A stretch of DNA of 64,000 bases from Streptomyces brasiliensis (GTDB lineage: Bacteria > Actinomycetota > Actinomycetes > Streptomycetales > Streptomycetaceae). The stretch lies in assembly GCF_014647875.1 (NCBI RefSeq), contig NZ_BMQA01000024.1, positions 1-64,000 on the forward strand, read 5' to 3'. The notes under the pieces are model-generated. The model was not told the DNA's origin, searched no databases, and saw only the letters and a list, made by a program, of their open reading frames with translations. This document shows, piece after piece, positions 1 to 64,000 of the stretch (positions within the stretch are counted from its first letter, which is position 1; each line of letters starts with the position of its first letter). The position numbers were made by a program, and so were the translations under genes.

Positions 1-1
1 C

Positions 2-208
2 CCTCTCCCGACCCCCACCGGGGTCGGCGTCAGGGTGTCCACCACTCAGGGGGAGGTCCCACACGTGACCCGACTGGCGCTGGCCGACCTGGGCATCAAG
101 CCACTTCCCCGCGGCTTCTCCGCCCTCCGATCCTTGCTCTCTGTAGAGCGATCTGCCCTGCTGATCACCGTTCCCATGATGATCTCGGCGATCATCGCGT
201 CCCACTGA
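2..208 (+). CDS. Partial open frame entering from the left edge, unknown
   Basis: A frame is open from base 2 to a TGA at 206-208. It encodes about 68 residues and ends in a hydrophobic stretch (SALLITVPMMISAIIA). An internal GTG at 65 could start a 47-residue peptide. The C-terminal hydrophobic patch could be a membrane segment. No family is recognised. It may be the end of a gene whose start lies outside the window, or a chance frame in GC-rich DNA. Confidence 0.22.
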   Translation, partial: PLPTPTGVGVRVSTTQGEVPHVTRLALADLGIKPLPRGFSALRSLLSVERSALLITVPMMISAIIASH

Positions 209-245
209 GCCAGATCGCACACAGAGACTGGCGGCACCTGGTCCG

Positions 246-878
246 TTACGGCAGCGGGAAGCCGAGCTGCTCCGCGGCGGTTGCGAGCCCGGCGGCGCCC
301 CACCGCTCCACCACCTGCTCCGCCGTGGACAGGGACCGCAGTTCGGCACGGTCGAGGTGGAGCATCCCGTCGAGGTGGTCGGTCTCATGTTGCATGATCC
401 GCGCCCCGAGCCCGGCGTGCTCTTCCACCAGGCGCTGTCCCGTCTCGTCCTCGCGGTCCAACCTGATCCGGTCGGGACGAGCCACCACGGCCTGCCAGCC
501 GGCCACACTCAGGCATCCTTCGAAGCTCGCCGTCCGCGGTCGGCCCACAGCCTTGTACGAAGGGTTGACCAGCACGGTGAACGGCACCGGCTGCTGTCCG
601 CGCTCGATCAGCCGGGCGGAGAACTCCGCAGGCGTCGCCAGCACCGCGAGCCGCAGTGGAAGCCCGACCTGGGGCGCGGCCAGTCCGACGGCTCCGTGGG
701 TCTGCTCCATCGTCTCGCGCATCCTGGCGATCAGACGCTGCAGCATGTCATCGTCGAGCTGCCCGTCGTAGGAATCGGTCTTCTGGCGGAGTACGGGATC
801 GCCCGCCTGGATGATGCTCAACGGCCCCGGCTTCTCGAGGAGTTGGGCTGCCTTGTCGGTGAGTTCGGTGCTTCCCAT
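246..878 (-). CDS. def: Peptide deformylase
   Basis: Removes the formyl group from the N-terminal methionine of new proteins in the cytoplasm, using a metal ion. All three family motifs are visible in the 210-residue product: GLAAPQVG at about 65-72, EGCLS at 120-124, and HETDH at 164-168, which gives the two His metal ligands and the catalytic Glu. The ATG at 878 is chosen because the alignable N-terminus starts there and GAAAGG lies upstream; a longer frame to 1076 has no family support. The length fits the larger actinobacterial deformylases. Streptomyces usually carry several deformylases, so this is probably an accessory copy. On a mobile backbone it could supply tolerance to deformylase inhibitors such as actinonin, but nothing in the sequence shows that. 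Confidence 0.93.
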   Translation of the reverse strand: MGSTELTDKAAQLLEKPGPLSIIQAGDPVLRQKTDSYDGQLDDDMLQRLIARMRETMEQTHGAVGLAAPQVGLPLRLAVLATPAEFSARLIERGQQPVPFTVLVNPSYKAVGRPRTASFEGCLSVAGWQAVVARPDRIRLDREDETGQRLVEEHAGLGARIMQHETDHLDGMLHLDRAELRSLSTAEQVVERWGAAGLATAAEQLGFPLP

Positions 879-1574
879 ATCTGACCTTTCGGATGTGTCC
901 CGGTGGTGCCGAGCGGACTTCGAGGTGACGCGTAATACCTCGCCCCTGCATAAGCGGTGCCGGGCCGGTGCGGGTTCACACCCCTGCTGAAGGAGTGAGG
1001 AAAAACACGTGCGCAGTATCGCTGCGCAAACATGTGTCACAGAAAGCAAAATACGTGTGTTCGATGTACGATGCATGCATGATGCAGGGCGGGGTGTGAA
1101 CGCGATCTGTCATCGTCCGCCGGCGGCCCCATGAGCAAGGCGGTTCAGGGCATTGACATCGATGAGGGAAAATCGCTGACGGCACAGTGAAGCGGCTCCG
1201 CACCCGCTGATCGTGGGCGCCGGCTGTCGCGAACCGGTTAAGGGCGAGAGGTCGCGTTCGAGATCACGCAGGGACGAAGGGTCCGGGGGCGGAGAACATC
1301 GTCCGCGCCTGAAACCTCCGAACCGCCTGCTCTGGTACCGCCGCGACGCCGAAATCGCTCCGAACGGGCATGCGGCCATCTCCGGGAGAATCGTTCTGAG
1401 CGAAGAATCGAACTGTTCGAATTAGGCGCGGATTGGCTACCGTTCGCCCCATTTACGAGATTCGAGTGAGGGCGCCGCCGCTGCCCCGCCCTCACTCGTC
1501 GAGGAGGGACTGGGGTACGCGACACGAGCGGCAGAGCGGCACGATTGCCCGGACGGCAAGCAAGGCGTCCTACA
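879..1574. other. Intergenic stretch, no gene seen
   Basis: About 700 bases separate the deformylase start from the repeat near the winged-helix genes. The open frames here have no recognisable protein character. A half-site of the ParB-type palindrome (CGTAATA) occurs near 931 but has no matching arm. The deformylase promoter must lie in the first part; no clear -35/-10 pair was picked out. Confidence 0.5.
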
Positions 1575-1613
1575 GATCGTTCCTCATTGACGTGACGTAC
1601 ATGAGGAACGATC
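1575..1613. repeat. 13-bp inverted repeat around ACGTGACGTAC spacer (site R1)
   Basis: GATCGTTCCTCAT (1575-1587) and its exact complement ATGAGGAACGATC (1601-1613) flank a 13-base spacer, TGACGTGACGTAC. It lies just downstream of the smaller winged-helix gene. The same spacer with CAT/ATG arms recurs at 2446 and 2560, so this is probably a protein-binding site shared with those two. It could also act as a weak transcription stop for the winged-helix genes. Confidence 0.6.
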
Positions 1614-1624
1614 CACGGAACGTC

Positions 1625-1948
1625 TCAGGTAGCCCGACGGAGAGGAACGACGACCCGCTCCCCCAGCCGCCCGGGGGTGAGCCGGTAGTACTTGATGTGC
1701 CCGATCTTCTCGGTTTCCTCGAGCCAGCCGAGTCCGATGACCTGTTTCCGGGTTCTGGAGAAGACGGGCGGCGCCATGCCGACCAGCTGGGCCAGCTGGG
1801 CCGCGGTCTCCAGAACGGCACCTGAACGATCAGTCGGGTGCAAGGCGTAAAGCATCACGACGAGACGCTGGTTGGCGGTCATACCCGCCGTGGCCTCCAG
1901 CAACCTGAGGTTCTGCTGCTTGGCCTCACTGGTCACTTTGCCTCCCAC
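1625..1948 (-). CDS. Small winged-helix DNA-binding protein
   Basis: A 107-residue protein with a MarR/Rep-like winged-helix pattern: a helix (LRLLEATAGMTANQRLVVMLYAL), a probable recognition segment (AQLVGMAPPVFSRTRKQVIGLGWLE) and a wing ending in KYYRLTP. Its start overlaps the end of the gene at 1933-2424 by 16 bases, so the two are one transcription unit and probably translationally coupled. A replication or copy-control role is inferred from this pairing and from the flanking repeat sites; an ordinary repressor is equally possible. Confidence 0.6.
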   Translation of the reverse strand: MGGKVTSEAKQQNLRLLEATAGMTANQRLVVMLYALHPTDRSGAVLETAAQLAQLVGMAPPVFSRTRKQVIGLGWLEETEKIGHIKYYRLTPGRLGERVVVPLRRAT

Positions 1949-2424
1949 CGTGCTGGGGTGTTCTCGTTGAAGCCAGGGATGTCTGGTGGATTACATGCTT
2001 TCACCGCTTCACGCTGCTCCAAGCCTGTTCCATGGAAAGCAATGTAAGGACTGATGCGGTAGAGCTTGTAGTTCCCGATACGTCCACGGACGACCAGGAT
2101 GCGGTGCTTGGTGAGTTTCCTGTTGATTTTTCCGACCGCGTCCGTCGACATCCCCACCCTCTTTGCGATGTCGGCTCCCGTGGCCCTCAACGGCTCCATC
2201 CCCTCGGGAGATACGCCGATCCACCAGAGGACGAGAAACTTCTCACTGGGGGTGAAGGCCCTCGACTCGGTGATGGCCTCGACCCTGGCTTTGTCCACCT
2301 GGGTATGCCTGCCGGAGAAGGCATACGGCGCATAGGGAATCGGCTCACCCGTGTCGGCGTCGACCAGCCTGCGTACTGCTCCCAACACGCCCTCCGTGCA
2401 TCGGTCATTGCCGCGCTGTTCCAT
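1933..2424 (-). CDS. RepL-like winged-helix protein, possible plasmid initiator
   Basis: A 163-residue protein. The central part (about 55-125) is a winged helix: FTPSEKFLVLWWIGVS, a helix-turn-helix IAKRVGMSTDAVGKINRKLTKH, and a wing RGRIGNYKLYRISPYIAFHGTG. The end of that wing resembles the NPxxxFKG-type stretch of RepL plasmid replication proteins; the comparison is from memory. The gene overlaps the smaller winged-helix gene downstream. Two copies of the ACGTAC-type motif lie just upstream at 2446 and 2560, where an autoregulator or initiator would bind. Function as a second Rep or a regulator is inferred. Confidence 0.6.
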   Translation of the reverse strand: MEQRGNDRCTEGVLGAVRRLVDADTGEPIPYAPYAFSGRHTQVDKARVEAITESRAFTPSEKFLVLWWIGVSPEGMEPLRATGADIAKRVGMSTDAVGKINRKLTKHRILVVRGRIGNYKLYRISPYIAFHGTGLEQREAVKACNPPDIPGFNENTPARWEAK

Positions 2425-2445
2425 AGGGGCGGTCTTCAGACCGCT

Positions 2446-2468
2446 CTCATGAACTTAACGTACATGAG
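2446..2468. promoter_or_regulatory. Copy R2 of the winged-helix operon motif
   Basis: CTCAT, a 13-base spacer GAACTTAACGTAC, then ATGAG, lying 22-44 bases upstream of the RepL-like start. The spacer matches that of site R3 at 11 of 13 positions. The position fits an operator over the promoter. Confidence 0.55.
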
Positions 2469-2559
2469 CAGGAAGTCAATTAACTACGCCTGTCGGCCGT
2501 GTCGCTTGCCTGTCGGGCCACATGCGCACCCCTCGCCCAGAGCCTCATCGCCGCGCGAG

Positions 2560-2580
2560 AGATGAACGTGACGTACATCT
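2560..2580. promoter_or_regulatory. Copy R3 of the winged-helix operon motif
   Basis: AGAT, spacer GAACGTGACGTAC, then ATCT, followed by ACAACGATCC, which resembles the right flank of site R1 (GGAACGATCC). The spacer is identical to R1 at 11 of 13 positions. It lies about 140 bases upstream of the RepL-like gene. Confidence 0.5.
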
Positions 2581-3256
2581 ACAACGATCCTGGAACAGCG
2601 GTACTCAGTTGCTGTGGACGTGGTGGCGGTTCCTCATGACTGCTTGGCAGTCCAGAAAGACTGGGGACCGCGTCTCCTGAAACTGGGTACTCAGCTCCTC
2701 CGATCCGCCTCCACTGTCACAGGATCTGCCTGGCAGTTCGTACGATCTTGGTCGAAACGCCTATTTCCGCAGGTCAGACCCGTGTTGGAGACGTTGCTCT
2801 CTTACCTTGTGACACAGGGCCGTATCCCACTCCCCCACCCCACCCGACCCCGTATGGGCCGTCTCCAAGCGACTGCTTGATCCGGCACTCCGACCGGCTT
2901 GGTCCATGACACCGCCGCTCGGCAACACTTCCCCCCTGTGCGCCCGCACCACAGAAAGTCAGCCACGACGAACCGGTACACGGTCTCTCAGCCGCACGTG
3001 TGCCTCGGTCAACCCCCACTGGGCCCAGCCACGCCACAAGTCTTTGAACCCACCACAATGAGGCAGCCGCCGACGAAACCGCAGGCGATACGCCGGGACG
3101 CCGCAAGCCCCACCAGGGCTGGCCGACTGCGGACCCCTACCCAGGAGGACGGCGCGCGGCCGGAGGAGCAGAGCCGATCGGGGCAAGCGCGGCGACCAGA
3201 GGCGGACTTGATCAACCGACGGCCTGTCCGCTTATTGCCGCGTGATAGCGAGAAAA
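2581..3256. other. Intergenic stretch, no gene seen
   Basis: Roughly 680 bases between the upstream motif of the RepL-like gene and the parB terminator. Plus-strand frames at 2614-2880 and 2899-3306 exist but lack protein-like composition and ribosome binding sites. Nothing else was recognised. Confidence 0.45.
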
Positions 3257-3300
3257 CGCCTGTGGCCGGCACGAGGAAGTGCTCGTGCCGGCCACAGGCG
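3257..3300 (-). terminator. Terminator of the parAB operon
   Basis: A perfect 19-bp stem (3257-3275 with 3282-3300) and a 6-base loop begin seven bases beyond the parB stop. On the minus strand the stem is followed by a TTTTCTC tract. This is a strong intrinsic terminator for parB. Confidence 0.85.
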
Positions 3301-3306
3301 CGATGA

Positions 3307-4500
3307 TCACGAAGCGCGGGTCCGAGACCCCAAACGCTGGCTCTGATGCTCGTTCAGGATGTCCAGCATCTTGTCGAACTCTTCGTCACTCATCTTCTGG
3401 ATGAGGTGCATTGCGATGAACGCACCGTCGTCGTAAGGGAGTCGGCGAGCAGACCCCGACTCCGCCTTGCCCGGCTCCTCATCGGCAGACACCCTGTCGG
3501 CCGCCCGGGGATCGGGCACGCTCTCCCCCTGCTCGACTGAAGCGTCCTGCTCGGGGGGATCAACTGCCTCCGCTGCTGCTGGCGTTATGTCGGCAGCAGC
3601 AGCACCGGCACCGGTGGAAGGGCTGCTCGCAGGCTCACGCGTGCTTGTGCGGGTGGGAGGAACGATCTTCGGCGGCTCGGGGGTCGGTACTTCCTCAGCG
3701 ACCTCCCGGTCGTCGACGGCCTGGGAAGGCACGGGGACTTCCCGCGTGGTCTCTTCGTAGGGCGCGACTGGTGCGGGCACCCTCCGCTCCGCATCCTTAC
3801 GCGCGCGTTCGGCCTTGAGCTCTTGGAGGGCGGCTTCCTGCCGGTCCTGCGGTTCCTTGGCAACGGAACGCAGAAGTTCGACAGGCTCCTCCCCCACGAC
3901 TGCCTGAAGTTCTGGGCTCAGATTGAGCAGAGAAAGGCGCTGGGACACCCAACCCTGGGATTTGCGGAGCCGCTTGGCAAGCTTGACCTGTGACCCGTGA
4001 ATGGCGAGCAAGCGTTGCAGAGCCCGTGCCTCGTCGAGGGGATCGAGGTCGTTTCGATGGATGTTCGCGACGAGTGCCGATTCAAGGATGGCGTCCCCGT
4101 CACTGCCCTGCTCATCGTCGACCATGACGTTGAGGTGGGTGAGGCCCGCCTCGCGAGCGGCCGCCAGTCGACTGCTGCCGTCCACGACGACATGAGTGGT
4201 GTCGGGCTCGAGGTCATTCGCACGGGCCGGGTTGGCCTTGATGTAGGCGTCACGGTTCATGACCGTGATGGCCTGCTTCTGGCCGTGTTCCTCGAGGCTG
4301 CCCGCGAGTTCGGTCAGATCGCCGAGGGTGGTGCGGGGGTTCTCGGGGTTGGGGCTGATGCGGCTGACGGGGAGCCGTGTCGGAGGGGCCACTCCTTCGG
4401 TCGGTACACCGGTGGCGGCACCAATGGCGGCTCGGCGGGCGCTGACGGGCCGGGTACCGTCGCCGAAGCGTCCGGATCCCAGTTGGGCGGCCTTGCTCAT
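3307..4500 (-). CDS. parB: ParB-family centromere-binding protein
   Basis: Partition protein expected to bind the parS-like sites upstream of parA and to be moved by ParA. The 397-residue product has a ParB/Srx N-terminal domain (about 40-170), a helix-turn-helix region (VKLAKRLRKSQGWVSQRLSLL), a long Pro/Glu/Ala-rich linker, and a short C-terminal segment (FIAMHLIQKMSDEEFDKML), probably for dimerisation. The usual GERRxRA nucleotide-binding motif reads DGSSRLAAAR here, as in other divergent plasmid ParBs, so CTP handling may differ. The ATG at 4500 overlaps the parA stop as ATGA, showing translational coupling. A longer upstream frame is rejected because it runs through parA. Confidence 0.9.
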   Translation of the reverse strand: MSKAAQLGSGRFGDGTRPVSARRAAIGAATGVPTEGVAPPTRLPVSRISPNPENPRTTLGDLTELAGSLEEHGQKQAITVMNRDAYIKANPARANDLEPDTTHVVVDGSSRLAAAREAGLTHLNVMVDDEQGSDGDAILESALVANIHRNDLDPLDEARALQRLLAIHGSQVKLAKRLRKSQGWVSQRLSLLNLSPELQAVVGEEPVELLRSVAKEPQDRQEAALQELKAERARKDAERRVPAPVAPYEETTREVPVPSQAVDDREVAEEVPTPEPPKIVPPTRTSTREPASSPSTGAGAAAADITPAAAEAVDPPEQDASVEQGESVPDPRAADRVSADEEPGKAESGSARRLPYDDGAFIAMHLIQKMSDEEFDKMLDILNEHQSQRLGSRTRAS

Positions 4501-5762
4501 GAGATCTCCCGGGCCAGTGCGCGCATGGCAACGGCCTGCTGCGAGGCGGGCGCGTAGCTCAGCAGGGGCTGCTTCATGCGGACTGCCTCCTTCTGTTCCT
4601 TGAGGTCGGTGATGAGGCCGACGACTCGCGGATCCTTTATGTCGATCCATCCCTGCAGAGACGACGTGGCGATGTATCCGCGTCGGCCGTCGTAGAGGTT
4701 GACGACGATGCCCAAGTAGTCGATGTCGAGGGCGAGGTCGTTACGGAGATCCTCTATCTGGTTCGTCAGCAGGTCGTAGGCGTCAGCGGAGCTGTCCTCA
4801 GCCTGGACGACGATGAGGGCTCCGGATTGACCCGGCCCTTCACCGTCACGCCGGCGCCCGTAGTAGGCGGCCGCATCCATGCTGAGGCCGAGGCTGGGCG
4901 GGCAGTCCACGATGATTACGTCGTAATCGGCTTCGAGTGGCATCAGTGCCCGCTCCAGGGCCGCCTCGCGAGCGCGCACCGCAGACAGGCGTACGTCGAG
5001 CAGGAAGGCGTCATGACATGCGGGCAGGAGGTGCAGCCGCCCCCCGAAGTGCTCGTCGTCGACGGAGACAAGCAGATCCCGCAGGTCACCCTTGGGCTCG
5101 CCTGCCATGTGGTTGGTGAGGCTGTCACCGTTCATCGCCAGAGGGGCAGCGCCCAGTTGGTTGGTGAGGTGGCATTGCGGATCGAAGTCGACCAGGAGGA
5201 CACGGAGTCCGTGTCCCGGAAGCTTCTCGATGTCGAGCGGGTCGGTATCGGTGTCGCTCGCGTCGGCCTGGGCATCTCCAGCCCGAAGAGCGGCGGCCAG
5301 GGCCTTGGCGACGCGCACGGGGAACAACCGGTTCGGGTCCTCCGAGAGCGCCTCCCCCACGCCCGCGGTGATGGCGGTCTTGCCCACGCCGCCCTTCTGG
5401 TTGCAGACGACGATGCGACGGGTGACGTCCGGGCGCTGGACATCCGGCGCGGGGTTCGTGTCGAGCCAGAGCTGGACGGACTGGGCGAGACCCTGAATGA
5501 GGGATACGCGCCGGTCCTCCGCGATGCTTCGGAACTCCTCCCACTGCCCTGGCGGCAGGAAGGTGGAGAAGGACTCGGCTCCAGCGGTGTCGACCGAAGC
5601 CGTGGCTGAGGCAAGGTCGCACCAGGCGTCAATGCCCTGCTCGACGGCGGTCTGGATCTCGATGCCGAGTTGGGCGGTTCTGACTTTGAGGCTCTGCCGG
5701 AGCCATCCTGGCAGCTTGGAGACGACCTTGGCCCGGTCGCTCGAGGTTGCTGGCATACTCAT
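4497..5762 (-). CDS. parA: ParA-family partition ATPase
   Basis: Walker-type ATPase that positions plasmid copies on the nucleoid. The 421-residue protein has an N-terminal extension of about 110 residues, probably DNA-binding. The deviant Walker A is NQKGGVGKTAIT, the Walker A-prime region is LLVDFDPQCHLTNQLG, and the Walker B region is VIIVDCPPSLG. An insert of about 45 residues rich in Asp and Ala lies between Walker A and A-prime. The first ATG at 5762 has AAGG upstream; a second ATG two codons in is possible. It is followed without a gap by parB. The N-terminal extension and the inverted repeat just upstream suggest it represses its own operon, as type Ia ParA proteins do. Confidence 0.92.
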   Translation of the reverse strand: MSMPATSSDRAKVVSKLPGWLRQSLKVRTAQLGIEIQTAVEQGIDAWCDLASATASVDTAGAESFSTFLPPGQWEEFRSIAEDRRVSLIQGLAQSVQLWLDTNPAPDVQRPDVTRRIVVCNQKGGVGKTAITAGVGEALSEDPNRLFPVRVAKALAAALRAGDAQADASDTDTDPLDIEKLPGHGLRVLLVDFDPQCHLTNQLGAAPLAMNGDSLTNHMAGEPKGDLRDLLVSVDDEHFGGRLHLLPACHDAFLLDVRLSAVRAREAALERALMPLEADYDVIIVDCPPSLGLSMDAAAYYGRRRDGEGPGQSGALIVVQAEDSSADAYDLLTNQIEDLRNDLALDIDYLGIVVNLYDGRRGYIATSSLQGWIDIKDPRVVGLITDLKEQKEAVRMKQPLLSYAPASQQAVAMRALAREIS

Positions 5763-5773
5763 GGCGCTACCTT

Positions 5774-5812
5774 ACTAACGTCCTAGATCATCTGCTGTAT
5801 CGACACGTTAGT
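5774..5812. promoter_or_regulatory. Inverted-repeat operator upstream of parA
   Basis: ACTAACGT at 5774-5781 and its complement ACGTTAGT at 5805-5812 are separated by 23 bases, so the half-sites repeat about three helical turns apart. They begin 11 bases upstream of the parA start and would flank its promoter. ParA or ParB autorepression is the likeliest use. Confidence 0.55.
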
Positions 5813-5848
5813 TAGTGCGACTTGATGACGCGTAGGGGCCTGACACCC

Positions 5849-5865
5849 CTATTACGGCGTAATAG
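5849..5865. promoter_or_regulatory. parS-like site 1
   Basis: CTATTACGGCGTAATAG, an 8+1+8 perfect palindrome about 85 bases upstream of the parA start. It is the nearest of five copies in the next 4.3 kb. The family is defined by repetition in this sequence and by its position beside parAB. Confidence 0.75.
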
Positions 5866-6006
5866 CTCCGTCGGGTTCACCCCAGGCGCATGAGGCCATC
5901 CCCGCTCCTCAGCGGCGTCTCCCCCACAAGCCCTTGAGCCCCCCATTACCTTCTTGCCAGCCCTGGCCCCGCAACGGGCTCCCGGTCTCCGGAGCCGGCA
6001 TGACTG

Positions 6007-6432
6007 GACGCTGTCGTCATCGCGGACGCGGCCCGCGACATGCCTCACACGCTGCGCTCGGTCGAGCTCGAAGACGAGACCATCGCCGAGCTGGAGGTGA
6101 TCGTCGGCTTCGAAGATGACCTGGCCGGAGAAGCCAACAGGATCAGCAACTGGCTCCGCGGCCTGCCCCGCGACGAGGAGTTCGGGATCCTCGATTCGGC
6201 GCGAACAACCGTCGCAGAGGAGAAACAAGCAACTCAAACGGGCTTCTTCCTCTCCGCGTTCGCCGCTCTCGCCGACCCGGCATCCAGGGCCTATTACGAC
6301 AGGAAGATCAGCCAGGTCGAGCACGACACCCAGGCCCTGCTCCGCCTCGCCCGATGCCGAGCCGACGTCCTGTTCGCCATACTCCACGACGGCACCTTCT
6401 ACGAACCTCAGGCGGCAGCAGCGGTCACATGA
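6007..6432 (+). pseudogene. IS110-family transposase remnant
   Basis: The frame keeps two well-known IS110 blocks. One runs from LDAVVIADAAR into LRSVELEDETIAELEVIVGFEDDLAGEANRISN. The other is the C-terminal FFLSAFAALADPASRAYYDRK with LARCRADVLFAILHDGTFYEP. The central part of a normal transposase of about 400 residues is missing, replaced by about 25 unrelated residues, and the DEDD N-terminus is absent, with a TGA just upstream. It is an internally deleted, inactive copy. A half parS-like sequence (CTATTACG, 6291) falls inside it by chance or reuse. Confidence 0.75.
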
Positions 6433-6934
6433 CCGGCGGTTCAGCAAGGATCACGACGCGGTCGGCTTCAGCATCAAACCCGAGTACTGGATGGCCGTAG
6501 TCGCCCTCTGGATCCATCAACACCGGCTTGCCAAGCCGTCGCCCGATCGCCCGATCGCCCGATCGCCCGATCGCCCGAAGAAAAACGCAGAGCACGTCGA
6601 GTCGTTCCTGCCCCTGAAGCTCTCGCAGATCCACATCGAAGTCGATCTCATCGGCCGCATGGAAGCGGAAGATCGCCAGCACATCGTCAGAGGGACAGAC
6701 CCGCAACTCAGGGAACTCTGCGTCAACCGGTCGGGAAAGCACTACCTCGGCCCGGGGTACAGGCAGCATCGTCTCGCCTTCGGAGTACTGGCACTTCCAG
6801 CCGCTTTCACCAACGAGGTCGAGGAGCGCCTGCCAGTCCTCCACCGAGGCGTCTGACACGCGCACGTCTGGCAGCGACCCCATCAGGTCAGGGGCGAAGA
6901 AGCACGCGACGTCAGCCCATAGCAGCTCGGACAC
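6425..6934 (-). CDS. Conserved Streptomyces hypothetical with in-frame 8-bp repeat
   Basis: A 169-residue acidic soluble protein beginning SELLWADVACFF. No domain name is known to me, but the text (DLMGSLPDVRV, EIDFDVDLRELQGQ, LGKPVLM, HPVLGFD) looks like a constrained real protein. The GTG at 6934 is preferred over an upstream TTG at 6958. Near residue 125 it carries RAIGRSGDRAIGR, encoded by a tandem 8-bp repeat; removing three units (24 bases, eight residues) would leave a smooth AIGRRLGKP. The function is unknown. It lies downstream of nothing obvious and convergent with the IS110 remnant. Confidence 0.6.
   Translation of the reverse strand: MSELLWADVACFFAPDLMGSLPDVRVSDASVEDWQALLDLVGESGWKCQYSEGETMLPVPRAEVVLSRPVDAEFPELRVCPSDDVLAIFRFHAADEIDFDVDLRELQGQERLDVLCVFLRAIGRSGDRAIGRRLGKPVLMDPEGDYGHPVLGFDAEADRVVILAEPPVM
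6541..6578. repeat. Tandem 8-bp repeat GCCCGATC, 4.75 copies
   Basis: Four full GCCCGATC units and a partial fifth, inside the coding sequence of the hypothetical protein at 6425-6934. Gain or loss of one or two units would shift the reading frame, while three units keep it. Confidence 0.9.
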
Positions 6935-6958
6935 CCCGTCATGCTGCCCGCCATCCAA

Positions 6959-7481
6959 CCCAGCCCCAACCCGATTTTCCTTGACGAACCAGATGGTGGC
7001 CCCGGGCGGTGCGGGTCTGTCGAGCCCTCAGATCTATTACGGCGTAATAGCCACAGCACGATGGACAGCTCGGCCTCCCCATCACTCTGCTCTGCCCGAA
7101 GCGTCCGATGCCTCGCTCAATGGTCGTGGTTCGAGCCGCCCTTGTGCTGTGCGTCAGGGCTTCGTCAGTCGGCAGATCTGGATGGTCATACCAATGAGTG
7201 TCAGAAGACTGCGCTCGGCGACTGCGCTCGGCGCCAGCCGGCCGGCGCGACGGCTGGCACCATCACGGCGCCGCCGAGCGCTGCCAGGCCGGCCACACCA
7301 CCGTGCAAATGCCGGGGGACCGCGGACCGCTAACGCCCGAGTGGAGCGGTCCGCATGCACGACTGCCCCGGCCGACCTCACCAATCGCCCTGGCAGCCCC
7401 GGCGTCGAGGAACGCGTGGTGTCAACTGCGGGAGCAGCACCGCGTCGGTCTGCTGCAACTGGCTGGACTGGTGCAACTACA
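6959..7481. other. Intergenic stretch with a parS-like site and a short duplication
   Basis: No convincing gene. It holds parS-like site 2 and a 13-bp direct duplication GACTGCGCTCGGC (7207-7232). Frames on both strands look like GC-bias artefacts. Confidence 0.45.
7034..7050. promoter_or_regulatory. parS-like site 2
   Basis: CTATTACGGCGTAATAG, identical to site 1, in non-coding DNA 1185 bases further on. Confidence 0.75.
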
Positions 7482-7540
7482 ACCTGGCTGCTCTCCCTCT
7501 ACCTATTACGACGTAATAGGTAGAGGGAGAGCAGCCAGGT
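7482..7540. repeat. Perfect 59-bp palindrome with a parS-like core (site 3)
   Basis: Two 29-base arms (7482-7510 and 7512-7540) are exact complements around a single A at 7511. The inner 17 bases (7503-7519) are CTATTACGACGTAATAG, the third parS-like copy. The element lies 34 bases past the stop of the minus-strand gene at 7575, so it could also terminate that transcript. A palindrome this long could form a cruciform. Confidence 0.9.
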
Positions 7541-7574
7541 GGCCGACGGTCCCAGGTACAGACCACAAACACAT

Positions 7575-8435
7575 TCACGCCCCCGGCACCTGGGCGTCTG
7601 AGAAGCCGGCCTCGTTGCTCAAGACCTGTCCCTGTTGGAGTTCCACAGCAGCAGCCAGCGCCAGACGGGCCTCCTCGGTCAGTGCGGCAGAACGAGCCGA
7701 GCGCCTCTCCAATTTGGTCAGGGCCCGCAGCGCCGCGTCGAGATAGCGGTTCAGGCTCACCATTTGCAGCGGTGTCTGGCAGTGGGGCAGTACTGCCTCG
7801 ATCTCCTCAAGCCAGTAGTCGATGTCGTCGTCCCGCAGCAAGGCCTCGCGTTGTTCCAACAGTCGAGTGGCAACCGGCACCATGAGCTCATGCAGTCGCT
7901 GCGCTGCTTCCTGGGCTCGGCGCTCGGCGGCCTGCTCCAGAGCAAGTCGGCGCTCCGCTTTGAGAACCGCCTCGGGGGTCCGGCGCACATGGTTTGCTAG
8001 GGGAGTCTCATCGATCAGCTCGACAGCCTTCAGCCGCTTCGCCTTGTTGTAAGCAGCGTTCGGCGCACCCACTGCCATCGCGGGAGCCAGCTGGATCCAT
8101 TGGGCTCCTGCGTTTCGCGCGTCATCCACTGCGCGTGCCTGGTGGATCTCGGTCTGTTCGCGCAGGTACTCCCACAACTGCACTCGCTTGAGAGCTGCGG
8201 CACGCTGCACCTCAGTCGATTGCCTCCGTAGCGCCTGAACGTGCTTCTCCACATACAGCAGTGCACCGAACAGCTCGTCGTCGGCCGGCATGCGCTCCAC
8301 GTCCGGATCCTCTGCCTCCTCGTGTATCTGACGCAGCTCGCCGACAACAGCCGGAGCATCGAGGGGACCGATCCGCATCGATGCTCTGATCAGCGGTTTC
8401 GTGGGGCGAGCCGAGCTCCGCTTGCGTTTCGTCAT
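7575..8435 (-). CDS. Conserved hypothetical, Arg/Ala-rich coiled-coil protein
   Basis: A 286-residue charged protein with long helical stretches (about 60-110 and 175-235, rich in Ala, Arg, Glu and Leu) that suggest coiled coil. The basic N-terminus (TKRKRSSARPTKP) could touch DNA or RNA. There is no signal peptide, membrane segment or known catalytic motif. The ATG at 8435 is preferred because a 23-bp palindrome at 8460-8482 would otherwise fall across an upstream GTG start at 8468. Its place among the parS-like sites suggests a plasmid backbone gene. Function unknown. Confidence 0.55.
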   Translation of the reverse strand: MTKRKRSSARPTKPLIRASMRIGPLDAPAVVGELRQIHEEAEDPDVERMPADDELFGALLYVEKHVQALRRQSTEVQRAAALKRVQLWEYLREQTEIHQARAVDDARNAGAQWIQLAPAMAVGAPNAAYNKAKRLKAVELIDETPLANHVRRTPEAVLKAERRLALEQAAERRAQEAAQRLHELMVPVATRLLEQREALLRDDDIDYWLEEIEAVLPHCQTPLQMVSLNRYLDAALRALTKLERRSARSAALTEEARLALAAAVELQQGQVLSNEAGFSDAQVPGA

Positions 8436-8459
8436 GCTGACAATCCTGGCCCACTGGGC

Positions 8460-8482
8460 CCGTTTCACAGAATGTGAAACGG
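8460..8482. promoter_or_regulatory. Palindromic operator CCGTTTCACA-GAA-TGTGAAACGG
   Basis: A perfect 10-bp inverted repeat with a 3-base centre, 25 bases upstream of the ATG of the coiled-coil gene. Its size and position are those of a repressor site in the promoter. The regulator is unknown and may be the gene product itself. Confidence 0.55.
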
Positions 8483-8556
8483 CTCATTCGAGGATGAGGC
8501 AACCCGAGCAAAAAACAACAGCCCTGCTCCAACGCATGGCTGTGATGGGCATGGGC

Positions 8557-8573
8557 CTATTACGGCGTAATAG
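8557..8573. promoter_or_regulatory. parS-like site 4
   Basis: CTATTACGGCGTAATAG, identical to sites 1 and 2, upstream of the coiled-coil gene. Confidence 0.75.
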
Positions 8574-8585
8574 CAAGCTTCCTCA

Positions 8586-9011
8586 TCAGCCACGCTGGCC
8601 ATGCCGACGTAGCTGATGCTGTGCCACAGAGGTCCGTAGCGCTGGCAGTTGGTTCGACAGGAGGGCGTCTCCTCCAGCTCGGGCCAGACGACGAGGATTC
8701 TCGACAGCTTCATCGACGGGCGTCCCGCTCACGATCGTGGGCGAGGTGCACGTGAGGTACCGGTGGGGGAGCGGCTGAAGGTGCAGGTCGCGTTCGGGGG
8801 CCCATTGCACCCGGGCCGGAGCTCGCTTCAATTGGCGCTTCCACGTGGCGCGGTCGGCGTGGAGCCCGTGCTCGTAGTGGGACAGGCAGGTGTGTTCCAG
8901 CGCCCACTCGAAGCCTTCACGGGAGATCTCGACGGCGAGGACGGTCTCCTGCCCTTCCTTGGCGCCCACCCGCAGCGGTACATCATCCGCAGGAACGACG
9001 GCTTGATCCAT
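8586..9011 (-). CDS. Hypothetical protein, perhaps frameshifted
   Basis: The ATG at 9011 follows AAGAGAC and opens a frame whose first 90 residues look like a real soluble protein (ETVLAVEISREGFEWALEHTCLSHYEHGL). After about residue 100 the composition becomes Arg/Ala-rich and unconvincing. A second minus-strand frame over 8465-8713 then looks more protein-like (SRILVVWPELEETPSCRTNCQRYGPLWHSISY). A frameshift near 8710 would join them. It is divergent from the SUKH gene, with 54 bases between starts. No family recognised. Confidence 0.35.
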   Translation of the reverse strand: MDQAVVPADDVPLRVGAKEGQETVLAVEISREGFEWALEHTCLSHYEHGLHADRATWKRQLKRAPARVQWAPERDLHLQPLPHRYLTCTSPTIVSGTPVDEAVENPRRLARAGGDALLSNQLPALRTSVAQHQLRRHGQRG

Positions 9012-9065
9012 GTCTCTTAAGTCTGAGCACGGCCATTGTCAGTGCGGTGCGATTCACTGTCCGCC

Positions 9066-9863
9066 ATGGAGCTCACGCAAGCGACCGTCAACGACCTGCT
9101 GGCCCAGCTCGGCCCGGGGGACAGCTACATGTATCTGTCCAGCGAGCTGGACCCGCAGGCTCTGACCGACCTGCTCGCCAGCAGGTACGGCGCCCCGCGC
9201 ACCCTCGTCCTCGACGGTTTCACCGATCCGACGGTCGACGATTCCAGGGGCGCGGCTCTCCTCGTCCCCTTCGAGGACCGAGCCGTGAAGATACGGGCGT
9301 GGGCGTACGGGAATCAGTGGGTCGGCACGGGTGCGGCGCGAGACACCGAAGGGGTCGAGCGGCCAGTGCTGGTGGTCGCTCACCGGCAGGTGCCAGAACC
9401 CTTGGCGGTCGCTCCGGACGAGGACGTCGACTGGATGGAGCGGCTCATAGGGATCACCGGCTGGACGCAGCCCGCCCAGCGGCCGGACGTGTACTGGGCG
9501 GAGGTGGAGTCGCGGCTGGGCACCGCGCTCCCGAGGGACTACAAGCGCATGGTCGAAACGTTCGGCGTGGGCGCCTTCGACGGATACCTGGACCTGAACC
9601 AGGAGCCGTGGGCGGATCTCAGGGAGGACGGGCTGCTCATCTGGGCGGGCACGGAGCACGAGGACCTGTACTGCTGGAGGGCGGACAGCGACGACCCCGA
9701 CCGTTGGCCCGTCGTCGTCCGGTCCTTCGACGGCAAGGACGCCGCCTTCGACTGCCAGGCCGCGGAGTTCGTCTGCCGCATCCTCATCGACCCGCACCAC
9801 CCGTACACGATGGCCCGCTATTTCGACACCCACTGGTTCATGAGCTACCGGAAGAGCGACTGA
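9066..9863 (+). CDS. SMI1/KNR4 (SUKH) family protein
   Basis: A 265-residue cytoplasmic protein. The C-terminal half (about 135-265) has the SUKH pattern: WAEVESRLGTALPRDYKRMVETFGVGAFDGYLDL, then a Trp-rich LIWAGTEHEDLYCWRAD and a closing FVCRILIDP helix. The SUKH superfamily is best known as immunity proteins that neutralise polymorphic or contact-dependent toxins. The ATG at 9066 is used; an in-frame GTG 30 bases upstream is possible. No toxin gene is seen beside it, so it may be an orphan immunity gene. Confidence 0.75.
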   Translation: MELTQATVNDLLAQLGPGDSYMYLSSELDPQALTDLLASRYGAPRTLVLDGFTDPTVDDSRGAALLVPFEDRAVKIRAWAYGNQWVGTGAARDTEGVERPVLVVAHRQVPEPLAVAPDEDVDWMERLIGITGWTQPAQRPDVYWAEVESRLGTALPRDYKRMVETFGVGAFDGYLDLNQEPWADLREDGLLIWAGTEHEDLYCWRADSDDPDRWPVVVRSFDGKDAAFDCQAAEFVCRILIDPHHPYTMARYFDTHWFMSYRKSD

Positions 9864-10597
9864 CCGAACCCGCGCGCGCCGATGGCATCCGCAGCCAGGT
9901 GGGCCAGTGCCTTCGGGGAACAGGGCAGAAACACTCGTCTGACACAGCGGACTCGGAGTGAGAACGGGCCCTTGTTCTGCCTTCGGAACTCGGCCACGAA
10001 CATCTGACGCGACACAACCGATACACCAGTGCCGCCCCTGGCTTCAGGCAAGCGAGACCCGACGCCACCTCTGTAAGCCACGCCCGCCGGGTGCCACTTC
10101 GGGACAGCAAACCAGACCGCTATTACGCCGTAATAGCCTCCGACTGATCAAACAGCACTCCGTCCACTAGGGGCCAGGAGCTACCAGTACTTCGTTTGTC
10201 TCTCGCGCTATGAGTAGTCGGCGTCACCACGGCGTGAGGCTGGGGGAGTGGCGTTCGTTGCCTGTGTGCAAGGGGTTGACGCTGAAGGGCCAAACGCAAG
10301 CCGACTCAGACCGATGGCCGACGGCTGTCAGCGCGGTGCGACCCTGAAGCTCAAGACCATCAGGAACGTCTCCGTCGACGGAGCGACGCAGGAACTCGGC
10401 GCCTCGGATGGCCTTGTGGCGGTGCCACCCCTTGCGCGAATAACTGCGCGACCTCGAACCACAGCCACCTTCTGCTCCGGGCTCCACTGCTGTTCACCTG
10501 TGGCCGGTAGCTGCCCGCCGAGCAGGGTCGGTACTCACACCTGCGCGCGTGCTCCACAGCCCGGGGAGCCGCCTGACTCAGAAGACTAGGGTGTGCG
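9864..10597. other. Intergenic stretch carrying parS-like site 5
   Basis: About 730 bases between the SUKH gene and a decayed DUF1963 gene. No protein-like frame was seen. The only clear element is the parS-like palindrome at 10120. Confidence 0.45.
10120..10136. promoter_or_regulatory. parS-like site 5
   Basis: CTATTACGCCGTAATAG, the same 8-base arms as the other copies with C at the centre. It is the last of the five sites. Confidence 0.75.
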
Positions 10598-11397
10598 GTG
10601 ATCGACGACTGGAACATGGACAGAGTCAAACGCTTCCGCGCCGAGGCAGCGTCCCGGGGGCTGCCGACGGAAGAGGTTGAGGAGTGGATACGGCTCGCCG
10701 TGCCGGGCACGTTCTTCACGCAGGGCGGTGACGGGCCGCTCGCGGTCCGGATGGGGGGGGCGCCCCGATGCTGCCGGAAGGCGGGCCGGACCCGCGCCGG
10801 AGCCTCGTCGTCTCCGTCGACTGTGCGCTGCTGCCGACGGGCGCGGCCGGACTTCCCCTGCCGGGCGACGGCCACCTGCTGTTCTTCGCCGACCCCGACC
10901 TGGACTTTCGTGGCCAGAGGAACGACGCCGTGTGCTACGTCCCCGCCGGGGCACCGACGGCGGTCCGGCACGTCGCCACCACGTACGAGCCGTTCCCATC
11001 ACAGGACATGCGCACGATGTGACATCACTTGTCCCCGCCGATGCCGGAGAGTTTCGCCATGACGTGGGACGACGACCCCGACGACGAGGAGTACCAACTG
11101 GCCGATGACTTGCAGGACGCCTGGACGCAGGTGGGGGGCTCGTGGCCGATCTAGACCTTCGCACTCGCCGGTCACCCGCTCATCATGAACGACGATCCCC
11201 TTCTCCTTGCCCGGGACAGTGAGCCGAAGGCAGCAAACACAAAGGACACCGACGACTGGGTTCTGCTGGCCACTTGGCTCTGCGGCCAGGAGGTCAGGTG
11301 GCTGGACTCGGGTGTCGTCAGCTGGATGATCCGCCGTCAGGGCCTGACGGGCCTCCGCTTCGACCGCGTGTACGGTCACGTCGAGATGGGGGGACGG
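10598..11397 (+). pseudogene. DUF1963 (YwqG-like) gene, broken
   Basis: Three frames together read as one DUF1963 protein. From the GTG at 10598 the frame gives DRVKRFRAEAASRGLPTEEVEEW and GGDGPLAVRMGG, then hits a run of eight G at 10753-10760. The next frame continues with LVVSVDCALLPTGAAGLPLPGDGHLLFFADPD and stops at 11022. A third segment (DEEYQLADDLQDAWTQVGGSW) runs into TAG at 11152 and resumes with DDWVLLATWLCGQ and GLRFDRVYGHVEM. A frameshift plus a nonsense codon make this a pseudogene. The family has no firm function. Confidence 0.6.
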
Positions 11398-11953
11398 CGA
11401 CTCCCGGCTCCCTTCGCACGGGACGGAGCCGTAGAGGCGGTGCCTCGATGTCGGGGAAAAAACCGCCCCGTGCAGCACCGATGACCTGCCCATAGTGGGC
11501 CGCACGGGCCTCGGCAGTGGCGACGTCCAGGTGCCGCTGGCTATCACGTCCATCCTCCCGGATGGCAGTACGCAGTTCCTGCAAAAAGACTGCAGGAACA
11601 GGCTTCAGCCCAAGCACATACCTGAGCCCCATTACGAGCCTGTAGGCGAGAGCCGGGGGAGTGCCTCCAAGAGCTTCAGGAGCCCGCCAGCAGCACCGAC
11701 GACGGCTGTGGGCTCTGGCCGGACAGAGCGATACGTGCACCTCACGGCAAAGGAACGTATCTTCTCCAACCCGACATCAGCCACCTTCCCGACAAAGAGG
11801 CATCCGACGCAAAAAAAACGGCGCCGGAATGGCGGGTCCTGCGCGCGGGGCGAGTGAACGCGAAGCAGGGACTGAACAGATTCCGTTGGGGCCCGCCACC
11901 ACGGTCGCCCCGGCAGCCGTTTTCGAAGAGCCGGTCTTACGGGGGAGGGGCTG
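11398..11953. other. Intergenic stretch, no gene seen
   Basis: About 550 bases between the DUF1963 remnant and the iteron region. No protein-like frame or known element was found. Confidence 0.45.
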
Positions 11954-12483
11954 AGGGACCTTGCCCGGGACTGGGAGGGACTCTGGTTCTTTCGGTCCCT
12001 GACCTTCCGTCCCTGACGTTTGCGCAGGTCAGAGCCGTTCCCTCCCCTCCGCCAGGGACTGTAGGGACTGAAGAACGCAATTATGACGTAGATAAGTGAT
12101 GTGTTCGTACGCGCGCGCATACGAACACCACATCAAAAACAGCTCATAATGGCGAAGTTGAGTCCCTACAGTCCCTCTCTCGAGCGGTTATGAGGCCCTG
12201 ACCTGCACTGATGCTCAGTGACTGACCAGGAACCGGCGATGTGCACAGCCCCTGCCGTTCGGTCCCTGGACCCTTCCGTCCCTTCCCTGGTGCAGCCGCC
12301 CCCTCGAAACGCGACATGCCTTCTGCGCGTCGGTCCCTTCAGCCCCTAGGGTTGGAAGAAACCTCCGAGTCAAGGGACCCAAGGGACCAGGAACCTGATA
12401 GAAACGGCTCGCGGGTTGGACAGACCCTTTTTCGGCGAAGGTGGGCCTTACACTCTTTTCGCATCAGAGTCCCTTCGGTCCCT
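11954..12483. repeat. Iteron array AGGGAC/GTCCCT, candidate replication origin
   Basis: Fifteen copies of one hexamer lie in 530 bases. AGGGAC starts at 11954, 11976, 12054, 12063, 12373 and 12382; GTCCCT starts at 11995, 12009, 12162, 12171, 12262, 12278, 12333, 12469 and 12478. Four pairs are spaced exactly 9 bases apart. Several copies extend to TTCGGTCCCT or TTCCGTCCCT. The array ends 31 bases before the primase-polymerase start. Repeated short sites next to a replication gene, with an AT-richer palindromic core, is the classical layout of an iteron origin. The array may also regulate the downstream operon. Confidence 0.75.
12054..12176. repeat. Nested inverted repeats at the centre of the iteron array
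   Basis: Three inverted repeats share one centre at about 12115. The outer arms are AGGGACTGTAGGGACT (12054-12069) with its complement at 12161-12176. The middle arms are ATTATGA (12080-12086) and TCATAAT (12144-12150). The inner arms are GTGTTCGTA (12101-12109) and TACGAACAC (12120-12128) around a GC-alternating loop. The inner part is AT-richer than its surroundings and could be where strands open. Confidence 0.8.
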
Positions 12484-12514
12484 GACGAAGCGGGCTCCCT
12501 GTCAGGGGTGTGAA

Positions 12515-13651
12515 GTGATCGGGCAGACGACAGAAGTGACGAGGACGATTCCTGTGCCGCGCGAAGGTGAGAACCGAGACAGTGCAGCCAGAAACGCGCC
12601 CACGTCACCGCGAGCCGTCGCGCGGTGGTGTGCTGCGCAGGGTTGGCCTGTCCATCCTCTGTCCCCGGGTCGGAAGACCCCTGTCGGGAACTGTTCCTCC
12701 TGCTCAGGAGCCAGACACGAGCCGACGTCGTGCCCCTGCCTGCCTGCAGGACGCCCTTGCCATGGTTTCCACGCTGCGACGACCGATCCGGGCCTTGTCG
12801 ATCGATGGTGGGCCGACACCCCGTCCGCTGGAGTGGGTGTCGCCTGCGGCCCTGCCGGCCTCGTCGTGATCGACATCGACGCTCACCAGGTGTCTGTCGC
12901 AGACCGGGCACATTTGTTGCCTGGCATTCCCATCCCCGAGCAGGTCGAGCTCGATGGTCTGGCCTCTGGCTTCGACACGTTGGCGCTGCTGGCGGCTTAC
13001 CGGGGCGCGAAGGATCCGGCGCAGGACGAGAGCACGCTGCGTGTACGTACGCCTTCCGGCGGCCTGCATGTCTGGTACCGCAATCCCGAAACGTCCACCC
13101 GCTACCGCTGCTCGACCGGTTCCGGTCGAAACACGGCGCTCGCCTGGCAGGTCGACGTGCGTGCCAACGGCGGCTACATCGTGGCTCCGGGCACACGTAC
13201 GCCACAGGGTGTCTACCGTGCGGTGGGGGCGGCGCGGCATCCGGCCATACTTCCGGAATGGCTTCGGGGTGAACTCCGCCGTACGGGACATGTCATCGAG
13301 AGCCAGACTCCGGCCGCGGTTGCCGTACCCCTCGCAGTAGCCGCTTCCCCAGCGCGCGCCCCGAGGCGCGCGGCTCCCGCCCATCAGGTCATCGACCCGC
13401 TGATCGCCTTGGTCGCGGAGTGTGCCGTCGCCCCGGAGGGGACCGGTTTCACGGAGAAGCTCAACAGGGCTGCCTACACGGCCGGCGGTCTGATCGGAGC
13501 GGGGCATCTCGACCACACCGCCATTCGCGACCGACTTGTCCGTGTCGCTCACTATGCCCGCCCTTGGCAGCAGTCTCGGAACGAAAAGATCGTTGACGAC
13601 GCCCTTGCCGTGGGGTCCGTCCGTCCTCTTCACCTCAAAGGACGCCCATGA
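12515..13651 (+). CDS. Primase-polymerase (Prim-Pol domain)
   Basis: Bifunctional primase/DNA polymerase of the archaeo-eukaryotic primase type used by plasmids and phages. The 378-residue protein has a Cys-rich stretch (CSSCSGARHEPTSCPC, about 58-73), then the catalytic acidic motif VVIDIDAH near residue 116 and GGLHVWYR with the usual motif His. The C-terminal third (about 290-370) is helical. The GTG at 12515 is chosen because AGGGG lies at the right distance; longer frames reach into the iterons. It overlaps the helicase gene by four bases. It probably primes replication from the adjacent origin-like array. Confidence 0.88.
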   Translation: MIGQTTEVTRTIPVPREGENRDSAARNAPTSPRAVARWCAAQGWPVHPLSPGRKTPVGNCSSCSGARHEPTSCPCLPAGRPCHGFHAATTDPGLVDRWWADTPSAGVGVACGPAGLVVIDIDAHQVSVADRAHLLPGIPIPEQVELDGLASGFDTLALLAAYRGAKDPAQDESTLRVRTPSGGLHVWYRNPETSTRYRCSTGSGRNTALAWQVDVRANGGYIVAPGTRTPQGVYRAVGAARHPAILPEWLRGELRRTGHVIESQTPAAVAVPLAVAASPARAPRRAAPAHQVIDPLIALVAECAVAPEGTGFTEKLNRAAYTAGGLIGAGHLDHTAIRDRLVRVAHYARPWQQSRNEKIVDDALAVGSVRPLHLKGRP

Positions 13652-15198
13652 GCAGCAGCGCCGAAGGCTCACCACGTTTCGACCCGCAGGCTGCTGCTCA
13701 GCAGATGCTCGACCTCGAGTCGGCGGAACTGGTCCCCGGTCCCGTCAGGCTGCCCGCACAGGGCTTCATCGGTGCTTCTGCCTCACCTGTCGCCCCGGGA
13801 GCCGGTGCCTCGGCCCTGCTGCCTCCCTCCCTGTCCGACCGGGGGAACGCCCGTCTCTTCGTGGAGCTGCATCACGACCAGTTCCGCCATGTGGAGGGCT
13901 TGGGCTGGTTCGCGTGGGACGGCTATCGGTGGAAGCGTGGGGGAGGGGAGAAGGCCGCTCTGTGGGCCGCGGGGGAGATGGCCGAGGACATGTCGGCCAC
14001 CGATCCGCGTGGTGTCTTCAGCGACCGTGAGCTCGGGCACCACAAGCGGCGCACGTTGTCCACCGCCGGTCTGAAGGCCCTCCTGACGCAGGCGAAGGCG
14101 TCCCCGGACATCTCAGTGGATCCCGACAGGCTCGACGGGGATCCCTACGCCCTGTGCACCCCCGTCGGAGTGGTCGACCTGCACAGCGGGCATCTGCGCA
14201 AAGCCGACCCCACCCGTGACTTCCACTCCCGTGCCACCAGCGTCGCCCCGCAGGAGATGGAGACGCCCCGCTGGCACCGCTTCCTCGCCGACACCTTCGG
14301 TGACGATGACGAGGGCCGGGAGATGATCGACTTCCTGCACCTGCTGCTGGGGTACTCCATCACGGGCGACGTGGGAGCCCAGGTGTTGCCCTTCCTGCAC
14401 GGTGAGGGCAAGAACGGCAAGTCCGTGCTGCTCGACATCATGATCCAGATCCTCGGTGACTATGCGGACGCGGCCCCGCCGGGCTTCCTGATGGACCGGG
14501 GGGCCTTCTCGGAGCACTCCACGGAGCTGACCGAACTGCACGGGCGTCGTCTGGTGGTGTGCAGCGAACTGAAGCCGAACGACAAGTTCGACGAGGCACG
14601 CGTCCGACTTCTGACGGGTGGTGACAAGATCAAGGCCCGCCGCATGCGGCAGGACTACTTCTCGTTCACCCCCACCCACCACTTGTGGCTGTTGGGCAAC
14701 CACCGTCCGGAGGTCTCCACCGGCGGCTTCGCCTTCTGGCGACGCATCCGCCTGCTGCCCTTCACCCGGACGGTCCCGGCCCACCGAAGGATCGACAACC
14801 TCGCCTTCGAACTCGTTCGCGACGAGGGCCCGGGGATCCTCCAGTGGCTGATCGAGGGGGCGCAGCGCTATCTGCGCACCAGAGACCCGCTGGAGGGCCC
14901 TGACAGGGTCCGTATGGCCACGACGGCCTACGCGACCACCGAGGATCACATCGGCCGCTTCCTGGCCGAATGCTGCACGCGGGACGGAGACTCGGGGAAG
15001 GACCTGAGGGTGGAACAGGGATTGCTCTACTCGGAGTACAGCTCCTGGTGCAACGTCGGTGAAGGGATCCGGCCCGCGACTCCCCGAGCCTTTGCGAACC
15101 GCGTCCGACAGGAGGTGGGCGTGGCCTCGCCGACCGACATGATCAAGTCGAATGGCCGAAAATACTACCCAGGTATCGCACTACTGGAGCACGCATGA
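13648..15198 (+). CDS. D5/P4-type primase-helicase (SF3)
   Basis: ATP-driven replicative helicase of the phage/plasmid P4 family. The 516-residue protein has a D5_N domain (about 60-220), a superfamily 3 helicase core with Walker A GEGKNGKS at about 251-258 and a Walker B region RRLVVCSELKP, and a C-terminal domain (about 420-510) with a winged-helix character. It starts in an ATGA overlap with the primase-polymerase, so the two are made together and probably act as one primosome-like unit at the nearby iterons. Confidence 0.88.
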   Translation: MSSSAEGSPRFDPQAAAQQMLDLESAELVPGPVRLPAQGFIGASASPVAPGAGASALLPPSLSDRGNARLFVELHHDQFRHVEGLGWFAWDGYRWKRGGGEKAALWAAGEMAEDMSATDPRGVFSDRELGHHKRRTLSTAGLKALLTQAKASPDISVDPDRLDGDPYALCTPVGVVDLHSGHLRKADPTRDFHSRATSVAPQEMETPRWHRFLADTFGDDDEGREMIDFLHLLLGYSITGDVGAQVLPFLHGEGKNGKSVLLDIMIQILGDYADAAPPGFLMDRGAFSEHSTELTELHGRRLVVCSELKPNDKFDEARVRLLTGGDKIKARRMRQDYFSFTPTHHLWLLGNHRPEVSTGGFAFWRRIRLLPFTRTVPAHRRIDNLAFELVRDEGPGILQWLIEGAQRYLRTRDPLEGPDRVRMATTAYATTEDHIGRFLAECCTRDGDSGKDLRVEQGLLYSEYSSWCNVGEGIRPATPRAFANRVRQEVGVASPTDMIKSNGRKYYPGIALLEHA

Positions 15199-15400
15199 CG
15201 GCTGACATAGGTCAGCTATCCACACTATGGGCCCTACACCGGTGTCGTCGTGCGCTCTACGATGGTGGTCCGGTCCCGCATGCGGCGGCCCCAGCAGAGC
15301 GGCCCGCCACTTGGCGGCGAGCGGGCCGGAGAGAGACGGACAGATGCCCGGACATGCCCCCATGGCCGGGGAGCACGCCGACGAAGGAGGGGCTGCAGCC

Positions 15401-15781
15401 ATGAGTTCGCTGTTGACCGAGAGCGACCTCATCCACGAGGACGAGGTGGTGTGGCTGGAGAACCTCGAAAAGCTGGACTACGTCCGTCAGGCACTGGACA
15501 AGACCAGGCGGCGCAACACCAAGCCACCGTACGCGCGCGACGGGCGCATGGTGGGCTACGCACTGCTGGACGAGGACGCTTCTCCGGATCCTGACAGCGG
15601 CCTGTACAAGCGCCGGGTGTTCTTCCTGCTTCCCCATGACCGTGACAGCTTTCCCGACGGCCTCTACCGCGAGGGGGCTCCGGGTGAGGCCGTCGACCCG
15701 CGCACGATCGCCCCGAAGAAGCCGGGAGCGAAGACGCCCAGGTCACAGAGCGGGACGGTGGCCGTAGCGTCGGCGCCCTGA
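15401..15781 (+). CDS. Small conserved protein of the replication operon (DUF6009-like)
   Basis: A 126-residue protein with an excellent ribosome site (GAAGGAGGGG) before the ATG at 15401. The sequence (IHEDEVVWLENLEKLDYVRQALDKTRRR, RMVGYALL, RRVFFLLPHDRD, GLYREGAPGEAVDPRTI) matches a small actinobacterial family that I recall as DUF6009, often next to Prim-Pol/D5 genes. The C-terminus is basic. A role as an accessory replication or DNA-binding factor is inferred from position only. Confidence 0.65.
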   Translation: MSSLLTESDLIHEDEVVWLENLEKLDYVRQALDKTRRRNTKPPYARDGRMVGYALLDEDASPDPDSGLYKRRVFFLLPHDRDSFPDGLYREGAPGEAVDPRTIAPKKPGAKTPRSQSGTVAVASAP

Positions 15782-15923
15782 TTCCCTGGCACGGCACAGC
15801 ACGGGATCCTTCATACAGGGCGTGCAGACAACTCTCCATCACCACTACGAGCCCAGTACCGCACGAGGTTCACACGGGTCGACCCGAGGAGGGGGCCGAC
15901 CCGCGTGAGGTGCCTCCGGTGGC

Positions 15924-16865
15924 CTACGCGGCACCGTCCTGCGAGGTGCTGGTCCGAAGGACGAAGTCACGGACCGCGCCCGCGAACAGTTCGGGCTCCT
16001 CGATGTGCCCCATGTGCCCGCTGTTCTCCAGCACCAGCAGGTGCGAGTCGGGGATCAGCTCGTTCAGTTCTCGCGCCCAGCGAGGCCCGCAGATCACGTC
16101 GTGCCGGCCCACGACGACCAGAGCTGGTGTCTCCAGGCCCTCGAGGGCGGCGCGATCGTCGATGACGTCGGGCGTGAGGTCCACGTCCAGGCCCGAGATG
16201 TACGTGGCCTGGATCGCGTCCCGGAACGGGGCCAGCCGTTCCTCGTCGCCCCAGTAGTCGGCGAAGTACGACGGCAGCACACCTTTGGCGACCGCCACGG
16301 TCTGCTCGTCGCTGGAGATGCCGGACATCGCGCCGAACGCGGCCAGCACATCGGGCAGTCCGGGATGACCGGCGTGCTTCGCGGCGAACGCCTCCACCAT
16401 GCGGCCCGCCTCCGCCCCGTGCTCGGGGCCGGTGACGGGTGCGCCCTCGTACAGCACGACGCCCGCCAGCCGCTCGGGGCGGTGCAGGGCGTGGTAGGCG
16501 GCCACGAACGCGCCGTGCGAATGCCCCAGGAGGTGCACCTTGGGCACGCCGAGCCGGTTGATCAGCGTCTCCAGGAATCGGCTGTACCTCTCCCGGGTGT
16601 AACCGTGCGGGTGCGAGGGGAGACGGCTGTCCTCGGCGGTGCCGATGGGTTCGACGTAGACCATCGTCAGGTGCTCTTCGAGGGCGGGCATGCGCAGGTA
16701 GTTCCAGAAGATGCCGGGACCGCCGGAATGCGCCACGCACACCGGGCCGTTGCCGTGGACGTGATAGCGCTGGACGATTCCGTCCGTCTCATAGGAGTGG
16801 GTTCCGGGGGAGAGGTTTTCGGTGCCGGACGCCGGGCCGTCGGTGTGTGCGGTGGGTGCGTTCAT
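15924..16865 (-). CDS. Alpha/beta hydrolase, proline iminopeptidase-like
   Basis: A 313-residue hydrolase with the nucleophile elbow GHSHG at about residue 124, an oxyanion region HSGGPGIFWNYLR near 48, and a late His in ENSGHMGHIEEPE. The HSGGPG motif is typical of the prolyl iminopeptidase branch. There is no signal peptide, so it is cytoplasmic. The ATG at 16865 has GGAG six bases upstream. The substrate cannot be told from sequence; peptide, ester and lactone substrates occur in this branch. It stands alone between the replication genes and the sigma factor. Confidence 0.8.
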   Translation of the reverse strand: MNAPTAHTDGPASGTENLSPGTHSYETDGIVQRYHVHGNGPVCVAHSGGPGIFWNYLRMPALEEHLTMVYVEPIGTAEDSRLPSHPHGYTRERYSRFLETLINRLGVPKVHLLGHSHGAFVAAYHALHRPERLAGVVLYEGAPVTGPEHGAEAGRMVEAFAAKHAGHPGLPDVLAAFGAMSGISSDEQTVAVAKGVLPSYFADYWGDEERLAPFRDAIQATYISGLDVDLTPDVIDDRAALEGLETPALVVVGRHDVICGPRWARELNELIPDSHLLVLENSGHMGHIEEPELFAGAVRDFVLRTSTSQDGAA

Positions 16866-17017
16866 CGGGATCTCCGTGGGGTCTGCAGGTGTCTGTGACA
16901 CCGGCAAGACGCTCCGGGTGCCGAGAAGTTCGATCGTCAGAATGTGATCTGGGTCATGTTTCCGGGCAGACGCGGCATGGCCTGCACTCAGGCGGCGGCA
17001 GGAGCGGGGACTGCCTG

Positions 17018-17956
17018 CTAGGGGCGTGGTGTGTGGCAGAGGGAAACCCGGTCGAAGCGGCCACCGTCCAGCGACATGATCCAGGCGACACCGGGCGGGC
17101 AGTGGTCCGGATCGTCAGGCGGGTTGATCAGTTCCATCTCCCAGATGACCAGGGACCGGCCGGCCACCACGTGCAGCGGGCGCTGGCGTACACCGGCCGA
17201 GAGGTCACCGTCCATCCCCGTCAGCAGGAGGTCGGCTCCGCCGAGCCGCCGGCCTCCGGACAGCAGCGAGACCCCGGGGGAGTAGCGGTCCCTGACCACC
17301 TTGCCGAACTCGCCGCGCTCGGCGGCCGCGAGTGTCTCGTGCGCCTCCTGCCAGCTGGCTTCGGTACGGCGTGCCGCGTCCTCGTGTGCCGTGGCCGCGG
17401 TGGAGCTGAGAGCCTGGGCGAGGGTGCCGCGTGCCTGACTCAGCCGGCTGCGCACGGTGCCGACGGGAACCGCGCATGCTTCGGCAATCTGCTGGTACGA
17501 GGTGATCCCGGTGGAGAAATAGCGCAGAACGAGCGGCAGGCGCAGAGCCGGGGACAACGCCTCGACGGCCTCCCAGATCCAGTCCCGCAGCGCATGGCTC
17601 TGCAAAACCTGTTCGGGCGTGGCCCCGTTCGACGGCAGCGGCACCGACTCCATGGGCTCGACACGGCGGGAGGCGCGCAGCAGCGTCCGGCAGTTGTTGC
17701 GTACGACCATGCGCAGCCATGGCCCCACCGCTTCCGGATCGCGGACGTCCACGATGCGGCGCAACGCCACCAGCGCCGCTTCCTGCATGACGTCGTCCAC
17801 GTCCGGGCCCGGCCCCAGCAGGCTGAGCGCCACCGCACGCATCCCGGGCCGGTGACGCTCCAGCAGCACGGCCAGAGCCGATGTGTCGCCCGCCTGCGCG
17901 GCCCGTGTCAGTGCCGCGTCCTCCACAGGCCCGATGTCCCTCGGTATCCCGCTCAT
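17018..17956 (-). CDS. ECF sigma factor with C-terminal SnoaL-like domain (SigJ type)
   Basis: Alternative RNA polymerase sigma factor, 312 residues. Region 2 is at about 15-80 (ALAVLLERHRPGMRAVALSLL, DVDDVMQEAALVALRRI). Region 4 is at about 125-185 with the helix-turn-helix SYQQIAEACAVPVGTVRSRLSQAR. The last 120 residues form an NTF2/SnoaL-like fold as in SigJ-type factors, where the extension controls activity in place of an anti-sigma factor. The ATG at 17956 follows GGGAGGGCAGGG. No anti-sigma gene is adjacent, in keeping with that group. Confidence 0.85.
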   Translation of the reverse strand: MSGIPRDIGPVEDAALTRAAQAGDTSALAVLLERHRPGMRAVALSLLGPGPDVDDVMQEAALVALRRIVDVRDPEAVGPWLRMVVRNNCRTLLRASRRVEPMESVPLPSNGATPEQVLQSHALRDWIWEAVEALSPALRLPLVLRYFSTGITSYQQIAEACAVPVGTVRSRLSQARGTLAQALSSTAATAHEDAARRTEASWQEAHETLAAAERGEFGKVVRDRYSPGVSLLSGGRRLGGADLLLTGMDGDLSAGVRQRPLHVVAGRSLVIWEMELINPPDDPDHCPPGVAWIMSLDGGRFDRVSLCHTPRP

Positions 17957-18116
17957 ACCCTGCCCTCCCGGGTCACGATACCGGCCTTCTCTCGACCTGA
18001 CCGTTCCGAGACACATGGCGACCGGACCAGCGGGGACCTGACGTCGCCGGCGGGGAACCCGTTGCGCGGCGTCAAGGTACGTGTGGCCGGGGCGGCCGGC
18101 TGGCCCGGAACGGGGC

Positions 18117-18800
18117 TCAGTACCAGTGATTCGCCTGCCAGAACGTCCAGGCGGCACACGGGCTCCCGTAAGCGCTGTTCATGTAGTTGAGGCCCCACTT
18201 GATCTGGGTGGCCGGGTTGGTGCGCCAGTCGACGCCGACGGAGGACATCTTGGAGCCCGGCAGGGCCTGGAAGAGGCCGTAGGCACCGGAGGAGGCGTTG
18301 ACGGCCAGGTAGTTCCAGCTGGACTCGTGGTCCACGATGTTGCTGAAGCACTGGAACTGGGCGCCCGGCACCATCTGCGCGGCCATCGCCTGGATCTGCG
18401 CGACGGTGTAGGAGCTCCGGACGGGGAAGCTGGAGGCGTCCCGGGAGGCGGCGGCCTTGGCCTCGGCGCGCTCCTTGGCCTCCTGCTCCGCCTTCTCGGC
18501 GGCTTCCTTCTTCTGGATCGCGGTCCGGGCGGCGGCCTTGCGGGCGGCCTCCTCGGCATCCTTCCTCGCGCTCATGTCCGCCTGCATGGCCTGGGTGTCG
18601 GCCTGGCGCGTCAGGGAGGCGATCTGTACCTGTGCCTGGTGACCCGCGGGTATGTCCGCGAGGAGCGTGGTGTCTGCTGCTGGCGCCTCTGCGTCGTTGT
18701 TCTGTGCGGTGCTGCCCGAAGCAACGCCGACGACGCTTCCGACGGCGGTGACCGTGGTGGCGGAGACCACCGCGAATCCCCGGACCGAAATCGGGCTCAC
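18117..18800 (-). CDS. Secreted SLT-domain peptidoglycan hydrolase
   Basis: A 227-residue exported muralytic protein. The N-terminus is a signal or membrane segment (GFAVVSATTVTAVGSVVGVASG). A coiled coil of about 45 residues rich in Lys, Glu and Ala follows (about 75-125). The C-terminal lytic transglycosylase-like domain (about 135-227) has the presumed catalytic Glu in VDHESSWN and the family block GAYGLFQALPGSKM. The GTG at 18800 follows GGAAGGAAG. Such proteins cleave or remodel cell-wall glycan outside the membrane. The adjacent sigma factor is transcribed in the same direction but 160 bases away. Confidence 0.85.
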   Translation of the reverse strand: MSPISVRGFAVVSATTVTAVGSVVGVASGSTAQNNDAEAPAADTTLLADIPAGHQAQVQIASLTRQADTQAMQADMSARKDAEEAARKAAARTAIQKKEAAEKAEQEAKERAEAKAAASRDASSFPVRSSYTVAQIQAMAAQMVPGAQFQCFSNIVDHESSWNYLAVNASSGAYGLFQALPGSKMSSVGVDWRTNPATQIKWGLNYMNSAYGSPCAAWTFWQANHWY

Positions 18801-19068
18801 GCGTCTTCCTTCCGGTTCGTCCGTAGGGTCGTGCCGCGACTGTTGCAGGTGTCTCACCTGTCGGGTCCGGCAGTTGGAACACTCTGCCGTGCCGGAGTAG
18901 ACGGTGCAATCTTGGAGCAGGTGTGGATGGTCACACCTGATGTCGGCCGGGTGGTTCACGACGTCGTCACATGTATCTGTTGCGGTGCCATCTCAGCACA
19001 CCAGCGCCGTAGAAGTTTCACATCGGTCGATGAGCAGGACGCTCATCGACGAGGTCCGCTACCTGCGC

Positions 19069-19250
19069 GAGTCTTCCCGGCCGAAGTGGTCACCGTGGCG
19101 TCCCGCGTCATCGGGCCGATCGAGGACGGGGCACGATGGCGGTTCGAGCACACGATGTCGCGCGAGAGCGGGGAGGAAGCGGCTGTGCGGACCCTCGGTG
19201 CCTGGATCGACCTCGGCGTCCGCAAGATCGCCGCGCCGCCACCGGACTGC
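19069..19250 (+). pseudogene. Thioesterase-like remnant
   Basis: The plus-strand frame over this stretch reads RVFPAEVVTVASRVIGPIEDGARWRFEHTM and LGAWIDLGVRKIAAPPP, a pattern like the second half of hotdog-fold acyl-CoA thioesterases. Just upstream, a different frame reads LIDEVRYLRE, which would precede it in such proteins. There is no start codon or complete domain. Probably a decayed gene; the identification is tentative. Confidence 0.35.
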
Positions 19251-19853
19251 GGACCGTCATGGAAGCGGCTCGGGCCGCCGACTGCGCGAACCTCACATCG
19301 AAGCCCTGACCTCCCGTAGGCCCATGGGGTGTCGGCGGCATCAGGTCGGCTGTGGTGGGTGGAGCGGCCGCCCTCATGTCGGGGAAGAGCATGAGGACGA
19401 CCGCCCCGTCCTGCGGCCAGGCCAGCCAATGAACACCCTGACTGCAGGAGATCTTCTCTAGGGCAACGGGATTGGTGCCGTGGCGGGTTCACAGGTCGGA
19501 CGAGACAATCGCGTCGGACGACTCCAGTCCTTCCGCCGGCGGATCGCCCGAAGGCAGGCCAGTCGGGCACGACTTCGCACGCCGTGTCATCCCCGCGGCC
19601 AAAGACGAACGACCCGACGGAGGCGCCCTGTTGAGGACCGGCTGCGACGGCACTTCGAGGCACGTCGGCAGATCGGCTCGACAGGCCGGCACGGCCACCC
19701 GCCCTCACCTGCGCCGGGCCCGGGCGCAGGGGAGGGCCGGCGCATAGGAGAAGCGCTGCACGGCCGCCGCCGTTTGCCGATCACGCCGTTCTCCGGTGCT
19801 CCGGCCTGCCCGCGGACGACTTCGTGCACGTGGCTAGACCTCGTCCCGCTTAC

Positions 19854-19872
19854 AGGCTAATCATAGGAGCAA
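19854..19872. promoter_or_regulatory. 19-bp regulon element, copy 1 (transporter)
   Basis: AGGCTAATCATAGGAGCAA matches the copies at 39566 and 43930 at 18 of 19 positions. It lies 67 bases upstream of the substrate-binding protein gene. The best candidate binder is the GntR/FCD regulator encoded at 22691-23491. Confidence 0.75.
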
Positions 19873-19939
19873 CCGGGAACGTGCTCGCCGAGCGCGATCC
19901 TCCCGGGTGATCAGCGTTCTGGCACAGACAGGAGCAACG

Positions 19940-20962
19940 ATGCTCGGCGCGTGTTCAAGAAGGCAGACCCTCCAGTTCCTCCTCGCATCAGCGATCGCGA
20001 CAGGCTGCGGCACCGCGGCCGGCGGCAGCCGATCGGCCGCGGGGAGCTCCGGCAGGAAGGTCGTCCGCCTTGCCGTGCAGGAACAGAACTTTGCGACCAT
20101 CCCCCTCACGCTGAGCCAGGACCTCGGCTTCATGCGACAGGAGGGGATAGAGGTCACGGTCACGATCGGGCAGAGCACCAGCACCATGACGGCAGGCCTG
20201 ATGGGAGGTTCCTTCGATTTGCAGATAGGCGGTTCGGAACTGGTGGTGGCCCGCCAGCAGGGTGCGCCCCTCATCGCGATCGACGGGATGTGCAACAGCC
20301 CGATCTGGAGCGTGGTGGCCAAGCCCGGGATCACCGGTCTCGACCAGCTGCGCGGCCGGACGATCGCCACCTCCGGGCCCAGCACGGTGTCGACCGTGGC
20401 ACTGGTCGCCACTTTGAAGCGTCAGGGGATTCCCCCCGGTTCCTACCGGCAGTTCACGGCAGGCGGTACGGCGGAACGTTTCACCGCGGTGCGCAACGGC
20501 CAGGCCGACGCCACAGTGGTCACCTCGCCCCTGGAATTCCAGGCGGTCGACCAGGGCCTGCGCAACCTCGGCTCCCTCTATGACGCCATGCCGAACTTCG
20601 CCTCCGGCTTCGTCGTCACGACGAAAACCTTCGCCGCCCACCATGACGCAGAACTGGTCGGCTTCTCCCGGGGATGGCTGCGCACCCTGCGCTGGATGCA
20701 CGACCCGGCCAACGAGCACGATCTCGTCCAGCGGGTTTCCAAGATCCTCAAGACGCCGCAGCCCGTGATCGAGCAGGCCTACGGCTACTGGCTCACCGGG
20801 AAGCGCGCCGAAGCGCTCTTCCCGGCGGACGGAAAGATCGACCTTCCCGCGCTGAACGGCGCGATCAAGGCTTTCGTCGACCACGGGGCGATGAAGAAGG
20901 TCACCAGCGTCGACGGGTTCGTCGTCAATACCTACCTGGACCGAGCCACGGAGTCGCTGTGA
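19940..20962 (+). CDS. ABC substrate-binding lipoprotein, nitrate/sulfonate/taurine type
   Basis: Periplasmic-type binding protein, tethered to the membrane by lipid. The 340-residue precursor begins MLGACSRRQTLQFLLASAIATGC: a twin-arginine motif (SRR) and a lipobox ending at Cys 23, suggesting Tat export. The mature part has the NMT1/SsuA-like pattern (QEQNFATIPLTLSQDLGFMRQEGIEV, GSFDLQIGGSE, RGRTIATSGPSTVS). The ATG at 19940 follows AGGAG; a GTG 33 bases upstream is less likely. It overlaps the permease gene and carries the 19-bp regulon element upstream. The ligand is probably the aromatic or other organic acid used by the downstream pathway. Confidence 0.85.
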   Translation: MLGACSRRQTLQFLLASAIATGCGTAAGGSRSAAGSSGRKVVRLAVQEQNFATIPLTLSQDLGFMRQEGIEVTVTIGQSTSTMTAGLMGGSFDLQIGGSELVVARQQGAPLIAIDGMCNSPIWSVVAKPGITGLDQLRGRTIATSGPSTVSTVALVATLKRQGIPPGSYRQFTAGGTAERFTAVRNGQADATVVTSPLEFQAVDQGLRNLGSLYDAMPNFASGFVVTTKTFAAHHDAELVGFSRGWLRTLRWMHDPANEHDLVQRVSKILKTPQPVIEQAYGYWLTGKRAEALFPADGKIDLPALNGAIKAFVDHGAMKKVTSVDGFVVNTYLDRATESL

Positions 20963-21804
20963 CCACCAGCCGCCCTGCCGCCCCAGCACCGGTCCCCGCG
21001 GCATCCCGCAGGACCCGCCCGCTGCGCCCGTTCGGCCGCCGACGCGGCAACCGCGTCAGCTTCTGGGTGGGCTGCGCCTCCATCCTCGGCGGACTCCTTC
21101 TGTGGCAAGGCGCCACCGTGGTGTTCCATGTGAACCCGCTGGTGCTCGCCTCACCCACCCAGATCGCCCACGCCTTCGCCGAGATGAGCTCCGGCGGCGA
21201 ACTGACCGGGCATCTGACGACCAGCCTGCGTCAGTTCGCGGTCGGGTTCGTCATCGCCGGAGCCCTCGGCGTCCTGACCGGCCTGTTGATGGGGCAGTTC
21301 CGCTACGTCCGCTATGCCACCGAACCCTGGGTACTGGCCCTGTACGCCACTCCCAGCATCGGCCTGGCCCCCCTGTTCATCATCTGGCTCGGATTCGGAT
21401 TCGCGGCCAAGGCCTTCATCGTCGTCCTGATGGCCTTCTTCCCGGTCGCCATCAACACCCTTTCCGGAGTCGAGAGCCTTGCCCGGGAATGGAAGGACGT
21501 CGCCGCCTCGTACAAGGCCAACGCACTCGAGCGTTTCGTGAAGGTCGCCCTGCCCGGCTCCCTGCCCTACATCTTCACGGGCCTTCGCCTCGCTGTCGGC
21601 CGCGGTCTGGTCGGCATCGTGGTCGCCGACTTCTTCGGCGCCCAGAAGGGCCTGGGTTTCCTCATCCTCCAGGGCGCGCAGCAGTTCCGTACCGCCGATG
21701 TCTTCGTCGGCACCATCCTGCTCGCGGCCCTCGGCGTCGTCCTGACCACCTTCCTGCGCACTGTGGAACGCAAGGTCTGCCCCTGGAGGACAGATGCGAG
21801 CTGA
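20959..21804 (+). CDS. ABC transporter permease (SsuC/TauC type)
   Basis: Inner-membrane subunit, 281 residues with six predicted membrane segments, the first near residue 35. The EAA loop that contacts the ATPase is visible as EWKDVAASYKANALERFVKVALPGSLPYIFTGLR at about 175-205. It starts at a GTG overlapping the stop of the binding-protein gene (GTGA) and ends inside the start of the ATPase gene, so the three are one operon. Confidence 0.9.
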   Translation: MTTSRPAAPAPVPAASRRTRPLRPFGRRRGNRVSFWVGCASILGGLLLWQGATVVFHVNPLVLASPTQIAHAFAEMSSGGELTGHLTTSLRQFAVGFVIAGALGVLTGLLMGQFRYVRYATEPWVLALYATPSIGLAPLFIIWLGFGFAAKAFIVVLMAFFPVAINTLSGVESLAREWKDVAASYKANALERFVKVALPGSLPYIFTGLRLAVGRGLVGIVVADFFGAQKGLGFLILQGAQQFRTADVFVGTILLAALGVVLTTFLRTVERKVCPWRTDAS

Positions 21805-22630
21805 TATGGCCGCCGAGGCCACGCACACCGACACCCGTACCGCCGTCGCGGGAGGAGCGCGCCTGCTCCTGTCCGGTGTGGGCATGGAGTTCCCGCAACC
21901 CCACACCGGACAGACGCTGACAGCTCTCGAAGGCATCGACCTGGAGGTCACGCCAGGGGAGTTCATCGCCATAGTCGGCCCGTCGGGGTGCGGGAAGACC
22001 ACCCTGCTCCGGCTCATCGCCGGGATGACGGCGCCCACTGCGGGCACGATCGCGGTCGGCGACAGCACCGCGGCCAGTGCCCGCACCGGCTTCGTCTTCC
22101 AGCAGGCCAGCCTCTACCCCTGGCGGACCGTGCTGCGCAACGTCGCCTTCGGGATGGAGTTGCGCACCCGCACGCCCAACCGGCACGAGCGCTCCCGGCG
22201 CGCGGTGCGCCGCCAGGCACAGGACCTGATCCGGCTCGTCGGGCTGGAGGGATTCGAGGACTACTACCCGCATCAGATCTCCGGAGGAATGCAGCAGCGC
22301 GCCAATCTCGCCCGCGCCTTGGCCATCGCCCCCGAACTCCTCCTCATGGACGAACCGTTCAGCGCACTCGATGCCCAGACCAGGGAAGAACTGCAGATCG
22401 AGCTCCAGCGCATCGCCGTACAGACGAACACCACCACGGTCTTCGTCACCCACGACATAGGAGAAGCGGTCTACCTCGCAGACCGGGTCGTGATCCTCAC
22501 CGGACGGCCCGGTCAGGTCCGCAAGGTGCTCTCCTGCCCCACTCCGCGGCCCCGCCCGCTGGCCTACCAGGTGTCGGACGAGTTCATGGCGCTGCGCAAT
22601 GCCGCCTGGGAGCTGGTTCATTCGAATTAA
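21794..22630 (+). CDS. ABC transporter ATPase (SsuB/TauB type)
   Basis: Energy subunit of the same importer, 278 residues. Walker A GPSGCGKTT is at about 61-69, the Q-loop region FVFQQASLYPWRTV near 100, the signature ISGGMQQR near 160, Walker B ELLLMDEP near 180 and the switch His in VFVTHDIGEAV. The ATG at 21794 follows GGAGG. The order of binding protein, permease and ATPase matches sulfonate, taurine and aromatic-acid importers. Confidence 0.92.
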   Translation: MRADMAAEATHTDTRTAVAGGARLLLSGVGMEFPQPHTGQTLTALEGIDLEVTPGEFIAIVGPSGCGKTTLLRLIAGMTAPTAGTIAVGDSTAASARTGFVFQQASLYPWRTVLRNVAFGMELRTRTPNRHERSRRAVRRQAQDLIRLVGLEGFEDYYPHQISGGMQQRANLARALAIAPELLLMDEPFSALDAQTREELQIELQRIAVQTNTTTVFVTHDIGEAVYLADRVVILTGRPGQVRKVLSCPTPRPRPLAYQVSDEFMALRNAAWELVHSN

Positions 22631-22648
22631 ACCCCATGAACCTTGCCC

Positions 22649-22682
22649 GGTGCTCACCGCGACGCGGTCCGCGGTGAGCACC
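22649..22682. terminator. Bidirectional stem-loop between transporter and gntR
   Basis: A perfect 13-bp stem (22649-22661 with 22670-22682) and an 8-base loop lie between the convergent ends of the ATPase gene and the GntR gene. There is no long T tract on either side, so it may need Rho or be a weak intrinsic stop. Confidence 0.7.
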
Positions 22683-22690
22683 AGGTGCTG

Positions 22691-23491
22691 TCAGGGGGCG
22701 ACGTCGCGCCAGCGCACCGTCCGCTCGTAGACCATGGGGAACTTCTCCTCCACATACCGGCGGAACTCGCGCATATGACGGCGCATGGCCCAGCGGGCCC
22801 CTTCCGCGTCCCCCGCCGTGATGGCCTCGCCCACGGCCTCATGCGCCCGCAATACAGCCTCGCGCCGCTCCCGGGGATAACTCACGCCCAGCGGCATGCC
22901 GTCGGTGATGGAATGCAGCGAGGAGATGAGGAGAGCGAAAAGGCCGTTTCCGGCGGCGGTGGCCACGGCCGCGTGGAACCGGTCGTTCTCCGCCAGGAAG
23001 TTCTGCTCGTCGTCGAGGAACGCCCGCATTCCCGCGATCGAGTCGGTGATCTCGTCGGCGACGTCACCTCCTGAGGCGTCGGCGGCCAAAGCGGCCAGCT
23101 CCGGCTCCAGGATCTCGCGCGCCGATACCAGTTCCTTGAACGGCAGGCCGCGTAGCTGGAGGAAGAGGCCCAGCACTCCCGCGAGGTCCTGAGCGTCGGG
23201 CTCGGACACAATGGGGCCGCCCTGAGGTCCGGCTTTCACCGTGATGACCCCGTTCATCTCCAAAAAGCGCAGCGACTCCCGCAATGTGCCGCGCCCCGCC
23301 TCGAACCGCGCAAGCATGTCGCGTTCGCTGGCCATTTTCGTTCCCGGGCCGAGGCCGTCCTCGGTGATGTCGTCGACGATCTGCTGGGCGATCTGCAGGG
23401 CTGCCTTCTGTGCCTTGCGGCTCTGGGGCCGGCGCCGAGGGGTCCTTGCCCCCTCCGCGGCCCCGCCGGTGCCGGACACTTCCTCGGCCAT
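22691..23491 (-). CDS. GntR-family regulator, FadR/FCD branch
   Basis: Probable ligand-controlled repressor of the catabolic regulon. The 266-residue protein has a winged helix at about 25-95 (GPGTKMASERDMLARFEAGRGTLRESLRFLEMNGVITV) and an FCD effector domain at about 105-240 with the metal/ligand residues in SAREILEPELAALAA, ENDRFHAAVATAAGN and RAHEAVGEAI. The ATG at 23491 follows AAAGGG; a longer frame upstream is not supported. FCD regulators usually bind carboxylic acids. A weaker copy of the 19-bp element lies 204 bases upstream of its start, in the region shared with the divergent reductase gene. Confidence 0.88.
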   Translation of the reverse strand: MAEEVSGTGGAAEGARTPRRRPQSRKAQKAALQIAQQIVDDITEDGLGPGTKMASERDMLARFEAGRGTLRESLRFLEMNGVITVKAGPQGGPIVSEPDAQDLAGVLGLFLQLRGLPFKELVSAREILEPELAALAADASGGDVADEITDSIAGMRAFLDDEQNFLAENDRFHAAVATAAGNGLFALLISSLHSITDGMPLGVSYPRERREAVLRAHEAVGEAITAGDAEGARWAMRRHMREFRRYVEEKFPMVYERTVRWRDVAP

Positions 23492-23694
23492 GTCGCCCAC
23501 CCTTTCGCCTCCCGCGCTACCGCTCCAAAAATTCGATTCATGGTACGCCAGGAGGAGAGAAGCATGCTGGCCAGATACAGCGCCGACACCAGTCGGGATG
23601 GTGGGGCAGCCCCGGCGTGGAAGGCACGCCCAGCGGCGATCAGGGTCGTCGCGCTGTTTCCGCGGAAGCAGTTCGCCGCAGCTGTAGCAAAGTA

Positions 23695-23713
23695 ATGGTC
23701 CATTGATTATCCT
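23695..23713. promoter_or_regulatory. 19-bp regulon element, degenerate copy 2 (gntR/reductase)
   Basis: ATGGTCCATTGATTATCCT, read on the other strand, agrees with the 19-bp element at 14 of 19 positions, including the TAATCA and GGA cores. It lies between gntR and the divergent oxygenase reductase. This fits autoregulation with lower affinity. Confidence 0.5.
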
Positions 23714-23999
23714 AGTTGTGCGGGCCGTTGAGGGTGGCTCATCGGCCCGCTGCCGCGGCTCATCAGGTGCCCTGTACGGTCCGCGCCCAGGTGCCGGCAT
23801 CACCAGCTGCCGCTGTGCCGGTACGGCGGCACGAACCGGTTCGCGGGGCGCCCGAGCAGCGGGCCCGGGCACACGGCCGAGAAAGCCGGCCGGCCTCGGG
23901 AAACCGCACCCCTGAGGCCGGCCGGTACCAGCCAGACCGGGGCCGGCCCTCCGCTGCGGGCCCCACCAGCCACGGACGGCACGCAGGAAGAGAGCAACC

Positions 24000-24035
24000 A
24001 TGAACAGCACCCGCTCACGCCAAGGGGCGTCATGA
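24000..24035 (+). CDS. 11-codon leader peptide ORF before the reductase
   Basis: ATG at 24000 preceded by AGGAAGAGAG encodes MNSTRSRQGAS and ends with TGA overlapping the ATG of the reductase gene. A well-placed ribosome site and the stop/start overlap suggest it is translated and couples translation into the reductase. It could be an upstream attenuating peptide or simply chance. Confidence 0.35.
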   Translation: MNSTRSRQGAS

Positions 24036-25027
24036 CCACCTCCCCGGACAACCAGGAACTGCACCTTCACGTCGAGCAGATCCGCTGGGAAGCCGACGAC
24101 GTCGTCTCACTCCAGCTCAGCCGCAGGGACGACGCAGAGCTGCCACCCTGGCAGCCCGGCGCCCATCTGGAAGTGCGTCTGCCCTCCGGTCTGACGCGGC
24201 AGTACTCCCTGTGCGGACATCCGGAGGACCGCCGCAGCTACACCATCGCCGTCCTGCGCGCACAGCCTGGCCGGGGCGGCTCGGCGGAGATCCACGACAC
24301 CGCCCTCATCGGACGACAACTCCGCGTCCGCGGCCCGCGCAACCAGTTCCCGCTCCAGCCCGCACCGTCCTACGTTTTCATCGCCGGAGGGATCGGCATC
24401 ACCCCGATCCTGAGCATGGCGCGCGATGCGACGTCCCGCCGACTGCCCTGGTCCCTCCACTACGGGGGCCGATCCGCCCGCTCCATGGCCTTCACCCGGG
24501 ACATCACGGATCTCGCCCAGGCGGCCGGCGCCCCCGTGACCGTCCTGCCCGAGGACCGCCACGGGCTTCTCCCCCTGAAGGACATCGTCGAGTCGGCCGG
24601 CACCGGCGCGGCCGTATACGGCTGCGGTCCCTCCGGCATGCTGGCGGCACTGCGCGACTCCGTCACGCACCGGCCGGACGTCTCCTTGCACACCGAGCTG
24701 TTCACCGCGCCCGCCCCTGAGACCGGCGACGTTTCTGACACCCCGCCCGACCAGCACGACCGGGAGTTCACCGTGGTCCTGGCACGGACCGGGGAGACGG
24801 TGCAGGTCACCGACGGCACCACCATCCTGGAGGCCGTGCGCCGGCTGCGCCCCGAGGTTGCCTACTCGTGCGAAGAGGGCTTCTGCGGCACTTGCGACAC
24901 CAAGGTCCTCGACGGCACCCCCGTCCACCGCGACACCGTGCTCACCGAGGCCGAATGCGACAGCAACACCTCCATGATGATCTGCGTCGGCAGCTGTGCG
25001 TCCGGCGAACTGGTCCTCGACCTGTAG
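24032..25027 (+). CDS. Oxygenase reductase, FMN/NADH and C-terminal 2Fe-2S (VanB type)
   Basis: Passes electrons from NAD(P)H to a Rieske oxygenase. The 331-residue protein has a flavin-binding barrel (RQYSLCG at 56-62), an NAD-binding domain (AGGIGITPILSMARD near 117 and YGCGPSGML near 193), and a plant-type ferredoxin domain after about residue 245 with CEEGFCGTCD near 280-289 and the fourth Cys in MMICVG. This domain order is that of phthalate dioxygenase reductase and VanB. The natural partner is the Rieske oxygenase at 38211-39485. The ATG at 24032 overlaps the leader-peptide stop. Confidence 0.92.
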   Translation: MTTSPDNQELHLHVEQIRWEADDVVSLQLSRRDDAELPPWQPGAHLEVRLPSGLTRQYSLCGHPEDRRSYTIAVLRAQPGRGGSAEIHDTALIGRQLRVRGPRNQFPLQPAPSYVFIAGGIGITPILSMARDATSRRLPWSLHYGGRSARSMAFTRDITDLAQAAGAPVTVLPEDRHGLLPLKDIVESAGTGAAVYGCGPSGMLAALRDSVTHRPDVSLHTELFTAPAPETGDVSDTPPDQHDREFTVVLARTGETVQVTDGTTILEAVRRLRPEVAYSCEEGFCGTCDTKVLDGTPVHRDTVLTEAECDSNTSMMICVGSCASGELVLDL

Positions 25028-25125
25028 GCCGCTGCGGCCCGGCGCATCCACTGCCCGGGCCCGACGGCGCCCCACCACAGTCCACGCATGACCCGACAGC
25101 GACGTCAGCCGAGGAACAAGATCCC

Positions 25126-25893
25126 GTGACCAGCCCAATGGTGCAGCTCCATCACGACTCAGGCAGGGCGGAACTGGTGCTCAGTGCGCCGGAGCGCTCG
25201 AACGCCCTCGACCTCGACACGGCAGAACAGCTCCGCAGCGCCACCGCCGAACTCACCCGCATGCCAGGACTGCGTACGGTTCTGCTGCGCGCCGAGGGCA
25301 GGAACTTCTGCGTCGGAGGCGACCTGCGCTCGTTCGCCGCCCACAAAGACGGCCTCGGCGGCTACGTCGAAGCCGTGGCCACCGCCGCTCACGAGGCGCT
25401 GGAACATCTCAGCGGCCTCGCCGTCCCGGTGGTGAACGCCGTACAGGGCGCCGTGGCCGGCGCCGGCGTCGGCCTGGCCTTCTGCGGCGACATCGTCGTC
25501 GTGGCACGCTCCGCCAGGATCCGGCTGGCCTACACCGCCGTGGGGCTCTCTCCCGACATGGGCAGCAGCTGGATCCTGCCCCGGCTGCTCGGTCCCCGCC
25601 GAGCCGTGGAGCTGGCCCTCACCAACCGTGTACTGAGCGCCGAGGAAGCCGTCACCTGGGGACTGGCCAGCCATGTCGTCGACGACACCGATCTGATCGA
25701 ACGGGCCCGCGACATCACGCGGACGCTGGCCGAAGCGCCGGCGGAGGCCCTCGCCGCCACCAAGCGCCTTTTCCGGCAACCGGCCGACACGAGGAGCCTG
25801 CACGATCAACTCGCCCGCGAGAGCGACCTCATCTCCTCCCTGGCATCCTCGGGCCACGCCCAGGACGCCATCGAGAGCTTCCTGCAACGTTGA
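25126..25893 (+). CDS. Enoyl-CoA hydratase/isomerase (crotonase) family enzyme
   Basis: Acts on an enoyl-CoA or aromatic acyl-CoA. The 255-residue protein shows both oxyanion-hole segments, RNFCVGGDLRSF near 60-70 and GAVAGAGVGLAFCGD near 105-120, and the family pattern SPDMGSSWILPRLLG. The GTG at 25126 has GAGGAA upstream; an ATG four codons later is possible. It lies after the reductase gene with about 100 bases between and is followed by a MarR gene. It might be a hydroxycinnamoyl-CoA hydratase-lyase, a beta-oxidation hydratase or a decarboxylase; sequence alone does not decide. Confidence 0.82.
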   Translation: MTSPMVQLHHDSGRAELVLSAPERSNALDLDTAEQLRSATAELTRMPGLRTVLLRAEGRNFCVGGDLRSFAAHKDGLGGYVEAVATAAHEALEHLSGLAVPVVNAVQGAVAGAGVGLAFCGDIVVVARSARIRLAYTAVGLSPDMGSSWILPRLLGPRRAVELALTNRVLSAEEAVTWGLASHVVDDTDLIERARDITRTLAEAPAEALAATKRLFRQPADTRSLHDQLARESDLISSLASSGHAQDAIESFLQR

Positions 25894-25943
25894 GACTTCT
25901 GCCGCCGGACCACATTTCCGGGAGTTCTCACCTCTTTAATGTG

Positions 25944-25960
25944 CAGGTAACCTGTATGAT
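25944..25960 (+). promoter_or_regulatory. marR promoter with palindromic operator
   Basis: The perfect 11-bp palindrome CAGGTAACCTG (25944-25954) abuts TATGAT (25955-25960), a good -10 hexamer seven bases before the marR GTG. The transcript would be leaderless or nearly so. An operator directly against the -10 box fits repression by MarR itself. A one-mismatch copy occurs before the exporter gene at 53400. Confidence 0.65.
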
Positions 25961-25966
25961 TCATGG

Positions 25967-26461
25967 GTGGCGCTGAACGAAAACCCTTCGGCAAACCTGG
26001 CCTTGGAGCTCGTCCGGTCCATGGACCGCCTGCGTGGGCGCATCCGCTCGGAGACCGGCATGGGCGCCGGCCCCTGGAGCCGTAGCCAACTGGCCGCTTT
26101 GCACCGAGTGGTCTACGGACCGCCTGCCACGACGAGCGACCTTGCCGCGGCCGAATACATGCGCCCCCAGTCCATGGCCCAGACCCTGGCCGTCCTGGAA
26201 CAGAACGGCCTGGTCACGCGCAGCCCCGACCCCGACGACGGCCGCCGCATACTGATCACGGCCACCCCGCGCGGGCGAGAAGAAGCCGAGCGCTGGCTCG
26301 AAGCGCGAGAGGCCTGGCTCACCGCCGCCATCGACCAGACGCTGACCGGCAGCGAACGCGAGGGTCTGACCGCTCTGGTGGGAATCCTGGAGCGCCTGGC
26401 CGACTCGGACGCTCCGTCTGCCGCGCGCCGCAGCCACCGGCCCGCTCCGGAAAAACCCTGA
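25967..26461 (+). CDS. MarR-family regulator
   Basis: A 164-residue winged-helix repressor. The DNA-binding part is at about 50-105: TTSDLAAAEYMRPQSMAQTLAVLEQNGLVTRSPDPDDGRRILIT, with the wing containing the typical DxR. The flanking helices form the dimer interface. The GTG at 25967 is used because the -10 box lies immediately upstream and no ribosome site precedes it, as for leaderless genes. Beside a crotonase gene it recalls FerC, the MarR repressor that answers to feruloyl-CoA in sphingomonads; that parallel is inference. Confidence 0.88.
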   Translation: MALNENPSANLALELVRSMDRLRGRIRSETGMGAGPWSRSQLAALHRVVYGPPATTSDLAAAEYMRPQSMAQTLAVLEQNGLVTRSPDPDDGRRILITATPRGREEAERWLEAREAWLTAAIDQTLTGSEREGLTALVGILERLADSDAPSAARRSHRPAPEKP

Positions 26462-26522
26462 GCGCATCGGCAAGGAAAGAACACAGGGTTTCACCCCGAG
26501 GAGAAACCCGATGAACGCCGAA

Positions 26523-26556
26523 GTGCCGGCCCTGGAGTTCGATCCAGGGCCGGCAC
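26523..26556. terminator. Bidirectional terminator between marR and the catabolic operon
   Basis: A perfect 13-bp GC-rich stem (26523-26535 with 26544-26556), an 8-base loop and a following CTCCTTTTG on the plus strand. It sits 61 bases past marR and 11 bases past the stop of the last gene of the minus-strand operon. Confidence 0.8.
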
Positions 26557-26567
26557 CTCCTTTTGTG

Positions 26568-27584
26568 TCAGCTCTCCCGGCCCACACCGGGGAGTCGGAA
26601 GACCGAGAGCGCGTTCTCCGACAGAACCGCCCGCTTCTGCTGGGCATCGAGGAAATCGAAGCCCTCGATCACCGGGCGGATGTCGTCGAAGTCACGGCCG
26701 GTCTGCGGGTCGGGAGCGCTGCCGCTGCCCGGCTTCTCCGTCCCGAACAGCACACGGTCGGATCCCACCGTCCTCAGCAGCAGTTCCAGGGCCAGCGGAT
26801 GGTGCAGGACGGTGTCGAACCACAGACGGCGCAGGCTGTCGTCGAACGACTCCTGGAGAACCTGCCCCTGCCGCAGCCGCTGGTGCGCGCGGGCCGCCCG
26901 CCACCGGCCGATCTGGTAGGGCACGGACCCGCCGCCATGGGCGACGATGATCTTCAGCGTGGGGTAGCGCAGGAACACCTCCGAGTTCAGCAGCGACAGG
27001 ATCGCGATGCTCTCCTCGGTGATGAAGTGTTCGCTGTAGGTCTCCCGGCCGTTGTGGCAGCCACCGGAGTGAATGAGCGCGGGCACGTCCAGCTCGACCA
27101 GCTTGTCGTAGAGCGGATACCACCACTCGTCGCCCAGCGGCGCGACGTCCCCGGTGCCTTCCGACGGATCGGGGTTGAGGACGCACCCCACCATGCCGAA
27201 CTCGGTGACGGCCCGCTCGAGCGCCGCAGCCCACTGCTGCGGCGACTCGCCGTAAGCCTGGGGCAGACCCGCGACACCCGCCAGCCGTCCGGGAAACTGA
27301 GAAACCTGCCGGGCAATGGCATCGTTGACCGCATCCGTCCACCAGTGAACGATGCGGGCCGGCTGCGCGGAGTGCGCGCAGGAGAAGGGACGCGGTGAAA
27401 TCAGCTGAAGGTCGGTGCCGACGCTGTCCATCACCCCCAGCGTGTACTCCCCGCGCTCCTTGAGCTGCGCATCACTCACCCCGGCGCCGAAGTTGCCATG
27501 AGCCCCTCGCGAGGACAGCAGGGAGGCCTGATAGGCGTACAGCTCCGCCGGCGCGTTCAGGTGCGCATGGGCGTCGATGATCAT
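26568..27584 (-). CDS. Amidohydrolase-family hydratase, LigJ-like (copy 1)
   Basis: Resembles LigJ, the 4-oxalomesaconate hydratase of protocatechuate/gallate meta-cleavage, which adds water to yield 4-carboxy-4-hydroxy-2-oxoadipate. The 338-residue protein has the metal motif DAHAHLNAP (His 6, His 8), QLISPRPFSCAHSAQPARIVHWW, NPDPSEG, LGDEWWYPLYDKL, and further metal-site His in LIHSGGCH and IIVAHGGGSVPYQIGR. These blocks match my memory of LigJ closely. The ATG at 27584 follows GGAGATTTC and overlaps the preceding gene as ATGA. It is the last gene of the 13-gene operon and a paralog of the gene at 35797. Confidence 0.8.
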   Translation of the reverse strand: MIIDAHAHLNAPAELYAYQASLLSSRGAHGNFGAGVSDAQLKERGEYTLGVMDSVGTDLQLISPRPFSCAHSAQPARIVHWWTDAVNDAIARQVSQFPGRLAGVAGLPQAYGESPQQWAAALERAVTEFGMVGCVLNPDPSEGTGDVAPLGDEWWYPLYDKLVELDVPALIHSGGCHNGRETYSEHFITEESIAILSLLNSEVFLRYPTLKIIVAHGGGSVPYQIGRWRAARAHQRLRQGQVLQESFDDSLRRLWFDTVLHHPLALELLLRTVGSDRVLFGTEKPGSGSAPDPQTGRDFDDIRPVIEGFDFLDAQQKRAVLSENALSVFRLPGVGRES

Positions 27585-28723
27585 GAAATCTCCTTCAATG
27601 CAGTGAAATGCGAGGCGGTCGGCAAGGCCACCTGGTGCTCCAGGGACACCGGCGCGCCGGTACGCGCCGATTCGTGCACCGCCAGACACGTTTCCAACGT
27701 GGCAACACCCCACGCGCCGTCATGGACCGGCTGACGCCCTTCGAGCGCCGAGTCCATCTCGTCGAGCACCGCGTCCCAGCCCGAGAGCTGTCCGGCCACG
27801 GACTGCTCCCGCACCCCGGTCTCCTCGTGGATCAGAAGCCCCCTCGGCGTCAGCCAGACCGTGCCCTCGCTGAACGTGGCCACCGTGGTGCCGAACATGG
27901 GAGACACCTGCGTGACGGCCTCCCGCCCCGGCAGCGCGAAGTAGCGGCCGAGCGGCGGCCCCGGATCGATGTCGACGGTGGCGAGTTCCCCCACGCCCCA
28001 GGTCAGCAGCCGGCTGTCGAAGCCGCCCGTGCCGCTGTAATAGGCGCTTGCCTGCGCACCGTTGCCAAAACTGATGCAGGCGGAGAAGCCACGCTCCCGT
28101 CCCGCCGAGCCACCGAAAGTCATGGCGAAGACCCGTTGCGCGACGCCACCGCACACATAGCGCAGGATGTCGAACTGATGGGCTCCCTGACGCAGCACCA
28201 GCCCATTGCCCTGCCCCGCGTCCAGGTCGGCGGCAGAGCGGGGCCTGCGGTGCCAGTCCGTGTGGCAGGCGGACGCCACAGACAGCAGCGCGCCCAGCCG
28301 GACCTCCTCCACCAGGCGGCGCAGGGCCCGCACCGGTGCGTCACTGCTGTGGGTGGCTCCCACCAGCAGCACGACACCGGCCCGTTGCGCCGCCTCGACC
28401 ACCCGCTGCGCCTCTTCCAGCGTCACCGCCAGGGGCTTTTCGCTGATGACGTGTTTGCCATGCGCCGCAGCGGTCTCGACGGCGGCCCTGTGATGGACCG
28501 TCGGCGAGGCCACATAGATGACATCGACGTCTCGCGCACCGGCCAGTTCGTCGACGCTCGCCCAGACCGAGCAGCCCGCCTCCCGGGCCGCATGGGCCCG
28601 GGCGTCCTCGCTGATGTCGGCGACGCCCGACAGCCGGAACCGGCCGGTGCGCTCGGCCGCGGCGGCCATCAGCCGGCCGGCTGCACCCCAGCCCACGATG
28701 CCCAGACCACGCGCGGTACTCAT
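27581..28723 (-). CDS. Gfo/Idh/MocA-family NAD(P)-dependent dehydrogenase
   Basis: A 380-residue oxidoreductase with an N-terminal Rossmann fold (GIVGWGAAGR at about 7-16), the signature EKPLAVT near 93 and a C-terminal mixed sheet domain (about 125-340). LigC, the 4-carboxy-2-hydroxymuconate semialdehyde dehydrogenase of the protocatechuate 4,5 pathway, belongs to this family, which would fit beside a ring-cleavage dioxygenase and LigJ-like genes. Sugar or inositol dehydrogenases are the alternative. It overlaps both neighbours by four bases. Confidence 0.8.
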   Translation of the reverse strand: MSTARGLGIVGWGAAGRLMAAAAERTGRFRLSGVADISEDARAHAAREAGCSVWASVDELAGARDVDVIYVASPTVHHRAAVETAAAHGKHVISEKPLAVTLEEAQRVVEAAQRAGVVLLVGATHSSDAPVRALRRLVEEVRLGALLSVASACHTDWHRRPRSAADLDAGQGNGLVLRQGAHQFDILRYVCGGVAQRVFAMTFGGSAGRERGFSACISFGNGAQASAYYSGTGGFDSRLLTWGVGELATVDIDPGPPLGRYFALPGREAVTQVSPMFGTTVATFSEGTVWLTPRGLLIHEETGVREQSVAGQLSGWDAVLDEMDSALEGRQPVHDGAWGVATLETCLAVHESARTGAPVSLEHQVALPTASHFTALKEIS

Positions 28724-29322
28724 GCCAGTCCGTAGATGTCGAGCGTCGATTCCCCGGCCGCGAGACGGGCCCTGACGGATTCCTCCTTCTGCTCGCGCTG
28801 CTCGGCGCGCGCGGCGACATCGTGGAGGTGAGCGGGGGGAACGACCACGACTCCGTCGGCGTCCCCGACGACGATGTCGCCGGGCCGCACCGTCGTGGAG
28901 CCGATGGTCAGCGGGACCTGCAGACCGCCCTGCGCGGCGTCCTTGCCGGTGCCGCGCACGCACAGGCCGCGGGCGAAGACGGGCAGGCCCAGGCGCAGGA
29001 GATCGGCCGAGTCCCTGACACATCCGTCGATGACCAGGCCGCCCAGACGGCGCTCGGCCGCCGCGTGGGCCATGATGTCGCCCCAATAGCCGTACTCGAA
29101 GCCGCCGTTGGCGCAGGCCACGAGGATGTCGTTCGGTTCGGCAGCGTAGATGGCCCGGTGCAGCCAGATGTTGTGGCCGGGCGCCAGGTCCACGGTGAAG
29201 ACCCGCCCGCACACCCACCAGCTCCGGTCGAGCGGGCGGATCTGTGGGGGCAACGGGGCCGCCCCCGACTCGTGCAGGGTGGCCGTACCGAAGGGGTGCA
29301 GGTCCACTGCCACCCCGGTCAT
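28720..29322 (-). CDS. RraA-family protein, probable aldolase (copy 1)
   Basis: A 200-residue protein of the RraA/LigK fold. The central block DGCVRDSADLLRLGLPVFARG has the Arg-Asp pair used for substrate and metal in 4-hydroxy-4-methyl-2-oxoglutarate and 4-carboxy-4-hydroxy-2-oxoadipate aldolases. It is preceded by WGDIMAHAAAERRLGGLVI and followed by RPGDIVVGDADGVVVVP. The N-terminus differs from the other two copies (FGTATLHESG instead of STLSDALD). It probably cleaves or otherwise processes a late pathway intermediate. It starts in an ATGA overlap with copy 2. Confidence 0.78.
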   Translation of the reverse strand: MTGVAVDLHPFGTATLHESGAAPLPPQIRPLDRSWWVCGRVFTVDLAPGHNIWLHRAIYAAEPNDILVACANGGFEYGYWGDIMAHAAAERRLGGLVIDGCVRDSADLLRLGLPVFARGLCVRGTGKDAAQGGLQVPLTIGSTTVRPGDIVVGDADGVVVVPPAHLHDVAARAEQREQKEESVRARLAAGESTLDIYGLA

Positions 29323-29981
29323 GGCCGGCTGCCAGGGGTCTGGAGCCGGTGGTAGCCCGTCGCGGCGCGGGCCGCGTCCAGGCGTGACCCGGCGGCGACG
29401 GACTGCCGGATACGGTCTTCGGCCTCGTCGATCTCGGCGGCCACGGCGAGCACCCGCTCGGCCTCGGCAGCGGCGAGGACGACGACCCCGTCCGCGTCGC
29501 CCACGACGATGTCGCCCGGCGCGACCGTCACCTCGCCCAGCAGGACCGGCCGGCCGGTGTCGGCGAGCCGGACGCGGTCCTTGCCGGTCTGCATGGAGCG
29601 GCCGCGCGCGAAGACGGGGTAGTCGAGCTGCAGACTGGGCCGCACGTCACGGCAGACACCGTCGATCACGGTGCCGCCCACGCCGCGGGAGGAGGACACG
29701 TAGGTGAGGATGTCGCCCCAGACCGTGCAGTCCAGGCGGCCCTGGTTGTTCAGCACGACGATCTCGCCCGGGGCGACGTCGTCGATGTAGTCGCCGACCG
29801 TCCCCCCGGTGTCGTCGACGGGCTCGTACTGCCCGGTGAACGCCCGCCCGCACAACCGCAGGCGGGCGTCGAACGGCACAATCCCCGGCACCGCACCCGG
29901 CAGGCCGATCCGGTCCAGGGCGTCGGACAGCGTGGACGTGCCGATGTCGCGCAGCCGCTCGACGATGTCGTCATTGCCCAT
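29319..29981 (-). CDS. RraA-family protein, probable aldolase (copy 2)
   Basis: A 220-residue RraA/LigK-type protein with a standard N-terminus (STLSDALDRIGLPGAVPGI) and the catalytic block DGVCRDVRPSLQLDYPVFARG, then APGDIVVGDADGVVVL. The ATG at 29981 follows GAGGAGATG and lies inside the end of copy 3, an 11-base overlap. In a gallate/protocatechuate meta-cleavage pathway this class would split 4-carboxy-4-hydroxy-2-oxoadipate to pyruvate and oxaloacetate. Confidence 0.8.
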   Translation of the reverse strand: MGNDDIVERLRDIGTSTLSDALDRIGLPGAVPGIVPFDARLRLCGRAFTGQYEPVDDTGGTVGDYIDDVAPGEIVVLNNQGRLDCTVWGDILTYVSSSRGVGGTVIDGVCRDVRPSLQLDYPVFARGRSMQTGKDRVRLADTGRPVLLGEVTVAPGDIVVGDADGVVVLAAAEAERVLAVAAEIDEAEDRIRQSVAAGSRLDAARAATGYHRLQTPGSRP

Positions 29982-30633
29982 TGAGCATCTCCTCGTAGTC
30001 ACGGCCCAGCACCGCCGACGGGAGATCTCCGCGCCGCAGGCCTTCGGCCATCAGTCGTTCCTTGGCCACCAGCCGCTCCGCGTGCCGAAGGACGTCCTCG
30101 ATCCGCGAGGCGGCGATGAAGGCCACCCCGCTGGCGTCCGCGACGACCCAGTCGCCGTCCGCCACCGTGACCTCCCCGACCCGGATCGGCCGGCCGACGG
30201 TGTCCTCGACGTAGCGGCCGCGCGCGGTGAAGGGAACGGCCGTGCGGGCAGATACCGGCAGTCCCAGCTCGCGGATCTCATCGACGTCACGGCAGGCGCC
30301 GTCGATGACGATGCCGCCGATGTCGCGCAACCGGGCCGCCTGGGCGAGCAGGCCGCCCCAGGTGGCGGAGACCGGGGCGGCACCGGCTCCGGCCTGCTCC
30401 ACCACGATGATGTCGCCGGGCTTTGCCCGCTCGATGGCCGCGGTGCCCAAGTGCTGGGTGCTTGTGCGGCCTTGCGCGGGCACCGTACGCATCGGAATGA
30501 TGCGGCCGGCCAGGCGGCTGCCCTCCCACACCGGCAGCACGCCCGCGACCGCACCCGGCAGACCGAGTGCGTCCAGCGCATCGGAGACCACGCACACGTC
30601 CAGCGCGGCCAGCCGCTTGCCGTGGTCGTTCAC
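29971..30633 (-). CDS. RraA-family protein, probable aldolase (copy 3)
   Basis: A 220-residue member with VCVVSDALDALGLPGAVAGVLP at the N-terminus, WGGLLAQAARLRDIGGIVIDGACRDVDEIRELGLPV in the core and VADGDWVVADASGVAFI after it. The block following the catalytic RD reads PVSARTAVPF instead of PVFARG, so its specificity may differ from copies 1 and 2. The GTG at 30633 overlaps the dioxygenase stop (GTGA). An upstream frame extension is rejected because it runs through the dioxygenase gene. Confidence 0.78.
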   Translation of the reverse strand: MNDHGKRLAALDVCVVSDALDALGLPGAVAGVLPVWEGSRLAGRIIPMRTVPAQGRTSTQHLGTAAIERAKPGDIIVVEQAGAGAAPVSATWGGLLAQAARLRDIGGIVIDGACRDVDEIRELGLPVSARTAVPFTARGRYVEDTVGRPIRVGEVTVADGDWVVADASGVAFIAASRIEDVLRHAERLVAKERLMAEGLRRGDLPSAVLGRDYEEMLNGQ

Positions 30634-31604
30634 GAGCCGTCCCCGTTCCAGGCGAAGAACCCCATGCCGCAGCCCGAACCCGCCGCGGAACGGTAGGCCG
30701 GGATGTAGTCGACGGTCCTGCCCGGTATGCCGTGCAGGGCGGCGCCGACGGCGATCCAGTTGCGGATCTCCGAGCTGCCCTCGGTCAGCCCTTCCGCCGG
30801 AAGCTGCGCCAGGTCGTCGCAGTCGTGCCGTTCGAGCGCTTCCAGGAGCCTGCGGTCGAGCTTCTCGTCGATGATGGGATGGGTCAGACCACCCGAGGCG
30901 ATCAGGGCGACCCGCTTGTCGGACGGCCAGCTGTCGATCGCCGCCCGCAGCGCCCGGCCGATCTCCACACATCGCCGCGGAGTGGGCTGGTTGGGCGGGT
31001 AGTAGGTGTTGAGCATGATCGGCACGAGGGGCAGCCGGGGCAGGCCCTCGAACAGCCGCCGGTAGATGAAGGTGAAGGCATGGCCCAGCGTGCGGCCGGC
31101 CGGCTGCTCGGTGAACTGCGCGGCGTCGACACCCGACTCCACGAGCCGCTCCACCAGATGCAACCCCAGCCCGGGCTCGGTCCGATAGGTGTCTTCCTGC
31201 TCCGCGTGGTAGTAGCGGTAGGCGGATTCCATGGTGGACGGGTAGGCCGTCATGCCCGGCGGCCGGTCGTCGAGCGAGGTGCCCCAGAAGATCGACAGCG
31301 CGGGCATGATGTCGTCGAGGAACAGCTCACGCTGGTCGTCACCGATCACCACGAGGATGTCCGGCCGCATCGCCAGCAATTCCCGCCGCGTCGCCTCGAG
31401 AGCCCGCTGGCAGGCCTCGTGACGAGCCGTGATCACCCGCTCGTCCAGTTCGCCCGCCAGCTCGTCGGCCGTCCGGTCCGTGGGCGGCAGGCCCAACTCG
31501 GCGAGCCGGCCCTGCTCCAGGTCACCGTGGGCACGCCAGCCGCCCGGTTCGATCGACAGCTGCGGGCTGTGGGAGACGCCCGCACCGCCTACCAGAAGTG
31601 CCAT
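30630..31604 (-). CDS. LigB-type (class III) extradiol ring-cleavage dioxygenase
   Basis: Opens a catechol-type ring next to its hydroxyls using non-haem iron. The 324-residue protein starts MALLVGGAGVSHSP, with the first metal His at 12. The block expected to give the second metal His reads ILVVIGDDQREL, with Gln at 91. The catalytic acid/base His is in IASGGLTHPI and the Glu ligand in GSSEIRNW. It resembles LigB and the gallate or 3-O-methylgallate dioxygenases. No separate LigA-like small subunit is present. The ATG follows GGAGGAACTGAG. It is central to the operon and defines it as aromatic catabolism. Confidence 0.8.
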   Translation of the reverse strand: MALLVGGAGVSHSPQLSIEPGGWRAHGDLEQGRLAELGLPPTDRTADELAGELDERVITARHEACQRALEATRRELLAMRPDILVVIGDDQRELFLDDIMPALSIFWGTSLDDRPPGMTAYPSTMESAYRYYHAEQEDTYRTEPGLGLHLVERLVESGVDAAQFTEQPAGRTLGHAFTFIYRRLFEGLPRLPLVPIMLNTYYPPNQPTPRRCVEIGRALRAAIDSWPSDKRVALIASGGLTHPIIDEKLDRRLLEALERHDCDDLAQLPAEGLTEGSSEIRNWIAVGAALHGIPGRTVDYIPAYRSAAGSGCGMGFFAWNGDGS

Positions 31605-31605
31605 C

Positions 31606-32430
31606 TCAGTTCCTCCTCGTGACGTCTGCTGCCGCGCCCAGTGAGCGCAGGTAGAAGTCCCAGGTCCACTGCGCGTAGGTCCGCGCCGCGTTGCGGCTGC
31701 TGACGAATTCGGCCACCTCGGCGCTGTCCTCGGTACTCAGCAGCATCGGTTTCGCGCCCGCGACGCTGTGCAGACCGAGGGTCAGATCGGCCAGTGTCTC
31801 CAGCTTGATCGCACGTACGGTGGCCTGCCGGACGTCCTCGCCCACGGCGACGACGCCGTGTCCGCGCAGCAGACAGGCGTCCGCGTCGCCCATCGCGGCG
31901 GCCATGGCACCGCCCAGTTCGCGGTCGCTGATCAGCACCGCCCGCGGGTACACCGGCACGCCGCGCACGGCGAGTTCCATCGCGCCCGGGTCGTAGGCGC
32001 CGATCACCGGCTGCAGCGGAAGGTCCAGGACGCCGCACAGCAGTGAGGCGCGCGGGTGGCCGTGCACCACGGCGCCGATGTCCGGTCGGGCCCAGTACAG
32101 CTCCGTGTGGATGGCCCATTCACCGGGCAGGGCGTAGCCGCCGTCCAGATCGGCGTTGGTCGCGTCGAGACCGACGAGCTTGATGTCGTCGACGACGGTG
32201 AACTCGACCCCCGGGTCCCGCGGGGGGCGGCACCGGACGAGGAACTGCTCGGTGCCCGGCACCCGGACACTCACGTGGCCGGTGATCTCCCGGACGCAGC
32301 CCGTCGCGGCCAGGATTCGGCAGGACAGCGCGACCAGGGTGCGCAGGTCCTCCACGTCCGTGGTGGTGCTCAAGGGGTGGCTCCTCTCGGATGGTTTCGA
32401 CGGGGCGGAGAAGGTGCTCTGCACGGTCAT
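31606..32430 (-). CDS. Class II aldolase/adducin-family enzyme
   Basis: A 274-residue zinc-dependent aldolase-fold protein. The zinc ligands appear as HGHPR (about 122-126) and RGHGV (about 189-193), and the phosphate-loop region as EITGHVSVRV. Relatives include fuculose-phosphate aldolase and the 3,4-dihydroxyphthalate decarboxylases of Gram-positive phthalate degraders. Next to a phthalate-dioxygenase-like oxygenase the decarboxylase role is attractive but unproven. Its ATG at 32430 overlaps the CoA ligase stop; the first 20 residues are low complexity, and a start nearer TTTDVEDLRTL is possible. Confidence 0.8.
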   Translation of the reverse strand: MTVQSTFSAPSKPSERSHPLSTTTDVEDLRTLVALSCRILAATGCVREITGHVSVRVPGTEQFLVRCRPPRDPGVEFTVVDDIKLVGLDATNADLDGGYALPGEWAIHTELYWARPDIGAVVHGHPRASLLCGVLDLPLQPVIGAYDPGAMELAVRGVPVYPRAVLISDRELGGAMAAAMGDADACLLRGHGVVAVGEDVRQATVRAIKLETLADLTLGLHSVAGAKPMLLSTEDSAEVAEFVSSRNAARTYAQWTWDFYLRSLGAAADVTRRN

Positions 32431-34622
32431 GCGGAAGCCTCCTTCGCGAGGAGAGCCGCCGCGGCGGCCATGCGGGCGGGCTCGGTGAAGACGCGGATCC
32501 CTTGGTGGGCCAGCAGACGCATGCCGTCCTCCGCGAGGGCACGTGAGACCAGCCAGGAGACGAGTAGCGGCGGCCTGCCGGGGCCAGCCGCGTCGGCGAT
32601 CTCCTGGGCCACTCGGACAGCGTCGTCGCCGGTGATGCTGGTGAGGACCACGCAGACGACATCGACGCCGGGGTCGCCGGAGACCGCCTCGAGCACCGTG
32701 CGCAGGGTGCCGGGTGTGAAGGCGCCCTCGGCCGTGACGTCGAGCGGGTTGTCCACGTTCGCGAAGGAGGGGAGCACTCCCGCGAAGGCGGCCCGGGTCG
32801 CCTCACCGAACGTCGCGATCTTTAGGTCCTGCATGCTGATCAGGTCGGCGGTGGCGCTGCCCGCTCCCCCGGACGTGGTCACCACGGCGACCCGTCGGCC
32901 CGAGGGGCGAGGCGTGTGGCCGAGGACCCAGGCGACCTCCAGCAGCGCGGTCATCTCGGGCACCTGAAGGGCGCCCGCCCGCTCCAGCACGGCGCGGTAG
33001 GCGGTTTCGCTGCCGGCCAGTGCCCCGGAGTGGGACGCGACGGCGCGCCGCCCCGCGGCGGTCACACCGGTCTTGTACACGACCACCGGTACCTGTGTGG
33101 TCCGGGCCGTCTCGAGGGCCTGCTGGAAGCGGGGACCGTCGGCCACCCCTTCCAGGAACAGGGCGATGCAGGTCGTGCTGTCCAGGCCGGCGTAGTACGA
33201 CACGTAGTCGGCGACATCGAGCTGTGACTGGTTGCCGACGGTCACCCAGTCGCCGATGCCGTAGCCGTGGGCCAGTTCGTGCGAGACCAGGCTGCCGGCG
33301 ACGGCACCGCTCTGGGCGATCACACATGTTCCCGACGGGCGCAGGCCGAAGGTGTCGACCGCCTGGCTGAACGTGGCGGCCATCTGGTGATGGGAGCTGA
33401 CCACCCCGATCGTGTTGGGCCCGCACAGGAGCATGCCGGAACCGGTGACGGCATCGCGCAACTCGCGGTCCAGCGCGCTGCCCTCGGGGCCGCTCTCACC
33501 GAACCCGGAGGCGTAGACGATGGCGGCGGGAACCCCCAGCCGCACGCACTCGCGCACCGCCTCGACACTGGCGGCAGCCGGGAGAGCGATACAGGCGAGG
33601 TCGGGCACGACGGGCAGGGCGCTCAGTGAGGTGACGGCGGGAAGCCCGCCCACCTCGCCCCCCGCCGGGTTGACCGGGTGGATCGCGCCGGGGAATCCGT
33701 GGCGGCGCAGGGAGCGCAGCACACGCCCGCCGGGTTTGGCGGTGTCCCGTGAGGCGCCGATGACGGCGACACTGCGCGGCCGGGTCAACGGCCGCAGGTC
33801 GAGGGGCGCCCGGGGATGCCGGGCGGCTCCGGCAGCCGGGCGGGCAGCGAGTACGGCGCTCGCGTCGAGGGCGAGGCAGGTGCCGTCCGGCAGGATCCGC
33901 ACCGGGTTGAGGTCGAGGTCCGCGATCTCGGGCAGGGCCAGGGCCAGGTCGCCGACGGCTGCGACCAGCCGGCAGAACTGGGTGGTGTCCACGGCCTGCC
34001 GGCCCCGGTAGCCCGCCAGCAGTGGAGCGCAGGCCAGCGATCCCAGCAGGCGGGCGGCGTCGTTGGCCGACAGCGGCGCCACCGCGTGGGCCACGTCGCG
34101 AAACAGCTCGACGGTCACCCCGCCCATGCCCACGAGTACGACCGGACCGAACGTTTCGTCGCGGACCCAGCCCAGGAACATGTCGGTGCCGTCATCGGCC
34201 ATGGGCTGGACGACGATGGCCGGCCGGGTCAGCCCCAGCGCTCGGGTCCGGGCCGCAAGCCGCCCGTATGCGTCCCGGACCTGGGCGGCGGTGACGAGTC
34301 CCAGTTCCACCAGCCCGGCGTCGCTCTTGTGGATCACTTCGTCCGACAGCGCCTTGAGCACGACCGGGCCGGCGAGGACCGCGGCGATGGCTGCGGCTTC
34401 GTCGGCTGAGTCGGCCGTCCGTGAAGGCACGAAGGGGAGTCCGAGCGGCGCGAGCAGGGCCCGGCTGGTCGCTTCGCCCAGGGCCGTGCCCGGCTGGTAC
34501 GCCGTGAGCGCGCGCCGTACCCGGGCGATCGCTTCGGCGCCGGTCGCCGGGGCGGCGAACGCACTGTCCACGGTCGCCGTGCTCAGGCCGGTGGCGCCGA
34601 GCGGCGTGGAGGTGTCGGTCAT
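32427..34622 (-). CDS. NDP-forming acyl-CoA synthetase, ATP-grasp domain first
   Basis: Activates a carboxylic acid to its CoA ester with ATP. The 731-residue protein carries the ATP-grasp domain at the N-terminus (about 30-240: VVLKALSDEVIHKSDAGLVELG, LVGMGGVTVELFRDV), then a CoA-binding Rossmann domain (about 260-390: SVAVIGASRDTAKPGGRV) and ligase domains with the phosphorylated His in VASHSGALAGSETAY. The usual order is reversed, so it is a permuted member. FerA, the feruloyl-CoA synthetase of sphingomonads, belongs to this superfamily. The ATG at 34622 is set by the ATGA overlap with the dehydrogenase; the frame stays open upstream but only as a shadow. Confidence 0.88.
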   Translation of the reverse strand: MTDTSTPLGATGLSTATVDSAFAAPATGAEAIARVRRALTAYQPGTALGEATSRALLAPLGLPFVPSRTADSADEAAAIAAVLAGPVVLKALSDEVIHKSDAGLVELGLVTAAQVRDAYGRLAARTRALGLTRPAIVVQPMADDGTDMFLGWVRDETFGPVVLVGMGGVTVELFRDVAHAVAPLSANDAARLLGSLACAPLLAGYRGRQAVDTTQFCRLVAAVGDLALALPEIADLDLNPVRILPDGTCLALDASAVLAARPAAGAARHPRAPLDLRPLTRPRSVAVIGASRDTAKPGGRVLRSLRRHGFPGAIHPVNPAGGEVGGLPAVTSLSALPVVPDLACIALPAAASVEAVRECVRLGVPAAIVYASGFGESGPEGSALDRELRDAVTGSGMLLCGPNTIGVVSSHHQMAATFSQAVDTFGLRPSGTCVIAQSGAVAGSLVSHELAHGYGIGDWVTVGNQSQLDVADYVSYYAGLDSTTCIALFLEGVADGPRFQQALETARTTQVPVVVYKTGVTAAGRRAVASHSGALAGSETAYRAVLERAGALQVPEMTALLEVAWVLGHTPRPSGRRVAVVTTSGGAGSATADLISMQDLKIATFGEATRAAFAGVLPSFANVDNPLDVTAEGAFTPGTLRTVLEAVSGDPGVDVVCVVLTSITGDDAVRVAQEIADAAGPGRPPLLVSWLVSRALAEDGMRLLAHQGIRVFTEPARMAAAAALLAKEASA

Positions 34623-35800
34623 GGCCGGCTCTCCCGCCCTCCGGTGGCGAACGCGTTGCGTGCGATCAGGAGCCGGTGGATGTCGTTGACGCCCTCGACG
34701 ATCTGGAACACCTTCGCGTCGCGGTAGGCGCGCGCCACGCCGTAGTCCTCCGAGACGCCGTACGCTCCGTGGATCTGCACCGCCTCGGTGGCGGCCGCCT
34801 GGGCGGTGTCGCTGGCGTACAGCTTGGCCATGCTCGCCTCGATGCGGGCTCGCTCGCCGCGCTGCATGGCCACCGCGCACTGCTCCGTCAGCAGGCGTGC
34901 CGCCTGGACGGACACCGCCATGTCGGCGATCTTCTGCTGGACCATCTGGAAGTCGCTGATCGGCCGGCCGAAGACGACGCGTTCCTCGGCGTAGCGCACG
35001 GAGGCTTCCAGGCACGACTGGGCCAGTCCCACCGCCCGCGAGGCGACCGACAGCCGGCCCCGCTCGACGGCGTTCATGGCGACCGAGAAGCCCTGGCCCT
35101 CCTCGCCCAGCAGGGCGTCCGGCTCCAGTTCGACCTCGTCGAACGTGAGGTCGCCCGAGCACAGGGGACGGAAGCCCAGTTTGTTGTGCACCGGGTTCTT
35201 CAGCACGCCGGGGGTGTCGGCGGGGACGATGAACGCCGACAGGCCACCCCGGCCCAAAGAGGGGTCCTTCGTCGCGAAGGTCACGAAGAAGGAGGCCCGG
35301 TCGAGGTTGGTGATCCAGGCCTTCGCGCCGCGCAGCACGAACCCTGTGCCGGTGCGTTCGTAGCGGGTCTGGGTGCCGGCGACGTCGCTGCCGGAGCGAG
35401 GCTCGGTGACACCGGCACCGCCGAAGATCCTGCCCTCGGCGAGCGGGACCAGCCAGCGTTTCTTCTGGTCGTCGGTCCCGAAGGTCAGCAGGCCGCTGCC
35501 GACCAGAGCCGAGGGCATGCTCATCAGCACGCCCAGGCAGTGGTCGACCCGGGAGATCTCCTCGATCATCCGCGCGAAGGTGACGTGGTCCAGGCCCAGT
35601 CCGCCCCACTCCAGCGGTACCACCCCGCCGAAGAAGCCGAGTTGGGCCATCTCCGTCAGCAGGTCGTCCGGGATCTTCTCCGCGGCGTCGTACTCCTGGA
35701 CTCGCGGCGCGACGCGTTCCTGGGCGAACGTGCGGACCAGGCGCAGGAATTCTTCTCGCTCCGCCGGTGCGGGAGCCGCCTCGAGCAGGTCCTTCGTCAT
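34619..35800 (-). CDS. Acyl-CoA dehydrogenase
   Basis: FAD enzyme that introduces a double bond next to the thioester. The 393-residue protein has the N-terminal helical domain, the FAD/substrate blocks GGAGVTEPRSGSDVAGTQT and KAWITNLDRASFFV, GFRPLCSGDLTFDEVELEPD, and FGRPISDFQMVQQKIADM. The catalytic Glu is retained in IVEGVNDIHRLLIAR. All are standard for the family. It overlaps both neighbours by four bases. With the CoA ligase upstream in the pathway it could shorten or desaturate an aromatic or alicyclic side chain. Confidence 0.92.
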   Translation of the reverse strand: MTKDLLEAAPAPAEREEFLRLVRTFAQERVAPRVQEYDAAEKIPDDLLTEMAQLGFFGGVVPLEWGGLGLDHVTFARMIEEISRVDHCLGVLMSMPSALVGSGLLTFGTDDQKKRWLVPLAEGRIFGGAGVTEPRSGSDVAGTQTRYERTGTGFVLRGAKAWITNLDRASFFVTFATKDPSLGRGGLSAFIVPADTPGVLKNPVHNKLGFRPLCSGDLTFDEVELEPDALLGEEGQGFSVAMNAVERGRLSVASRAVGLAQSCLEASVRYAEERVVFGRPISDFQMVQQKIADMAVSVQAARLLTEQCAVAMQRGERARIEASMAKLYASDTAQAAATEAVQIHGAYGVSEDYGVARAYRDAKVFQIVEGVNDIHRLLIARNAFATGGRESRP

Positions 35801-36873
35801 CGCGCCGTCTCCGCGGCTTCGAGGTTCTTGCGGAGGCGGGGGAAGATGTCCAGCGCCGTGTCGCCCAGCATCAGATCGAGGTCGGCGGCCGTGTTGTTCG
35901 CGTTGCCGCGCAGGACGGCCGTGATGTCGTCGGCCCAGCCCTCGGCGGGCGTCTTCTTGTGGGAGCCGTCGCCGGGGCGTTCCGTGCCCAGCACCACGCG
36001 GTCGCTGCCCACTGCCTTGACCAGCAGGTCCAGGGCCTCTTCGGTGTACAGGCAGGTGTCGAAGTACAGCCGGCGGACGGCCTCGTCGAAGGTGCCGCCG
36101 CGGCCGGTGCCCTCCCAGTAGGTGCCGCGGAAGCGCCCCACCTGGTAGGGGATGGATCCGCCGCCGTGCGGGACGATGACCTTGAGGTCGGGGAAGGTCT
36201 CGAAGACGTCGGACTGCACCAGCGACATCACCGCGATGGATTCCTCGTTGATGAAGTGCAGGCTCTGGTTCTCGCGGATGGAGACGCAGCCGGCCGAGTG
36301 CACCAGCAGCGGCATCTCGTAGGCCACGAGCTTCTCGTACAGCGGGTACCAGTACTCGTCGCCCAGGCCCGGGACGTCCATGGGAGCCCGGCCCTCGCTG
36401 GGGTCGGGGTTCAACAGGACGCCGACGAAGCCGAGTTCGTTGGCGCACCGGTCCAGTTCGTCGAAGACGACATCGACGGGTTCGTTCCACACCACGGGCA
36501 GGTTGGCGATGCCCTGCAGCCGGTTCGGGTAGAACTGCACCTGGGTCGCGATGGCGTCGTTGACGGTCTGGGCCCACCAGTGGACGATGCGGGCCGGCTT
36601 CTCGGAGTGCATCAGGCTGTAGGGCCTGGCCGAGACGAGCTGCACGTCCGTGCCGACCCGGTCGAGCCAGGCGATGTGCTCCTCGGCGAAGTGCTTGAGC
36701 TCCTCGGGCGGGATGACACCGGTGCGGCCGTGGCTCATTCCCTCGCGTTCCTCGGAGAAGCCCTTCAGCCGGCGGCCGTAGTGGCCGCGGGTGCCGATGA
36801 GGAACTCCCGGTAGCTGTAGAGCTCGGAGGGCGCCACGATGTGGCCGTGTACGTCGACGATCTTGCGCGGCAT
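35797..36873 (-). CDS. Amidohydrolase-family hydratase, LigJ-like (copy 2)
   Basis: A 358-residue paralog of the gene at 26568. It keeps the metal motif DVHGHIVAPSELYSYREFLI, VQLVSARPYSLMHSEKPARIVHWW, LNPDPSEG, LGDEYWYPLYEKL and VPHGGGSIPYQVGRFR. It has an extra segment near 40-65 absent from copy 1. Both look like LigJ more than like the decarboxylase branch. The ATG at 36873 follows AAGGAG. Two hydratases in one operon suggest either two parallel substrates or a split of hydratase and hydrolase or decarboxylase roles. Confidence 0.8.
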   Translation of the reverse strand: MPRKIVDVHGHIVAPSELYSYREFLIGTRGHYGRRLKGFSEEREGMSHGRTGVIPPEELKHFAEEHIAWLDRVGTDVQLVSARPYSLMHSEKPARIVHWWAQTVNDAIATQVQFYPNRLQGIANLPVVWNEPVDVVFDELDRCANELGFVGVLLNPDPSEGRAPMDVPGLGDEYWYPLYEKLVAYEMPLLVHSAGCVSIRENQSLHFINEESIAVMSLVQSDVFETFPDLKVIVPHGGGSIPYQVGRFRGTYWEGTGRGGTFDEAVRRLYFDTCLYTEEALDLLVKAVGSDRVVLGTERPGDGSHKKTPAEGWADDITAVLRGNANNTAADLDLMLGDTALDIFPRLRKNLEAAETAR

Positions 36874-36909
36874 GGCAAGTGCTCCTTGGAAGCGGTGTGA
36901 CGAGGTGGG

Positions 36910-37902
36910 TCAGGGATGAGGTGTGGCGGCGCCGTCCGGCGGCGCGGTGTGTTCCACGTGGGACAGAACGTCGGAGCTGAACCACGCCATCGCCTCGGTC
37001 AGGGCTGCCTGGCTGGGGCTGGGCAGGTCCACGATGAAGTCGGTGGCACCGGCCAGGCGCCAGCGTTTCAACAGCTGGAGGCAGGCTTGTGCGGCCCGTG
37101 CTCCGGGGGTGGTGCGCGGTGGAGCGGGTTCGCCGCGCGGGGCGCGGCCGCCGAGCGGGGCGATGGGGACGACGACCCTGAAGCCGGGCGGCAGGCCGCC
37201 CCGGTGCTGGGCCGCCCGCGCGAGGAAGCCGGCGACCTGGTCCGGGGTGAGCGCCCAGGGTGTCCAGGCGTCGCCCAGGTCCAGTGCCCGTCGCAGACCG
37301 ACGAAGCGGTCACCGCCGACCCACACGGGGGGCCGAGGCCGCTGGACCGGCCGCGGCCGGCAGACGAGCCCGTCCATCTCGACGAAACGGCTCTGCTGGC
37401 TCGCGGGTTGTCCGCTCCACAGCTTGAGCACCGCCTGGAGGTACTCGTCGGCGACCGCTCCCCGCTCGGCGAACCGGACGCGGGCAGCCTGTGCCTCGTA
37501 CGGGCGCCTGCCGACACCGAAACCGGCGATGATCCGGCCGTCCGAGAGCACATCGAGGGTGGCGAAGGCCTTCGCGGTGATCAGCGGGCTGCGCAGGGGG
37601 AGTTGGTAGACATGAGTGGCGAACCGCAGCCGCCGGGTACGGGCGGCCAGGAAGCCGATGGTGGCGACGGGGTCGAAGAAGCGGGCGCTGCCGTAGTAGG
37701 CGCTCTCGTCCTCGGCCAGGGCCGCGTGGTCGCCGACGGTGACGAAGTCGAAGCCCAGCGCCTCGGCCGAGACTGCCACGCTCGCCAGTTCGTCGGGGCC
37801 CGCGATGTCTTCCCAGGCCTGGAGGTTGATGGGCTGGACTATGGGAGTGAACAGGCCGAAGGTGACACCGGCGGCCGGGGTGGGTGTTCCTGACTGCGGC
37901 AT
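36910..37902 (-). CDS. LLM-class flavin-dependent oxidoreductase
   Basis: A luciferase-like monooxygenase or F420-dependent enzyme of 330 residues. Family blocks are TFGLFTPIVQP, AEALGFDFVTVGDHAAL, LRFATHVYQLPLRSPLITAKAFATLDVLSDGRIIAGFGVG and RPRPPVWVGGDR. The TIM-barrel core is complete. It probably uses reduced FMN or F420; sequence alone does not decide. The gap to the next gene is 36 bases and to the small Cys/His gene 70 bases, all in the same direction. A longer upstream frame to 38091 is rejected because it covers the small gene. Confidence 0.85.
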   Translation of the reverse strand: MPQSGTPTPAAGVTFGLFTPIVQPINLQAWEDIAGPDELASVAVSAEALGFDFVTVGDHAALAEDESAYYGSARFFDPVATIGFLAARTRRLRFATHVYQLPLRSPLITAKAFATLDVLSDGRIIAGFGVGRRPYEAQAARVRFAERGAVADEYLQAVLKLWSGQPASQQSRFVEMDGLVCRPRPVQRPRPPVWVGGDRFVGLRRALDLGDAWTPWALTPDQVAGFLARAAQHRGGLPPGFRVVVPIAPLGGRAPRGEPAPPRTTPGARAAQACLQLLKRWRLAGATDFIVDLPSPSQAALTEAMAWFSSDVLSHVEHTAPPDGAATPHP

Positions 37903-37972
37903 GTGGTGGTTCTCATTACGGGAACGGAGGCTTGGGTGGACCGCACTCTTCGCGGCGCGGTCCACCGCTGCT

Positions 37973-38203
37973 TCAGTTGACGAGGACCCTGATGGTGTGG
38001 CCGGTGGCGCACAGGTGCCGGACGGCTTCCTCGTGGGTCCGTTCGCCGAGCGCGGCCGTCCAGCCGCATCCCGGCGCACGGCACTTGGCATCGGGCAGCC
38101 ACTCTCCGCAGACCCCGCAGATGCCGCCGATGTCCTCGTGCCGGCCGCTGCCGCAGGAGACGGCTTGGTCCGTGGGCGAGCTCAGATCGCTGTGCCGTTC
38201 CAC
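37973..38203 (-). CDS. Small Cys/His-rich protein, probable zinc binder
   Basis: A 76-residue protein starting at a GTG seven bases after the Rieske oxygenase stop. It has CGVC (about 29-32), then CRAPGC (about 41-46) followed by HEEAVRHLCATGH, a spacing that resembles one zinc ribbon plus a C2H2-like finger. No family is recognised. Its place directly after the oxygenase subunit suggests an assembly, electron-transfer or regulatory helper, but that is inference only. The ribosome site is weak, so it may depend on coupling to the oxygenase gene. Confidence 0.55.
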   Translation of the reverse strand: MERHSDLSSPTDQAVSCGSGRHEDIGGICGVCGEWLPDAKCRAPGCGWTAALGERTHEEAVRHLCATGHTIRVLVN

Positions 38204-38210
38204 GGTCGGC

Positions 38211-39485
38211 TCAACCGGCCTTGTGCAGTGCGGACTCGATGCGGTCGGACAGGGTGGTCAGGCGCCGGCTGTAGAGCGCCTGTGTCCTGAGGAAGGAGGC
38301 CATCGGGTTGCCTCCGCCACCGCCGATGCCGAGTTCCTTCTGCTCCTGCGGAAGCTCGATGACGTCCTTGGCTTCCTCGGCGGCGACGACGTTCATCAGC
38401 TGTCCGCCGGATTCCAGGGCCTCCAGCTGACTGCGCAGCAGGTTGCGGTACAGCGCGATGCCCTGGTCGGAGGAGCTCAGATGCTCGTCGTCACGCGTGG
38501 TCAGTGGGCCCTGTGTCACCCACACCATGGCGTCCTGCGAGTCGATGGTGTCCATCAGGAAGGAGCCGTCCGGTCCCTGCAGGGTGACCTCGTAGGTGTC
38601 AGGCAGGTGGCGGATGTCGTCGACGAAGCCGGAGTACTCCTCCGGCACGTCGTACCAGCAGTACCAGAAGTGCAGCGTGTGCGTGTCGTCCATGGGCACC
38701 CGGATCTGGAAGGAGCTCAGGCCGTAGCCGCCGACCTTGAGGACATTGGGGAAGACCACGGGGTGGCCGATCCTCCAGTCCTCGTCCTCCTCGGTCTGTC
38801 CCTCGCGCAGGCGTCTTTTGATGATGCCGTAGTCGACGAGATCGAAACCGATCTTGATGTGGTGCCCGGCCAGGACGGTGGGTTCCTTGCCCTCGCGTTC
38901 CAGGTGGTAGTTGAACAGCCGGCCGTGCAGCCACTCGACGTGCGTCGGGTCGAAGGAGTTCTCCATGATCTGGAGCCAGTTGCACGGGATGACCGCGTAG
39001 CCGATGTCCCGGAAGCGGGTCGGCCCTTCCCCCAGGGTGAACAGGTCCAGCCGGGGAAGAGCCGGTGCCGGCCCCTTGCCGAGGTAGGCGAAGACCAGGC
39101 CGCCCAGAGGCTGGACGGGGTAACTGGTGATCTTCGCCCGGGACTTCAGCTGGGGGGAGTCGGGTGTCTGGTTGGGCTGTTCGAGACATTCGCCCTGCGG
39201 CGAGAACAGCCAGCCGTGATAGGGGCAGCGCAGTCCGTCACCGTCCGGGAAGCCGTAGCCGAGAGAGGCACCGCGGTGCGGACACCTCTCCCTCACCAGG
39301 CCCAGCTCGCCGGAATCCGAGCGGTACAGCACGAGGTCCTCGCCGAGAACACGCACCCGCTTGACGGGATTGTCGGCCAGTTCTGATTCGGTCGCGACGG
39401 GAAGCCAGTGCCGGCGATAGAGCTCGCCCGCGGGGGTTCCGGCGCCGACGCGGCTGAAACGTTCGTTTACGTCAGAGCGCAGCAT
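38211..39485 (-). CDS. Rieske non-haem iron oxygenase, phthalate 4,5-dioxygenase-like
   Basis: Terminal oxygenase that hydroxylates or O-demethylates an aromatic acid. The 424-residue protein has the Rieske centre C68-x-H70 and C87-x2-H90 (CPHRGASLGYG, CPYHGWLF). The mononuclear iron site is ENSFDPTHVEWLH, with bridging Asp 179 and His 182 and 187. The N-terminus (FSRVGAGTPAGELYRRHWLPVA) is typical of the single-component phthalate dioxygenase group, which includes LigX-type demethylases. Electrons should come from the VanB-like reductase at 24032. It is the first gene of the 13-gene operon, with a 19-bp regulon element 80-100 bases upstream. Confidence 0.9.
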   Translation of the reverse strand: MLRSDVNERFSRVGAGTPAGELYRRHWLPVATESELADNPVKRVRVLGEDLVLYRSDSGELGLVRERCPHRGASLGYGFPDGDGLRCPYHGWLFSPQGECLEQPNQTPDSPQLKSRAKITSYPVQPLGGLVFAYLGKGPAPALPRLDLFTLGEGPTRFRDIGYAVIPCNWLQIMENSFDPTHVEWLHGRLFNYHLEREGKEPTVLAGHHIKIGFDLVDYGIIKRRLREGQTEEDEDWRIGHPVVFPNVLKVGGYGLSSFQIRVPMDDTHTLHFWYCWYDVPEEYSGFVDDIRHLPDTYEVTLQGPDGSFLMDTIDSQDAMVWVTQGPLTTRDDEHLSSSDQGIALYRNLLRSQLEALESGGQLMNVVAAEEAKDVIELPQEQKELGIGGGGGNPMASFLRTQALYSRRLTTLSDRIESALHKAG

Positions 39486-39565
39486 TGCGTCCTCGTATCT
39501 CTTGACGCCCCTGCGGCCTCATCGCCGCCGGGGCCAGCGGCTCACTCACTACGCGGATCGCTATT

Positions 39566-39584
39566 AGGGTAATCATAGGAGCAA
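39566..39584. promoter_or_regulatory. 19-bp regulon element, copy 3 (catabolic operon)
   Basis: AGGGTAATCATAGGAGCAA lies 81-99 bases upstream of the Rieske oxygenase start and 48 bases beyond the stop of the upstream gene. It is identical, on the opposite strand, to the copy before the thiolase. Confidence 0.8.
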
Positions 39585-39631
39585 TGCGGGAGGTGTCAAC
39601 CCTCATGCTCGGTGCGGCAGTACTGACCGGC

Positions 39632-40495
39632 TCAGGTGCCGGGTTCGGTGGTGGCGCGCTCGATGTCGTAGAGCTCCTCGAAGCCGGCGAGGTGCTGCAG
39701 AGACTCGTAGACCTCGAACGCCTCGGCCACCGAGCGCCCGCTGGGCCGTCCGGTGCGCTGGCGCTCGTACGCCTCCCGCAGGGCACTGAACGCGGCGGTG
39801 TGGCCGGTCACGGGGTCGATGACCAGCGCGTAGCCGAGCTGTGCCCACTCCTCGGGGGTGTGCAGGTCGAACGAGGTCAAGGTGGCGACCGGACCCGGCA
39901 GGCGGCGCGGCGCCTCGGCGAGCTGCTCGGGATTCTGCGTCAGCAGCATGACCGCGTCGGCGCCCGCCTCGAAGTAGGCCTCGCAGCGCTGCAGTGCGGC
40001 GTCGAAGCTCTCGTTCTGCACCGCGCCGGTGCGGGCGATCAGGAGCAGGTCCGGATCGCGCCGCGCTCCCACCGCGGCCTTGATCTTGCCCGTCATCACC
40101 TCCGTCGGCACGAGGTGCTCCACGTGCCGGTGGTGACTGACACGTTTGGGCGCGACCTGGTCCTCCAGTTCGATGGCATGTGCCCCGGCGTTCTCCAGCT
40201 CCCAGACCGTGCGCGCCACATGCACCGCGTCACCGAATCCCACTCCGCCGTCCACCACCAGCGGCAGAGCGGAGCGCCGGCGCACCGCGGCGGCGGCCTG
40301 CGCGAGTTCGGTGATCGTCAGGAGGGCCTCCGAAACCGCCAGCGCATAGCCAAGGCCGCCTCCGTCCAGGTAGCCGCCGTCGAAGCCCAGCTGCTCGCAC
40401 AGGCGTGCCGTCAGGGCGTCCGGGCAGTAAGGAACCATCAGAGGCCCCTCGTTCTCCACACGGCGCCGGAAGTCGGCGCGCGCCAAGTCGTTCAT
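39632..40495 (-). CDS. Isocitrate lyase/PEP mutase superfamily enzyme
   Basis: A 287-residue TIM-barrel enzyme of the ICL/PEPM type. It shows the metal-site block LPLVVDGGVGFGDAVHVARTVWELENAGAHAIELEDQVAPKR, LLIARTGAV, and a long C-terminal helical part. The usual catalytic KKCGH loop of isocitrate lyases is not evident; the corresponding text is APKRVSHHR. Members include 2-methylisocitrate lyase, oxaloacetate decarboxylase and carboxyphosphonoenolpyruvate mutases. Removal of the oxaloacetate made by an aldolase step would suit this cluster. It is transcribed toward the Rieske operon but separated from it by the 19-bp element, so it may have its own promoter. Confidence 0.8.
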   Translation of the reverse strand: MNDLARADFRRRVENEGPLMVPYCPDALTARLCEQLGFDGGYLDGGGLGYALAVSEALLTITELAQAAAAVRRRSALPLVVDGGVGFGDAVHVARTVWELENAGAHAIELEDQVAPKRVSHHRHVEHLVPTEVMTGKIKAAVGARRDPDLLLIARTGAVQNESFDAALQRCEAYFEAGADAVMLLTQNPEQLAEAPRRLPGPVATLTSFDLHTPEEWAQLGYALVIDPVTGHTAAFSALREAYERQRTGRPSGRSVAEAFEVYESLQHLAGFEELYDIERATTEPGT

Positions 40496-40932
40496 ATTTC
40501 GCCCAACCTTCGTACAGGGGCCCACGCAGCCCGTGCCGTCGTTTCAGGTGTGCGACGGAGCGGGATACGTGTGACCCGACCTCAGATGGCCCGCCAATCG
40601 GATGGGCCTATGCCCGTGGGTGGTTCCTACGGCCTGCCTTCGTCCCCGTCGCTGCCCCGGGCACGCCGAAATGGCGTCGATGGTCCGGAAAAGGGGAGCC
40701 GGCAGGGCACTGGTCACGGAGACGCCGAGGACATGCGGTGCGCCTCGTGGGGGCGTGTTTGCCGTCCGGCACCAGACCAGTCGGGACTGCCCTGGAGAGC
40801 TGATGTACAACTGCTCTGCCGCGCCGGCGCGGGACGTGAGGTCGTCAGCCACGCGACGAGGGTGTTGCAGGGGGACGCGGGGGCTCCTCCTTTCGCGCCT
40901 GAAGGGGGCACGCAGACACCCCAACCCGGAAC
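40496..40932. other. Intergenic stretch, no gene seen
   Basis: About 440 bases upstream of both the lyase gene and tetR. It must hold the lyase promoter. No protein-like frame or strong repeat was found before the TetR operator. Confidence 0.45.
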
Positions 40933-40948
40933 GTCTACGACCGTAGAC
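40933..40948. promoter_or_regulatory. TetR operator, copy 1 (tetR promoter)
   Basis: GTCTACGACCGTAGAC is a perfect 7+2+7 palindrome 32 bases before the tetR ATG, where an autoregulator would bind. Related 16-mers occur at 46966 and 50318. Confidence 0.7.
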
Positions 40949-40979
40949 TCGTTTTTTGCGTTTGACTACACTGCGGGCC

Positions 40980-41591
40980 ATGGAAAGTGAATCGCCTCAG
41001 CCACCATCCGGTCCTCCCGCGGCCAAGAGGCCGCGCAACGCGGCAGCGACCCGTGAGGCGATCCTCAGATCCGCGGTGGAAGCCTTCACCCGCGTCGGCT
41101 ACGACGGGGCGGGCGTGCGGGACATCGCCAAGGAAGCGGGCGTAACCGCGATGCTGGTCAACCGCTACTTCGGGTCCAAGGAACAGCTCTTCGCCGAGAC
41201 CGTGGACGCCTCCTTCGCCCCGCGCACCGTCGTGACGGACGATCCCGCGACGCTGAGCCGCGACATCGCCAAGTCGCTCGTGGACCGCACCGGCCCGGAA
41301 GCCGACCACCTGAGTCCCTTCCTGCTGATGCTGCGCTCGGCGCCCAACCCGCGTACCGCCGAGATCGCCCGTGCCGGCATCGAGCGGCATGTGGAACGGG
41401 AACTGACCGGCATGCTCACGGGCGAGCAGGCGAGAGAACGCTCCGCACTGGCCCTCGCAGTGATCGCCGGAGTGTGGCTGATGCGAAAGGTCATCGGCGA
41501 CACCGCACTGGTCGAGGCCGACGCCGACGACCTCACCCGCCGCCTGGAAGACGTCCTGCGGGTCCTGCTGGAAGACCCCGAGCCGAAATGA
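40980..41591 (+). CDS. TetR-family regulator
   Basis: A 203-residue repressor. The N-terminal helix-turn-helix (about 20-65) reads TREAILRSAVEAFTRVGYDGAGVRDIAKEAGVTAMLVNRYFGSKEQLFAETV, a textbook TetR pattern. The C-terminal ligand domain is helical and ends in DDLTRRLEDVLRVLLEDP. The ATG at 40980 is preferred over an upstream GTG because the palindromic operator then lies at a normal distance. The gene downstream is on the opposite strand, so its targets are probably itself and the SDR genes that share its operator sequence. Confidence 0.88.
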   Translation: MESESPQPPSGPPAAKRPRNAAATREAILRSAVEAFTRVGYDGAGVRDIAKEAGVTAMLVNRYFGSKEQLFAETVDASFAPRTVVTDDPATLSRDIAKSLVDRTGPEADHLSPFLLMLRSAPNPRTAEIARAGIERHVERELTGMLTGEQARERSALALAVIAGVWLMRKVIGDTALVEADADDLTRRLEDVLRVLLEDPEPK

Positions 41592-41636
41592 GGGCCTGAG
41601 CGGTCCGGCCGCGCACAGGATCAACGGCACCGCAGG

Positions 41637-42500
41637 TCAGACGTCGTACGCGTAGAAGCCGCGGCCGCTCTTGCGGCCCAGCTGCCGGGCCGCGACCATG
41701 CGCCGCAGCAGAGCGGGCGGCGCGTACAGCGGTTCCTTGAACTCCGCGTACATCGACTCCGCGACCGACTGCGCGGTGTCGAGGCCGATGAGATCGAGCA
41801 GCCGCAGCGGGCCCATCGGGTGGGCGCAGCCCAGCTCCATACCGCGGTCGATGTCGTCAGCGCTGGCCTGGCCCGACTCGAGCATGCGCACCGCCGACAG
41901 CAGGTAGGGCACCAGGAGTGCGTTGACCACGAAGCCCGACCGGTCGGTGGCGGTCACCGTCCGCTTGCCCAACTGCTCGGTGGCGAAGTCACGGGCACGG
42001 GCGAAGGTCTGCTCGCTGGTGGCGAGGGACGGGATGACCTCCACCAGGCGCTGCACCGGTACCGGATTGAAGAAGTGCAGGCCGATGACCCGGTCGGGGC
42101 ACTGCGTGGCCATGGCCAGGTCGACGATGGGAATGGAGGACGTGTTGGTGGCGATGACCGCATCGTCGCCCTGCACGACCTTGCCGAGCATCGCCAGCAC
42201 CTCGGCCTTGATCTCGCGCTTCTCGGCCACGGCCTCGATGACGAACTGACGGTCCTGCATGTCGGCGAGATCATGGGTGAACGAGATACGGCCGAGCGCG
42301 GCCGTCAGCTGCTCCTCGGTGAGCTTGCCGCGCCGCACGCCGCGCTCGAGCGAGCCGGTGATGCGCCGGCGACCGTCCTTCGCGGTCTGGGGCGTCGCTT
42401 CACCGACCAGGACGTCAAGTCCGCGCAGAGCGGCCACTTCCGCGATGCCGGACCCCATCAGGCCGCAGCCGACGATGCCGAGGCGGGACACGCTTTCCAT
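41637..42500 (-). CDS. 3-hydroxyacyl-CoA (3-hydroxybutyryl-CoA) dehydrogenase
   Basis: NAD-dependent oxidation of a 3-hydroxyacyl-CoA to the 3-oxo form. The 287-residue protein has the Rossmann motif GIVGCGLMGSGIAEVA at 8-23, the Ser in NTSSIPI, the catalytic His/Glu pair in GLHFFNPVPVQRLVEV and the closing ELGCAHPMGPLRLLDLIGLD. The length fits the stand-alone PaaH/FadB2 type. The ATG at 42500 follows AAGGATTG. It lies 160 bases downstream of the thiolase, with a mutase remnant between, so the pair gives the last two steps of a beta-oxidation-like cycle. Confidence 0.92.
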   Translation of the reverse strand: MESVSRLGIVGCGLMGSGIAEVAALRGLDVLVGEATPQTAKDGRRRITGSLERGVRRGKLTEEQLTAALGRISFTHDLADMQDRQFVIEAVAEKREIKAEVLAMLGKVVQGDDAVIATNTSSIPIVDLAMATQCPDRVIGLHFFNPVPVQRLVEVIPSLATSEQTFARARDFATEQLGKRTVTATDRSGFVVNALLVPYLLSAVRMLESGQASADDIDRGMELGCAHPMGPLRLLDLIGLDTAQSVAESMYAEFKEPLYAPPALLRRMVAARQLGRKSGRGFYAYDV

Positions 42501-42525
42501 GGCAATCCTTGTCTCGAGGGGATGT

Positions 42526-42636
42526 TCAGACGTTGCTGCGGTATTCACCGCCGACTTCGAAGAAGGCTTCGGTGACCTGTTGCAGTGAGCACACCCGGGC
42601 GGCGTCCATCAACGCGGCGAAGACGTTGCGGCCGCC
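42526..42636 (-). pseudogene. C-terminal fragment of a B12-dependent acyl-CoA mutase
   Basis: The minus-strand frame ending at 42526 reads GRNVFAALMDAARVCSLQQVTEAFFEVGGEYRSNV and stops. This is the characteristic tail of IcmF or methylmalonyl-CoA-mutase-like proteins. The body of about 1000 residues is missing, and the upstream sequence is the thiolase end. It is a deletion scar, showing that a mutase gene once followed the thiolase in this operon. Confidence 0.5.
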
Positions 42637-42659
42637 CCTGCGCCTGCAACCGCTCCGGC

Positions 42660-43847
42660 TCAGCCGTCCCACCGCCGGAACAGGGCGGCCAGCGCCTGCC
42701 CGCCACCGATGCACATGGTGACGACGCCGAATTCGAGATCACGGCGCACGAGGTCCTTCACGACACGCAGCGTCAGGATGGCACCCGTGGCACCGACCGG
42801 ATGCCCCAGGGCGATGGCTCCGCCATACGGGTTGGTGCGCTGCGGATCGAGCCCCGCGTCCCGGATCACCGTAACCGCCTGTGAGGCGAAAGCCTCATTC
42901 AGCTCGACGATCCCGACGCCCCGGGGACTGAGACCGGTCTTCCGGAACAGCTTGCTCAACGCCAGAACCGGGGCGTATCCCATCAACTCCGGCTCCAGCG
43001 AGGCAGTTGCCACCGCCTCCAGGGACGCCAGACCCGACAGGCCCTTCTGCCGTGCCACAGAGGCACGCGCCAGTACGACGGCCGCGCCGCCGTCGTTGAT
43101 CCCGGAAGAGTTCCCGGCCGTCACTGTTCCCTCGGCTTCGAAGGCCGGTCGCAGGCGAGCGAGAGCCTCCAGCGTGGTCTGGGGCCGAGGGTGTTCATCC
43201 GTGTCCACCACACCGGGACCTCGGCGGCCGGGCACCTCGACCGGCACGATCTCTTCCCGGAACACGGCGAGGGAAGCCTCTGCTGCGGCTCGCCGCTGGC
43301 TCTCCAGCGCGAACTCGTCCTGCTCCGCACGGCTCACGCCGTACTTGCGGGCGACCATCTCGGCGGTGCGGCCCATGTGCACACCGTGGAACGGGTCGGT
43401 GAGGATGCCCACCGTTCCGTCGAGCAGGGTGCGATCGCCCAACTGATAGCCGGCTCGTGCGCCGAAGTCGAGGAACGGCATCCGGGACATGCTCTCGTCG
43501 CCACCGGCCACGGCGACATCCGCGCTTCCCCAGCGCATCTGCATGGCCGCCGACCAGACCGCCTGCAATCCGCTGCCGCACAGCCGGTTGACCGTGTAGG
43601 CGGGAGTGCTCACCGGCAGTCCGGCCGCCAGTGCCACCCGGCGAGCGTTGTAGGCGTCCGGCCCCACCTGACCGATGCAGCCCATGACGACCTCGTCGAC
43701 GTCCTTCCCGTCGACGCCGGCCCGCCGCAGCGCCTCGCCCACCGCCTGCGCACCCAGTTGATGCGCCGGGACCTCCTTCAGCGAGCCGCCGAAACCGCCC
43801 ACCGGCGTCCGTGCTCCGTCAATGACGACGATCGGTTCAACAGTCAC
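42660..43847 (-). CDS. Acetyl-CoA acetyltransferase/3-ketoacyl-CoA thiolase
   Basis: Thiolytic cleavage of a 3-ketoacyl-CoA. The 395-residue protein has the acylated Cys in RLCGSGLQAV (Cys 90), NEAFA, GHPVGATGA with the active-site His, and the second Cys in CIGGGQALA. The GTG at 43847 is chosen because GGAGG is eight bases upstream; a TTG six bases earlier is too close to it. It is followed by a mutase scar and the hydroxyacyl-CoA dehydrogenase. A perfect copy of the 19-bp element lies about 83-101 bases upstream, placing it in the same regulon as the ring-cleavage operon. Confidence 0.93.
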   Translation of the reverse strand: MTVEPIVVIDGARTPVGGFGGSLKEVPAHQLGAQAVGEALRRAGVDGKDVDEVVMGCIGQVGPDAYNARRVALAAGLPVSTPAYTVNRLCGSGLQAVWSAAMQMRWGSADVAVAGGDESMSRMPFLDFGARAGYQLGDRTLLDGTVGILTDPFHGVHMGRTAEMVARKYGVSRAEQDEFALESQRRAAAEASLAVFREEIVPVEVPGRRGPGVVDTDEHPRPQTTLEALARLRPAFEAEGTVTAGNSSGINDGGAAVVLARASVARQKGLSGLASLEAVATASLEPELMGYAPVLALSKLFRKTGLSPRGVGIVELNEAFASQAVTVIRDAGLDPQRTNPYGGAIALGHPVGATGAILTLRVVKDLVRRDLEFGVVTMCIGGGQALAALFRRWDG

Positions 43848-43929
43848 GTTCAAGACCTCCTGGAACGCGGCCGCGGATCCCCTTGGAGTACACGGCGGCT
43901 GCTACCGGGAAACGCCGGGTCTCCCTAGA

Positions 43930-43948
43930 TTGCTCCTATGATTACCCT
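43930..43948. promoter_or_regulatory. 19-bp regulon element, copy 4 (thiolase)
   Basis: TTGCTCCTATGATTACCCT on the plus strand is the exact complement of the copy at 39566. Relative to its gene the orientation is inverted compared with the Rieske operon copy, so the site probably works in either orientation. Confidence 0.8.
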
Positions 43949-44284
43949 GAATGCGAATCACTGTCCAGGGCCGGGCGCGGCCCACCGGCAGTGGCCCCGG
44001 GTTCCCCTCACGCCCGCACCCGGCTGTCCGGCCGGGCGCCGAGCCCCACGTGACGACGACCGCGTACGCGGCCGCTTGTCCATGGCGCGAGCGGCGTCGT
44101 CGCCGGAGGGCCGCAGAACGCCGCTCTTCTCGGCCGCCTCCCGGACCGCCCGTGCCGGGTCGGCGGGGCAGGCGTTCACGAGAACCCGACAGCAGATGTT
44201 CATCGATTTCGACAGCACAGAGCGGTCCGGAAGTTTCGAACGGTCCGTCGCCTGATGACGTCGGACAGCCCTCGGGCCTAAGGT
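43949..44284. other. Intergenic stretch, no gene seen
   Basis: About 335 bases between divergent genes. Apart from the regulon element at its left edge, nothing was recognised. Confidence 0.45.
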
Positions 44285-45370
44285 GTGCCGGTGATCTTCA
44301 AGAGGAAGCAGAAGGCCTCGGACCTCGGCGCCGCCGTGTCCCAGCTGGAGCAGGCCGTTGACGCTCGTGACGGTACCCGCACCGAGCGTGCCTTCGCCGC
44401 CGCGATCAAGGGTGTGCAACAGGCGACGGACGCCGAACGCGTCCTGGCGGGGCCCCGGTTGGCCGCACTGCTCCCCGTCTTTCCGCCCACCGGCCCGCGC
44501 CCCCTACTGGCGTCGGCGGCCGGCTTCTGCGTCGAGCGTGGGGCCGATCCGACGGCCTGCGCGGAACCGATCCTCGGCGGCGTACACCGAGACCTGCTCG
44601 ACGCGTTGGAGTTCGCCCGCCGCTGGACAGCCGCCGGCGGGGCCGAGGACGAACTGCCTGAGCCCGACGAGAAGATCATCGACGATGCGCTACTGGCCCG
44701 CCTGGGCGGCGACGCGTACGAGGCCACGCGGTTGGCGCTGGCCTGGTGCTCGGTCGATGAATGGCAGCCGCCCGCGTTGGCCGTGCTGTGCCGCAGCGCA
44801 GAGGTGCGCCGTCGGCATGCGGCCACGCTCCTCCCCGCCTGCCGCGACCTGGCAGACCTGGAGCGGCACGACCTCAAGTGCCTGGCCTACGCACTGGCGG
44901 TCCTGGACGACGAGCCCCTGGTCGTGCTGCACCGGCCCACCGGGACCGGGTTCGAGGTGCGCATCGGCGGCATCGGGGACAACTTCCAGTTGCACACGCT
45001 GCTCGCTCACGTCCTCGTCGGCGGCGGGCACGTGCCCGGCACCGCGCCTTCGGCTGAGAGCGTCCGCCTGGCCACGGGCCCCGAGCCCGCCCGAGGACGC
45101 ACCGAGGCCGTCGCGACCGGGGCCTTCGAACTCCTCGCCCCGGACGGCGAGCGGATCTGGAACGAAGGGCTGCCCGACGACATCCCGGTGGTGGAGGGAT
45201 GCCGCCTGCTTGTGCTGGACGAGCCGATGTATCGACGCAGTTGGAACGCCGACCGGTTCTTCCCACTGCTCCCGGGTACGGCCGAGCTGACCCGCGTCCT
45301 GTCCACCGACGAGGCGCGGACCTGGTTCGCCCGCACATCGTCCGGCAACGGGACCTACCGGGCTTCCTGA
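44285..45370 (+). CDS. Conserved Streptomyces hypothetical protein
   Basis: A 361-residue soluble protein starting at a GTG (44285, or 44291 with AAGG upstream). It has a basic N-terminus (FKRKQKASDLG), an Ala/Leu-rich helical first half, and a beta-rich second half (DEPLVVLHRPTGTGFEVRIGGIGDNFQLHTLLAHVLVG; DGERIWNEGLPDDIPVVEGCRLLVLDEPMYRRSW). No named domain or catalytic motif is recognised. Codon use and composition look like a real gene. It stands alone between the thiolase and a terminator. Confidence 0.65.
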   Translation: MPVIFKRKQKASDLGAAVSQLEQAVDARDGTRTERAFAAAIKGVQQATDAERVLAGPRLAALLPVFPPTGPRPLLASAAGFCVERGADPTACAEPILGGVHRDLLDALEFARRWTAAGGAEDELPEPDEKIIDDALLARLGGDAYEATRLALAWCSVDEWQPPALAVLCRSAEVRRRHAATLLPACRDLADLERHDLKCLAYALAVLDDEPLVVLHRPTGTGFEVRIGGIGDNFQLHTLLAHVLVGGGHVPGTAPSAESVRLATGPEPARGRTEAVATGAFELLAPDGERIWNEGLPDDIPVVEGCRLLVLDEPMYRRSWNADRFFPLLPGTAELTRVLSTDEARTWFARTSSGNGTYRAS

Positions 45371-45463
45371 CTCGCGCGAACAGGGTGCTGACCACTCACA
45401 CGTCCCGGAGCGTGACCGCCACGAATCGACGCGTCGACCATCCGGCCGCGCACCGTCGGACCT

Positions 45464-45500
45464 GCCGGGCCACTTGAGCAGGGTCTGCGAGTGGCCCGGC
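45464..45500. terminator. Stem-loop between convergent genes
   Basis: An 11-bp perfect stem, GCCGGGCCACT (45464-45474) with its complement at 45490-45500, and a 15-base loop. It lies between the ends of the hypothetical gene and the SDR gene. No T tract is seen. Confidence 0.5.
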
Positions 45501-45514
45501 GACGAGCGTCCGCG

Positions 45515-46441
45515 TCACAGGATGTGAGGGGCCTTGCTGCCGGTGGCGAGCACGGTCCGCGGCAGCAGGTCGACGAGTTCGTCGTACGACCACGGGCCGT
45601 TCTGCTCGTCGCGGAATATCGTCCGCGTCTCGACGGGATGGCTGTAGATGCCGATCTTGCCCCCACCGGCCCGGAAGACACAGCCCGTCACATCGGCTGC
45701 GGCGTCCGAGGCCAGGTAGACGACGATCGGCGCGACCATGCCCGCGTCGGCCCGCGCCTCCTTGGCCTTCAGCCGGCGCTCGCTCATGGCACCGGAGGCC
45801 ACGAGCGCGGCGTCGCGCTGCTTGGCGTCCTCGGTCATCCTGGTCAGGGCGAACGGCGCGATGGCGTTGACCGTGATGCCGTCGGTGTTGAGTTCCCAGG
45901 CCAGCTCGTAGGTCAGGCTCACGACACCGCCCTTGGACGCGGCGTACTCGGGGTTGCCGATCGGCGCCGCCCACTGGTTCGAGCACGTGTTGACGATGCG
46001 TCCGCCGCCGTACTGCCGCAGCACCGGAATCGCGCTACGGCACATGGCGAAGGTTCCCTTGAGGTTGACGTCGATGGTCAGCTCGAAGTCCTCCTCCGTC
46101 ACATCTTCGATCTTGTGCTGTCGGACGATCCCCGCGTTGTTCACCAGGATGTCGAGTCGGCCGAACTGCTCGACCGCGGTGTCGACCACACGGGTCGCGC
46201 CCTCCCAGTCCGCCACGGACTCGTAGCTGGCCACCGCGTGGCCACCCTGGGCGCGGATGAACTCCACCACCTCGTCGGCCGGTCCCTCGGCGGCCCCGTG
46301 GCCGTCAGCCCTCACGCCGACATCATTGACGACGACCTTCGCCCCGGCAGTCGCCAGCGCGATCGCCTCACCCCGGCCGATGCCACGTCCGGCACCGGTC
46401 ACGATGGCCACACGGCCGTCCAGCGGCCCTCGTTCGGCCAT
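45515..46441 (-). CDS. Short-chain dehydrogenase/reductase
   Basis: A 308-residue NAD(P)-dependent oxidoreductase. The cofactor motif GAGRGIGRG is at about 16-24, then NNAGI, and a catalytic set with Ser in TCSNQWAAP and YAASK. An extended C-terminus (about 245-308) is longer than in the classical 250-residue enzymes and resembles the multifunctional-enzyme-type 3-hydroxyacyl-CoA dehydrogenases. The ATG at 46441 follows GGAGGAAGTC. Substrate unknown; a CoA-linked hydroxyl is plausible next to thiolase and dehydrogenase genes. Confidence 0.85.
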   Translation of the reverse strand: MAERGPLDGRVAIVTGAGRGIGRGEAIALATAGAKVVVNDVGVRADGHGAAEGPADEVVEFIRAQGGHAVASYESVADWEGATRVVDTAVEQFGRLDILVNNAGIVRQHKIEDVTEEDFELTIDVNLKGTFAMCRSAIPVLRQYGGGRIVNTCSNQWAAPIGNPEYAASKGGVVSLTYELAWELNTDGITVNAIAPFALTRMTEDAKQRDAALVASGAMSERRLKAKEARADAGMVAPIVVYLASDAAADVTGCVFRAGGGKIGIYSHPVETRTIFRDEQNGPWSYDELVDLLPRTVLATGSKAPHIL

Positions 46442-47054
46442 GACTTCCTCCTTGCACGCAATGGTTGTTCGCGCGCTCTTCGAAGGCTTCAGCGCGCAGC
46501 GCCTACGGTGCATCGGCGCTGCGAGCGCCGATGAGCATGAGCTGGTTTCGCGAGTCGGGGGACGATCCGACGCAGTGCACCGACAACGAGCGGGAACAGA
46601 ACCTCGCCGGGCAGACGGGTTCGGAAACCCTGTGCCACAGCGGCCAATGTCCGGGTCTGCACTCCGCGGAAACTCATATGTCGTCAGCGGGCTGATTCGG
46701 CACCGAGGCGCGGTGTGGTCACCAAGTCCGGCCACGGTGTGATTGAGCAAACCCGACGGTCGATCGTCTCACCGACGAAAACCCATTATAAACACACTCC
46801 TGCATACGTATGACCCGTTTGTCTGTCGTCGCGGACTTGGCGTGCTCGGCTGCCGGACACCCAACGCCGGCTTCTTCGGTGCCGCGCGGTCGCTGACCGT
46901 CGAGGGGGTCCTCGATGAGACAAGTCACTTTCCACGCGGCCAATGTAGTCAAGCCGACGATACAAGTCTACAGTTGCATACATACTGGATCCGGAGCCCG
47001 AACACTTGAAAGTCCGGCCCGACCGGCGGGCCGCCGAACTGGGGACTCGTCGCG
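46442..47054. other. Intergenic stretch with a TetR-type operator
   Basis: About 610 bases with no convincing gene. It has a CATACGTATG palindrome near 46803 and the TetR-type site at 46966. Confidence 0.45.
46966..46981. promoter_or_regulatory. TetR operator, probable copy 2
   Basis: GTCTACAGTTGCATAC keeps the GTCTAC half-site and spacing of the operator at 40933; the other half differs at two positions. It lies 74 bases upstream of the DUF1877 gene and 525 bases from the SDR start. Confidence 0.4.
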
Positions 47055-47552
47055 GTGAGCATCCACCTGCACCTTCGCGCCGTCGCGGAATCCGAGATCC
47101 GGGACGACCACACCTGGCTTGCGGCGTTCATGTCCGAGGCTTGGGACAACCACCCCGACGAGTACGCGGCCGGTATCGCCGACTCGATCGATAAGGTCTT
47201 CAACTCCGTCAATGACCTCTACGCCGCAGCCGATGTCTTCGATGCAGACGCCGACAAGCCCTGGACGCTGCCGATTTACGGCGGTCGCCCCGTGGCACAC
47301 AGAGCTGATGCCGACCCCTCCGACCCGCCCCTGATGGTTCTGGAGCCGCCTGGGGTGTCACAGGCCGCAGAGTTCCTCGCGACTGTCTCTTTCGACGAGC
47401 TGTGGAACGTTGCCGGTGCCAAGCTCGGCGGCCGCGTCCGGGAGGAGGCGCAGGCCAGGCAGGAGTTCCTCGACCATCACAGGGACCTCCAAGGGTTCTA
47501 CGGGCGGGCGGCTTCAGCAGGCCACGCCGTGGTCAAAGCGGTGTGGGCTTGA
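47055..47552 (+). CDS. DUF1877 (YfbM-like) family protein
   Basis: A 165-residue cytoplasmic protein. The family pattern is visible: SIHLHLRAVAESEIRDDHTWLAAFM, an acidic helical middle, LPIYGGRPV and a C-terminal YGRAASAGHAVVKAVW. The GTG at 47055 has only a weak ribosome site. Function of the family is unknown; some members occur near toxin/immunity genes, but nothing of that kind is adjacent here. Confidence 0.7.
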   Translation: MSIHLHLRAVAESEIRDDHTWLAAFMSEAWDNHPDEYAAGIADSIDKVFNSVNDLYAAADVFDADADKPWTLPIYGGRPVAHRADADPSDPPLMVLEPPGVSQAAEFLATVSFDELWNVAGAKLGGRVREEAQARQEFLDHHRDLQGFYGRAASAGHAVVKAVWA

Positions 47553-47681
47553 GAGACACAACCGCAGACGTCCTTCGGGGTCAGCGGTGCGTTCCGGTGC
47601 CTCCTGCTGTCGGCGCACCTGGACTCGGCGGACGCGTTCACCGGGAGCCCTGGTATCCAGCGTGAACGGCTATGCGTGGCG

Positions 47682-48080
47682 TCAACGTGCGAACTTCTCG
47701 ATGGCCGCCGGGGTGACGGGTGTGAAGAAGTTGACGAGATTGCCGTCGGGGTCGCGGAACAGCAGCGACCGATTGCCCCAGGGCATCGTGGTGGGCTCAT
47801 TGACGAAGTCGGTGACGAAGCCGGTCAGGTTCTGGTGCACGCGGTCCACGTCGTCGGCGAGGAATTCGGTGATCACGCTGTGGTTGTCCGCCGGGCGGGC
47901 AGAGCCAGGGGCGAACAGCGGGACGGTGCGGGTGCCGGCGATCGCGAGGGTGGCGTTGGGGGTCTTGAGTTCGGCGAAGTCCTCGGTGGCCCAGATCGCT
48001 TGCACCCCTGTGGCTCGCTCGTAGAACTTGACGAGGCGCGCGACGTCGCTGGTGATGATGCGGATCGAGACAAAATCCAT
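47682..48080 (-). CDS. VOC (glyoxalase/bleomycin-resistance fold) protein
   Basis: A 132-residue single-domain member of the vicinal oxygen chelate superfamily. It starts FVSIRIITSDVARLVKFYERATG and ends with SLLFRDPDGNLVNFF, the classic second-half motif whose Glu is replaced by Asn-Phe here. It may be an enzyme or a binding protein. It is divergent from the WYL regulator with 91 bases between, which suggests that the regulator controls it. Confidence 0.82.
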   Translation of the reverse strand: MDFVSIRIITSDVARLVKFYERATGVQAIWATEDFAELKTPNATLAIAGTRTVPLFAPGSARPADNHSVITEFLADDVDRVHQNLTGFVTDFVNEPTTMPWGNRSLLFRDPDGNLVNFFTPVTPAAIEKFAR

Positions 48081-48171
48081 GGGGATCTCCTTGGCTGCTG
48101 GAATCGCTGCACTCCGCAGACTAGGAGAAATAGTGGACAGAATCGGTCCTGTATTCACGTAGGCTGTGGAC

Positions 48172-49158
48172 ATGCCTCGACCCACCGGCCGCGTGCTGAC
48201 ACTCCTGGAGCTGCTGCAGTCGGGCGGCACCCGGACGGTGGCGGAACTCGCCGATCGGCTCGGCGTCGAAGGGCGCACCGTGCGGCGGTACGTGGACCAG
48301 CTGATCGACCTCGACGTGCCCGTGGAATCGGTGCGCGGCCGCTACGGCGGGTACCGGCTCGCTTCCGGGTACCGCTTGCCTCCGCTCATGCTCAGCGACG
48401 ACGAGGCGCTGGCCGTGCTGCTCGGCCTGATCGCCGGCCGCCGAGCAGGGTTGACGACGGAGCACACGGCAAGCGAGACGGCATCGGCCAAGATCCGGCG
48501 AGTGCTGCCCAAGCACACCACCCAACGGCTCGACACACTCCTGGAATCTCTTGCCTTCACGGACCAGCCGGGTGAACTCGACACCCCGGACACCGGGGTC
48601 CTGCTCACCATCACCGATGCGGTGCGCCACCGCCGACCGGTCTCGATCCGCTACACCGACAGCGACGGCCGTCGCAGCGATCGCACACTGCACGCGTACG
48701 GGATCGTCGCCCATTCGGGCCGGTGGTACGTCACGGGCAAGGACGCCCGAATCGGCGAGGACCGAACCTTCCGGCTCGATCGCATCGCAGATGCGCGGAC
48801 CCTGCCCGGCTCATTCGAAGCGCCCGTCGGTCCCGGTCCGGCACAACGCGTGTTGTCAGGATTCGCCACGGCTGAGTACCAGCATGAGGTGACCTTGCGG
48901 ATCCACGGGACAGTTGAGCAGATCCGCGCCCATCTTCCCGCCAGCATCGCGAGGCTGGAGGAGCACGAGCCCGCGGCAGGCCAGGACCGAGCGGCCGAGC
49001 GCTGGCTGCGCGCCGAGCTACGGGTGGAGCGGCTCGACTGGTTGCCTCCGGCACTCGCCTCACTCGACCGGCCGTTCGTCATCGAGCGCCCCGATGAACT
49101 GCGCGATCTCGTCATCGCGCTCGCCGATCGCCTCGCGTCCTTCGCCCGCCGAGCCTGA
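48172..49158 (+). CDS. WYL-domain transcriptional regulator (YafY type)
   Basis: A 328-residue regulator. An N-terminal winged helix (about 1-60: GRVLTLLELLQSGGTRTVAELADRLGVEGRTVRRYVDQL) is followed by the WYL ligand domain (about 130-210), here with GRWYVTGKDARIGEDRTFRLDRI, and a C-terminal WCX extension. The ATG at 48172 is preceded by TAGGCT, a fair -10 box at a distance giving a leaderless message. It is divergent from the VOC gene and probably represses it until a ligand arrives. Confidence 0.88.
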   Translation: MPRPTGRVLTLLELLQSGGTRTVAELADRLGVEGRTVRRYVDQLIDLDVPVESVRGRYGGYRLASGYRLPPLMLSDDEALAVLLGLIAGRRAGLTTEHTASETASAKIRRVLPKHTTQRLDTLLESLAFTDQPGELDTPDTGVLLTITDAVRHRRPVSIRYTDSDGRRSDRTLHAYGIVAHSGRWYVTGKDARIGEDRTFRLDRIADARTLPGSFEAPVGPGPAQRVLSGFATAEYQHEVTLRIHGTVEQIRAHLPASIARLEEHEPAAGQDRAAERWLRAELRVERLDWLPPALASLDRPFVIERPDELRDLVIALADRLASFARRA

Positions 49159-49452
49159 CAGCGAGGAACCAATGTCATGAGATGGCACATCTACACCTCC
49201 GATACACGGCCTCGTGCGGCCGGTATGACGTGAGCGAGCTTGGCCGGGGTTCTGTCGTGTGCCATCGCACACATGCTTGCCGAGCGCACCGTGCCCGGTG
49301 CCGGGAGCGTCATCGAGGCGCTGTGCCGGTACCCAGCGCGGTGAAGACGGGGAACTCTGTGGCGGGAAGGGATGGCATGGTGCTCCGGTGCGGGTGCCGT
49401 GCCGTTGTCGTTCGGCACCCGCACCGGCCACGGCCGCCTGCCCGCGGTGGGT

Positions 49453-50253
49453 TCAGAAGGCGGAGCGGATGAGTCCGCCGTCCACGCGGATGGTGGCTCC
49501 GCTGACGTACTGGGCGTAGTCGCTGCACAGGTAGGCGACTGCGGCCGCGATCTCGTCAGGCTCGCCGAAACGCTCCTGGTCGTTGGGGATGAGGGCGTTG
49601 ACGGAGTTGGGCTGGATCTCTTCCCAGGTGTCGCCCCAGCCGCGGGCGGGGCCGATCTCCGTGACGAGTTCCTTCGTCGCCTCGACGAGGATCGCGCCGG
49701 GCGACACCACGTTCGAGGTGACACCGGTGCCCTTGAGCTCGCGGGCGAGCGACACGGCGAGGTTGTGCCGGGCCGCCAGGGTGGCGTTGTACTGCGGGTG
49801 GGTGTTCATCGGCTGGGAGGCGAGACCGCCGCCGATCGTGATGACCCGGCCCCAGCCGCGCTCCCGCATCGCCGGCACCAGGTGCTGGATCATCCGCACG
49901 CCCGAGACGACGTTGACGTTGTAGGTGTCACGCCACTCGTCCGGGGCGGCCTCCGCCCAGGACAGGTGCCGGTAGAAACCGGCGTTGTTGACGAGGATGT
50001 CGACGGGGCCGTCCGCAGTGGCCGCCCGGGCGACTTCGGCGGCGACCGCGTCGTCGGCCAGGTCGCCCAGCACCGTGGTGGCGCTTCCCCCGGCCTCGCG
50101 GATCTCCCGCGCGACCTTCTCCGTGCGGTCCTTGTCCCGGCCGTGGACCACGACCGCGGCGCCCTCGGCCGCCAGCAGCTTCGCGGTGGCCTCACCGAGC
50201 CCGGAGCTCGAACCGGTGACGAGCGCGCGCTTTCCGTTCAGATTCAGGTCCAT
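49453..50253 (-). CDS. SDR-family protein lacking the catalytic Lys (copy 1)
   Basis: A 266-residue SDR-fold protein with the cofactor motif TGSSSGLGEA at about 14-23 and NNAGF. The expected Ser-Tyr-Lys site reads TIGGGLASQPMNTHPQYNATLAARHN: the Tyr is present, but position +4 is Leu instead of Lys and the usual Ser is not evident. A paralog with the same change follows upstream, so this is a subfamily trait and not a random mutation. It may use another base or act non-catalytically. A TetR-type operator lies 65 bases upstream. Confidence 0.85.
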   Translation of the reverse strand: MDLNLNGKRALVTGSSSGLGEATAKLLAAEGAAVVVHGRDKDRTEKVAREIREAGGSATTVLGDLADDAVAAEVARAATADGPVDILVNNAGFYRHLSWAEAAPDEWRDTYNVNVVSGVRMIQHLVPAMRERGWGRVITIGGGLASQPMNTHPQYNATLAARHNLAVSLARELKGTGVTSNVVSPGAILVEATKELVTEIGPARGWGDTWEEIQPNSVNALIPNDQERFGEPDEIAAAVAYLCSDYAQYVSGATIRVDGGLIRSAF

Positions 50254-50317
50254 GTTCTTCCTCTCTCGGACTCCCCCCACGCCGACACGGCACGGGGAGG
50301 TGTGTCGCTACAGCCAA

Positions 50318-50333
50318 GTATACACTTGTAGAC
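50318..50333. promoter_or_regulatory. TetR operator, probable copy 3 (SDR copy 1)
   Basis: GTATACACTTGTAGAC; on the other strand it reads GTCTACAAGTGTATAC, sharing the GTCTAC half-site and spacing of the tetR operator with one changed base in the other half-site. It lies 65-80 bases upstream of the SDR start. Confidence 0.5.
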
Positions 50334-50449
50334 TTTTTGCTCGACGACACATCCCGGCTCTCATGGCATGGCTGCGCGGCCGCACGGTGAGACACATGCG
50401 GCCCGGTCGGTGACGTTGCCGACCGGGCCGCAGGACGCTGTCTGTCGCG

Positions 50450-51250
50450 TCAGTTCACATGGCGGATGGTTCCGCCGTCCACGCGCAGCGTCGCACCGCT
50501 GATGTAGTCGGCATGGGGGCTCGCCAGGTAGACCACCGCGGCGGCGATCTCCTCGGGACGCCCCAACCGGTTGGCATCGTTGGGCACCCAGCTTTCCGCG
50601 GCCGCGCGCTCGATCTCCTCCCACGTGTCGCCCCAGCCGTGGGCGGGAGCAATCTGCCACAGCAGGTCCCGGACCGCGTCGGTGAGGATCGCACCGGGCG
50701 CCACCGTGTTGGAGGTGATGCCGCTCCCCTTCAGCTCGCGCGCCAGAGAAACGGCGAGGTTGTGGCGGGCGGCGAGGGAGGCGTTGTAATGGGGCTGCGC
50801 CGACATGGGCTGGGCGGCCAGGCCGCCACCGATCTGGATGACCCGGCCCCACCCGCTCTCCCGCATGCGCGGAACGAGACTCTGGATCATCCGCACACCC
50901 GACAGCACATTGGTCTGATACGTCTCCGCCCAGATCTCAGGCGTGGCGTCCATCCAGCCGACCTGGTCGTACGCCCCGGCATTGTTGACCAGGATGTCGA
51001 TCGTGCCCGCGGACAGTGCCTTGTCGGCGACGGCCTGCGCACCCTCTGCCGTGCTCAGGTCTCCGACCGTCACCTCCACCCGGCCGCCCTCGGCGAGGAT
51101 GCGGTCGGCGGTGCCCTTGGTGCGCGCCTCGTCCCGGCCGTGCACGACGACGGTCACTCCCTCGCGTGCGAGCGCCTCGGCAATCGCTTGACCGAGCCCG
51201 GAGCTCGAACCGGTCACCAGGGCCCGCTTTCCGGTCAATTGCATATCCAT
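50450..51250 (-). CDS. SDR-family protein lacking the catalytic Lys (copy 2)
   Basis: A 266-residue paralog of the gene at 49453, with the same layout: TGSSSGLGQA, NNAGAYDQVGW, and QIGGGLAAQPMSAQPHYNASLAARHN in place of the Ser-Tyr-Lys site. Both keep the distinctive ARGWGDTWEE/AHGWGDTWEE block near residue 200. The ATG at 51250 is preferred over 51256 because GGAAGG is then eight bases away, and it gives the same length as copy 1. The two probably arose by tandem duplication and may form hetero-oligomers. Confidence 0.85.
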   Translation of the reverse strand: MDMQLTGKRALVTGSSSGLGQAIAEALAREGVTVVVHGRDEARTKGTADRILAEGGRVEVTVGDLSTAEGAQAVADKALSAGTIDILVNNAGAYDQVGWMDATPEIWAETYQTNVLSGVRMIQSLVPRMRESGWGRVIQIGGGLAAQPMSAQPHYNASLAARHNLAVSLARELKGSGITSNTVAPGAILTDAVRDLLWQIAPAHGWGDTWEEIERAAAESWVPNDANRLGRPEEIAAAVVYLASPHADYISGATLRVDGGTIRHVN

Positions 51251-51964
51251 GGGCATGTCCTTCCTGTATCAGGCACGTGCTTCGAAGTGTGCACCCTGCG
51301 GGACATCGCTTGCAGGGTGTGCGCCCGCAGTCATGCCGCTGTCAACATGTGTGCGTTTGGGCGGGCGGTCGGCCGGTGCCGCTCCCGTTTGCCTCCCCAG
51401 GGGAGGAAACAGTGCCGAACAGCCCCGCGGAGATGACGGGGCGGCGATTACGGCTGTCGGGAAACGACCTTCACCTTGGGTGTTTCGGACGGCGACCACG
51501 GCCAGAGAGGCGAACATGGGCACCAAGCCCGTCCTCCCGAACCGGAGGTATGCCTCCACCTTAGAGGGGGTGACCTTGCGCATCAAGTCGAGGCCGTGAC
51601 GCTCGAGATGAGCGGTCCGAGGTGGGCCGAGCAGCGCGGCACTCTTGCAGTGATGCGGTTTCTTACTAACGATTCGACGCCCGGGACCGCAAAGAGGGAG
51701 GCTCCGTTTGCAGACCCGCCACCTGTGATCACGCAGGCATGGATGTCACGGCGAACACCGTGCACGGGAGCGCCTCAGAACATCTTCGGGCCATAGAGGT
51801 GACACCGCGGCGAGGTGCGAGCGGTAGGGCCGGCGATGGAGGCGGCGTTGGGACTGGTCACGTCATCACCGGGCGCAGATGCGACCAGGGCGGCCGGTTC
51901 CGGCTCCGGCTCCTGCTCCGACGCGGATGATCCCCTCATCGCGTCGGCGGCGCCGCGGAAGCCT
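51251..51964. other. Intergenic stretch, no gene seen
   Basis: About 710 bases. An 8-bp inverted repeat CACCCTGC/GCAGGGTG (51292-51299 and 51312-51319) upstream of the SDR copy 2 could be an operator. Frames on both strands, including one at 51269-51586, are unconvincing. Confidence 0.4.
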
Positions 51965-53386
51965 TCAGGACGCCTTCAGATTGCGGGCTCCCGACGGGGT
52001 GATGGCGAACAGGACAGCACCCAGGCCGAGGAGGGCGAAGATGATCGTGTGCAGGCCGCTGTCCGTGGCCCGGGCGCCGAAAGAGAGGCTGATCAGGCTC
52101 GACGACAGCACAGCGCCCAGATAGGTGAAGGTGCGCATGAGTCCGGCGGCGACGCCCACGGCCTCGGCGGGTGCCTGCTGGTACAGGGCGGCCTGGTTTC
52201 CGATCACGCCCAGGCCCGAGACGACGCCGAACACCATGGTGATCAGTACCAGGACCCAGATCGGAGTGGCCGAGGTGAACAGCAGCAGACCGGCCGGTCC
52301 GATCACGGCCGCGGCGGCTGTGCAGTACAGGGCGGAGCGCACCAGGTTGCGCCGGGCGAAGGGGATGGAAATGAGCGCGGCGAACACGGACATCGGCAGT
52401 ATCAGCAGGCCCACGCCGACGGCGGACAGACCCCGCGTCTCCTGCAGCCACTGAGTGAGGCCGTAGAGGATGCAGTAGTTGAGCAGGAAGGTGAGGCAGA
52501 CCCGCAGATAGGTGGCGCTCAACGGCTTGTTCCTGGACAGCATTCGGACGTCGACGAACGGATCGTCCGCCCGGCGCTCCCACAGCACCAGGGCGACGAG
52601 CAGGAGCGCGCAGAGCCCCCACCGTGGGTGGTGCAGGTCGTTGAGAAAGAACAACAGGGAGGCGATCGTGCCCGAGAAGAGCACCATTCCGGGGATGTCC
52701 AGCCGGGCCGGTGGTGCGCTCTCGCCCGTCCGCTCGGCACGGGGAAGGTCGCGCGGCACCCAGGCGAGCGTCATCAGCACCCCGATCAGGACCAAGGGCA
52801 CGTTGATGAAGAAGGTGATCCTCCATCCGGCGGCCGCTGCCAGCAGACCACCCAGTGGCAGACCGAGGGCCGAGGTGACCTGCGCCGCGATGGCCAGCGC
52901 GCCGAGTGTGCCACCGGTTCGCGCCGGTTCATGGTCGGCGGCCCATCGGCGCACGATCACCATCGCCGTCGGGTAGCCGGCCGAGGTGCCCACGCCGAGG
53001 ATGACGCGGGCCGCCACCAAGGTCGGCAGATTCATCGCGACGGTGCCCAACGCGCCGCCGATCCCGACCAGGGTCAGGCCGGCCACGAAGACGCGGCGCG
53101 GGCCGAGGCGTTCGGCGAGCCGCCCCATGGTGGGCTGGCCGATCGCGCTGGCCAGGTAGAGGGCGGACACCAGCCAGATGGTGGATGCCGCTCCGGCATG
53201 GAAAGTGTGTCCGATGGCGATCAGCGTCGTGGCGATGATCGAGCTGTTGATCGGGTTCAGGGACGACCCGAGCATGAGGGGGAGGGTGAACCGCCAACCC
53301 GGGCTCGCGGCCTCACGGCCTTCACTCGGCCGCCCTCCCGTCTTGCCGGCCGCGTGACGGGCCGACGTCGCATTACGTATCTCCAT
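51965..53386 (-). CDS. MFS exporter, DHA2 (14-segment) type
   Basis: Proton-driven multidrug or metabolite exporter in the membrane. The 473-residue protein shows 13-14 hydrophobic segments, the motif A region GRLAERLGPRRVFVAGL near 85-101 and the motif C region LGALAIAAQVTSALGLPLGG near 152. The ATG at 53386 is used; the sequence just upstream carries two MarR-like sites and no ribosome site, so the message may be leaderless. A longer frame to 53491 has no support. It could export an aromatic compound or a drug. Confidence 0.88.
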   Translation of the reverse strand: MEIRNATSARHAAGKTGGRPSEGREAASPGWRFTLPLMLGSSLNPINSSIIATTLIAIGHTFHAGAASTIWLVSALYLASAIGQPTMGRLAERLGPRRVFVAGLTLVGIGGALGTVAMNLPTLVAARVILGVGTSAGYPTAMVIVRRWAADHEPARTGGTLGALAIAAQVTSALGLPLGGLLAAAAGWRITFFINVPLVLIGVLMTLAWVPRDLPRAERTGESAPPARLDIPGMVLFSGTIASLLFFLNDLHHPRWGLCALLLVALVLWERRADDPFVDVRMLSRNKPLSATYLRVCLTFLLNYCILYGLTQWLQETRGLSAVGVGLLILPMSVFAALISIPFARRNLVRSALYCTAAAAVIGPAGLLLFTSATPIWVLVLITMVFGVVSGLGVIGNQAALYQQAPAEAVGVAAGLMRTFTYLGAVLSSSLISLSFGARATDSGLHTIIFALLGLGAVLFAITPSGARNLKAS

Positions 53387-53399
53387 GACATCAATACTA

Positions 53400-53423
53400 C
53401 AGGCAACCTGAACAGGTAGCCTT
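53400..53423. promoter_or_regulatory. Two CAGGYAACCTG-like sites before the MFS exporter
   Basis: CAGGCAACCTG (53400-53410) differs at one base from the marR operator at 25944, and CAGGTAGCCTT (53413-53423) is a weaker second copy. They end 14 bases before the exporter start and could block its promoter. Confidence 0.45.
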
Positions 53424-53679
53424 AACATGTTTTCAAGGGTAAGGCCGCCTGAGGACGGTTGCTCCCGTGCGCCGGAGGCGCCCATGCCCACCTCTGGGAT
53501 GGCGGACCGTTCGTCCGAGCCACCCGTCTGTTCGACGTGGAGAAGGTCACTGGGCCACGCAGGTAAGTGCGGAAGATCTCATTCCAGGGCTTGTCGGCCG
53601 ATCTGGACCGAGATACCCAGCGTCAGATCCAGGCGGCCTTGCGCCCGGCATCCTGCTGGTATCCGAGGCAGGCATGGCG

Positions 53680-53840
53680 GACGCGGCCAACCGCAGGATC
53701 GCCGGGTTCTCCCTGGGGATGAAACAACGGCTCTGCATCGCCGCCGCCCTGCTGGGCGACCCGCCCGTACTGCTCTTCGACGAGCCGCTCGATGGCCTCG
53801 CCCCCGAGGGCGTGCGCTGGGTGCGCGGCCTCTTCGACCG
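53680..53840 (+). pseudogene. ABC transporter ATPase fragment
   Basis: The plus-strand frame contains ANRRIAGFSLGMKQRLCIAAALLGDPPVLLFDEPLDGLAPEGVRW, that is the signature motif, Walker B and D-loop of a drug-type ABC ATPase. Walker A and the remainder are absent and the frame degenerates on both sides. It is a relic about 50 codons long. Confidence 0.65.
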
Positions 53841-53965
53841 GTCGACGCCGGCCCGCAGCCTCCGTCGCCCCCTGGCGGACGGCTGACGGGGTGTCGGGCG
53901 CATGCGCGGGAAACATGTGCAATCCGCGTGACATGCCCGTGAACGTCCGAGTGCGTCCGGATCGA

Positions 53966-53980
53966 TCAGGAATCGAGAAG
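53966..53980 (+). promoter_or_regulatory. Activator site, copy 1 (VOC gene)
   Basis: TCAGGAATCGAGAAG begins exactly 49 bases before the ATG of the VOC gene at 54015 and 35 bases before CTAATC, a probable -10. An identical site with identical spacing precedes the second VOC gene. The AraC protein encoded between them is the likely binder. Confidence 0.65.
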
Positions 53981-54014
53981 CGCGGTTGACGGAGCCGCCT
54001 CTAATCTGCCCGTC

Positions 54015-54425
54015 ATGGACATCACCATTCACACGAGTTCTCTCCCGCACGACGACCCGGATGCGTCGCTCGCCTTCTACCGCGACGTCCTCGGCTTCGA
54101 GGTCCGCAGCGACGTCGGGCAGGGCAGGATGCGCTGGATCACGGTCGGCCCGGCCGGCCAGCCCGACACGTCGATCCTTCTGGCGCCGCCGGCTGCCGAC
54201 CCGGGAGTCACCGAAGACGAGCGCCGCACCATCACCGAGATGATGGCCAAGGGCACCTACGGCTGGATCCTGCTGGCCACCCCGGACCTTGATGCCACGT
54301 TCGAGAAGGTGCAGGCCGGTGATACCGAGGTCGTACAGGAGCCGATCGAGCAGCCGTACGGCATCCGTGACTGTGCCTTCCGCGACCCTGCGGGCAACCT
54401 GGTCCGCATTCAGGAGCTTCGCTGA
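54015..54425 (+). CDS. VOC-family protein (single domain)
   Basis: A 136-residue glyoxalase-fold protein: ITIHTSSLPHDDPDASLAFYRDVLGFEV at the start and IRDCAFRDPAGNLVRIQEL at the end, with the metal-site Glu retained in QEL. CTAATC lies 14-9 bases before the ATG, so the transcript is probably leaderless. The shared activator motif suggests co-control with the larger VOC gene at 55249. Confidence 0.82.
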   Translation: MDITIHTSSLPHDDPDASLAFYRDVLGFEVRSDVGQGRMRWITVGPAGQPDTSILLAPPAADPGVTEDERRTITEMMAKGTYGWILLATPDLDATFEKVQAGDTEVVQEPIEQPYGIRDCAFRDPAGNLVRIQELR

Positions 54426-54641
54426 GCCGTACGGGTATCGATGCGGCCGTGCGGGCCGACATCCGACCTGCAAGGAACGCGGCGGTGCACCAGCGCGGAG
54501 GTTCTCGCCCTGCCGGCTGCCCACCAGGGCCGCCTCCGGATCCTCGTTGAACCGGCCACGGGTCCGGACTCCATCCCGTTGCTGTCCAGCAGTTGCTCGA
54601 CCTGCTGATCGACTCCGGCGGGGCCGGTCATCACCACCGAG

Positions 54642-54687
54642 CGAGCGCCCTGGGGTGCCTGCCTCGGCAGGCACCCCAGGGCGCTCG
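54642..54687. terminator. 46-bp near-perfect palindrome, probable terminator
   Basis: Two 22-base arms (54642-54663 and 54666-54687) are exact complements around TC. It lies after the VOC gene and 38 bases before the AraC start. A stem this stable should stop transcription arriving from the left; AT-rich sequence follows (GGAAAATGAAAAAGG). It could also be a protein-binding or cruciform site. Confidence 0.55.
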
Positions 54688-54724
54688 TAGACGTCGTTGG
54701 AAAATGAAAAAGGGGAGTGTTCTC

Positions 54725-55243
54725 ATGTGTCAGCCCGAGTGGCGGCGTGCACGCGTCCAGGCGCAGCGCCTGGCTGATCTCGCGCGGCTGCGCCGCGTCC
54801 GCGACCGGATCGACAGGGAATACGCGCAGCCGCTGAACGTGGAGGCGCTCGCCCGCGACGTGAACATGTCCGCCGGGCACCTCAGCCGGCAGTTCCGGGC
54901 CGCCTACGGTGAGTCGCCGTACTCGTACCTGATGACGCGTCGCATCGAGCGGGCGACGGCGCTGCTGCGGCGTGGCGACCTCAGCGTCACCGAGGTCTGC
55001 TTCGCGGTCGGCTGCGCGTCGCTGGGCACGTTCACCACCCGCTTCACCGAGCTGGTCGGCATGCCGCCGGGGGCCTTCCGACGCCAGGCGGCGGAGGCGG
55101 CCGACCAGGCTGATGCTGCGGGTACGACTGGCGGTGCGGGCCTTTCGGTCACGGTGGAGGGGATGCCGGCGTGTGTGGCGAAGCAAGTGACAAGACCGGT
55201 CAGGAATCGAGAAGTCCCGGCCGCCGCGCAGCCCCTAGCGTGA
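54725..55243 (+). CDS. AraC-family regulator
   Basis: A 172-residue activator made almost only of the DNA-binding domain (about 20-120): LNVEALARDVNMSAGHLSRQFRAAYGESPYSYLMTRRIERATALLRRGDLSVTEVCFAVGCASLGTFTTRFTELVG, with both helix-turn-helix units. No ligand domain is present. The ATG at 54725 has GGGGAG upstream; an ATG at 54704 is in another frame. The stop lies just before the VOC gene at 55249. It probably activates both VOC genes through the repeated 15-mer. Confidence 0.88.
   Translation: MCQPEWRRARVQAQRLADLARLRRVRDRIDREYAQPLNVEALARDVNMSAGHLSRQFRAAYGESPYSYLMTRRIERATALLRRGDLSVTEVCFAVGCASLGTFTTRFTELVGMPPGAFRRQAAEAADQADAAGTTGGAGLSVTVEGMPACVAKQVTRPVRNREVPAAAQPLA
55200..55214 (+). promoter_or_regulatory. 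Activator site, copy 2 (second VOC gene)
   Basis: TCAGGAATCGAGAAG, identical to the site at 53966, 49 bases before the ATG at 55249 and 35 bases before CTAGCG. It lies inside the 3' end of the AraC gene. Confidence 0.65.
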
Positions 55244-55248
55244 TGGCC

Positions 55249-55887
55249 ATGGCAACCACCACTTCCGCCGCAGCCACCATGTCCCTCGCGTCCGTCACCC
55301 TTGAGGTGGCCGACCCCGAGGCCGCCCACCGCTTCTACACCGCCTTTGGCGTGGACTCGCACATACGCCTGCGGGCGTCCGAATCGCACTCCACCGGCTT
55401 CCGCGGCTTCACCCTGGCGCTCACGGTGTCCGGGCCGGCCACCGTCGACAGCTTCGTCGGCGCCGCCATGGACGCCGGCGCCACGGTGCTGAAGCCCGCC
55501 GCGAAGTCGCTGTGGGGCTACGGCGGCGTTGTCCAGGCCCCGGACGGGACGATCTGGAAGGTCGCGACGTCGGCGAAGAAGGACACCGGCCCGGCCACCC
55601 GCGAGATCGACGAGGTCGTCCTCCTGCTCGGCGTCGAGGACGTGAAGGCCACCAAGCAGTTCTACGTCGGCCGGGGCCTGACCGTGGCCCGAAGCTTCGG
55701 AGGCAAGTACGCCGAGTTCGCCTCCGGCGAATCCAGCCCCGTCAAGCTGGCGTTGTACAAGCGCCGCGGCCTGGCCAAGGACCTCGGCATCCCCGCCGAC
55801 GGCACCGGCTCGCACCGTATCGTCCTCGGCACCACCGCCGGCCCCTTCACCGACCCGGACGGATTCGCCTGGGAGGCCGCGGCGTAG
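55249..55887 (+). CDS. VOC-family protein, two-domain
   Basis: A 212-residue protein with two glyoxalase-like halves: MSLASVTLEVADPEAAHRFYTAFGV with APDGTIWKVATS, then IDEVVLLLGVEDVKATKQFYVGRGL with TDPDGFAWEAAA. The ATG at 55249 is preferred over 55243 because it keeps the same distance to the activator site and the -10 box as in the other VOC gene. The usual His/Glu metal set is only partly visible. Function unknown; followed closely by a DUF1801 gene. Confidence 0.8.
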   Translation: MATTTSAAATMSLASVTLEVADPEAAHRFYTAFGVDSHIRLRASESHSTGFRGFTLALTVSGPATVDSFVGAAMDAGATVLKPAAKSLWGYGGVVQAPDGTIWKVATSAKKDTGPATREIDEVVLLLGVEDVKATKQFYVGRGLTVARSFGGKYAEFASGESSPVKLALYKRRGLAKDLGIPADGTGSHRIVLGTTAGPFTDPDGFAWEAAA

Positions 55888-55965
55888 CTCGCCCCCCGCC
55901 GTCCTGACTCCCGAACCTGCACTCCCGCACCGCCCCGTCTCCCCCTGCCCGAGAGGAAACCTGCC

Positions 55966-56451
55966 ATGCCGTCCACGAAGTCGTCCGCCGAGAACTCCGG
56001 CACGACCGCCGAGCAGTACGACGGATTCACCGCCGAGGAGCGGGCCGCGATGAAGGAGCACGCGCAGGAGCAGAAGAAGGCGGCCGCGCGGCGCAGTTCG
56101 TCCCGGGCGGAGAAGGAGGCGGCAGCGGAGCAGGACGTGCTCGCCAAGATCGCCGAAATGCCGGAGGCGGACCGCATCCTCGCCGAGCGGATCCACGAGG
56201 TCATCAAGGCCGCCGCTCCGGACCTCGCGCCCAAGCTCTGGTACGGGATGCCCGCGTACGCCAGGGACGGCAAGGTCGTCTGCCACTTCCAGAGCGCGGA
56301 GAAGTTCAAGTCGAGGTATGCCACGCTCGGATTCAGCGACCAGGCGGCACTGGACGACGGCGCCATGTGGCCGACCGCCTACGCCCTGAAGGAGCTGACC
56401 GCGGCCGACGAACAGCGCATCAGCGCGCTCGTGAAGAAGGCGGTGAGCTGA
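55966..56451 (+). CDS. DUF1801 (YdhG-like) protein
   Basis: A 161-residue protein. A Lys/Ala/Glu-rich N-terminal segment (about 20-60) is followed by the DUF1801 domain: AERIHEVIKAAAPDLAPKLWYGMPAYARDGKVVCHFQSAEKFKSRYATLGF and a final DEQRISALVKKAV. The ATG at 55966 has GAGAGGAAA upstream. It lies 78 bases after the VOC gene, same strand, probably the same transcript. The family is linked in some bacteria to iron or intracellular small-molecule handling, but the role is not settled. Confidence 0.8.
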   Translation: MPSTKSSAENSGTTAEQYDGFTAEERAAMKEHAQEQKKAAARRSSSRAEKEAAAEQDVLAKIAEMPEADRILAERIHEVIKAAAPDLAPKLWYGMPAYARDGKVVCHFQSAEKFKSRYATLGFSDQAALDDGAMWPTAYALKELTAADEQRISALVKKAVS

Positions 56452-56454
56452 GAC

Positions 56455-57115
56455 CAGCCGGGGCAGAACCAGCATCGAATCCGATGGGTACATCTTGATC
56501 GCCCGCGTCCGCCAGGCGGCCGGCAGCTTCTCCGAGCAGTCCGCGAACAGCCCGTCCGGCAGGTCCAGTTCGCGTACGTCATCCAGCTTGGTGATCTCCG
56601 TCAACAGGGAGTCCGGCCGACCGCGGCGGGGGCGCGCTTGAGCACGGCCGGCAGGGCGGTGCCGTCCTCGTCGTCCTCCGCGACCAGTGCCGGCAGCCGG
56701 GCCGTGCCCCGCCTCCCCAGGCGCTCGATGGTCCGGGTGCAGAACGCCTTCTCCCACCGGCCCCGCGCGGCGACCAGGACCTTCTCGATCCGGGTCCGGC
56801 CCGGAGGCTCGATCTTCCTCGCCCTGCACTCGACCAGCAGGGCCTCGCGGTGCCGGTCCTCCACCGACTCAACCGGGCACACCTCCGCGGTCGGCCACAC
56901 CGTCAGCTGCCCCTCGCCCGCGAAGGCCGACGGCCGGAGCCCCAGCGCCTCGCGGATCTGCTTCCGGTGCCGCTTCGCGCCCGCCAGGTCGTACTTCGCC
57001 AGCTCGGCCGCAGGCACCTTCACCAGCCCGGCGACGTACTCCACTGCTGGCTGCGGGAACTCCTCGATGAACTCCGGGAACGGGTGCGCGGCGCCGGGAA
57101 ACGGCGGACCTGAAC
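56455..57115 (-). pseudogene. Tn3-family transposase N-terminal remnant
   Basis: Two minus-strand frames together read as the DUF4158 N-terminal part of a Tn3 transposase. One gives FPEFIEEFPQPAVEYVAGLVKVPAAELAKYDLAGAKRHRKQIREALG, then VCPVESVEDRHREALLVECRARKIEPPGR. The other continues with SLLTEITKLDDVRELDLPDGLFADCSEKLPAAWRTRAIKMYPSD. A frameshift near 56620 separates them, and both the start and the DDE catalytic half are missing. An inactive fragment. Confidence 0.75.
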
Positions 57116-57256
57116 CTCTGGAACCTACTTGCGGGTCTCTGAGCCAGGACTCCGAGGCCGAGTACGGCTGCCGTTCGGCGGCCACCGTGGTGCCGGCTCG
57201 GCGATCACCCCAAGGGAGTGTCACCCTGTTGAACGGTGCTGATGCGTCGCTGGTGA

Positions 57257-57736
57257 TCAGTCGGAGTGGGCCGTGGGGCTCTGGAGAAGGTCCGCGGTGG
57301 CGGCGTCCCAGTCGATTCCGGCGAGCTCGTGGCCGTCGGGAACGAGCTCATAGGTGTACTCCAGCCACTTGGCCAGCGGGGGCACGGGCAGTTCGAACAG
57401 AGCCGCCATGTTCCCGGAGGCCAGCTGAAGCCACGCGGTGGCCTGGTCCTCCAAGGACGACGGCCGGATCTGGACGTCACCGAGGCCACTCACCGAGTAG
57501 AGCCCCTGGTGGAGGAGGTCGCGGCCGATCCGCCACAGGACCCGCGGGCCGCCTTCGATGACGAACTCCATGGACACGACCAGGGGAGCCTCCGAGTCGA
57601 ACCGGAATTCCGTCCTGATGGTCTGCCGTGCGGAGACGTCCAGCACGCGTTCGATGTCCAAGATCAGCTCAGGACGGTCGTGCGGCGCCGTTCGGCGGGC
57701 CTGTGCATCTGGTTGGGGCTCGTGTGCCTTCGACAT
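57257..57736 (-). CDS. SsgA-like sporulation and cell-division protein (SALP)
   Basis: A 159-residue member of the SsgA-like family, found only in morphologically complex actinomycetes, where members guide septum placement and spore-wall remodelling. The conserved pattern is clear: IRTEFRFDSEAPLVVSMEFVIEGGPRVLWRIGRDLLHQGLYSVSGLGDVQIRP and LEYTYELVPDGHE. The ATG at 57736 sits in a frame extending further upstream without support. The region upstream is occupied by a decayed tetR gene on the other strand. Probably functional, but an accessory paralog. Confidence 0.85.
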   Translation of the reverse strand: MSKAHEPQPDAQARRTAPHDRPELILDIERVLDVSARQTIRTEFRFDSEAPLVVSMEFVIEGGPRVLWRIGRDLLHQGLYSVSGLGDVQIRPSSLEDQATAWLQLASGNMAALFELPVPPLAKWLEYTYELVPDGHELAGIDWDAATADLLQSPTAHSD

Positions 57737-57739
57737 CGG

Positions 57740-58087
57740 ATGACGGCCGTGGGCACAGGCGAGGTGATCGAACGGCACGCCAAGACGTTCACGGTGCTGA
57801 TGGACGCCCGCAACTCCGACGCAGACGTAGCCAAAGCCGCCGACTACAAGATGGGGCACTACCGAGACCTCTTGGACGTCATCGCCGACCGGCTCTTCGA
57901 CCTCGGTGAAGTACGCGCCGAGGTGACCCGCGAACAGGCACGCGACATCATGTGGTTCTACTTCGGCACCTCCGCGTGGAGCACCGTGAGAGAACTGGGC
58001 TGGCCCTACCCCCAGGCGACAGCATGGCTCGAAGCCCAAGCAGCAGCAGCCCTCCTCACGCACCATCACGCGCGCCCGGCGGTCTGA
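57740..58087 (+). pseudogene. TetR-family regulator, C-terminal fragment
   Basis: The frame from 57740 encodes ADYKMGHYRDLLDVIADRLFDLGEVRAEVTREQARDIMWFYFGTSAWSTVRELGWPYPQATAWLEAQAAAALL, the ligand domain end of a TetR protein. The DNA-binding N-terminus is missing and its place is taken by the start of the SsgA-like gene on the other strand. The breakpoint lies within a few bases of that start. Confidence 0.7.
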
Positions 58088-58239
58088 CCCTTCAGCCGCA
58101 GTCCGGTGCCTTGGCCTCGAACAGCGCCCGGCGGCGTCCCACAGAGTCGGCCCACGGGCCAATGGGACGCCGACAGGACCCCGGCACCGGCTGGGCAGCC
58201 TGCTACGGCAGCGCCTCAGCCTTGGCCCGGATCTCTTCG

Positions 58240-58380
58240 GAGTCGGGCTGGGTGTATGTGACGTGCGTTCCGGACGTCTTCTCCCGGACGATCGTCGGCC
58301 GGCAGGTCGCCGGCCGCATGCGGACTCCCGCTGGTCGCCCTGGAGATGGCGCTGTGGCGGAGGCGGATCAAGACGCCATG
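58240..58380 (+). pseudogene. IS3-family transposase (rve domain) fragment
   Basis: GWVYVTCVPDVFSRTIVGRQVAGRMRT in one frame and LVALEMALWRRRIKTPW in the next are the typical OrfB integrase-core text around its second catalytic Asp. About 45 codons remain, with a frameshift. Inactive relic. Confidence 0.6.
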
Positions 58381-58615
58381 GGCGGCCGTCCGGACTTCGG
58401 TGACAAGGCGTCGCAGGCCTTGTCCGGGGCGCGCAAGCGGGAGATGTCGACGACGGGCAGCGCTGTGGGCTGGGCGATGTCCGATCTCGCGGCAACAGCG
58501 GACCGGCTGCTATCACGCAACGGGGATGCGGCGTCGCAGGCGGCGGACGACAGCATCACCACCGCGTTGCGCGTCGGCCGGCTCAGCAGACGACCGGCGT
58601 TCGCCTTCGCAGAGT

Positions 58616-59380
58616 TCAGGCGGGCAGTCGCGGCACGCTGTCGATCAGGCGGCGGGTGTACGGGTGCGTGGGGGCGCCCAGAACCTGGGCGGTGTCGCCC
58701 TGTTCTACGATGTGGCCGCGCTCCAGCACAGCGGTGCGCTCGCACAGAGAGGCCACGACCGAGAGGTCGTGGGAGACCATCACGAGTGTAAGCCCTTGTT
58801 CCTGCTTCAGCTCGGCGATCAGATCCACGACCTTCACCCGGGTGGTGACGTCGAGCGCGCTGACGGGTTCGTCGGCGAGCAGCACCCGTGGGTGACACAC
58901 GGTGGCGCGGGCGATGGCGATCCGCTGGCGTTGTCCCCCGGAGAACTCGTGAGGGTAGCGGTCGGCCGTGTCGGCCGGCAGACCGACCCGTTCCAGGGTC
59001 GCGGCCACCTTCGGTGCCGCGGTGGCGCGCGTGTCGAGACCCAGGGAGCGAAGCGGCTCCGCCACGATGGCGCCGACGCGGCGGCGCGGGTCCAGCGAGG
59101 AGTAGGGGTCCTGGAAGACGCACTGCACGCTGCGCCGGAAGTCGCGCATCCGGGTCCGGTCACGCGGGGAGAGGCCGGCGCCGTCGAAGCGGACGCTGCC
59201 GCAGGTCGGCCGGGACAGGCCCAGCAGCAGACGCAGAAGCGTCGTCTTGCCCGCTCCGGACTCACCGACGAGCGCGAGGCTGTGCCCGGCCTCGACGGTC
59301 AGGGAGACGTCTTCGACCACGTTGGCAGTGCTTCCCCGGTGGCGCAGTGCCACGTTCTCCAGTTCCAGTACGGGTGTCAC
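58616..59380 (-). CDS. Peptide/nickel ABC transporter ATPase, DppF/OppF type
   Basis: A 254-residue ATPase: Walker A VGESGAGKTTLL near 40, Q-loop region CVFQDPYSSLDPRRRV near 90, signature FSGGQRQRIAIARA near 150, Walker B VLLADEPVSALDV and switch His in VMVSHDLSVVA. The C-terminal APTHPYTRRLIDSVPRL is typical of oligopeptide-transporter ATPases. Last gene of a five-gene operon; its GTG at 59380 overlaps the preceding stop. Confidence 0.92.
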   Translation of the reverse strand: MTPVLELENVALRHRGSTANVVEDVSLTVEAGHSLALVGESGAGKTTLLRLLLGLSRPTCGSVRFDGAGLSPRDRTRMRDFRRSVQCVFQDPYSSLDPRRRVGAIVAEPLRSLGLDTRATAAPKVAATLERVGLPADTADRYPHEFSGGQRQRIAIARATVCHPRVLLADEPVSALDVTTRVKVVDLIAELKQEQGLTLVMVSHDLSVVASLCERTAVLERGHIVEQGDTAQVLGAPTHPYTRRLIDSVPRLPA

Positions 59381-60177
59381 CGCGCACTCCTCAGGTCCAG
59401 GGCTGACTCCAGCCTCCGGGCGCTGGCCACCAGGGCCTTGGTGTACTCCTCGCGCGGCAGGCGGACGAGGTCGTGGACGGCCCCTTCCTCCACGGCGCGG
59501 CCGTCCTTCATCACCAGGGCGCGATCGGTCACCCGAGCGACTACGGCGAGGTCGTGGCTGACAAAGAGGACCGACATCTTCCGTTCCCGGACGAGGCTGT
59601 CGATGAGATCCAGCATCTCGGCCTGCACGGAGACGTCCAGTGCGGTGGTCGGCTCGTCCGCGATCAGCAGGCGGGGTGCGCAGGCCAGGGCCATGGCAAG
59701 AGCGACACGCTGGCGCTGCCCGCCCGAGATCTCGTGTGGGAAGGCGCGGGCGATGCGTTCGGGTTCAGGCAGTCGTACCTGGGTCAGCGCCCCGCGTACG
59801 GCTTCACGCAGGGCCGCACCCTTCAGGCAGGTGCGTCGGGCGAGAGGTTCGGCGATCTGGCGTCCCACGCGCATCAGCGGGTCGAGCGCGGTCAGCGGTT
59901 CCTGGAACACTACGGCGGCGTCCCGGCCGCGGACCGCGGCAAGTCGTTTCTCAGTGGCGCCCACGATCTGGGTGCCCGCGAGGTCGACGCTGCCGGTGGC
60001 GGTCATGCCGTCGGGCAGCAGGCCGAGGATCGCGAGCGTGGTGAGCGACTTGCCGGAGCCGGACTCGCCGATGAGGCCCAGCCGTTCACCGCTGTCCACG
60101 GTGAGGGAAAGGTCGTCGACCAGGGTCCGGCCGTCGGCTGTGCGGACGGTCAGTCCGCGTACGTCGAGGAGAGTCAT
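59377..60177 (-). CDS. Peptide/nickel ABC transporter ATPase, DppD/OppD type
   Basis: A 266-residue partner ATPase: Walker A IGESGSGKSLTTLAIL near 38, VVFQEPLTALDPLMRVGRQI near 92, signature ISGGQRQRVALAMALA near 150, Walker B LLIADEPTTALDVSVQ and LFVSHDLAVVARVTDR. It ends shortly after the core, without the long Cys-rich tail seen in some OppD proteins. ATGA overlap with the permease gene. Confidence 0.92.
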   Translation of the reverse strand: MTLLDVRGLTVRTADGRTLVDDLSLTVDSGERLGLIGESGSGKSLTTLAILGLLPDGMTATGSVDLAGTQIVGATEKRLAAVRGRDAAVVFQEPLTALDPLMRVGRQIAEPLARRTCLKGAALREAVRGALTQVRLPEPERIARAFPHEISGGQRQRVALAMALACAPRLLIADEPTTALDVSVQAEMLDLIDSLVRERKMSVLFVSHDLAVVARVTDRALVMKDGRAVEEGAVHDLVRLPREEYTKALVASARRLESALDLRSAR

Positions 60178-61040
60178 GCGCGCCTCCGGCGGGTCGCCGG
60201 GTCGAGGGTCTCCCGCAGGCCGTCGGCGATGAGGTTGACGCCGATCACGAGCAGGACCAGCAGGACGCCGGGGGCCAGGGCTCCCGCGGGGGCGGTGGTG
60301 AAGGTGGCCTGCGCCTCCTGGAGCATGCGCCCCCACGAGGCGTTGGGCGGCGGTGCGCCCAGGCCCAGGTAGGACAGACCCGCCTCGGCCAGCACGGCGA
60401 GCCCGAACTGAAGGGCGAGGTTGACCACGAGGGTGGGCCAGATGTTGGGCAGGACGTGGCCGAGCACGGTACGCGGCCAGGACGTACCCGAGGTGCGGGC
60501 GGCGGTGATGTAGTCCTGCGTCAGGACCCGCTTGACCAGGACGCGCACCAGACGGGCCACGACGGCGCTCTGCGCCAGGCCGATCGCGAGGACCGCGGAG
60601 CCGAGGGTCGCCGAACGCGCGGCGACGATGAGCATGGCGAGCAGCAGCGTCGGGAAGGCGATCAGGATGTCGAGGAACGCGGACAGCGTGTCGTCGAGCC
60701 AGCCCTGCGCGAACGCGGCGAGCACGCCCAGCGTGATGCCCAGGGCCGCGGCGACGGCCACCGACCCGAGACCCGCTTCGAAGGCGATCCGGGAGCCTGT
60801 CATCAACTGGGTGAACAGGTCGCGTCCCAGCTTGTCGGTGCCGAGCAGGTGTCCCCCGCCGGGTCCTGTCAGCCGTCCGCCAGAGGTGTCGTCGGTGGCG
60901 TACGGGAGCCAGACCAGGGAGACCAGGGCGAGCAGCGCGATGAGACCGGCCAGGACGCATCCCACGACGAGGGTCGCGGAACGGCGGGAGCTCCGCCCAA
61001 AGCGGGGTGCCTTCGTGGGGCGTGTCTCGGTGAGGGTCAT
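60174..61040 (-). CDS. Peptide/nickel ABC transporter permease, DppC type
   Basis: A 288-residue membrane protein. A first segment near 22-48 is followed by the OppC-N pattern HLLGTDKLGRDLFTQLMTGSRIAFEAGL and five further segments. The EAA loop is RTSGTSWPRTVLGHVLPNIWPTLVV near 185-210, and SYLGLGAPPPNASWGRML is a family signature. Overlaps both neighbours. Confidence 0.92.
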   Translation of the reverse strand: MTLTETRPTKAPRFGRSSRRSATLVVGCVLAGLIALLALVSLVWLPYATDDTSGGRLTGPGGGHLLGTDKLGRDLFTQLMTGSRIAFEAGLGSVAVAAALGITLGVLAAFAQGWLDDTLSAFLDILIAFPTLLLAMLIVAARSATLGSAVLAIGLAQSAVVARLVRVLVKRVLTQDYITAARTSGTSWPRTVLGHVLPNIWPTLVVNLALQFGLAVLAEAGLSYLGLGAPPPNASWGRMLQEAQATFTTAPAGALAPGVLLVLLVIGVNLIADGLRETLDPATRRRRA

Positions 61041-62002
61041 CGGGCACCTCCCGAAAGCCGTCCGCGCAGCCGTGGGTCGATGATCCGCTGGACCAGGTCG
61101 GCGACGAAGCCGATGAACAGCACGAAGAGGGTGGAGATGAACAGCACGCCCTGGATGACGGGATAGTCGTGCTGGGCGATGCCGGTGGCGAGCATCGAGC
61201 CCAGACCGGGCAGTGCGTAGACGGACTCCACGACCACTGCGCCGAGCAGGGTCGAGGCGAGTTCGACACCGAGTACGGAGATCACCGGAACGGAGGCGTT
61301 GCGCAGGCCGTGGCGCCACATGGCCGACCCGAAGGACGATCCCAGGGCGCGGGCGGTACGCAGATAGTCGCTGCCGAGGACGTCCAGGGTGGCGGAGCGG
61401 ACGTAGCGGATCAGGGACGCGCTCATCACCAGGGCGATGGTGACCACGGGCAGGACGAGGGAGCGGATTGCCTCGGCGGGCTCGGACCAGCCGTCCTGGG
61501 GGAAGCCGCCCGCGGGCAGCCAGCCCGCGTTCAGCGCGAACACGGCGATGAGGATCATGCCGAGCCAGAACACCGGTACGGCGATGCCCAGTTGGGACAC
61601 GGCGCTGAGCAAAGCGCCGTACCAGGTGTGCCGTTTGTGAGCGGCGACGAACCCGGCGGGCACGGCGATGACGACTGCGAGCACGAAGGCGGCGAGGGTC
61701 AGCGGGACGGTGACGTTCAGCCGCGAAACCACCTCGGGGCCCACAGGCAGTGAGCTGACGAAGGAGGTGCCGAGGTCGCCGCTCGCCAACTGCCCGAGCC
61801 AGTGGGTGAACTGCTCGGGCAGCGGCCTGTCCGACCCGATCGAGTGCCGTGCCGCGGCGATCTGCTCGGGACTGGCACCCACCGAGGTGAGCGCGTTGGC
61901 GGGGTCGCCGGGCAGCAGACGCAGCAGCACGAACAGCACGATGCTCGCCAGGGCCAGGGACACCACCAGGAAGGCGAGGCGGCGCAGGAGGTAGCGCGCC
62001 AT
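61037..62002 (-). CDS. Peptide/nickel ABC transporter permease, DppB type
   Basis: A 321-residue membrane protein starting MARYLLRRLAFLVVSLALASIVLFVLLRLLPGDPA, the DppB/OppB N-terminal signature. It has six predicted segments, with the EAA loop RTARALGSSFGSAMWRHGLRNASVPVISV near 215-243 and the ending VADLVQRIIDPRLR. It starts within the stop of the binding-protein gene. Confidence 0.92.
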   Translation of the reverse strand: MARYLLRRLAFLVVSLALASIVLFVLLRLLPGDPANALTSVGASPEQIAAARHSIGSDRPLPEQFTHWLGQLASGDLGTSFVSSLPVGPEVVSRLNVTVPLTLAAFVLAVVIAVPAGFVAAHKRHTWYGALLSAVSQLGIAVPVFWLGMILIAVFALNAGWLPAGGFPQDGWSEPAEAIRSLVLPVVTIALVMSASLIRYVRSATLDVLGSDYLRTARALGSSFGSAMWRHGLRNASVPVISVLGVELASTLLGAVVVESVYALPGLGSMLATGIAQHDYPVIQGVLFISTLFVLFIGFVADLVQRIIDPRLRGRLSGGAR

Positions 62003-63519
62003 CAGCCCTTCTTGATGTCGTAGGCATAGAACTGCGAGTTGAGGCCGTTGAGCGGGTAGCCGGAGAGCTTGCTGCCGGCCACCACGATCTGCGGGTACAG
62101 GTACAGCCAGTCGCTGGCCGCGTCCTTGGCGGTCTTCTCGTTGACCTTCTTCAGCAGCGCGGTCTGCTCGGCGGTCGTGGAGGCTTCCTCGGCCTCCTTG
62201 ACCCACTGGGTGACCTGCTTGTCGTCGTAGCCCCAGTAGAAGTCGGGGTTGCCGTACCAGACCAGGTCGCGGTCGTTGACGTGCTCCTGGAGCGTGGCCG
62301 TGAAGTCGTGGTTCTTGTAGACCTTGGTGTACCACTCGTCCGGGGTGATCGTGTTGATCGTGACGGTGATGCCGACCTTGGCCAGCTGCGACTTGATGAA
62401 GGTAGCGGTTGTGGGGTGGGGGTCGTAGTTCGGGGTGTCGAGGGTGAAGGCGAAGCCCTTGGCGTACCCGGCCTCGGCGAGCAGCTTCTTGGCGCGCGCG
62501 GGGTCGTAGGCATTGACCTTGGTGAGGTCCTCGTACCAGGGGTCGGAAGGCGGCACCATCGAGCCGATGGGCTTGCCGTAGCCGCCCCAGATCGACTCCA
62601 GCAGCTTCTTGTCGTCGATGGCGGCGGAGACCGCCTGGCGCACCTTGACGTCGGTGAACGGCTTGGCCTTGTCGTTGAAGGCGAGCAGCAGCTTGGTGGT
62701 GGAGTTGCCGTCGTTGACCTTGTAGTTCTGGTTGCTCTTGAACTGGTCCAGGGCATCGGGCGACTGCTCGCTGGTGACGACGTCGACGGCGTTGGTCAGC
62801 AGCGCGTTGTTGAGGGCCGTGGCGTCCTTGTAGTAGTGGAAGACGACCTGCTTGTTGCTGGCGGCGTTACCCCAGTAGCCGGGGAAGCGGTCCAGGCTCA
62901 GGGCGGAGCCGCGGGTCCACTTGTCCAGCGTGTAGGGGCCCGTGCCGTCCTCGGTCGTCTTGAGGCTCTTGGCCTGGGAGTTGATGATCCAGACGTAGGA
63001 GAGGTTGTAGACGAAGGAGATCGACTTCTGCGACAGCGTGACCTTGACGGTGCGCGTGTCGGGGGTGGCGATGTCCTTGACGACCTCGAGGTTGCTCTTG
63101 CGGGCGGACTGGGAGTCGTCCGCGATGACCTTCTCCAGGCTGTACTTCACGTCGGCGCTGGTGAGTTGCTTGCCGCTGTGGAACTTCACGCCGTCGCGCA
63201 GGGTGAAGGTGTAGGTGAGGCCTTCGCCGCTGACCTTGTAGTCCTGGGCGAGCAGTTTCTCCACCTTGCCGTCGTCGGTGAGCTTGAACAGCCCTTCGTA
63301 GACGTTGCCGTTGAGAGCCTCGGTCACACCCTGGCCACCGCCGGCGGTGTTGTCGAGGTTCTGCGGCTCGTAGAGGGAGCCGATGTTGACCGTTGCGTTC
63401 TTGTCGTAGGAGCCGCCCGAGGCGCTGCCGCCCGAGCCGGAGCCACCGCAGGCGGTCAAGGTGAGGGCGAGGGTGGCCACGGTCGCGGTGCCGTACAGGG
63501 AGGTCTTCTTGGCGTTCAT
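62002..63519 (-). CDS. Peptide/nickel ABC substrate-binding lipoprotein, DppA type
   Basis: A 505-residue precursor with a short signal peptide and a lipobox ending LTLTAC (Cys 24), then a Gly/Ser linker. The mature part is family 5 SBP: YEGLFKLTDDGKVEKLLAQDYKVSGEGLTYTFTLRDGVKFHSGKQLTSADVKYSLEKV, TGPYTLDKW, AFNDKAKPFTDVKVRQAVSAAIDDKKLL. It captures peptides, nickel chelates or similar ligands outside the membrane and delivers them to the permeases encoded next. First gene of the operon; the DUF1684 gene lies upstream on the same strand, with 44 bases between its stop and this start. Confidence 0.92.
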   Translation of the reverse strand: MNAKKTSLYGTATVATLALTLTACGGSGSGGSASGGSYDKNATVNIGSLYEPQNLDNTAGGGQGVTEALNGNVYEGLFKLTDDGKVEKLLAQDYKVSGEGLTYTFTLRDGVKFHSGKQLTSADVKYSLEKVIADDSQSARKSNLEVVKDIATPDTRTVKVTLSQKSISFVYNLSYVWIINSQAKSLKTTEDGTGPYTLDKWTRGSALSLDRFPGYWGNAASNKQVVFHYYKDATALNNALLTNAVDVVTSEQSPDALDQFKSNQNYKVNDGNSTTKLLLAFNDKAKPFTDVKVRQAVSAAIDDKKLLESIWGGYGKPIGSMVPPSDPWYEDLTKVNAYDPARAKKLLAEAGYAKGFAFTLDTPNYDPHPTTATFIKSQLAKVGITVTINTITPDEWYTKVYKNHDFTATLQEHVNDRDLVWYGNPDFYWGYDDKQVTQWVKEAEEASTTAEQTALLKKVNEKTAKDAASDWLYLYPQIVVAGSKLSGYPLNGLNSQFYAYDIKKG

Positions 63520-63563
63520 GGTGAAGGGCGCTTTCGTGCTGCGGTGCGGGGACGCTGGGGCGG

Positions 63564-64000
63564 TCAGTGCTCTGCGGCGAAGCCGTCGCGGAAAACGGGG
63601 AGTTTCTCGCCTGCCTCGACGGGCAGGTGGAAGCGGTTCTGCCGCGGCGGCATCGGACAGTTGTACTGGTCGGAGAACCCGCACGGCGGTACGAAGGCGC
63701 GGTTGAAGTCGAGCAGGACGCGGTGGTCGTCGTCGGTGCGCCGGACGAAGAGGAAGCGGCCGGCGCCGTAGGTGGTGTGCCCATTGGTGGGGTCACCGAA
63801 GACGAGCAGGAGAGTGCCGTCGTCGTCGAACGCGCTGAGGGTGTAGTCGCGCCCGTCGACGGTGAGGGTGATGTCGCCGGGGACGACGAGGTCGCGGGTG
63901 CCGCCGTTGTCCCGAATGTGCTCGAAGGGGACGCTTCGAGCTCCGGGCACGGGGGTGTAGGTGGCGTGCAGCACCCAGGCCGGGTCGTAGGCGAACGCGT
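63564..64000 (-). CDS. DUF1684 family protein, cut by the window end
   Basis: The frame is open from the right edge to a stop at 63564, giving the last 145 or so residues. The family pattern is clear: VPGDITLTVDGRDYTLSAFDDDGTLLLVFGDPTNG, YGAGRFLFV and the C-terminal VLLDFNRAFVPPCGFSDQYNCPMPPRQNRFHLPVEAGEK, with two conserved Cys. An internal GTG at 63974 is not the true start because AFAYDPAW continues upstream. It is probably co-transcribed with the peptide transporter. Confidence 0.85.
   Translation of the reverse strand, partial: AFAYDPAWVLHATYTPVPGARSVPFEHIRDNGGTRDLVVPGDITLTVDGRDYTLSAFDDDGTLLLVFGDPTNGHTTYGAGRFLFVRRTDDDHRVLLDFNRAFVPPCGFSDQYNCPMPPRQNRFHLPVEAGEKLPVFRDGFAAEH

Follow-up and report, generated by a model that had tools for sequence, protein, structure and literature searches.

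The window analysed here, bases 1-64000 of a 121,359-bp contig in the draft genome of Streptomyces brasiliensis (10.7 Mb, 278 contigs), contains a dense field of AGGGAC repeats directly ahead of genes for a Prim-Pol primase/polymerase and a D5-family helicase. What does this repeat field do, and which protein reads it? A preliminary description of the DNA took it for the origin used by a Prim-Pol/D5 replicon, a reading that is supported by conservation of the hexamer near homologous Prim-Pol genes. We consider the segment to be the origin from which a large Streptomyces plasmid of the Prim-Pol/D5/DUF6009 type replicates, working by the mechanism proposed below, with a probability of roughly 0.8.

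Iteron field and putative origin core

The whole iteron field (11867..12483, unstranded) holds 16 AGGGAC hexamers in both orientations. A recount confirmed that 15 copies of AGGGAC/GTCCCT fall within 530 bp (starts at 11954, 11976, 11995, 12009, 12054, 12063, 12162, 12171, 12262, 12278, 12333, 12373, 12382, 12469 and 12478), and the 16th, at 11867, lies just beyond the interval 11954-12483. Only about 0.6 copies are expected by chance: in 5000 first-order Markov versions of the 530 bp, the hexamer occurred 0.59 times on average and at most 5 times. The commonest hexamer of any kind had a mean of 4.0 in these random sequences and once reached 18, so 15 copies of some word are rare, not impossible. 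In the other 530-bp stretches of the window (50-bp steps, none overlapping the field), no hexamer occurred more than 9 times. Across the whole window AGGGAC is found 43 times with 42.8 expected, and the excess is therefore local.

All four hexamer pairs previously reported as 9 bases apart were located (12054/12063, 12162/12171, 12373/12382 and 12469/12478). The first two make up the putative origin core (12054..12176, unstranded), which consists of inverted AGGGAC doublets with 9-bp spacing around a 93-bp loop, a layout that recurs in many relatives. The G+C content of the loop is 44%, compared with 68% in the window. The outer arms (12054-12069 and 12161-12176) complement each other exactly over 16 bp around a centre at 12115, and the same centre is shared by ATTATGA (12080-12086) and TCATAAT (12144-12150). 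Three nested repeats had been placed on this centre; the outer and middle ones do lie there, but the inner palindrome, GTGTTCGTA (12101-12109) with TACGAACAC (12120-12128), is half a base off, at 12114.5. The mirror symmetry had also been called perfect, which is too strong because the 33-nt arms of the core are only 85% complementary. In an alignment of 51 AGGGAC elements, the left AT box (12080..12086, + strand) reads AATTATGA or GTTATGA in many relatives, and the same alignment covers the right AT box (12144..12150, + strand). Between them, the loop contains an 18-nt tract of alternating purines and pyrimidines, CGTACGCGCGCGCATACG (12105..12122, unstranded), which is a candidate melting or Z-prone tract.

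The remaining two doublets form a second inverted-doublet module (12373..12483, unstranded) directly before the Prim-Pol gene, which the preliminary description overlooked. Its mirrored double-doublet (12373-12387 and 12469-12483) is 93% complementary. A search for a consensus promoter in 12373-12483 found none; the module is probably the operator/promoter of the Prim-Pol operon and/or an auxiliary origin element.

Genes beside the iterons

The Prim-Pol gene (PF09250, E 1.4e-38) occupies 12506..13651 on the + strand, its exact start not being fixed, and its product has the conserved Cys/His residues. It is overlapped by the gene of a D5-family (P4-family primase C-terminal) SF3 helicase, the candidate initiator (13648..15198, + strand; D5_N 1.6e-32). 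This protein passes the curated cut-off of the primase_Cterm/D5_N profile, which places it in the P4/D5 family, and it scores 256 bits against TIGR01613 (cut-off 108.7). The third gene of the module encodes a DUF6009 protein (15227..15781, + strand; E 1.4e-62). Of 15 annotated plasmid stretches (L084-L086, L101-L112), 14 show a DUF6009 gene next after D5, and the 15th, L102, has a similar-sized gene in this place that is labelled transcription factor. The DUF6009 protein is possibly part of replication or its control.

A profile search of the three iteron-adjacent genes gave matches to Prim-Pol, D5_N/DUF5906/Pox_D5 and DUF6009, and none to a Rep_3/RepA initiator. The earlier claim that the replicon has no classical Rep holds for a Rep_3/RepA-type protein in these three genes, but it passes over the D5 helicase, which is itself the likely initiator. 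Partition genes are also present, namely parB (3307-4650, - strand) and parA (4497-5762, - strand). Besides, a polypeptide deformylase gene (PF01327), unusual on a plasmid-like contig, lies near the contig start (246-1076, - strand), and three genes at 19907-22630 (+ strand) resemble an ABC uptake system with binding protein, permease and ATPase, as judged from their translations.

Iteron classes in relatives

Among 72,556 plasmid records, 403 contain helicase relatives (330 of them from Streptomyces) and 371 contain Prim-Pol relatives, and a scan of genome contigs yielded 51 loci. For close Prim-Pols, AGGGAC is the top upstream hexamer in nearly every locus. More distant relatives have AGCGAC upstream, and a few have ACGGGA(C) or AGGGGC/AGGGTC. 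Generally, AGGGAC or a one-base variant lies near most close homologues, and the hexamer thus shows the conservation on which the origin reading had been staked.

Defining a module by a Prim-Pol of at least 150 bits, we obtained 92 modules, with the split Prim-Pol of L039 counted twice. By upstream count, 43 belong to the AGGGAC class, 31 to AGCGAC, 2 to ACGGGA(C) and 2 to AGGGGC/TC, and 14 are unclear. Partial or displaced sites are present in 10 of these 14: L037, L086, L102, L069 and L071 carry an AGCGAC core on the downstream side of the operon, L047 and L074 have AGCGAC inverted doublets, and the others have 17 AGGGGC downstream (L104), 6 AGGGAC (L019) or 5 AGCGAC beside a broken gene (L050). 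No recognised iteron field was found at the remaining four, L045, L075, L076 and L077, which are more distant Prim-Pol genes and may use another origin type.

The layout is conserved together with the word. Of the 51 distinct AGGGAC inverted-doublet elements, 42 have a loop of 93-99 bp, and of the 67 AGCGAC elements, 47 have one of 61-65 bp; the two sets are unfiltered and include a few second modules. Most of the elements also contain AT boxes and an extended run of alternating purines and pyrimidines; the longest run has a median of 20 (range 6-31) in the AGGGAC set and of 17 (range 4-36) in the AGCGAC set, while the shuffled medians are 7 and 6, respectively. Two AGCGAC cores that are alike in the letters shown stand 424 bp apart upstream of one Prim-Pol gene in L178 (G184), and this pair is a natural duplication of the core. 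Extra AGCGAC inverted doublets were also seen in L177 (near 6383) and L181 (near 5523), 2-5 kb from the closest Prim-Pol/D5 gene detected in the respective stretch.

Association with Prim-Pol across genomes

We looked for the signature, i.e., inverted doublets in the AGGGAC or AGCGAC form, in 101 genus genomes and ran a reversed control alongside. It turned out that 13 genomes carry the AGGGAC signature and 13 the AGCGAC signature, and none matches the control. Of the 21 genomes that contain a close Prim-Pol (E <= 5.7e-83), 20 have either form, and none of the remaining 80 does, a near-exclusive association whose single exception, G023, has a Prim-Pol without the exact signature. According to the coordinates, the match adjoins the Prim-Pol operon in 13 of 13 AGGGAC genomes and 12 of 13 AGCGAC genomes; in the remaining one, G059, the contigs are broken, and core and detected Prim-Pol are on separate contigs. 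In the family sample the signature was found in 26 of 150 genomes (control 0), and the 17 stretches taken from 13 of these 26 each have a Prim-Pol gene, a D5 gene or both. In the phylum sample it was found in 1 of 149, which is the own genome only.

Signature in viral contigs

The AGGGAC signature also occurs in 49 IMG/VR viral stretches, which form 22 clusters by shared 11-mers and range from 31 to 71% in G+C. A D5 gene stands beside the AGGGAC core in 27 of the 49. In 30 of 53 viral stretches a D5 gene lies 5-283 bp from the core, and the core is 3' of D5 in all 30. Two of the viral D5 genes beside an AGGGAC core, in L215 and L233, come without a Prim-Pol match. For the 23 stretches without a D5 match, the proteins of 11 were tested. 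VapE-like helicases were found in L200, L205 and L211 (AGGGAC) and in L250 (AGCGAC), three of the four being fused to a Prim-Pol domain (two of three among the AGGGAC ones); L235 encodes a Prim-Pol/PriCT_2/AAA_25 protein and L201 a Prim-Pol only, and the tested proteins of L219, L225, L239, L244 and L245 matched nothing relevant. Some viral AGGGAC cores hence adjoin VapE-like or AAA_25 helicases instead of D5, and therefore something other than a D5 winged helix may sometimes be the reader. In L200, L205, L211 and L250 the mirrored iteron core stands no more than about 50-70 bp from the 3' end of the VapE-like gene.

This viral search began from the single word AGGGAC, and its control words are imperfect. 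CAGGGA was found in 12 viral stretches, 4 of them already in the AGGGAC set; of the 8 others, 7 carry a D5 gene and repeats that resemble AGGGA-type iterons. GGACGA was found in 3, two of which resemble AGGGAC units in another frame, one with D5, and GAGCAG in 1 stretch without D5. AGCGAC with a long, AGGGAC-type loop was found in no viral stretch, and a look at named phages gave nothing useful. The viral AGGGAC cores were unexpected and suggest that the code is old.

Reader of the iterons

The last 91 residues of the helicase (14923..15195, + strand) are predicted to fold as an RFX-type winged helix (mean pLDDT 86.7), making this a candidate iteron-binding domain. A Pox_D5 match for this part scores 21.2 bits, slightly below the cut-off of 21.4. 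Its structure matches are RFX5 (Z 9.7, rmsd 2.3 over 76) and RFX1 (Z 9.2, rmsd 1.9 over 71), and among the matches listed, those other than RFX and ASFV PrimPol have Z <=5.5. The whole helicase matches ASFV PrimPol (Z 17.5), the SaPI5 primase-helicase (7ola, 16.8) and poxvirus D5 (about 15), with a model that is weak in the ATPase part (mean pLDDT 70.7; residues 276-364 below 50); P4 alpha's own domain is absent among the fold matches listed, which excludes nothing. On these models, the D5 helicase is likely to be the initiator and to act via its C-terminal RFX-like winged helix.

Iteron class is matched to helicase class. Bit scores, which measure similarity to the window protein, are 716-1199 for the D5 helicases of AGGGAC modules and at most 694 for those of AGCGAC modules (full or nearly full genes), and fresh loci gave 784-955 and 648-671 bits, respectively. 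The two AGGGGC/TC modules (684-689 bits) fall inside the AGCGAC range and break the simple score rule. We also tallied residues in 114 rows, of which 21 ambiguous ones were set aside and 93 classed. At residue 500, all 51 AGGGAC/AGGGGC/ACGGGAC rows have K/R, and 40 of the 42 AGCGAC rows have L/T/V, the exceptions being L156 (two helicases in one stretch) and L050 (a broken gene). RFX contacts its DNA site with the wing, and residue 500 falls in the predicted wing of the window helicase. The class-specific D5 sites are scattered along the protein, beyond the winged helix too, and the class-linked residues stem from very few evolutionary switches.

An alternative is that the iterons are read by Prim-Pol instead of the D5 helicase, perhaps as priming sites. 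Prim-Pol clades follow iteron class too, as the Prim-Pol tree also unites all 43 AGGGAC-type rows (98/89); therefore trees alone do not tell which protein is the reader, and identifying it in this way was dropped. Prim-Pol domains also accompany the AGGGAC core in the VapE-like/AAA_25 viral contigs L205, L211 and L235. However, D5 scores separate AGGGAC from AGCGAC modules, while Prim-Pol scores overlap in both sets of loci, and class-matched iterons persist where Prim-Pol is gone. In L111 (plasmid SGLP1) about 38 Prim-Pol codons are left, and the helicase and both AGGGAC modules are retained; in L179 and L156 an AGCGAC core adjoins a D5 helicase that lacks a Prim-Pol of its own, and the viral D5 proteins of L215 and L233, beside AGGGAC cores, have no Prim-Pol match. 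We regard Prim-Pol as an unlikely reader. Two other D5 copies speak against the helicase as reader: L196 is D5-only without iterons, and L176 has AGGGAC sites without inverted doublets.

Proposed mechanism and alternatives

In the mechanism that we propose for the D5-read origin, D5 subunits would bind the AGGGAC iterons through the C-terminal RFX-like winged helix, and the inward-pointing head-to-tail doublets of the core (12054-12176) would seat one helicase assembly on each side. The AT boxes and the alternating CG/TG loop would melt between the two assemblies, two helicase rings would be loaded, and Prim-Pol would make the first primers. At the second module (12373-12483), the same protein may repress its own operon and help to set copy number. 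Matching of iteron class (AGGGAC, AGCGAC, CGGGAC or AGGGGC/TC) to helicase class would keep co-resident replicons apart. Binding, melting and two rings are most likely by analogy with SaPI Rep and Cch2; autoregulation and incompatibility are inferred too. The geometry of the doublets makes loading from two sides, and thus in both directions, plausible.

The mirrored core might instead act as an extruded stem-loop, as proposed for the archaeal plasmid pRN1, with the iterons only forming the stem. According to the excerpted text of PMC4234260, pRN1 requires a stem-loop of about 100 bp. The window core folds at -33.1 kcal/mol against a shuffled mean of -12.6 (z -8.0), and doublet spacers are complementary in 27 of 51 AGGGAC elements with 14.1 expected from shuffled pairing, an excess to which sequence relatedness can contribute. 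The same caution applies to the inner 20-bp arms, whose complementarity is 0.57 for AGGGAC (maximum 0.56 in 500 shuffled pairings) and 0.50 for AGCGAC (maximum 0.46). Yet these arms are only half complementary, and the AGCGAC spacers (28 of 67) lie in the range that shuffled pairing gives (mean 23.6, with 152 of 2000 at least that high). Outlying unpaired iterons hold recurrent spacings, and the iteron word goes together with the helicase class. These points make a stem-loop role improbable.

Slightly less probable still is that the true origin is elsewhere and the repeats serve solely as an operator by which the Prim-Pol operon is autoregulated. The field does lie directly upstream of the operon, and the second module abuts the Prim-Pol gene. 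But cores are separable from the operon promoter: five loci (L037, L086, L102, G004/L071 and G028/L069) carry a complete AGCGAC core past the operon, and since the core is downstream in this clade, it is not just an operator. The clade keeps one doublet at the Prim-Pol start, a point in favour of the operator reading. In addition, the viral core is 3' of D5 in 30 of 30 cases, the place where the excerpts of PMC6092414 put the origin of phage-inducible islands. That the repeats are sites of ParB or another unrelated regulator is hardly credible: parAB is about 6-9 kb away in the window, but wherever the signature occurs in the genus sample it adjoins a Prim-Pol operon, except in G059 with its broken contigs, and phages with D5 carry it too.

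Comparison with known systems

The earlier remark that such an origin had not been described was too strong, as kindred layouts appear in the excerpted texts of PMC6092414, PMC3583192 and PMC5331497. In phage-inducible islands, two iteron sets flank an AT-rich stretch beside pri-rep (PMC6092414, in excerpt), and the C-terminal domain of SaPI Rep and of Cch2 binds the iterons, with two hexamers suggested (PMC7581432, in excerpt). As far as these excerpts describe it, the pri-rep-ori of PICI/SaPI is alike in having an AEP primase, a self-loading initiator helicase and two short-iteron sets flanking a possible melting region. By sequence family, a primase homologue and a putative initiator helicase adjoin the origin here too. 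The PICI origin is immediately 3' of the initiator gene, whereas here it is 5' of the operon, and the 3' position is found only in five relatives and the 30 viral stretches with D5. The present loci further differ in encoding Prim-Pol and helicase separately, in lying on large plasmids with the core usually upstream, and in having a second mirrored module, one-base iteron classes, a DUF6009 gene and a loop of alternating CG/TG. We claim no PICI membership for the window element, which has parAB and lies on a 121-kb contig.

The Streptomyces plasmid pWTY27 is also a primase/polymerase replicon with mirrored iterons. In its published description (PMC3583192, in excerpt), the primase/polymerase gene repB is cotranscribed with repA, non-coding iterons lie in a long inverted repeat of about 105 bp, and protection by RepA covers two stretches but not the loop. 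It differs in its iteron, GTGGGAAC, and its RepA is called hypothetical there. For central origins of the SCP1/pSLA2-L type, cited for Kitasatospora KVP1, the excerpt of PMC5331497 describes a replication-protein gene with a primase/helicase-like gene, as here, and that of PMC13152386 says that other large Streptomyces replicons encode an SCP1-like replicon. SCP1 and pSLA2-L are probably relatives.

The window helicase, with its TIGR01613 match, shares with the P4 alpha, D5 and pRN1 replication proteins the SF3 type of the P4/D5 family and a C-terminal winged helix, here a predicted fold; the difference is that Prim-Pol is a separate polypeptide here. The P4 ori/crr iterons are a different word. 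A classical iteron plasmid has Rep_3/RepA beside its iterons, unlike the module described here. A literature search of the open PMC subset, made with terms other than the word AGGGAC, showed no paper with this iteron. The signature makes it possible to find probable origins in a widespread type of large-plasmid replicon, helicase relatives being present in 403 of 72,556 plasmid records, and origin recognition by D5-family helicases becomes directly testable.

Coexisting modules

Two modules were found in 6 genomes of the genus sample and 5 of the family sample, and all 11 pair AGGGAC with AGCGAC, although the second Prim-Pol of G171 is only a fragment. Three modules, each of a different class, are present on plasmid SGLP1. 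Co-resident modules of different class would fit iteron incompatibility, and the signature suggests which such plasmids can coexist. There are two partial-copy exceptions: G238 has an additional AGCGAC core accompanied by D5 but not by Prim-Pol, and the L084 plasmid encodes an additional D5 of AGGGAC type that lacks inverted doublets. A D5 relative was looked for in pSCATT and none was found.

More broadly, inverted doublets of a 9-bp iteron, AGGGA[C], around a melting loop of about 60-110 bp might be an old origin code shared by Prim-Pol-associated AAA+/SF3 helicases of phages and actinobacterial plasmids. One-base changes of the word, matched by winged-helix changes (e.g., charged K/R versus L/T/V at 500), would then create mutually compatible replicon groups, so that a large Streptomyces plasmid could carry two or three origins, each of another class. 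We see the chances of this wider proposal as evenly balanced. In L026, L027, L088 and L090, two modules of unlike iteron class stand a few kb apart on one contig.
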